In this document: positions 1 through 21,544 of the stretch, piece by piece
Numbering within the stretch: the stretch's first letter is position 1
Layout of the letters: each line of letters starts with the position of its first letter
Virus record (IMG/VR): IMGVR_UViG_3300048025_000118
Location: 1 to 21,544 of that record
Source of the DNA: a virus
Strand: one strand, 5' to 3'
Length of the DNA: 21,544 bases
The notes under the pieces: model-generated
The model's input: only the letters and a program-made list of their open reading frames with translations
Databases searched by the model: none
Told to the model about the DNA's origin: nothing
Made by a program: the position numbers and the translations under genes

Positions 1-1069
1 CTTCTGTGACTTTGTACGGTTGCTTTCTTTGTAGTAACCATTCATGCATACCCATTAAACCAAGACCAAGTCTTCTATTCTTCTCACGAACTTTATAAAC
101 TTTATCAAAAGGTAACTCAGCTTTCATTGTTCCACAGACAAGGAACTTAGTTGCTAGTTCTGTACATTGTGCAAAGTCTTTTATGTCTTCTATCCTAGAC
201 ATGTTAAGTGATCCAAGATTACAGACATCACTATCATCTTCAGATGTTACTTCAGTACATGCATTCCTTAGTGTCTCATTCTCGTTCTCAAAGAAGTTAA
301 ATGAAAATCCAGGTTCTGCTGAAGACAATGCCTGTCTAGTATTTTTGTACCAAAGTTCTGGTAGCTCGCCTGTCTTCCAATAGTCTTCAATAAACTTGGT
401 GTCCCAATTGAGAGAGATGTTTGTCATGTCTAGCGGACAAGCAAAGTTAAAGTCTGCTTCTTTCATGTCTGCCATTGTCTTATCAGTTCCTGCGACAGGC
501 ATACTCTTCCAATCCTTTGAGTGTAAGAATGCTTCAGCATCAGAATGTTGCCAATTCAATGAGGCATAAATAGCAGAACGTCTGCTACCACCTTGCATAA
601 CTTGTCTACCTATTTCATTGACGGCTAACATAAGACTTATAGGACCACTAGCTTCGCCACCTGTTCTTGATAATAGCGAACCTTTACCACGAAACTTAGA
701 ATAATCTATACCAATACCACCACCACTAGAAAGACAAGACATTGCTCTGTTAGCTAAATGACCCCACTCTTCTCGTGTATCTTCTTCGCCTCTTAACAAA
801 TAACAGTTGTTAAAGAACTTAGCTTTTCTTCCTGCATAGTATAAGTATCTACCCCCAGGGATAAATCTCATAGTACTTATCATCCATTTTAATTGATCGA
901 TGTCAGACTTTGGTAACAGTCCACCACAGACATCATCAACTAATGTGCTAGACAATTCTTCCCATGTCTCGGCACCCTCATGTTTGTACTTTAAATTAAA
1001 TATACTCTCAGCAAAGCTATTGCGAAAAATATTCTGGTTGTCGGTATACATCTTCTTCATCTCATTCAT
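1..1069 (-). CDS. nrdJ: Ribonucleotide reductase, class II (NrdJ-like), N-terminal part, cut by window edge
   Basis: Converts ribonucleotides to deoxyribonucleotides for phage DNA synthesis. 356 codons are visible without a stop; the C-terminus lies beyond base 1. Visible signatures: Cys89 in FFNNCY (first redox cysteine), the glycine-rich stretch GGGIGIDYSKFRGKG near 116-130, SGPISLM near 141, MQGGSRRSAIYASLNW near 158, the catalytic N-x-C-x-E as NACTE (Asn269, Cys271, Glu273), the second redox cysteine Cys283 in DVCNLGSLN, and RLGLGLMGMHEWL near 333. The GGGIG...MQGGSRRSAI pattern resembles adenosylcobalamin-dependent class II enzymes more than class I NrdA, but the C-terminal part needed to settle this is missing. 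The ATG at 1069 lies 16 bases after the polymerase stop; no strong ribosome binding site is seen, and an in-frame ATG at 1060 is an alternative. It is the last visible gene of the leftward replication operon. Confidence 0.85.
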   Translation of the reverse strand, partial: MNEMKKMYTDNQNIFRNSFAESIFNLKYKHEGAETWEELSSTLVDDVCGGLLPKSDIDQLKWMISTMRFIPGGRYLYYAGRKAKFFNNCYLLRGEEDTREEWGHLANRAMSCLSSGGGIGIDYSKFRGKGSLLSRTGGEASGPISLMLAVNEIGRQVMQGGSRRSAIYASLNWQHSDAEAFLHSKDWKSMPVAGTDKTMADMKEADFNFACPLDMTNISLNWDTKFIEDYWKTGELPELWYKNTRQALSSAEPGFSFNFFENENETLRNACTEVTSEDDSDVCNLGSLNMSRIEDIKDFAQCTELATKFLVCGTMKAELPFDKVYKVREKNRRLGLGLMGMHEWLLQRKQPYKVTE

Positions 1070-1085
1070 TAGTCTTATTCCAATC

Positions 1086-3227
1086 TTATTTTGCCTCGCC
1101 CCAAGTCTTGCCTATGTCGCCTTCAACAAGTCCCGTTTGAGGTATGTTTTCAAATAATTTAGTAGCCGCCCACATCATAGTTTGGATCATTATGTCTTTC
1201 GCTTGGGTGGCAAACTCATCTGGAACTTCTGCAATTAGTTCGTCATGTACAACGTGTACTAACTTTGCAGGTATATTGCCCCAGACTTTGGGAAACCTAC
1301 TCAGACACAACAACATAATTTCTGCGGCTCCACCTTGACATGGTGTGTTAATAGACTTTGTGAACAATTGATTTGATCTCAAAGGTGAATACACTCTGCC
1401 TTGGGGTGTCCATAAATAACCTGTGTTGTCTGATAGCTTTCTTGTTTGTGTGATCCACTCCTTTAGTCCAACGTAAAGATCCAGAACTTCATGCTGAATT
1501 CTACTAGCCTCATGTAATGTGGTTGGGTGCCCATTGGTTGTCAGCACTTGTGACAAGCCTCTCGGTCCCTGACCAAATAAAAGTCCAAATATACAAGCCT
1601 TAGCCGCTTGTCTCATCCACTTACCCGACCCTGTTTTAAAGTGATCATCACTACAATCAGCGGGATAATCTCCCTTGAAACAATGTCGTGCGGTTAGTGT
1701 GTGAATATCTAGACCGTCTTCAATGGCTCCCAATAGAACTTTATCATTTGACAAAGCGGCAGGAACACGAACTTCTATTTGACCATAGTCACAGACAACC
1801 AGACTATGGCGGTCTTTACTTTTAAATAGATGTCTGAACTCTTCAGTTGCATTGATAGTTTGTAATGCAGGTTCTGTTACACTAAATCTACCTGTCTCCG
1901 TGCCACCTATTCTAAAGTTTGCATGGATCCTTTCAGACATTGGATTAATAAACCTATTAAAGTCTGTGCCTAAAGTAGAGTTATTCTTTTTGGCATCTGC
2001 CCACTCAGCAACTGCTAATAAAGGTGGGTGATACTCAGTTGGTAATTGAGATATGTTTTCTAATAAATCAATCTTGCCACACTTCAACTGACCTGTGTCT
2101 GTCTTGACCCAATTGTCTGTGGTGTATGGTGGATATTTATTTAAATGAAACCTTAACCAATTAGCTACTTGTATTGTTGAAGCGGGATTGTCTACGACAG
2201 GAGCACCTTCACTAGAATATTGCTTGAACATTTCAAGTGCTTTATGTCTGCCCTCTAAATCTCTTGTCTGTAAATCATTGGCTAACTCTGTATGTGATTG
2301 TTTGTCAAAGCCAATACCATTAACCATAACTTCATTCACGGCTCTAATACTTGACCTTAATAAATCATAGATCCATTCACATTGTTCACTAGGTATTCTC
2401 TTACTTTGTTGTATGAGTTTCATTTGCTCAAAATGTAATTGCCATGTGGCTACCACATCTCCCGCTGCATATCGAATTTGCTCATCATCAAGAGGATCTT
2501 TAGACCAATCAGATGCTTGTTGTGTCTTACTAGGTTCTTTACCTAAGACATCTGCACATCTGTAAGCCAAACCTTTTCTAATTTGTGTGAGACTTATAAG
2601 TGCTTGTGCTTGTAATAGAGTACAATGAGGATGTCGTGCGGGTGTGATCCCGTGTTGTGTCAACATCTTCACATCAAACTGTGCATTATGTGCGAGCCAA
2701 ATACATTTGTCTGTACTTAAAACAACATCACCTAACTCACGAAACACAGGTACTGAGACATGCCATCTGTCTATGACGTGAACTTCTTCCCCGTTGTAGA
2801 TTTGGAGTAGTCGGACTTGTCCTGTATAGACGTTGAGACCTGCTCTTTTGACATGCTTTGCTTGGGCATTGAGGTCTGATCTACATATCGCCATCTCTTG
2901 TTGGGTTTCCTTACGAGCCTTCTTCTGATCCTCTGTACACTTGGATATAATTGGGAACGAATGAAATTTTTCAGAGACATCTACAAATTCTTTCTGTTTA
3001 TCTTCGTAAGTTTTAATGAGACTTTCATCAGCGGTTGTCTCCACGTCTACTGAAATGAGTAGAGGGTTCTCCCAACTGTGATTTTTTTCTAATAATTTTT
3101 TATAATACTTTGTTAACTTCTTAACACCTGCATCATCAGTAATATAATTCAGTTGCACCCCAGACATAAAATCATGGAATGGGGTAGGAGCCTTGCCCCC
3201 ACCCAATACCGATTTCAGATCATCCAT
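1086..3227 (-). CDS. polA: Family A DNA polymerase with 3'-5' exonuclease domain
   Basis: Replicative phage polymerase of 713 aa. The N-terminal proofreading exonuclease shows Exo I DVETT (Asp61, Glu63), Exo II HNAQFD (Asp185) and Exo III YAAGD (Tyr253, Asp257). The polymerase domain shows motif A DYGQIEVR (Asp480), motif B RQAAKACIFGLLFG (Arg539, Lys543, Phe547, Phe551) and motif C HDE (661-663). No 5'-3' exonuclease domain is present. The residue aligned with E. coli Phe762 is Phe547; at the Tyr766 position there is Phe551. The stretch between Exo I and Exo II (about residues 66-175) is longer than usual, and residues 70-130 are rich in Lys and Glu, suggesting an insertion. The start ATG shares one base with the stop of the upstream 221-aa gene (TAATG), implying translational coupling. 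Confidence 0.95.
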   Translation of the reverse strand: MDDLKSVLGGGKAPTPFHDFMSGVQLNYITDDAGVKKLTKYYKKLLEKNHSWENPLLISVDVETTADESLIKTYEDKQKEFVDVSEKFHSFPIISKCTEDQKKARKETQQEMAICRSDLNAQAKHVKRAGLNVYTGQVRLLQIYNGEEVHVIDRWHVSVPVFRELGDVVLSTDKCIWLAHNAQFDVKMLTQHGITPARHPHCTLLQAQALISLTQIRKGLAYRCADVLGKEPSKTQQASDWSKDPLDDEQIRYAAGDVVATWQLHFEQMKLIQQSKRIPSEQCEWIYDLLRSSIRAVNEVMVNGIGFDKQSHTELANDLQTRDLEGRHKALEMFKQYSSEGAPVVDNPASTIQVANWLRFHLNKYPPYTTDNWVKTDTGQLKCGKIDLLENISQLPTEYHPPLLAVAEWADAKKNNSTLGTDFNRFINPMSERIHANFRIGGTETGRFSVTEPALQTINATEEFRHLFKSKDRHSLVVCDYGQIEVRVPAALSNDKVLLGAIEDGLDIHTLTARHCFKGDYPADCSDDHFKTGSGKWMRQAAKACIFGLLFGQGPRGLSQVLTTNGHPTTLHEASRIQHEVLDLYVGLKEWITQTRKLSDNTGYLWTPQGRVYSPLRSNQLFTKSINTPCQGGAAEIMLLCLSRFPKVWGNIPAKLVHVVHDELIAEVPDEFATQAKDIMIQTMMWAATKLFENIPQTGLVEGDIGKTWGEAK

Positions 3228-3892
3228 TATTCTAAAGGAATGTTTGTGCTTGGATTTGGCTTTGTCTCAGGCTCTTGTTTAGAACCTTGAACAGGAACAG
3301 TATCTGCCTGATCCATCCATCTTGAAACTGACAACTTAGGAATATGAACTTTACCATATTGACTATGTTTATAACTGTCAGAGTGAAACATTATAATTGG
3401 AACCTGACCTTCAAATTGCCCTGTCTTCTTTTGTTGGACAACTTCTCTAACCATTTCCCCTACTGCTTTCATGGCACCTTTAGAAGAGCCTGTGAATTGT
3501 GCGAGGATATGATTCTCTGTTCCAAGTGTTGGTTGAATTTGCATTTCAAATCTTACGTTGTAAGACCATCCATCATTCTGTTGTGTGTATGGACCATGAT
3601 CAGGTAGATCAGCTTTGTCTGTCTTGGGGTCTCCAAGATTACTCCATTGCTCATCAACTAATTGTCCATCTTTCCAACAGACCCAACCATTCTGTACCAT
3701 AGCTAGGTTTACCAATGCCTCAAATTTATTATCAGCAAATGTATCTTCGGCTTTACCGATGACCCACTCGCCCTTTTTAAATTTAATATATTGGACACCA
3801 CCAACACTAAGTTCGTCTGCTACCTCAGACAATTGGTTTACAATGTTATCAATATTTGATACATCAAAGATAGGGGTTGTGATTTCATTCAT
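3227..3892 (-). CDS. Unrecognised 221-aa protein of the replication operon
   Basis: I do not recognise this family. The protein is soluble, without a signal peptide or membrane segment. The middle is rich in aromatic and beta-prone residues (around WVCWKDGQL and WSYNVRFEMQIQPTL), and the last 30 residues are Pro/Lys/Glu-rich, ending in NIPLE. A globular beta domain with a disordered tail, next to a nuclease and a polymerase, would fit a single-strand DNA-binding or recombination accessory role, but this is inference from position only. The start at 3892 has AAGGAA seven bases upstream, preceded by the recurring TTGACAGACTG leader in the 45-base gap after the nuclease stop. Its stop overlaps the polymerase start by one base. 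Confidence 0.8.
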   Translation of the reverse strand: MNEITTPIFDVSNIDNIVNQLSEVADELSVGGVQYIKFKKGEWVIGKAEDTFADNKFEALVNLAMVQNGWVCWKDGQLVDEQWSNLGDPKTDKADLPDHGPYTQQNDGWSYNVRFEMQIQPTLGTENHILAQFTGSSKGAMKAVGEMVREVVQQKKTGQFEGQVPIIMFHSDSYKHSQYGKVHIPKLSVSRWMDQADTVPVQGSKQEPETKPNPSTNIPLE

Positions 3893-3937
3893 TTGAATGT
3901 TCCTTTCGTTTGTTTGTGTGTTTCTTCAGTCTGTCAA
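3893..3937 (-). promoter_or_regulatory. Recurring 5' leader (TTGACAGACTG) before the 221-aa gene
   Basis: Reading leftward, TTGACAGACTG (3937-3927) starts at the base after the nuclease stop, then comes an A/C-rich stretch (AACACACAAACAAAC) and the ribosome binding site AAGGAA. The same layout precedes the genes starting at 6932, 16425 and 18553. No -10 box lies at a usual distance downstream of TTGACA, so I read it as an untranslated leader rather than a -35 element. Here it is intercistronic, without a ribozyme or an obvious promoter. Confidence 0.6.
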
Positions 3938-5014
3938 CTAAGTACGGTAGGTAATCGAAAGACGTGGCGAATAATCTCCTTGAGTTTGGAAGTCACGATG
4001 ATCCAACCCCGCCTTTTCAAATTTATCCCTATCATACCTCATTGGTGCCTTTTGCGAATACATAGACACCGATCCCCAATCAGCAGAAATCTTTTTACTA
4101 TCTGCCTCTTTAAGAATTTCTTTTATATCCTGTTCTAATTGTTTAACTTCTCTTGTCTTTGCCTTGGCTTCATTATTAAGATTATGCCTAGCAATAACTT
4201 TCTCTTGTAATCTGTTGGTGATTGCCTCAGAAAAATTAGATCCTTCAGCACTTGGAATACTAGACACCTCTGTGTCTAGACATGCATTCTTATATGGACA
4301 GTAGTCACACTCCTTGCCACCTTCTAATTTTCCTTCTGGTTCTGGTAAATTATCCAGGGAGTACTTAGTAAATACAGATGACGATCTAACTCTTAAACCT
4401 GTTGCCACCATCTCATCAAAGGGAATAACCCAAGACTTAATCTGATTTACAAAACTCGCATTGATATATGTAATTACTGCATGTGTAGGAAAATAGTCTG
4501 TCGTTCTTCTAACCAAATCCATACCTTGTTGCACTTGCATTCTATGTTGAAACTTTGGTTCTCTTAAATGATCAAAGGCTCTTGGATCAATTGACTTTAA
4601 TTCATTGTATAAACATTTAGTAAATCTCTTTGATCCATCTTCTTCTTCAACCTCGAAGACCTCTTTAGAAATAAATAAGCCATCAGGTGTAGCACTTTGA
4701 TAATTAGTTATGTCAACCAATGTCTCTTGACCATCATCAGTTGCCCATATTAATTCAACCTGACTGTCTTTCAGACTGTGTTGCATAGATGGTACTGCCC
4801 AATCCTCAACCATGTTGCCACGTTCTGCGGCTCCTAAGTCTTGGACAAAACCTTTATCGGTTGGTGCATTATGTTTGTCATAGACAATTGATCTCAGACA
4901 TCCACCTACGGCAGAGGCACCGACAGTTTTCTTTCTGTCGTGTCCGCCCCAAGTTTTATTGTCTGAGTTCTTGCTAATGTTATTTAATATTAATTGTTCT
5001 GTATTTAAAATCAT
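3938..5014 (-). CDS. Cas4/RecB-like PD-(D/E)XK nuclease with predicted iron-sulfur cluster
   Basis: Probable DNA exonuclease of 358 aa for recombination or end processing. Visible: an N-terminal Cys39 in SAVGGCLRSIVYD, as in the Cas4/AddB type; Asp111 in TPDGLF; E-x-K as Glu138 and Lys140 in YNELKS; a Q-rich motif IV (Gln156, Gln160); and a cysteine group C-x2-C-x5-C (236, 239, 245) that with Cys39 could hold a 4Fe-4S cluster. Residues 262-320 are charged and helical, likely a coiled coil, ahead of a short C-terminal domain. The start is one base after the 97-aa gene. Position between an SNF2 helicase and the polymerase suggests it acts in phage replication or recombination. It is not a CRISPR gene: no cas1, cas2 or repeat array is visible. 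Confidence 0.85.
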   Translation of the reverse strand: MILNTEQLILNNISKNSDNKTWGGHDRKKTVGASAVGGCLRSIVYDKHNAPTDKGFVQDLGAAERGNMVEDWAVPSMQHSLKDSQVELIWATDDGQETLVDITNYQSATPDGLFISKEVFEVEEEDGSKRFTKCLYNELKSIDPRAFDHLREPKFQHRMQVQQGMDLVRRTTDYFPTHAVITYINASFVNQIKSWVIPFDEMVATGLRVRSSSVFTKYSLDNLPEPEGKLEGGKECDYCPYKNACLDTEVSSIPSAEGSNFSEAITNRLQEKVIARHNLNNEAKAKTREVKQLEQDIKEILKEADSKKISADWGSVSMYSQKAPMRYDRDKFEKAGLDHRDFQTQGDYSPRLSITYRT

Positions 5015-5308
5015 CTATTTAAAAACCTTACTAAAAACTCTTACATTCTCTTGTGCGGTATCGAATGGTACGGGTGTAAGTTCTCCGTCATTCCAAAATA
5101 AAAGATCGCCTGACTTTAAAGTCTCTAAATTTTTAAGTGGGACAGTCTTTGATTCAAACCACCACTCCATAAGATCGCCTTTTAAATCACGATCATGTAT
5201 GTCGTAACCTTTAATCACTACCTTTTGACCATTGGTGTGGTTATTAATTGCAAGTGTATCGAAGATCATAACCTCAGAGGCTTGCATTGATGGTAAGGCT
5301 CTAGCCAT
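5015..5308 (-). CDS. Unrecognised 97-aa protein
   Basis: Small soluble protein without a motif I can name; it contains a beta-rich core (VVIKGYDIHDRD, LMEWWFESKTVPL, GDLLFWNDGELTPV). It starts inside the last codons of the SNF2 helicase gene (8-base overlap) and ends one base before the nuclease start, so it is translated as part of the same operon. A role as partner of the helicase or nuclease is plausible from position only. Confidence 0.75.
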   Translation of the reverse strand: MARALPSMQASEVMIFDTLAINNHTNGQKVVIKGYDIHDRDLKGDLMEWWFESKTVPLKNLETLKSGDLLFWNDGELTPVPFDTAQENVRVFSKVFK

Positions 5309-6932
5309 TTGCTATCTCCTTTTTAAGTTCCTCAAAAACATTGAGATCATTTTTGAAATCGCCATCAACTACGGCATTACTCATACCCATTTTCTTTTCT
5401 AAAAGTTTATAAAGTTTTTCATCAAAGGTATCTTGAGCAACCAAGTAATTTATAGAACATGATTTAGTCTGACCATTTCTGTGTACCCTATCTTCAGCTT
5501 GCATCATCTCCATCGGAGAAAATGATGTCTCAACCATCAAGACATTGTTAGCTTTCTGTAAATTTAAACCTGTTGATCCAACACCTAACGTAAGTATAAG
5601 TATCCTCTTGTCAGACTTTGGATCTAGGAAACGAGATATGTAAGCATCTCTATCTTGCTTGGTTGTCTGACCCGTAAGTAAGTCAACTTGTTTATGTTTC
5701 TTGCCCTCGGTTGCTAAGTTATAAAAAATTAACTCGGCGGGTCTTACATGTTGAGTGAAGACAACTAACTTCTCGTTATTAGATTCCATGAAGTCCTTAA
5801 TCCAAGACAATGCCTCAACGGATTTATGTACACCAAGTTCCGCATAAGCCTCTTGGAATGTTTCATAATAGTCCTGATTAAAGTTTAACTTACAAGGGAT
5901 GACCGACCTCACTTTAGGGGGCAGGTCGAGGCAGTCATCCTTTGTAACTCTGTGCATATGACGGGATAGTTTAGAATGTAATTCAACTTTCCTAGACAAT
6001 CCGTCTGCAACATATCCAAATTTACCCATGTGACCATTGCAATAAGCCTTGGTAAACTGATACCAATTATTGAACTCACTAGGTGAAATTATGTTTAAGG
6101 GGGAATATAAATCTACGGGTCTGTTTATTATTGGTGTGCCTGATAAACCTATGAAGTAATCAGAAGTCTTAGCCAATTGTACAATCGCTTTAGTCCGCTT
6201 TGCCTTGGGGTTTTTAATGTAATGGCATTCGTCACAGATAATGTACTCAGCTTTCCAAGTGGCTTTGCTTTGCGACTTTTTGTAAGGCTCGGCTCTCGCA
6301 TATGATACGAGTAATATCTCTCTTCCGTCATCTCCAACTCCTTTGATGTTAGGGTATATATAAAGTGTGTAATCAGGCAACAATCTTTTAATTTCTTTTT
6401 CCCATTGCATCATCACACTAGCGGGTGTGAAGATTACAACTCTCTTAGCTTTGATTGCATTAATAGAAAGGATTGCGGAAATAGTTTTACCCGTACCCAT
6501 CTCATGTCCAAGTAATGATCTGCCGTTGTTATCAATCCAATGACAAACGGCATCTATCTGATGGTCATATGGTTTAACTCCAAACTTATCGAGGCTCTCA
6601 GACCAATCATTAGTAACTCTTTTTTTAAGTTCTAAGTTCTTTGCTTTATAATACATTGAACATTGGTTCATGTGATCAAGCATTGGTTGGTTAACATCCA
6701 TGATAAGACCAATGTTCTTTATGTCATCATGAAAAGTTTTGGTTATATGAGTATAGACAGTTAGACATTGTTCATTACTCATACGTTCCATTTTAATTAC
6801 CCACTTTTTTTCTTGCAGCAGGAAATTACAGAACGGTATTTTACTAAATAGTTGAGTGATCTTTGGATCTTTTGAACCAGATATATGCAATCGCATGTTG
6901 GGTTCAAGAGCTAAGTGTATCTTGTTTTGCAT
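5301..6932 (-). CDS. SNF2-family DNA helicase/translocase
   Basis: Superfamily 2 ATPase of 543 aa. Motifs in order: PYDHQIDAVCHW with the motif Q glutamine near 125; Walker A GTGKT (146-150) in LLGHEMGTGKT; motif Ia VVIFTPASVMMQWEKEI near 165-181; motif II DECH (234-237); motif III LSGTP (263-267); and in the second RecA-like lobe TLGVGSTGLNLQ near 448 and motif VI QAEDRVHRNGQ (478-488). The RVHRNGQ form is typical of SNF2/SWI2 proteins of the SMARCAL1-like group, known for fork remodelling and annealing; this subgroup assignment is inference. The N-terminal 110 residues show no named domain. First gene of the leftward operon; ribosome binding site GGGAG directly before ATG, preceded by the TTGACAGACTG leader and a sigma70-like promoter. 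Confidence 0.9.
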   Translation of the reverse strand: MQNKIHLALEPNMRLHISGSKDPKITQLFSKIPFCNFLLQEKKWVIKMERMSNEQCLTVYTHITKTFHDDIKNIGLIMDVNQPMLDHMNQCSMYYKAKNLELKKRVTNDWSESLDKFGVKPYDHQIDAVCHWIDNNGRSLLGHEMGTGKTISAILSINAIKAKRVVIFTPASVMMQWEKEIKRLLPDYTLYIYPNIKGVGDDGREILLVSYARAEPYKKSQSKATWKAEYIICDECHYIKNPKAKRTKAIVQLAKTSDYFIGLSGTPIINRPVDLYSPLNIISPSEFNNWYQFTKAYCNGHMGKFGYVADGLSRKVELHSKLSRHMHRVTKDDCLDLPPKVRSVIPCKLNFNQDYYETFQEAYAELGVHKSVEALSWIKDFMESNNEKLVVFTQHVRPAELIFYNLATEGKKHKQVDLLTGQTTKQDRDAYISRFLDPKSDKRILILTLGVGSTGLNLQKANNVLMVETSFSPMEMMQAEDRVHRNGQTKSCSINYLVAQDTFDEKLYKLLEKKMGMSNAVVDGDFKNDLNVFEELKKEIANG

Positions 6933-6962
6933 GTTACTCCCTTTGTTCGTTTGTGTATTTTT

Positions 6963-7016
6963 CAGTCTGTCAATATAACCTTTATAATATTATATCCTGT
7001 CTGTTGTCAACAGGAT
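6963..7016 (-). promoter_or_regulatory. Promoter, operator palindrome and leader of the leftward replication operon
   Basis: On the minus strand: -35 TTGACA (7010-7005), 18-base spacer, -10 TATAAA (6986-6981), predicted +1 near 6974. The leader TTGACAGACTG begins at 6973, right at the predicted transcript start. The -35 sits inside a perfect palindrome CTGTTG-t-CAACAG (7001-7013) flanked by ATCCTG and CAGGAT, a plausible operator. Confidence 0.6.
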
Positions 7017-7028
7017 AATAAAATAAAA

Positions 7029-7056
7029 AATCCCTAGTAAATTAATACTAGGGATT
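7029..7056 (-). terminator. Hairpin with downstream U-tract on the minus strand, behind the divergent promoters
   Basis: Perfect 11-bp arms (7029-7039 and 7046-7056, arm TACTAGGGATT) with a 6-base loop. Read leftward it is followed by a run of six T and further T-rich sequence, like a rho-independent terminator. It lies upstream of the leftward promoter and may stop antisense transcripts coming from the right, insulating the two divergent operons. Read rightward only a short TTCTTT follows. Confidence 0.55.
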
Positions 7057-7143
7057 CTTTAGACTGACAGGAGTGCCAAGGGAGGAAGGAGAGACACTCT
7101 TCAATATTTCTCGCACGAACGAATTTTTTTTACTATGGCATAG
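7057..7143 (+). other. Non-coding stretch with purine-rich SD-like tract and T8
   Basis: No open reading frame is supported. The stretch holds GAGTG (7071-7075) and CACTC arms around a purine-only tract (AAGGGAGGAAGGAGAGA) carrying three Shine-Dalgarno-like words with no start codon behind them, followed about 30 bases later by eight T. It could be the body of a short RNA, but no convincing promoter on the plus strand was found ahead of it. Confidence 0.35.
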
Positions 7144-7172
7144 TTGACAAGTTTATTAAAAAATATTAATGG
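7144..7172 (+). promoter_or_regulatory. Probable sigma70-like promoter of the rightward primase operon
   Basis: A perfect -35 TTGACA (7144-7149) is followed after 17 bases by TAATGG, a poor -10; TATTAA three bases earlier is an alternative with a short spacer. An AT-rich palindrome ATAATATATTAT follows near 7186-7197 before the ribosome binding site AGAGAGG at 7211. Confidence 0.4.
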
Positions 7173-7223
7173 TCAGACGACAGACAATAATATATTATAG
7201 ACACACGTCTAGAGAGGAACCTC

Positions 7224-8096
7224 ATGAATCGACAGCTTATCGCAGAATTTCTGAAGATAATTTATAAACACAAAACGTCTGGTGTCTTGAGTTTTGAAAC
7301 ACAGGACAAAGGCAGAGAGATGTTTAGATCAGATAACTTAAATGATCTTTTAATATGGATTGACAAAATGGAACAGGCACAAAGAGGTGTTCATCTAAGA
7401 CAATCAAGTATGGATGGTGAAAGCAGAACTTGCACCAAGGCAGACGTTGTAGCCATCAATCATTTATGGATAGACATAGACACAGGTGTTGTTCCAAAGG
7501 CTTTACTACAGGGCAAAGAGTTAAGACCGACCTTTTGTATCAACTCAGGCAGAGGCATTCATTTATATTGGAGACTTGCTAAACCTATAGAAGATCATGT
7601 TGGCATTTCAAAATGTGAAAACATAATGAGAAAATTATGTACTATGTTAGGTGCTGATCCCGCCCCTACTCACTCAGCTTCAACACTTAGAATTCCAGGC
7701 AGTACAAATTTCAAATATGAGCCACCTGTTCAGACAGACAAAGTCAAGGCAATACAATGTGATCAATTGAAAGATTACAACCTGTCAGACTTTGAAGATT
7801 TTATTGAACAACACATGGATCCCTATGAAAGATTAATTGAAAACATTACCGAGGGTATGGGCATATCTAAGTCTGCATCCGATTGGCAGAGAATAATAGA
7901 CAATCTTTCTATCTCAGGTTCAGACAATGAATTTGGTGGTAGACATAACTGTGTCACAAAATTAGCGGGTTACTGGACAAGACAGTCTGTTAACCCAGAA
8001 GTACAACTCAAAACATTAGCTCAATATGGTTGCACCTTAAATGAATATGAGTGCAGAAATATAATTAATTGGGCATGGGAGAAACATACACAATGA
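7224..8096 (+). CDS. AEP-superfamily primase (RepB-prim/PrimPol-like) with PriCT-like C-terminus
   Basis: Synthesises primers for phage replication. The 290-aa protein shows the archaeo-eukaryotic primase signature: metal-binding D-x-D as Asp84 and Asp86 in HLWIDIDTG, the S-G-x-G-x-H motif (108-113, His113) in INSGRGIHLYWRL, and RIPGSTNFK (156-164), the conserved Arg/Lys motif of the RepB-prim and prim-pol group. The C-terminal part from about 235 (GGRHNCVTKLAGYW to the end) resembles the helical PriCT domain that joins such primases to their helicase. There is no DnaG-type TOPRIM or zinc finger. Ribosome binding site AGAGAGG (7211-7217) six bases before the ATG. The stop overlaps the helicase start (ATGA), consistent with the two acting together. 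Confidence 0.85.
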   Translation: MNRQLIAEFLKIIYKHKTSGVLSFETQDKGREMFRSDNLNDLLIWIDKMEQAQRGVHLRQSSMDGESRTCTKADVVAINHLWIDIDTGVVPKALLQGKELRPTFCINSGRGIHLYWRLAKPIEDHVGISKCENIMRKLCTMLGADPAPTHSASTLRIPGSTNFKYEPPVQTDKVKAIQCDQLKDYNLSDFEDFIEQHMDPYERLIENITEGMGISKSASDWQRIIDNLSISGSDNEFGGRHNCVTKLAGYWTRQSVNPEVQLKTLAQYGCTLNEYECRNIINWAWEKHTQ

Positions 8097-9604
8097 CATT
8101 AGCACCAAACCCCGCTGATCCAACGACTCATATTATACAACAGGTACAAACTGCACAGGCACTTGGTAGACGACCTAACATTCGAGACATTCTCGGACAT
8201 TGTATAGATGCTTTACTTATAAACTTCAGACAGAACGGGTCTGATATTTTACACAACAACGATGCGTTTTTTTGTTACGCAGCGAAGGAAGGTATCTGGA
8301 AAATAGCAGACATTGTGGACATAAAGACAGACATAGACGAATGGTTTAGGTCTGCAATTAATTTAGTACCAACCAAACAATTCAGATCAGAAGTTTTGGA
8401 AGGCTTGATGATGAGGGTTCACATGGCTGAAGTTCCGTGGGGTAATGTCAGAAACATTATTATATGTAAGAACCTGATAGCTTACGACTTGGATAAAGGT
8501 CAGACTGTGACTGTGAAAAAGGAATGGTATCTCAGAGAAGACAACCTGTTGAATGTTGATTGGGTTAGTGGTGGCAAGTGTCCTGTCTGGGACTCGTCAT
8601 TAGAAAAACTATTTGCACATTTTACTGATCCTGTGGAGAGATCACAGGTTATCACACTTGTTGAAGAATGGATGGGAACTACATTATATAGACACAATAG
8701 ACCTAGAGCCTTGTCTAAATGTCTGTTCCTTTATGGAGAAAGACGTACAGGCAAGTCAACTATTCTGGATGTACCACGTCAAATCTTCGGAGAAAAATTA
8801 GCAACTGCCATAGACCTACAAGAACTAAGCGGGTTTGGAGCAGAGGCATTAATGAATAAAGCGGTATGGCTTTCTGATGAGATTAAGGTAGGAACAGTCA
8901 TGAATGATAGTGTTATTAAACGTGTCATTACAAACGAACCGCTTTCCATAAAGATTAAATTTGAAAAACCTTTTGAGGGCAGACTTAATTTAACAGTTGG
9001 TCTTGCGGGAAACTCACTACCTAAGATTGATGATACGTCAGATGCGGTGTATGATAGGATGATCTTTGTCCCGATGGATACTGTGATCGGAGCCTCAGCA
9101 GAAAATCAAAAATTAAAAGATGAGCTAGAAGCAGAGCTACCTGCAATTTTAAACAGAATGGTAGACAGACTTTCAGACATAAGAAGACGTGGACAATTTC
9201 AGATTCCAACGTGTCTGATTTCTAAGCAGGAAGAAATAAAACTAGAACAGGATCCGCTTCGTGGTTTTCTGGATGAGGCAATCACATCAACTAATAGTTT
9301 ATGTGCCATAAAAAATGGGGACATCGTGTCTGCATATCGTGGTTACTTATTAAAACAATTCGGAGGCGACCAAGCAAAGAACTCAAAAGTCTCAGCGGTC
9401 TGGTTGTCCAGAAGAATATCCGAGGCTTTTCCAAACTCAACTGTGGGCAGAGTTGATCAAGGAACAGTCAGAGCCAGATTTGGTTTACATTTTTCAGACA
9501 AGGGAAAAGCATGGTTGTCTGCGGGATGGGGAATGGAAGACACATTTTACAAACCAGATCAAAAGAAACTTAAAGAAGCTAATATAAACACAGGAGTTAA
9601 ATAG
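8093..9604 (+). CDS. SF3/D5-like replicative helicase
   Basis: Hexameric superfamily 3 DNA helicase of the phage P4/pox D5 kind, 503 aa from the chosen start. Walker A GERRTGKS (215-222), Walker B AVWLSDE (Asp262, Glu263), motif C LAGNSLP (Asn307) and a following arginine (Arg322) in YDRMIFVP are in the expected order. About 200 N-terminal residues precede the ATPase, where D5-N-like helical domains normally sit, and a further 150 follow. I chose ATG 8093 because it overlaps the primase stop as ATGA and has GGGAGA ten bases upstream; a TTG at 8069 would add eight residues. In many mobile elements AEP primase and SF3 helicase are fused; here they are two overlapping genes. Confidence 0.9.
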   Translation: MTLAPNPADPTTHIIQQVQTAQALGRRPNIRDILGHCIDALLINFRQNGSDILHNNDAFFCYAAKEGIWKIADIVDIKTDIDEWFRSAINLVPTKQFRSEVLEGLMMRVHMAEVPWGNVRNIIICKNLIAYDLDKGQTVTVKKEWYLREDNLLNVDWVSGGKCPVWDSSLEKLFAHFTDPVERSQVITLVEEWMGTTLYRHNRPRALSKCLFLYGERRTGKSTILDVPRQIFGEKLATAIDLQELSGFGAEALMNKAVWLSDEIKVGTVMNDSVIKRVITNEPLSIKIKFEKPFEGRLNLTVGLAGNSLPKIDDTSDAVYDRMIFVPMDTVIGASAENQKLKDELEAELPAILNRMVDRLSDIRRRGQFQIPTCLISKQEEIKLEQDPLRGFLDEAITSTNSLCAIKNGDIVSAYRGYLLKQFGGDQAKNSKVSAVWLSRRISEAFPNSTVGRVDQGTVRARFGLHFSDKGKAWLSAGWGMEDTFYKPDQKKLKEANINTGVK

Positions 9605-9784
9605 ATGCCCCGCCCGAATACAATTGGAGAACCGACAGTAATCTACAATGCCTTACTAAAGAAGACACAGTTAGAAAGGTTGCAGTATATCGCACATCAG
9701 GAACGTAAAACTGGCAAAACTCACATATCCGCCGCAAGTATTATAAGAGATGCTATAGACAAGTGGTTGACAGACAATGTCTGA
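9605..9784 (+). CDS. Small ribbon-helix-helix (CopG/Arc-like) protein
   Basis: 59-aa protein starting directly after the helicase stop, with AGGAG eight bases upstream. The N-terminus MPRPNTIGEPTVIYNALLKK supplies a possible beta strand, followed by two predicted helices (QLERLQYIAHQERK and SAASIIRDAIDKWL), the usual ribbon-helix-helix order of small DNA-binding repressors. A role in autoregulating the primase-helicase operon or binding an origin is possible. The last eight bases overlap the start of the next gene. Confidence 0.75.
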   Translation: MPRPNTIGEPTVIYNALLKKTQLERLQYIAHQERKTGKTHISAASIIRDAIDKWLTDNV

Positions 9785-10046
9785 CCTTGATTATTTAATA
9801 GCTGATGGTTTCAATGAAGCGATCATTGGCATAGGGTCTCGTATCAACATGGAAGACATTGTCTGTTATGACTATGATAAATGTGTAGATATATTAATTA
9901 AAGATCAACACATGGAATATGAGGATGCCATTGAGTGGATGGATTTTAATGTTTGTGGTGCTTGGATGGGGGATAAGACCCCTATATTTGTAAGGTGTGA
10001 TCCCACCCTAGATGGAACTTTAACAAAAGAAAATTGTAAAAAATAA
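9777..10046 (+). CDS. Small acidic conserved phage protein
   Basis: 89 aa, strongly acidic N-terminal two thirds. The pattern GFNEAIIGIGSR...DIVCYDYDKCVDIL...YEDAIEWMDFNVCGAWMGDKTPIF matches, from memory, a short family of unknown function common in phages of marine and soil bacteria. No catalytic motif is visible. It starts inside the ribbon-helix-helix gene; there is no Shine-Dalgarno sequence, but TTGACAGACA sits directly before the ATG. It is the last gene of the rightward operon and converges with the 52-aa gene on the other strand. Confidence 0.8.
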   Translation: MSDLDYLIADGFNEAIIGIGSRINMEDIVCYDYDKCVDILIKDQHMEYEDAIEWMDFNVCGAWMGDKTPIFVRCDPTLDGTLTKENCKK

Positions 10047-10205
10047 TTATTTCTTTTGAAAAGGTTCTACTATCTCAGGTGCATCTTCCATACATTCACA
10101 ATGCTTAGGTCTCCATGCATCTTCTTGAAGTATAAAGCCTAAGCCATCACACTTTTCACATGTAATGTCAGTAAAGGTTGGATGTATTTCTTGTTGATTT
10201 TCCAT
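10047..10205 (-). CDS. 52-aa protein with DnaJ-like CxxCxGxG knuckle
   Basis: Short gene read from ATG 10205 to TAA 10047. The centre reads CEKCDGLGF followed after some ten residues by CEC, which looks like one half of a DnaJ-type zinc finger and could bind one metal ion. The rest is acidic. The ribosome binding site AGGGAG lies in the 3' arm of a long hairpin directly upstream, so its expression is probably structure-controlled. Confidence 0.7.
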   Translation of the reverse strand: MENQQEIHPTFTDITCEKCDGLGFILQEDAWRPKHCECMEDAPEIVEPFQKK

Positions 10206-10256
10206 AAAAAAATCTCCCTATAAAATTCAATCTGTCAAGATTAATAATATAGGGAG
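10206..10256 (-). promoter_or_regulatory. Long hairpin with U7 overlapping a ribosome binding site (attenuator or RBS switch)
   Basis: Minus-strand arms CTCCCTATA (10256-10248) and TATAGGGAG (10222-10214) pair perfectly; further inside, TAA-type pairs and AATCT/AGATT close a TGAC loop, giving about 17 pairs with two mismatches and one bulge. Seven T (10212-10206) follow and run straight into the ATG. The structure can act as a rho-independent terminator and also hides the AGGGAG ribosome binding site. The TTGACAGATTG variant of the recurring leader forms the hairpin tip. Confidence 0.65.
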
Positions 10257-10285
10257 CGACATGGAATACTATAGTGTTTAATTAC

Positions 10286-10936
10286 CTATATATCAGTTGA
10301 ATATTTACTATCTGATGTGGTGTCAATACTCATTAAATCTTCAAAGGCTTTCAATGCAGAGAATGCTACACCGATTGTATCTTTAGCTAATTTTCTTCGC
10401 CACGATACATATTCTTCCATCTTAGATACTAGTGGCGGAGATGCTATGCAAAATAACTGACCATTAGATTTAATAGTTTGTATCCAACCCTCAGCTTCAC
10501 ACTCTTTAATCATAAGGCTTATTGTTTTTCGATCCGCACCCATTTCATCACATAAAGTGGTTATGTTATAAGGCTTATTAACTAAGTAGCCATAGACCAT
10601 CCACCTTGAAAAAGCATTTCGTAGCGGTGACGAATTAAAGTATCGTTGAATATCAGTATCCATTCTAGTTTGTCTAGCCTTGTGCATCTTCATTTCTGTA
10701 GTCAATAAAGCTATGACATATTCTCTTCGTAAATGTTCTTGAATTTCTTGAGACGTATTGGATTGATCCTTTGGTGGAAGTTCAAACCTATAGTCTGATG
10801 TTTTTTTAGTAGTCAAATTGTCAATTATATCAATGTAATCTTTTTCACAGTAATCCCCATCCGCTTGAGGTTTTAAATTTTGCTTATGATTTCTTTCAGA
10901 TTTTTTAAAATCTAGTATCTTATTAGTATTGTACAT
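10286..10936 (-). CDS. Winged-helix DNA-binding protein
   Basis: 216 aa from the chosen ATG. The C-terminal half carries a winged helix-turn-helix: helices around YNITTLCDEMGADRKTISLM and ECEAEGWIQ, then a wing (TIKSNGQLFCIA). The N-terminal 90 residues are charged and probably unstructured. An upstream in-frame TTG (10960) is rejected because ATG 10936 has AAGGAGAG at a good distance. It lies next to the iteron-like array at 11037-11350, which is its most obvious candidate target, as repressor or origin-binding protein; that link is inference. Confidence 0.75.
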   Translation of the reverse strand: MYNTNKILDFKKSERNHKQNLKPQADGDYCEKDYIDIIDNLTTKKTSDYRFELPPKDQSNTSQEIQEHLRREYVIALLTTEMKMHKARQTRMDTDIQRYFNSSPLRNAFSRWMVYGYLVNKPYNITTLCDEMGADRKTISLMIKECEAEGWIQTIKSNGQLFCIASPPLVSKMEEYVSWRRKLAKDTIGVAFSALKAFEDLMSIDTTSDSKYSTDI

Positions 10937-10951
10937 TTCGTCTCTCCTTAG

Positions 10952-10996
10952 TTCTGTCAATCTGTAGATTATAATCTCCTTTAATTTAAAAGTCCA
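10952..10996 (-). promoter_or_regulatory. Promoter and leader of the winged-helix gene
   Basis: Minus strand: -35 TGGACT (10996-10991), 16-base spacer, perfect -10 TATAAT (10974-10969), predicted +1 near 10962. The leader TTGACAGAAC (10961-10952) again starts at the predicted transcript start, followed by AAGGAGAG and the ATG. Confidence 0.6.
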
Positions 10997-11036
10997 TAGT
11001 TAAAGATGAACTATTTGCATTTAATTAACAAGCAAA

Positions 11037-11350
11037 TTAATGACAGTAAGATATTTTTACTGTCATTAATTGTGGTTTTACTGTCAGTAAATCAGACTTT
11101 GGGTGGTGTTTGGTTGAGGTTTTGCACTTGGAATACTAGATTAATGACAGTAAACGGGTTTTTACTGTCATTAAAAAGTTTTACTGTCGGTAAAAGCGGG
11201 AGAATAAGTGTTTGTTTTTACGGGATAAATTCTATTTTACTGACAGTATGACAGTAAAGTACAGTAAATCTCTTATTAAGTAGTAATATATAATAATAAT
11301 AATAGGTATATGTTTACTGTTTTACTGTACTTTACTGTCATTACTGTCAT
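11037..11350 (+). repeat. Iteron-like array with inverted repeats and AT-rich core (candidate origin or operator)
   Basis: About a dozen copies of TTACTGTC (or GACAGTAA) in both orientations. Pairs: 11037-11049 with 11057-11069 (13-bp arms, TTAATGACAGTAA); 11141-11154 with 11161-11174 (14-bp arms, 6-base loop); 11248-11268 with 11321-11341 (21-bp perfect arms). Near-palindromic single sites are TTTACTGTCAGTAAA (11077-11091) and 11179-11195. Four tandem copies fill 11313-11350. Between the 21-bp arms lies a nearly pure A/T stretch (11269-11310), suitable for DNA unwinding. It occupies the gap between the winged-helix gene and the RuvC-like gene. The 573 bases from 10937 to 11509 contain no supported gene. 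Confidence 0.75.
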
Positions 11351-11416
11351 GGATCACAAAGTCTGACGCTAGCCCCTGTGAAGGTTTGTTAGATTATAGT
11401 GGTAGACACAGACACG

Positions 11417-11443
11417 TTGACAGACTATGTTGGTGTCTATAAT
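11417..11443 (+). promoter_or_regulatory. Possible promoter of the RuvC-like gene
   Basis: TTGACA (11417-11422) and TATAAT (11438-11443) are both perfect but separated by only 15 bases. The TTGACAGACTATG stretch also equals the recurring leader, so the element may be either. The gene start follows 66 bases later. Confidence 0.45.
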
Positions 11444-11509
11444 GTTTTAAGAAAAAAACTTTTACTGAGTTCGCTGCGGACAAAAAAACACTTGGAATTG
11501 TAGGTATAA

Positions 11510-11971
11510 ATGGGAACATTAGTTGGTGTTGATATAGGAACTCTTTGCGGGGTTGCTTGGAGGAAAGATTCAGTCATCAGACACATCAGATTTGACACGT
11601 CTAAAGCTAGAATTAGCGGGGGCGGGATGAGACCTCTTATGATGAGAAGACATTTAATGGAATTGTTTGATGAGATAGAACCCATCGAAGAATTAGGTTT
11701 TGAATTAGTCCAAAGACATAGCGGGACATATGCGGGACAGATTTATGGAGAGTTGCGAGGTGTCTTGATGTCTGTCTGTGAAGAGATGTCTATCCCGTAC
11801 AGATCAATTGGCGTTACCACTATCAAGAAACATATGTGCGGGATTGGAATTGCATCAAAGGATATTGTCAGACAAGCAGTTGTCGAGAAGTATCCTGATC
11901 TAGACCCTCAGACAGAAGACGAGGCTGATGCGATTAGTATATTACAATGTGTAATGGATGGAGTTTTTTAA
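11510..11971 (+). CDS. RuvC-like Holliday junction resolvase
   Basis: 153 aa, the usual RuvC size, with an RNase H-like fold. Acidic catalytic residues appear at the expected places: Asp8 in GVDIGT, Glu65 in LGFELVQ, and Asp137 and Asp140 in EDEADAI, matching the E. coli RuvC spacing (7, 66, 138, 141). Lys106/Lys107 in TTIKKHMCG correspond to the conserved DNA-contacting basic patch. It probably resolves branched replication or recombination intermediates before packaging. The start has only a weak ribosome binding site (TAGG). The stop overlaps the next ATG by one base. Confidence 0.88.
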   Translation: MGTLVGVDIGTLCGVAWRKDSVIRHIRFDTSKARISGGGMRPLMMRRHLMELFDEIEPIEELGFELVQRHSGTYAGQIYGELRGVLMSVCEEMSIPYRSIGVTTIKKHMCGIGIASKDIVRQAVVEKYPDLDPQTEDEADAISILQCVMDGVF

Positions 11972-12192
11972 TGGGAAAAGTTATTCGACCTAAATTCAAA
12001 AGAGCAAAGAAGTATCATCTAGCTTGTAATGAATGTAACTCTATTAATTGGAGTATTCATTTAGACCCTGATATAGGTCAAGCAATTGTGGAGCGGTCTC
12101 CTAATTATGATGATCTCGATTTTGAATGTACTGCGGTGGAATGTTTGGAGTGTGGATACACTATCCAAATGAGAGGAATGCCCCATAATTAA
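11971..12192 (+). CDS. Small zinc-ribbon protein
   Basis: 73 aa from ATG 11971, preceded by GGAG seven bases upstream and sharing one base with the RuvC-like stop. Two CxxC knuckles (CNEC near 18-21 and CLEC near 61-64) about 40 residues apart suggest one zinc ribbon. The N-terminus is strongly basic (KVIRPKFKRAKK), which fits nucleic acid binding. Function unknown; coupling suggests it works with the resolvase. Confidence 0.7.
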   Translation: MGKVIRPKFKRAKKYHLACNECNSINWSIHLDPDIGQAIVERSPNYDDLDFECTAVECLECGYTIQMRGMPHN

Positions 12193-12202
12193 GGGGTACA
12201 AT

Positions 12203-12235
12203 CATACAGACGAGTATTGTTAACCCGTCTGTATG
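12203..12235. terminator. 10-bp inverted repeat between convergent genes
   Basis: CATACAGACG (12203-12212) and CGTCTGTATG (12226-12235) form a perfect stem in the short gap between the rightward zinc-ribbon gene and the leftward 78-aa gene. The place fits a bidirectional terminator, but no U-tract follows in either direction, so termination is not assured. Confidence 0.45.
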
Positions 12236-12257
12236 GCTCTTAAAAAGGCTTGTTTTT

Positions 12258-12494
12258 TCAGCAAGTCTCTATTTGCTCGATGTTTTCGTCATAAACCTTT
12301 TCTAAATGTTCGCAAACATCTTTCCAAGATTTCTGCTTTTCGGGGTCTCTTTCTGCCCAAGTACCATCTAGATTTTCATTGTCACATGCGAGAACAAAAT
12401 TACTGTCCTCTTCTAGAGTGCCATAGCATAAAGTTGTGCCACCATTTTTTCTTTTATAAACATAGTCTGCTTTCGTCACAAATTGTGTAGTCAT
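12258..12494 (-). CDS. Unrecognised 78-aa protein
   Basis: Soluble protein, basic at the start and acidic at the end, no motif recognised. ATG 12494 follows the upstream stop without overlap and has GAGGAGGA at good distance. Last gene of the long leftward series of small genes. Confidence 0.65.
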   Translation of the reverse strand: MTTQFVTKADYVYKRKNGGTTLCYGTLEEDSNFVLACDNENLDGTWAERDPEKQKSWKDVCEHLEKVYDENIEQIETC

Positions 12495-12755
12495 TTAATC
12501 CTCCTCAACATAAACAGTATCTAATTGACAATCCCCAAAGAACCATTGATCTAATTCCCCAAGAAATTTTTTAGATTTAGATGTGTGAAATACACTTCCG
12601 TTTGTAGGCTTTGTATTATTAAAGTCATCTTGAATTTCTTTCATTAACAGTTTAGCTTTTTCTTCAGCCTCTTCTTGAGAACTAGCCTCAATAGAAAAAT
12701 TATTATCAAACCAAATGTTAACGTCAAACTTGACTGTGTAATCTTTTTTACTCAT
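12495..12755 (-). CDS. Unrecognised 86-aa protein with EASSQEEAEEKA motif
   Basis: A beta-strand start (YTVKFDVNIWFDNNFSIEA) is followed by the helical SSQEEAEEKAKLL, a layout seen in many short phage proteins with a ferredoxin-like half-fold. Function unknown. ATG 12755 is preferred over ATG 12761 because the latter sits directly on the AGGAGG sequence; both overlap the upstream stop. A similar strand-then-EDAKA pattern occurs in the 52-aa gene at 14219-14377, possibly a distant relative. Confidence 0.65.
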   Translation of the reverse strand: MSKKDYTVKFDVNIWFDNNFSIEASSQEEAEEKAKLLMKEIQDDFNNTKPTNGSVFHTSKSKKFLGELDQWFFGDCQLDTVYVEED

Positions 12756-12972
12756 CTTCATCCTCCTCTAAAGGTTCATTATAGAAAATAACTAAACATT
12801 CGATGTCATCGCCAAAGCCAATGCCCTCACTTCCCTTACCCGTTCTAAGTATTCTAGCTTTTTCTTTAGCTACAATTCTTTCAAGGTCTTTGAGTGTCGC
12901 ATATCCCCAATTGGTATGACCTAAGTTTTCTTCACATGCCTCGTCAAAGGCATCCCCATGATATCTAGCCAT
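12748..12972 (-). CDS. Unrecognised 74-aa protein
   Basis: Starts MARYHGDAFDEACEE; middle helix DLERIVAKEKARIL; very acidic C-terminus (EPLEEDEDE). ATG 12972 overlaps the stop of the upstream gene (TGATG) and has GAGGGAGA upstream, so I prefer it to the longer in-frame reading from 13014. The acidic tail and small size would fit a DNA-mimic or protein-binding role, but nothing specific supports this. Confidence 0.62.
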   Translation of the reverse strand: MARYHGDAFDEACEENLGHTNWGYATLKDLERIVAKEKARILRTGKGSEGIGFGDDIECLVIFYNEPLEEDEDE

Positions 12973-13193
12973 CAGCTTTCTCCCTCTAATTGTTTGACAT
13001 CCATTTTGTTCCAAATGGATCGATTAACTTTAAATTTGATGTTATGAAATGGGACAAATATTCTTACCCATTTATAACCTACAACTGCAAAGACATGCCT
13101 AAGTCCACAAATTGGAAATCTCATTTCATTTAAGTAGACATGGAATAGTTGTGCAGTAGACCAAGACTTTTCTTTAGGCTTGTGCTTGTACAT
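12972..13193 (-). CDS. Unrecognised 73-aa protein
   Basis: Basic, aromatic-rich protein (SWSTAQLFHVYLNEMRFPI, VGYKWVRIFVPF). ATG 13193 is preferred because GAGGGGG lies six bases upstream; it begins within the last codons of the 104-aa gene. No family recognised. Confidence 0.62.
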   Translation of the reverse strand: MYKHKPKEKSWSTAQLFHVYLNEMRFPICGLRHVFAVVGYKWVRIFVPFHNIKFKVNRSIWNKMDVKQLEGES

Positions 13194-13488
13194 AGTCTGC
13201 CCCCTCTTCTCTTCCCTGGAAGTAACCAAGTGGCATAACGTCATGTTCTTGAGTTATGAAAAGGTCTTGCTGATCTATAAACTTAAAGATAGTCCAATAG
13301 ACATATGCCTTTATGTGTGATTGATCTTTGAATATATGAACGTCAAAAAACTTCCCATCATATTCAAAGTATTCATATGCATTATCAAAGTTTTCATCCT
13401 TGTCTATAATATCTTGGACAAATGTTTTGATCATGCTTACAAATTGCGGATTGGAATTGTAATACATTTCCATTCTGTAATTAGCCAT
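13174..13488 (-). CDS. Unrecognised 104-aa protein behind a hammerhead ribozyme
   Basis: Soluble protein rich in Tyr, Phe and Asp; no motif recognised. ATG 13488 has TATGGAG upstream, itself directly after the recurring leader TTGACAGAC (13511-13503). A type II hammerhead ribozyme ends two bases before the leader, so the mRNA of this gene is probably separated from, or linked to, its upstream neighbours by self-cleavage. Confidence 0.7.
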   Translation of the reverse strand: MANYRMEMYYNSNPQFVSMIKTFVQDIIDKDENFDNAYEYFEYDGKFFDVHIFKDQSHIKAYVYWTIFKFIDQQDLFITQEHDVMPLGYFQGREEGADYVQAQA

Positions 13489-13501
13489 TGTGTTTCTCCA
13501 T

Positions 13502-13511
13502 AGTCTGTCAA
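13502..13511 (-). promoter_or_regulatory. Recurring leader TTGACAGACT after the type II ribozyme
   Basis: The leader begins two bases after the 3' end of ribozyme stem II and is followed by TATGGAG and the start codon at 13488. Confidence 0.6.
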
Positions 13512-13512
13512 C

Positions 13513-13605
13513 TAATAAATCGAGGAACTGCCTCGTCAGTATGTCTCAGTCACAAGACACAGACACCCAAGTAAACTTGGATGTTTCAACATTTACGATT
13601 TATTA
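13513..13605 (-). ncRNA. Hammerhead ribozyme, type II
   Basis: Minus strand, 5' to 3': stem II strand TAATAAATCG (13605-13596), then further stem II bases, GAAA (13587-13584), stem III ACATCCAAG/CTTGGGTGT (13584-13576 with 13571-13563, one G-U pair, TTTA loop), cleavage residue C13562, stem I TGTGTCT/AGACATA (13561-13555 with 13546-13540), core CTGACGA (13539-13533), and the closing stem II strand ending CGATTTATTA (13522-13513). The outer ten stem II pairs are perfect; the inner part has G-U pairs and a small internal loop. Cleavage is expected between 13562 and 13561. The first stem II strand overlaps the last codons of the upstream 52-aa gene. Confidence 0.85.
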
Positions 13606-13751
13606 TTTTTTTCAAGCAGGTGAATGATTTTTTGAATACGTTCATAAGCGGAAAGGTGTGTCTCCACACCATCCACATATGTATCTGCTTTATACTCATA
13701 GCAATCTAATTGATGCTTGAGATCATAGGCAAGGATAAGAAGTTCATCCAT
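13593..13751 (-). CDS. Small 52-aa protein
   Basis: Reads MDELLILAYDLKHQLD at the start and ends in HLLEKNNKS; mostly helical, probable short coiled coil. It overlaps the upstream gene by eight bases. Its last codons double as one strand of stem II of the type II ribozyme. Function unknown. Confidence 0.62.
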   Translation of the reverse strand: MDELLILAYDLKHQLDCYEYKADTYVDGVETHLSAYERIQKIIHLLEKNNKS

Positions 13752-14052
13752 GATTTTTCAACCTTTTAGCAAACCATTTTTTAATTGAGACATTAGTTAC
13801 ATTGGTTTTTAATCCAATAAATTTTTTAACTAATTCTAAGTCTGCTAATATAGATTTATTAGTTTTACCATCAAATAAGAATGGACTGCCATGAAACATT
13901 TCCATCATACAAATTCTATAATAGATTTCTTGGATATTTTTTTCTGTAAAATGTCCAACCTCTATTAACATTGTCATATGGATCATAGTTTCAATAATAT
14001 CCTTACCAACATTTTCTAGATCACATTTTCTAGTATCATAATGTAAACCCAT
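13744..14052 (-). CDS. Unrecognised 102-aa protein
   Basis: Helical, methionine-rich protein (IIETMIHMTMLIEV, ICMMEMFHG) with a basic C-terminus (KKWFAKRLKNHG). I chose ATG 14052, with GGGAG eight bases upstream; a longer in-frame reading from a TTG at 14100 would run through the end of the upstream zinc-knuckle gene. No family recognised. Confidence 0.62.
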   Translation of the reverse strand: MGLHYDTRKCDLENVGKDIIETMIHMTMLIEVGHFTEKNIQEIYYRICMMEMFHGSPFLFDGKTNKSILADLELVKKFIGLKTNVTNVSIKKWFAKRLKNHG

Positions 14053-14054
14053 TA

Positions 14055-14219
14055 TTAATTCTCCCATACAAGATTTGAGGTTGGTTGCTTTTCTAAACAA
14101 TCAGGACACGAAACACTATCGTCTTTCAAACCAAACATTTCGCCTTGGAAAAAACTATTTTCATCCTCGTAATATTCGATGTGATCGCAGTAATCACATC
14201 CCATTTTTTCTTTAGCCAT
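14055..14219 (-). CDS. 54-aa protein with two CxxC zinc knuckles
   Basis: ATG 14219 (GGAG nine bases upstream, one-base overlap with the upstream stop). CDYC (8-11) and CPDC (about 38-41) suggest a small zinc ribbon. Acidic in the middle. Function unknown. Confidence 0.66.
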   Translation of the reverse strand: MAKEKMGCDYCDHIEYYEDENSFFQGEMFGLKDDSVSCPDCLEKQPTSNLVWEN

Positions 14220-14377
14220 TATTTTAACTCCTCTATTCTTTTAAAATCTATTGATTCAGTTTGAGATATTTTTTCATGTCCGTCAGTATAGTTTGCTTTT
14301 GCATCTTCTTTGTTGTCTGCTCTAACTACCCATACTTCAGTAACTTCTTTCCATACTTCTATTTCAAAAGTTTTCAT
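14219..14377 (-). CDS. 52-aa protein, strand-helix type
   Basis: MKTFEIEVWKEVTEVWVVRA forms two likely beta strands, then NKEDAKANY a helix. The pattern is common among short phage proteins of unknown function. Start and stop each share one base with the neighbouring genes (TAATG). Confidence 0.64.
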   Translation of the reverse strand: MKTFEIEVWKEVTEVWVVRADNKEDAKANYTDGHEKISQTESIDFKRIEELK

Positions 14378-14574
14378 TATGCATTCTCCCATCTTTCTAC
14401 ACCAACAATTTCAACTATATGGTCTTTATAGGCGGGGTGTTTTTCAAAATCATTCTCAATATCAGAGGCTAATCTTTGTATGTCTATGTAAAGACGTTTT
14501 CCATTTTCTTCTACATTTTCTTCTTCATCAACGTAGTCAAACACATCTATTTTAAAGTAAGATTGATTACCCAT
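14377..14574 (-). CDS. Unrecognised 65-aa acidic protein
   Basis: MGNQSYFKIDVFDYVDEEEN start, helical QRLASDIENDFEKHPAYKDH. Both ends share a base with the neighbouring genes. No motif recognised. Confidence 0.64.
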   Translation of the reverse strand: MGNQSYFKIDVFDYVDEEENVEENGKRLYIDIQRLASDIENDFEKHPAYKDHIVEIVGVERWENA

Positions 14575-14807
14575 TATTTATTCTCCCATTCTTCTATTTG
14601 ATTAAGTAAACCCTCAGCACATTCGTGTCTGCCCTCGCAGATATCATCAGTACCATCAGTAAGAATTTCTTCTCCATCAATGATAGGTTGCTGATATTTA
14701 ACCTCATCTATCAACCATGATTTAATCTTGTTAATCAAGTCATCTTTCTGATCTATTGCAGACATGAGATTGTCTCTCTCTGTATGTAGTGCTTTTATCT
14801 TATCCAT
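14574..14807 (-). CDS. Unrecognised 77-aa acidic protein with N-terminal coiled coil
   Basis: Residues 1-32 (starting MDKIKALHTERDNLMSAID) have coiled-coil character; the C-terminal half is acidic with two cysteines. It overlaps the 3' end of the upstream gene by eight bases. Function unknown. Confidence 0.64.
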   Translation of the reverse strand: MDKIKALHTERDNLMSAIDQKDDLINKIKSWLIDEVKYQQPIIDGEEILTDGTDDICEGRHECAEGLLNQIEEWENK

Positions 14808-15213
14808 AAATTTTCTCCCTGTTTTCTGCCTGTGCAGATAAGTTTAAAATAATAATATTTTTATTTGTCTGAGGATCATGCTCATAAGTTAAAGCAATGA
14901 TGTCTCCCGCTTTAGACTTTTGCTTGATGGATTGGATACTAAATCTTTTATCTCCACGAGCCTTAGTCTTATAGAAGTTAACCTTGGTTGGAGTATCAAC
15001 TCCATTAAACCTAAAGACTGCGGACAAAGTCTGCTTATCTCCATTTGTCATAGTCTTAAAGTCAACACCGTACAAAGATGCGAACCTTTCAAATACTCCC
15101 GCATCAATATTATTTTTATCCCACATGGTATGGGTTAGTTTTAAATGTGGAAATTGTGGATCAAGAGATTGAACTACATTGGTTTCCATTTTTGAATAGT
15201 TTTGATTATTCAT
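14800..15213 (-). CDS. Unrecognised 137-aa protein
   Basis: Soluble, slightly basic protein. The second half (VFRFNGVDTPTKVNFYKTKA, RFSIQSIKQKSKAGDIIALTY) looks like a beta-barrel or OB-like arrangement, but no family is recognised. Of two in-frame ATGs I prefer 15213, which has AAAGGAA at correct spacing; ATG 15228 would add five residues. It begins within the end of the helix-turn-helix gene, so both are probably coupled. Confidence 0.65.
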   Translation of the reverse strand: MNNQNYSKMETNVVQSLDPQFPHLKLTHTMWDKNNIDAGVFERFASLYGVDFKTMTNGDKQTLSAVFRFNGVDTPTKVNFYKTKARGDKRFSIQSIKQKSKAGDIIALTYEHDPQTNKNIIILNLSAQAENREKIYG

Positions 15214-15655
15214 TGTCGTTCCTTTCATAAAGTAAGTAATGTTTTAAGTTTTGTAGAATTGTCTCGATCGCAGATAGACTGCGAACACTTGGAATCCTAG
15301 ATGGTAAATCCTCATCTAAACTGACGGGAGTACCCGTTGATATAGATAAGGCTCTGATCCTCATGGATACTTTTAATCTTAGATAATCTGAAATACCTTT
15401 TGGTATACTTGTTCGACTGTTCAACCAATTTCTAACAACTTGGTCATTAACTTTGAACAATCCGCAGAGTTCTTTACTAGACATATCCAAGGCTAAAAGA
15501 CAGACACGAAGTTGATCAGACGTGATCGTTGTCTGTGTCTGTCTAATGTCCTCAATTGGAAATGCTTTTGTATTACCTGCGTGGCTAGATTTTTTAGAAA
15601 ATCTTTTTCTTAAAAGTTCATCAGGCACAGATGGTATTTTATTTTCTGTTCCCAT
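15206..15655 (-). CDS. Helix-turn-helix protein
   Basis: 149 aa from ATG 15655 (AGAGGTGGAG upstream). Residues about 45-92 form a probable Xre-like helix-turn-helix: LRVCLLALDMSSKELCGLF and VNDQVVRNWLNSRTSIP, with VVRNWL as recognition helix. N- and C-terminal tails are Ser/Thr-rich. Probably a transcription regulator of this block of small genes. The 17-base overlap with the membrane protein gene is long compared with the other junctions. Confidence 0.7.
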   Translation of the reverse strand: MGTENKIPSVPDELLRKRFSKKSSHAGNTKAFPIEDIRQTQTTITSDQLRVCLLALDMSSKELCGLFKVNDQVVRNWLNSRTSIPKGISDYLRLKVSMRIRALSISTGTPVSLDEDLPSRIPSVRSLSAIETILQNLKHYLLYERNDNE

Positions 15656-15863
15656 TGCTCCACCTCTTAAAAGAATATTCACTTTCAATTACGATGATGG
15701 GCAAGACAATGCCAACTAGAATAAACATAGTTGATATTGCCCACATGATCCAATCAGTAGGTTGGGATAAAGCAATATTTGTCTCAACCAGATCCAGAAT
15801 TGCGAACCCAAAAAAGAAATAGATCACAGACATAAAGATTAGAAATTTTTTAATCTTACTCAT
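15639..15863 (-). CDS. Small membrane protein with two transmembrane helices
   Basis: 74 aa from ATG 15863, with GGGAGGT four bases upstream, preferred over the longer reading. Helix 1 covers about residues 5-25 (FLIFMSVIYFFFGFAI), helix 2 about 38-58 (WAISTMFILVGIVLPIIVI); positive residues at both ends. It could act at the host inner membrane, for instance in superinfection exclusion or lysis control, but nothing specific shows this. Confidence 0.68.
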   Translation of the reverse strand: MSKIKKFLIFMSVIYFFFGFAILDLVETNIALSQPTDWIMWAISTMFILVGIVLPIIVIESEYSFKRWSNGNRK

Positions 15864-16425
15864 TAGCACCTCCCCATAATTTAGGATGGTTGTACAATAA
15901 GTTTTCACAGATAATAGTTTTAGCATCAGCAAACTTGTCAGCTATGTCTTTCCCTAACTTGTCATTAACTAGCCATCTAGGAAATTCAAAACAAATATCT
16001 TCACGATTTTTTAGATTATATATTCTATCATTAATGATTAGGGATTTAGCAATCCAAACATCAATTTTATTAGCAAACTTAATCAAGAGAGCCTTTTCAC
16101 TTTCTTTTATAAATTTACCATAAATAAAGATGTCATCTGCTTTGTCACTTTTAATTAAATTGTGATCATTTAATAGCTTTATTTCTTTTTCAGATAATGA
16201 CCTTACATATTTAAGATTTTTCTTTTCAATCCAAAGAGGTTTAACGTCAATTATAGCAAATCTGTCCTCATAACTAGGATCGTCATCAGGTAAAAAACAT
16301 TTGATTACATCATCTTTATAAGCAGTCTTTCCTCTCCATACTGAAAGGACAAAACGACCCGCTTTAACTTTTTGAAGTCTATTAGTAGTGACCTCATAAA
16401 GATTTAAATTATTTTCATTATTCAT
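15856..16425 (-). CDS. Unrecognised 189-aa protein behind a hammerhead ribozyme
   Basis: Soluble protein, no family recognised. Visible: short beta stretches (GRFVLSVWRGKT, FAIIDVKPLWI) and a helical basic middle (SLSEKEIKLLNDHNLIKSD). ATG 16425 has GGAG seven bases upstream and follows the leader TTGACAGACT. Overlaps the membrane protein gene by eight bases. It opens the series of small genes, and the type I ribozyme ahead of it would separate this series from the vWA message. Confidence 0.7.
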   Translation of the reverse strand: MNNENNLNLYEVTTNRLQKVKAGRFVLSVWRGKTAYKDDVIKCFLPDDDPSYEDRFAIIDVKPLWIEKKNLKYVRSLSEKEIKLLNDHNLIKSDKADDIFIYGKFIKESEKALLIKFANKIDVWIAKSLIINDRIYNLKNREDICFEFPRWLVNDKLGKDIADKFADAKTIICENLLYNHPKLWGGANE

Positions 16426-16456
16426 AATGAAACTCCATTAGTTTGATTGTGTGTTA

Positions 16457-16466
16457 AGTCTGTCAA
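16457..16466 (-). promoter_or_regulatory. Recurring leader TTGACAGACT before the 189-aa gene
   Basis: TTGACAGACT (16466-16457) is followed by AACACACAATCAAAC and GGAG, as at 3927-3937 and 18588-18598. It lies 20 bases downstream of the ribozyme core. No -10 is found at a usual spacing. Confidence 0.55.
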
Positions 16467-16486
16467 CTTGTGATATTAATTAGCTA

Positions 16487-16533
16487 CCACGACATAAATG
16501 TTTCGACCTTGCTAAAGGGTCTCATCAGGTGGT
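16487..16533 (-). ncRNA. Hammerhead ribozyme, type I (copy 2)
   Basis: Minus strand: stem I ACCAC (16533-16529), core CTGATGA (16528-16522), stem II GACC (16521-16518) and GGTC (16508-16505) around a 9-base loop, GAAA (16504-16501), short stem III ACA/TGT (16501-16499, 16494-16492) with a TTTA loop, cleavage residue C16491, closing stem I GTGG (16490-16487) plus a further A-U pair at 16486. Cleavage is expected between 16491 and 16490. Clearly a sister of the copy at 18608-18659, with a much shorter stem III, which might make it slow as a monomer. Confidence 0.82.
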
Positions 16534-16538
16534 TAGTA

Positions 16539-16558
16539 GGGCAATTCTAAAACTGCCC
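16539..16558 (-). terminator. GC hairpin downstream of the vWA gene
   Basis: GGGCA (16558-16554) pairs with TGCCC (16543-16539), extended by a G-U and two A-U pairs, AGAA-type loop. No U-tract follows, so it may be an RNA-stabilising 3' hairpin rather than a terminator. It takes the same place as the GC hairpins upstream of the other three rightmost ribozymes. Confidence 0.5.
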
Positions 16559-16570
16559 CACTATAAAATT

Positions 16571-18553
16571 TTATCGAAGTATTTTGTTTAGATCGTGAAG
16601 ACCTTTTTTAATCATGTCTTTAGCTGATCCCTCAACTACGAAATGATCAAAGCAACCATCAAAATCTTTTACAAACTCATCTAGTCTTTTTTGTTGTTGT
16701 GGGTCTATGTGAGCATAGATTTTGTAAAGACATAAGATCAGACCAATAACCTCAATTCCCCATTTAGCCATAATCTTTTTGGCTTGTTGGGTTCGCTTAA
16801 TTGAGTTAGGTGCTCCATCAGTTATAATAATCATAACCTTACGATCTTCAGACCTTTTCCTAAGCCTAAGACCCTCAGCCATCATAGCTTGATGGGTAGG
16901 TGTTCCACCGCCCGCCTTACCGTGTTGAGATGCAATAAACTTTTTAGACTTGATCCAATTATGGTCATGATCTTTCAGTAAAGTGTAAGGGTCATCATAA
17001 TACTCAGTACCCTCAGATAGTGAAACAACCTGACCTCTTTGTGTCTCCGCATAAGGATAACAACCTACTGCATATTTTACTTGAACTTTATGCAAAGCAT
17101 TACCCAAAATCATTGCTAAGTTTATACTTTCCTTAGCATTGTTAACTCTTATGTTGCCCCAATCTCTATCTCTCATAGATGATGATGTATCAATCAACAA
17201 TGATACGGCAGTTTTAGTGCCTTTTTGTTTCCAAGGCTGATAAAACATATTAGGAGTATTAGTACATAATTTCCCTAATTTCCTAACATCTAATTTACCT
17301 CTGTCTCTATGTCTTTTAGACCCACGTCTATCAGGATTTTTAAGAATTCTAGATAAAGTTTGAGAGCAATCAGAAACATTAACTAATTTTAATGCTCTAT
17401 CAACTGATTTGAGTTTATTATCTAAACGTCTAGATAAATGTTCATCATCACAATCGACCATCTGATTAACATTGTAAGTTTCTGCTTTTAAATCTTCATT
17501 TCTAGAATGTCTATCTCCATCAACATTTTTATCAGGATTATTTTTAGCATCTTCTTGTAGATAATCTTCTTTATTCTTAAAAGACTGATCAGATAAATCT
17601 ATAGATATAGAACCACCTGACTGCTCTTCTTCTCCTGATCGATCAACATTGACAGTATTTTGAGATGATGAAGAACTTTCAGAACTATCTTCAGAACTTT
17701 CAGAACCATCTTCAGAACTTTCAGAACCATCTTCAGATTTATCTTCAGAACTTTCAGAACCATCTTCAGAACTTTCAGAACCATCTTCAGATTTATCTTC
17801 AGAACTTTCAGACCCATCTTCAGATTTCTCAGGAACACCCATACCCTGATTGCTTTGATTTTGGTTTTGGTTTGAATACTGCCCCATCAACTCAATGCAT
17901 AAGTCTAAAACATCTTGAGTATTTTTACATGCTTTTAACTTGATTAAAGCCGTTTCTAGGTCATGTCTAAGTTTACCGCTAGATACTAACAAATCTTCAG
18001 CAGAACCTATTGACGGGACACTATACCCGCACATATCGATATAAGCCAAGATGTTTAAGCAGTATGAAAAATTTCTAGGATCATCAGCTTTAAAACCATT
18101 CTTGATACTTTCATCAACTGCCCAAGCGGTTAACTTTTCAAGAACATTTTTAGCACCCTCAAAATGACATCTAGACAATAATTCTTTTTCTTGTCTAGGG
18201 TCTTCCAAGGCATTTAAAAGTCTTGTAATTCCAACCTGACCTCTTCTCTCCAAGGCTACTGCTTTATTCCAAACATCTTTTTGAGTGCAGAGATTATGCC
18301 CTATCTCATGTAAGGCAAAACCCGTATAAACCTCAGCCATATAATTAGTAATCTTGGCATCAGCTTTGATTGGTGGAAAATTAATATTAGAAATTAATTC
18401 ATTCTTGTCATTATATTCCCAACTAGTGGATGCAGTATAACCGCCCCACTTAATATTTAATTTCTTGAGTTTTAAATCAGTTACATATTTCAAAGCTGAT
18501 AAAGTATTTTTCTCAACCGCTGAAACTAATTCACATGCAATAATATTATGCAT
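16571..18553 (-). CDS. vWA-domain protein with HEXXH motif and acidic Ser/Asp-rich linker (CobT/MoxR-partner type)
   Basis: 660 aa. N-terminal region holds HEIGH (82-86), a zinc-peptidase type motif, followed by LEDPRQE (116-122) that may give a third ligand. Residues about 241-297 are an imperfect repeat of Ser, Glu and Asp. The C-terminal von Willebrand A domain has a complete MIDAS: DTSSS (Asp454, Ser456, Ser458), GGGTPTH (Thr550 or Thr552) and ITDGA (Asp578). This order (helical N-domain, acidic linker, vWA) is that of CobT/BchD-like chelatase subunits and of vWA partners of MoxR ATPases; the HEIGH motif favours a peptidase-like vWA protein. It lies directly downstream of a MoxR/CobS-like ATPase, its likely partner. 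Start 18553: GAGGAG about eight bases upstream, after leader and ribozyme. Confidence 0.85.
   Translation of the reverse strand: MHNIIACELVSAVEKNTLSALKYVTDLKLKKLNIKWGGYTASTSWEYNDKNELISNINFPPIKADAKITNYMAEVYTGFALHEIGHNLCTQKDVWNKAVALERRGQVGITRLLNALEDPRQEKELLSRCHFEGAKNVLEKLTAWAVDESIKNGFKADDPRNFSYCLNILAYIDMCGYSVPSIGSAEDLLVSSGKLRHDLETALIKLKACKNTQDVLDLCIELMGQYSNQNQNQSNQGMGVPEKSEDGSESSEDKSEDGSESSEDGSESSEDKSEDGSESSEDGSESSEDSSESSSSSQNTVNVDRSGEEEQSGGSISIDLSDQSFKNKEDYLQEDAKNNPDKNVDGDRHSRNEDLKAETYNVNQMVDCDDEHLSRRLDNKLKSVDRALKLVNVSDCSQTLSRILKNPDRRGSKRHRDRGKLDVRKLGKLCTNTPNMFYQPWKQKGTKTAVSLLIDTSSSMRDRDWGNIRVNNAKESINLAMILGNALHKVQVKYAVGCYPYAETQRGQVVSLSEGTEYYDDPYTLLKDHDHNWIKSKKFIASQHGKAGGGTPTHQAMMAEGLRLRKRSEDRKVMIIITDGAPNSIKRTQQAKKIMAKWGIEVIGLILCLYKIYAHIDPQQQKRLDEFVKDFDGCFDHFVVEGSAKDMIKKGLHDLNKILR
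17680..17825 (-). repeat. In-gene repeats coding for the Ser/Glu/Asp-rich linker
   Basis: Tandem units of 18 and 24 bases, combined in a 42-base higher-order period, encode SEDGSES/SEDKSED variants. Unit number is likely variable through slippage; all unit lengths are multiples of three, so the frame is kept. Confidence 0.8.
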
Positions 18554-18587
18554 AAAAATGCTCCTCTTGTTTGTGTGTTATGATAGT

Positions 18588-18598
18588 CAGTCTGTCTA
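18588..18598 (-). promoter_or_regulatory. Recurring leader (TAGACAGACTG) before the vWA gene
   Basis: Variant with TAGACA instead of TTGACA, followed by AACACACAAACAAG and GAGGAG. The change destroys the best -35 match yet the rest is kept, which argues that the element is read as RNA rather than as a -35 box. Confidence 0.55.
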
Positions 18599-18607
18599 AG
18601 GTAGCTA

Positions 18608-18659
18608 CCACGACATAAAAAAATTATGTTTCGACCATGCAAAAGGTCTCATCAGGTGG
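18608..18659 (-). ncRNA. Hammerhead ribozyme, type I (copy 1)
   Basis: Minus strand: stem I CCAC (18659-18656), core CTGATGA (18655-18649), stem II GACC (18648-18645) and GGTC (18636-18633) with an 8-base loop TTTTGCAT, GAAA (18632-18629), stem III ACATAA/TTATGT (18629-18624 with 18618-18613, T5 loop), cleavage residue C18612, closing stem I GTGG (18611-18608). Two further pairs extend stem I beyond one mismatch. Cleavage is expected between 18612 and 18611, leaving a 5' end GTGGTAGC ahead of the vWA leader. Confidence 0.87.
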
Positions 18660-18663
18660 AAGT

Positions 18664-18697
18664 AAAAACTGCCCCAATAAAAAAATATTGGAGCAGT
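18664..18697 (-). terminator. Rho-independent terminator of the AAA ATPase gene
   Basis: Stem ACTGCTCCAATA (18697-18686) with TATTGGGGCAGT (18679-18668), one G-U pair, T6 loop, followed by TTTT. It stands ten bases after the ATPase stop and just before the type I ribozyme. If it terminated fully the ribozyme could only be made from read-through, so partial termination is likely. Confidence 0.75.
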
Positions 18698-18706
18698 TAA
18701 AAAATT

Positions 18707-20176
18707 TTAATACGGCATTTTCTTTTCAGTATCTTCAGACGTGTCTTCTTCTGTGTCTACTGTCTGATCTTGTTCTGTCTGAATTTCTTCAGCGGGCAAT
18801 TCTCCATCAACTACTAATATTTTCATAATCTTAGGATCAATATGAGTATTAAATAATTGAGATAACAATTCCCTATCAGATGGATCAAGTGAATTGCCCA
18901 TACAAGCCATTAAAGAAATCTTAGGATCAATTCCATCAACTAATCTGTTAATCCATGAAACTGTATTTCTAAAATTTGGAGCAAGTGTTGGAGCATCTCC
19001 TCTAGTATTTGCATCTCTACAAAGGTTAATAAACTCTACAATTTTGTCGCAAAGCCTTTGACCCGTACCCGTTTTATTCTGCAAGATTTTACTTTCCACA
19101 GATGGTTTAGGATATGAGACCTCAAGAGATACCGCAAATCTACTAAGTGTAGAACTATCCATTTGAACCGCTGATGAGAATTGACCCGTCAGATCGCCCT
19201 GACCATTTGTATTATCAGCACCTACAATAACAACACCCTCCGCAAAAGGTATCCTTTCGCCCGTCTCAGGTATTATATATTCACGATCTTGAAGAACACC
19301 ATTTAAAGCAATTAAAATATTTTGTGGAATTCTTGCAATTTCATCAATTAATAAAACTGTATAAGGTTGTTTAACTGCTTTTAATAAAAGTCCATCTTGC
19401 CAATATGTTGATCCATTCTTAGCACCAAAACTCCCAAAAAACTGATCAATACTTAGATCAGCATTTCCCGTAATGGCAATGAACTGCCTACCCGTCTTAG
19501 CACAAAACCATCTAGGTAGTGATGTTTTTCCCGTACCCGCCTTTCCATACAAAAATATATTATCAGGTATTCTTCCATCTTTATTAGATGCACAACTCAG
19601 GAACATTTCTAAAACTTCTTTTTGAGGTGTGTAATTTTCATCAACTACGGGAGACCTTGGATCATTGTAGATATCAAAACTTTTATCTGCGAATGATCTA
19701 AAACCAAATAGTTTAGAACCCGTTTCAGACCTAACCTTATTGATTGGCAAAATCTCTGTCTCAGGAAATCCAATTTCTGAAACTGAACCATCAGAAACTT
19801 TTACAATCTTCTCAGTTATGGGCGGATTATTTTTAAAAATTAATAGATCATTAATTTGATCCCTTAAATCTTTAACGGGCAAACCCATAATATTATTTAA
19901 CTGTTTGTCTATGCCTGACACTTTTAAATCAGGCTGACCAATTGGATTAGCTACAACCTTGGGCGGGTTAGCTTGTCTAACTTGTTGACCAATATTTTGT
20001 GAAACTACAGTCCCAAAGTTATTTAAATCAATTCCCAAATCTTCCGCTAATTGTATCCATTCCGCTTTGGTCAAAAGGTTAACACCTTTAGACGGCTTTA
20101 AATGTGGCTGATTGATCAATTCTGATCTAATTGCACCTAGAACCATAGTCCTTTGTTCATTTGTAAATTTAAGCAT
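18707..20176 (-). CDS. MoxR/CobS-like AAA+ ATPase
   Basis: 489 aa. Residues 1-70 include a small helical domain (NEQRTMVLGAIRSEL); the AAA+ core starts near 180. Walker A GKAGTGKT (211-218), Walker B LLIDEI (Asp278, Glu279), sensor 1 near Asn322 in VGADNTN and an arginine in STLSRF (Arg346) are present; the segment ending TGERIPFAEGVVIVGA (304-319) is typical of the MoxR/CobS/gas-vesicle GvpN branch, where the ATPase remodels a target with a vWA partner. The C-terminus (about 460-489) is acidic. Phage copies are often annotated CobS; whether it supports cobalt insertion or another remodelling task is open. ATG 20176 has GGAG seven bases upstream, after the leader CTGACAGAC and a type III ribozyme. 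Confidence 0.88.
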   Translation of the reverse strand: MLKFTNEQRTMVLGAIRSELINQPHLKPSKGVNLLTKAEWIQLAEDLGIDLNNFGTVVSQNIGQQVRQANPPKVVANPIGQPDLKVSGIDKQLNNIMGLPVKDLRDQINDLLIFKNNPPITEKIVKVSDGSVSEIGFPETEILPINKVRSETGSKLFGFRSFADKSFDIYNDPRSPVVDENYTPQKEVLEMFLSCASNKDGRIPDNIFLYGKAGTGKTSLPRWFCAKTGRQFIAITGNADLSIDQFFGSFGAKNGSTYWQDGLLLKAVKQPYTVLLIDEIARIPQNILIALNGVLQDREYIIPETGERIPFAEGVVIVGADNTNGQGDLTGQFSSAVQMDSSTLSRFAVSLEVSYPKPSVESKILQNKTGTGQRLCDKIVEFINLCRDANTRGDAPTLAPNFRNTVSWINRLVDGIDPKISLMACMGNSLDPSDRELLSQLFNTHIDPKIMKILVVDGELPAEEIQTEQDQTVDTEEDTSEDTEKKMPY

Positions 20177-20190
20177 TTACTTTCTCCATG

Positions 20191-20198
20191 TCTGTCAG
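20191..20198 (-). promoter_or_regulatory. Recurring leader (CTGACAGA) before the AAA ATPase gene
   Basis: CTGACAGA (20198-20191) starts at the base after the ribozyme 3' strand and is followed by CATGGAG and the ATG at 20176. Confidence 0.5.
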
Positions 20199-20258
20199 TT
20201 TACTGATTTCATGCTTTCGCAATCATCAGATCGAATAACACATTCGATTATCAGTAAA
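20199..20258 (-). ncRNA. Hammerhead ribozyme, type III (copy 1)
   Basis: Minus strand: outer stem III TTTACTGAT/ATCAGTAAA (20258-20250 with 20207-20199, nine perfect pairs), cleavage residue A20249, stem I ATCGAAT/ATTCGAT (20248-20242 with 20236-20230, seven pairs, GTGTT loop), core CTGATGA (20229-20223), stem II TGC-GAAA-GCA flanked by a U-U juxtaposition (20222-20211), and GAAA (20210-20207). Cleavage is expected between 20249 and 20248. The U-U at the base of stem II, where G-C is usual, also occurs in the copy at 21000-21051. Confidence 0.85.
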
Positions 20259-20264
20259 AAATTG

Positions 20265-20292
20265 AAAAGGGGCAATAAAAAAATACTGCCCC
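20265..20292 (-). terminator. Rho-independent terminator after the 120-aa gene
   Basis: GGGGCA (20292-20287) with TGCCCC (20274-20269), extended by three inner pairs and a T-rich loop, then TTTT. It lies between the 120-aa gene and the type III ribozyme. Confidence 0.72.
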
Positions 20293-20302
20293 ATGTCTAG
20301 TT

Positions 20303-20665
20303 TTAATTGTTTGTATTGATTTTATCACTTTGAATTTTATTCCACATTATTCCATAATCAGTTACTGATGCTAGATTTTGATGAATTAAATCTATTAAAG
20401 TTTTTTGTATCTTAACTGAAACTTTTCTTGAGCAAGTTTTCCCTGATGCCAATTTAGATTGGTGAAAATAAAAACCTTTGTCATAAAGTGGTCTTTTTCT
20501 CCCACTTAAACTTTTAGGAATAAAAGTTTTCCATTCATCTGTTGGATGATACCAACCTTTATATTCAGCACCATCTTTAGCAGTACATTCAATCCATATA
20601 CTCAATGGATAACCATCATCTAATTGTCCCATATTTCTATGGTCATATATTTTATTTAATTTCAT
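20303..20665 (-). CDS. Unrecognised 120-aa protein
   Basis: Beta-rich, tryptophan-containing protein (YPLSIWIECTAKDGAEYKGWY, DEWKTFIP), basic in the middle (SGRKRPLYDKG, KTCSRKVSVK). No family recognised. Its ATG shares one base with the stop of the 102-aa gene, so both are translated as a pair. Confidence 0.7.
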   Translation of the reverse strand: MKLNKIYDHRNMGQLDDGYPLSIWIECTAKDGAEYKGWYHPTDEWKTFIPKSLSGRKRPLYDKGFYFHQSKLASGKTCSRKVSVKIQKTLIDLIHQNLASVTDYGIMWNKIQSDKINTNN

Positions 20666-20973
20666 TATATTGCTCCCTCACTATCTGTTAATTTTATTAG
20701 CTGATCTACATCATAGTTTGATCCATTGATCCAATCATCATGTAACTCTTGACCAAGTATTGAGATTATAATTTTAGATATTGGATTACAAATTCGAGCA
20801 ACTAGATAATGATCTAATTCATTTACTAAATTCATTGTTTCATAGTTGCCAACAAATTTACCACCAAACTCCTTATCTGTTTTGCTATCTACATCCGCAA
20901 TATTTCCAAAGTTATAAGCATCAGATAAAAGCCTAAGTAACTTGATTTCGTCTTGATTTAATTTCTTGTACAT
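20665..20973 (-). CDS. Unrecognised 102-aa protein
   Basis: Helical, acidic protein (QDEIKLLRLLSDAYNFG; LVNELDHYLVARICNPISKIIISIL). No motif recognised. ATG 20973 has GAGGAG nine bases upstream and follows the leader CTGACAGATTG and a type III ribozyme. First gene of the leftward series that continues through the ATPase and vWA genes. Confidence 0.7.
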   Translation of the reverse strand: MYKKLNQDEIKLLRLLSDAYNFGNIADVDSKTDKEFGGKFVGNYETMNLVNELDHYLVARICNPISKIIISILGQELHDDWINGSNYDVDQLIKLTDSEGAI

Positions 20974-20987
20974 TATTGAAACTCCTC

Positions 20988-20998
20988 AATCTGTCAGT
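20988..20998 (-). promoter_or_regulatory. Recurring leader (CTGACAGATTG) before the 102-aa gene
   Basis: The leader starts one base after the 3' end of the ribozyme and is followed within a few bases by GAGGAG and ATG 20973. Confidence 0.5.
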
Positions 20999-20999
20999 T

Positions 21000-21051
21000 A
21001 ACTGTTTCACTCTTTTGAGATCATCAGGCTGAATTACATTCAACTACAGTT
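21000..21051 (-). ncRNA. Hammerhead ribozyme, type III (copy 2)
   Basis: Minus strand: stem III AACTGT/ACAGTT (21051-21046 with 21005-21000), cleavage residue A21045, stem I GTTGAAT/ATTCAGC (21044-21038 with 21034-21028, one G-U pair, GTA loop), core CTGATGA (21027-21021), stem II CTC-AAAA-GAG flanked by a U-U juxtaposition (21020-21009), GAAA (21008-21005). Cleavage is expected between 21045 and 21044. Against the copy at 20199-20258, stems II and III have different bases but keep pairing, and stem I keeps it with compensating changes. Confidence 0.85.
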
Positions 21052-21057
21052 TTTTAA

Positions 21058-21079
21058 GGGGCAATAAAAGAATTGCCCC
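21058..21079 (-). terminator. GC hairpin ahead of the type III ribozyme
   Basis: GGGGCAAT (21079-21072) with ATTGCCCC (21065-21058), 6-base loop. Only two T follow, so termination is uncertain. Same relative place as the hairpins at 16539, 18664 and 20265. Confidence 0.5.
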
Positions 21080-21080
21080 C

Positions 21081-21306
21081 TAATTAATTTGTTTGGAGTG
21101 ATTAAAAACAATTTCAAGTCTTAGGAGTGGATCGTGTTTTGCACCAACTTAACTTGAATTTCTTAATCTGCGGTGGCTAGCTATTTACCCATGCTAGTAG
21201 TCAGAATTTTTGGATCGTACATAAACCTAAAGTGGCGGTTATCAAAGCAGTTACCTCATTCTGCGGGTTGGATGGTCAGTCCTTAAAAACCTTTATTTCT
21301 CCTCTG
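21081..21306 (-). other. Non-coding, probably structured leader RNA
   Basis: No credible reading frame: after GAGGAG near 21303-21298 no start codon follows at usual spacing, and the first ATG (in AGAATGAGG) meets a stop two codons later. Complementary segments are present (ATTCAAGT with ACTTGAAAT; CTAGC with GCTAG), suggesting a folded RNA. It would be transcribed from the promoter at 21325-21354 and cut from the 102-aa message by the ribozyme at 21000-21051. I could not fold it as a tRNA. Confidence 0.4.
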
Positions 21307-21354
21307 TCTGTCAAACACTCGTAGAGTGTAATTTGAAAACCCTATTTTTGTCAA
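21306..21354 (-). promoter_or_regulatory. Promoter and leader at the right end
   Basis: Minus strand: -35 TTGACA (21354-21349), 18-base spacer, -10 TACACT (21330-21325) lying in the palindrome ACACTC-TAC-GAGTGT, predicted +1 near 21318. The leader TTGACAGAC (21314-21306) follows within four bases. Likely drives the structured leader and the 102-aa, 120-aa, ATPase and vWA genes. Confidence 0.6.
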
Positions 21355-21371
21355 GAGATTAAATTGGTGTT

Positions 21372-21410
21372 ATGTGCAATTATCTAACTTTTTAATCTAA
21401 TCTTGCACAT
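21372..21410. repeat. Inverted repeat upstream of the right-end promoter
   Basis: ATGTGCAA (21372-21379) and TTGCACAT (21403-21410), perfect 8-bp arms 23 bases apart, upstream of the -35. Possible regulator binding site. Confidence 0.5.
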
Positions 21411-21452
21411 ATCATTATTATAAACCTAATGTTATAGCCAAAGTCTGATCAT

Positions 21453-21536
21453 TAAAAAAATTTCAGGCTGAATAAAAAAATTTCAGGAAAAGTTTAAATA
21501 ATGTCAGACATTCAGACATTAGACACAGTCAGACAC
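21453..21536 (+). repeat. Short direct repeats at the window edge
   Basis: Two copies of TAAAAAAATTTCAGG at 21453-21467 and 21473-21487 (20-base period), followed by clustered CAGACA words at about 10-base spacing between 21503 and 21536. No gene is seen from 21355 to the end. Confidence 0.6.
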
Positions 21537-21544
21537 CAATAATG

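Follow-up and report, generated by a model that had tools for sequence, protein, structure and literature searches.

Predicted hammerhead ribozymes of three topological types at successive gene junctions of a marine phage

The minus strand of the viral DNA analysed here (a stretch of 21,544 nucleotides from an IMG/VR virus record, referred to as the window) carries five intergenic elements, all sense-oriented and located in 5' leaders, which an earlier note had read as hammerhead (HH) ribozymes. This raises the question of whether they are genuine ribozymes and, if so, what a phage may gain from placing them at five gene junctions. What HHs do for phages has been an open question since 2011. 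Perreault et al. 2011 (PMC3088659) described multiple HHs of types I-III that flank genes or short blocks in prophages, and proposed that long phage transcripts are processed into operon- or gene-length mRNAs; cleavage was reported for tandem HH arrays in vitro and for one such array in E. coli, with tandem phage-type HHs cutting polycistronic RNA in both settings. The premise of the earlier note that phage HHs are mostly isolated copies is wrong, as clusters were reported in that study.

The window was scanned with a descriptor covering all three circular orders of the core motifs CUGANGA, GAAA and UH, with stems of at least 3-4 pairs. A stricter version recovered four of the five elements, and the 16490 element was gained once a 2-nt stem III loop was allowed; this relaxed version matched the five HHs and nothing else in the window. 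The core motifs stand in the correct order in all five, which comprise one type II, two type I and two type III HHs (Table 1). Four of the predicted cuts (13562, 18612, 20249 and 21045) were placed by the independent descriptor exactly where the earlier note had put them, and the fifth (16491/16490) was read off the sequence and agrees as well.

The pair 10.1-11.1, usually G-C, is G-C in both type I elements, G-U in the type II element and U-U in both type III elements, where stem II is only 3 bp long because of this mismatch. U10.1-U11.1, like U3-A8, is a documented natural HH variant (PMC3088659), and as it is also present in 43 of the 89 type III HHs described below, it is compatible with HH membership; the usual pair is a common feature and not a strict one. 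The short stem II of the type II element (GGCA/UGUU, with two G-U pairs) is lengthened by a 9-bp outer helix (AAUAAAUCG/CGAUUUAUU), and there is a possible loop I pseudoknot. Stem III of the 16490 element is very short, 3 bp closing a 2-nt loop or, alternatively, 2 bp closing a 4-nt loop. The minimum-energy fold corresponds to the HH stems for the 20248 and 18611 elements and for the 13561 element (stems I, III and the outer helix); for the 21044 and 16490 elements it does not, which counts against the processing model set out below.

Table 1. Features of the HH region of the window, grouped by kind. Cuts are predicted positions.
Feature	Position	Strand	Details
Type III HH	21000..21051	-	Cut 21045/21044, GUA; stems I/II/III 7/3/5 bp; U10.1-U11.1; descriptor
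Type III HH	20199..20258	-	Cut 20249/20248, AUA; stems I/II/III 8/3/8 bp; descriptor
Type I HH	18606..18660	-	Cut 18612/18611, GUC; stems I/II/III 4/4/5 bp; descriptor; Rfam HH9 19.5 bits (sub-threshold)
Type I HH	16486..16534	-	Cut 16491/16490, GUC; stems I/II/III 5/4/3 bp; relaxed descriptor; Rfam HH9 19.4 bits
Type II HH	13514..13604	-	Cut 13562/13561; descriptor; Rfam Hammerhead_II 28 bits
Promoter-like site (TTGACA, 18 nt, TACACT)	21325..21354	-	Upstream of entire HH region; consensus scan 10/12, a score equally frequent in shuffles
102-aa gene	20665..20973	-	First after 21044 type III HH; ORF list, no PHROG hit
120-aa gene	20303-20665	-	Next after 102-aa gene
CobS-like AAA+ ATPase gene	18707..20176	-	phrog_249, E 2.7e-49
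CobT-like gene	16571..18553	-	Acidic Ser/Glu-rich repeats; phrog_17276 CobT, E 1.7e-8
189-aa gene	15856..16425	-	Opens block downstream of second type I HH
104-aa gene	13174..13488	-	Downstream of type II HH
G/C hairpin	21057..21080	-	Directly upstream of first type III HH; no U-tract, then CUUAAAAAA
Hairpin GGGGCAGU..AUUGCCCC	20269..20292	-	Then UUUUC; terminator-like; terminator scan
13-bp hairpin with U-tract	18667..18698	-	Terminator-like
12-bp hairpin, no U-tract	16535..16562	-	3' arm overlaps 5' flank of 16490 ribozyme; fold and sequence
Leader motif UGACAGAY	20989..20996; also 20190-20197, 16458-16465, 13503-13510	-	Between ribozyme and Shine-Dalgarno

A search with the Rfam Hammerhead families (RF00163, RF00008, RF02275 and RF02276), which the earlier note had proposed as a check, gave no window HH at its gathering threshold. 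The best score was that of the type II element with Hammerhead_II (RF02276; 28 bits against 37), followed by the two type I elements with Hammerhead_HH9 (RF02275; 19.4-19.5 bits against 52), and the two type III elements had no match to the models; in core and layout, the elements of types II and I match these two families, but they score below threshold. The gathering thresholds are insensitive here, as only two HHs pass in four other viral loci combined (L152, L160, L078 and L053), and Rfam's present models miss most of these phage HHs. With E values up to 5 allowed, Rfam models for snoRNA, rsmX and mir-281 also matched, and these hits were discounted as chance. That the HH matches are likewise chance assemblies of core motifs would fit their uniformly sub-threshold Rfam scores, but the probability of this is negligible: 2000 dinucleotide-preserving shuffles of the window gave a mean of 0.017 HHs (none in 1968, one in 30 and two in 2) against five observed, a near-identical descriptor found no HH in six named phages of varying relatedness, each scanned over its first 50 kb (CRP-810, HTVC027P, HTVC023P, HTVC104P, 023Pt_psg01 and DSL-LC04; 300 kb), and the reading is contradicted by compensatory evolution in the HH stems.

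The carrier is a marine phage, and probably a temperate one. A nearly identical record of 59.6 kb (L001/G001) encodes terminase, portal, major head protein, tail fibres and an integrase, and in it the descriptors found the same five HHs and no others. Genes of the window include those for ribonucleotide reductase, DNA polymerase A, an exonuclease, a SNF2-like helicase, primase, a RuvC-like resolvase and CobS/CobT-like proteins, and each HH precedes a gene or gene block. Among named phages, the closest one found was Roseobacter phage CRP-810, whose portal is 34% identical over 83% and whose gene content is similar (cobS, cobT, integrase and resolvase); no HH was found in the first 50 kb of its genome examined.

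HHs are kept at most syntenic junctions in five relatives (L004, L005, L007, L008 and L009; CobS 70-82% identical), and looking for remoter CobS relatives by alignment added nothing. The type III HH upstream of cobS (20248 element) is present in L004, L005, L007 and L008. Orthologues of the 18611 type I HH occur in L004, L007, L008 and L009, where both stem I and stem II have undergone compensatory changes, and in those of the 16490 type I HH (L004, L007 and L009) the core pair U3-A8 replaces C3-G8. Across nine type I elements there are compensatory C-G/U-A changes in stem I and stem II, with the counted stem III positions invariant; in a possible tertiary contact between stems I and II, the pair of loop II with the stem I strand is A-U in seven, G-C in one and U-U in one. 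In three type II elements from relatives, both partners have changed at three stem I pairs, which stay paired, and stem II and the possible pseudoknot between loop I and the 3' tail show single changes that preserve pairing; 98.9% of cells are paired in this alignment (n = 3) against 35-46% with partners slid, and the possible loop I/3' tail pairing is kept in the three sequences through one-sided changes. The cobT HH of L004 has a one-base insertion after CUGACGA, which may weaken the ribozyme. L007 has a short junction, AATAAATCTTAATAGTTGACAGAC, in place of the type II HH, and as it retains the leader motif and gene start, this HH is dispensable, which, like the L004 insertion, counts against the processing model.

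A pattern for the type III subfamily that specified core letters only matched at least 120 stretches of viral contigs. Among the examined loci, 89 distinct type III HHs picked in this way show 100% pairing at 12 stem positions (six in stem I, three in stem II and three in stem III), where as many as six different pair types occur per position; all 89 have U16.1, and H17 is never G. Because the pattern did not require pairing, U16.1 or H17, these matches look like functional ribozymes, and the HH at 21000..21051 is of the same covarying subfamily. Covariation in relatives, which the earlier note had suggested looking for, was found in types I, II and III. By core order, descriptor, shuffles, predicted structure and covariation the five window elements are real hammerhead ribozymes; their minus-strand sites and three topological types, the phage origin and the position of an HH before each gene or block are borne out. 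Convergent acquisition, also suggested earlier, is only partly right: the two type I copies are alike and so are the two type III copies, so that three founding elements suffice.

At least three HHs were present in 25 of the 116 loci examined. Two loci (L053 and L062) have four or five type III HHs each, another (L078) has six type I HHs within 2.5 kb, and a 39.8 kb record (G008) has at least 13, all on the same strand and all followed by an ORF after 26-92 nt; L160, whose HHs are of the same style, encodes an N4-like RNA polymerase. HH arrays are common in unrelated marine phages.

Most of these HHs have a similar gene context: in 93 of 136 distinct HHs with full context, the cut is followed after 15-130 nt by a ribosome-binding site and gene start in sense orientation (antisense in 5). 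A strong G/C hairpin ends within 12 nt upstream of 50 of 94 type III HHs, compared with 2% of random positions (p about 1e-51). For types I and II together the count is 8 of 42 (p about 2e-4 for the contrast with type III). Both p-values assume independent HHs, and these are not fully so; the type I versus III comparison comes from a small number of phage groups, themselves not wholly independent of one another. As a U-tract follows only 3 of the 50 hairpins adjoining type III HHs, a hairpin-ended upstream mRNA would come from cleavage and not from termination. A suggested reason for the difference between types is that the type III ribozyme stays on the downstream RNA, so that a 3' hairpin for the upstream RNA has to come from elsewhere, whereas in types I and II the stem III hairpin of the ribozyme is already at the 3' end of the upstream RNA.

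In the window, hairpins are found at all four type I and III junctions (two with a U-tract and two without) and none at the type II junction. The two with a U-tract could simply terminate transcription, the HHs then acting on read-through alone, which is an observation against the processing model. In type I RNAs of this lineage the predicted new 5' end can re-pair downstream, and five of six cases beat about 90% of shuffles; this was not general among type I HHs of other phages (median rank 0.45), and a rule that every cut leaves a 5'-terminal hairpin was dropped.

The best explanation is probably that the HHs cut a polycistronic transcript co-transcriptionally into end-protected mRNAs. One long minus-strand transcript would start, probably at the putative promoter near 21340, whose TTGACA and downstream leader are kept in L004, L007, L008 and L009, and would read through the intergenic hairpins. 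Each HH would fold during transcription and cut its own RNA once, to give separate mRNAs for the 102- and 120-aa genes, cobS, cobT, the 189-aa gene block and the 104-aa gene block. Every cut would leave a downstream 5'-OH leader of about 58-73 nt to the start codon, and the upstream piece would gain a hairpin beside its new 3' end, this being the separate G/C hairpin at type III junctions and the ribozyme's own stem III hairpin at those of types I and II. The likely benefit would be that adjacent genes can differ in mRNA stability and be translated independently, with no need for further promoters or for host RNases. The analysis shows structure and covariation as well as synteny, orientation, gene context and the hairpin statistics; cellular cleavage, the single transcript, end protection and this benefit are inferred. 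The role in mRNA processing put forward by the earlier note is likely, and PMC3088659 offers a precedent.

It is also conceivable, though unlikely, that the hairpins are ordinary terminators, that every block is transcribed from a promoter of its own and that the HHs trim only read-through or leaders. The hairpins at 18698-18667 and 20292-20269 have U-tracts and score as terminators, but the space between hairpin and gene is occupied by the HH and contains no convincing conserved promoter, promoter-scan matches there being weak and as frequent in shuffles; furthermore, the U-tract is missing from two of the four window hairpins and from 47 of the 50 hairpins adjoining type III HHs. We give little credence to the HHs being selfish or neutral passengers, that is, small duplicating leader elements with little effect on the phage. 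In favour are the similar copies inside one genome, seen here and with up to 13 in other phages, and the lack of the type II HH in L007; in addition, selection experiments yield HHs easily (PMC3088659). Against this, the cores are conserved with compensatory changes at syntenic sites across relatives, the HHs are sense-oriented beside gene starts, and neither a mobility gene nor a flanking duplication was seen.

Regulated switching, in which cutting depends on an alternative fold or on a ligand and the ribozymes are not constitutive processors, is decidedly improbable too. A competing hairpin (CGAGG-CAGUU-CCUCG) can form in the type II element and its pairing is kept in L009 as CGAGA..UCUCG, the 5' ends of type I RNAs re-pair within the lineage as described above, and regulated phage HHs were suggested in PMC3088659; yet the loops are short with no conserved aptamer-like insert, and the re-pairing is not general beyond the lineage.

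Clustered phage HHs are a known kind of system, of which this lineage and several unrelated marine phages are far more systematic examples than the published cases found. The clustered HHs of PMC3088659 are also of types I, II and III, surround single genes or short blocks and were proposed to act in processing, but they are from bacterial prophages; here a marine virus lineage has three types at five junctions, with syntenic conservation and a hairpin upstream of type III cuts, and other marine phages have up to 13 copies. The theta ribozymes of gut phages (PMC10879173) are likewise small self-cleaving ribozymes used repeatedly by phages for RNA ends in place of host RNases; they differ in having an HDV-like fold and acting at tRNA 3' ends, whereas the window has hammerheads at mRNA junctions. 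Searches of open-licence literature turned up neither a description of marine phage HH arrays nor one of the hairpin association, which is weak evidence of novelty. The chances seem evenly balanced that marine phages widely use a compact cassette of G/C hairpin plus type III HH (or type I/II HH with its stem III) that would leave a hairpin 3' end upstream and a defined 5'-OH leader downstream, replacing terminator-plus-promoter pairs between genes. Conserved arrays at successive gene starts, with a hairpin before the cut, give a specific prediction of RNA ends that can be tested by infection transcriptomics.

A further feature of these leaders is the motif UGACAGAY, which is present in four of them (Table 1), the fifth having UAGACAGAC at about 18594. 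TGACAGAC was ruled out as a part of the ribozyme, since it is found before genes that lack an HH as well and is missing after the HHs of L009. UGACAGAY occurs 10 times in the window against 2.2 expected, and a ribosome-binding site and gene start lie within 60 nt of 26 of the 39 lineage copies of the leader motif, compared with 18 of 156 for control motifs.

In L007, a syntenic relative of the window virus, the type II hammerhead is missing and a short junction, AATAAATCTTAATAGTTGACAGAC, is found instead (L007 15554-15577), while at the counterpart of this site in the relatives the type II ribozyme sits between its outer-helix arms. The 5' arm of that helix (window 13604-13596, minus strand) provides the codons for the final residues of the upstream gene, with the stop codon TAA immediately 3' of it, and the type II ribozyme therefore overlaps the coding end. 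Upstream of cobT in L004, also a syntenic relative, the type I hammerhead (L004 11525-11540) has a one-base insertion past the core (CUGACGA-U-GAUC), and cleavage may be impaired. Hammerhead core matches within the run of DGSESSED repeats of the CobT-like protein (window 17677-17830, minus strand) are false, as the repeat DNA mimics CUGAAGA..GAAA cores.

The motif UGACAGAY is repeated in 5' leaders, with 10 copies in the window against 2.2 expected. It also precedes some genes without a hammerhead, and looks like a candidate phage RNA or translation signal. The inverted repeat at window 10210-10260 is conserved in L004 (about 21300) and in L007 (about 18370), where it reads CUCCCUGUA...UACAGGGAG; its pairing would sequester the Shine-Dalgarno sequence and place the motif in the loop. 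No clear ORF was found between the putative promoter and the first hammerhead, and the conserved leader there is possibly a small RNA.

Features on the minus strand of the window
Feature	Position	Strand
Inverted repeat CUCCCUAUA...UAUAGGGAG around UGACAGAU	10210-10260	-
UGACAGAY copies	13503-13510, 16458-16465, 20190-20197, 20989-20996, 21306-21313, 6965-6972, 3929-3936, 10230-10237	-
Conserved leader AGAGGAGAAAUAAAGGUUUUUAAGGACUGACC...CCGCAGA, 3' of putative promoter	about 21313-21180	-

Hammerheads, mostly of type I, were also found in two other phage records, G008 (L194 and L195; 13 copies) and G011 (L160 and L196; at least six), at a density that in places comes close to one per gene. An N4-like RNA polymerase is encoded in L160. 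Separately, the pelagiphage HTVC027P, a Pelagibacter phage, has a strong match to the Rfam Flavobacterium-1 RNA (L188 17753-17873, minus strand; 90 bits against a gathering threshold of 59).
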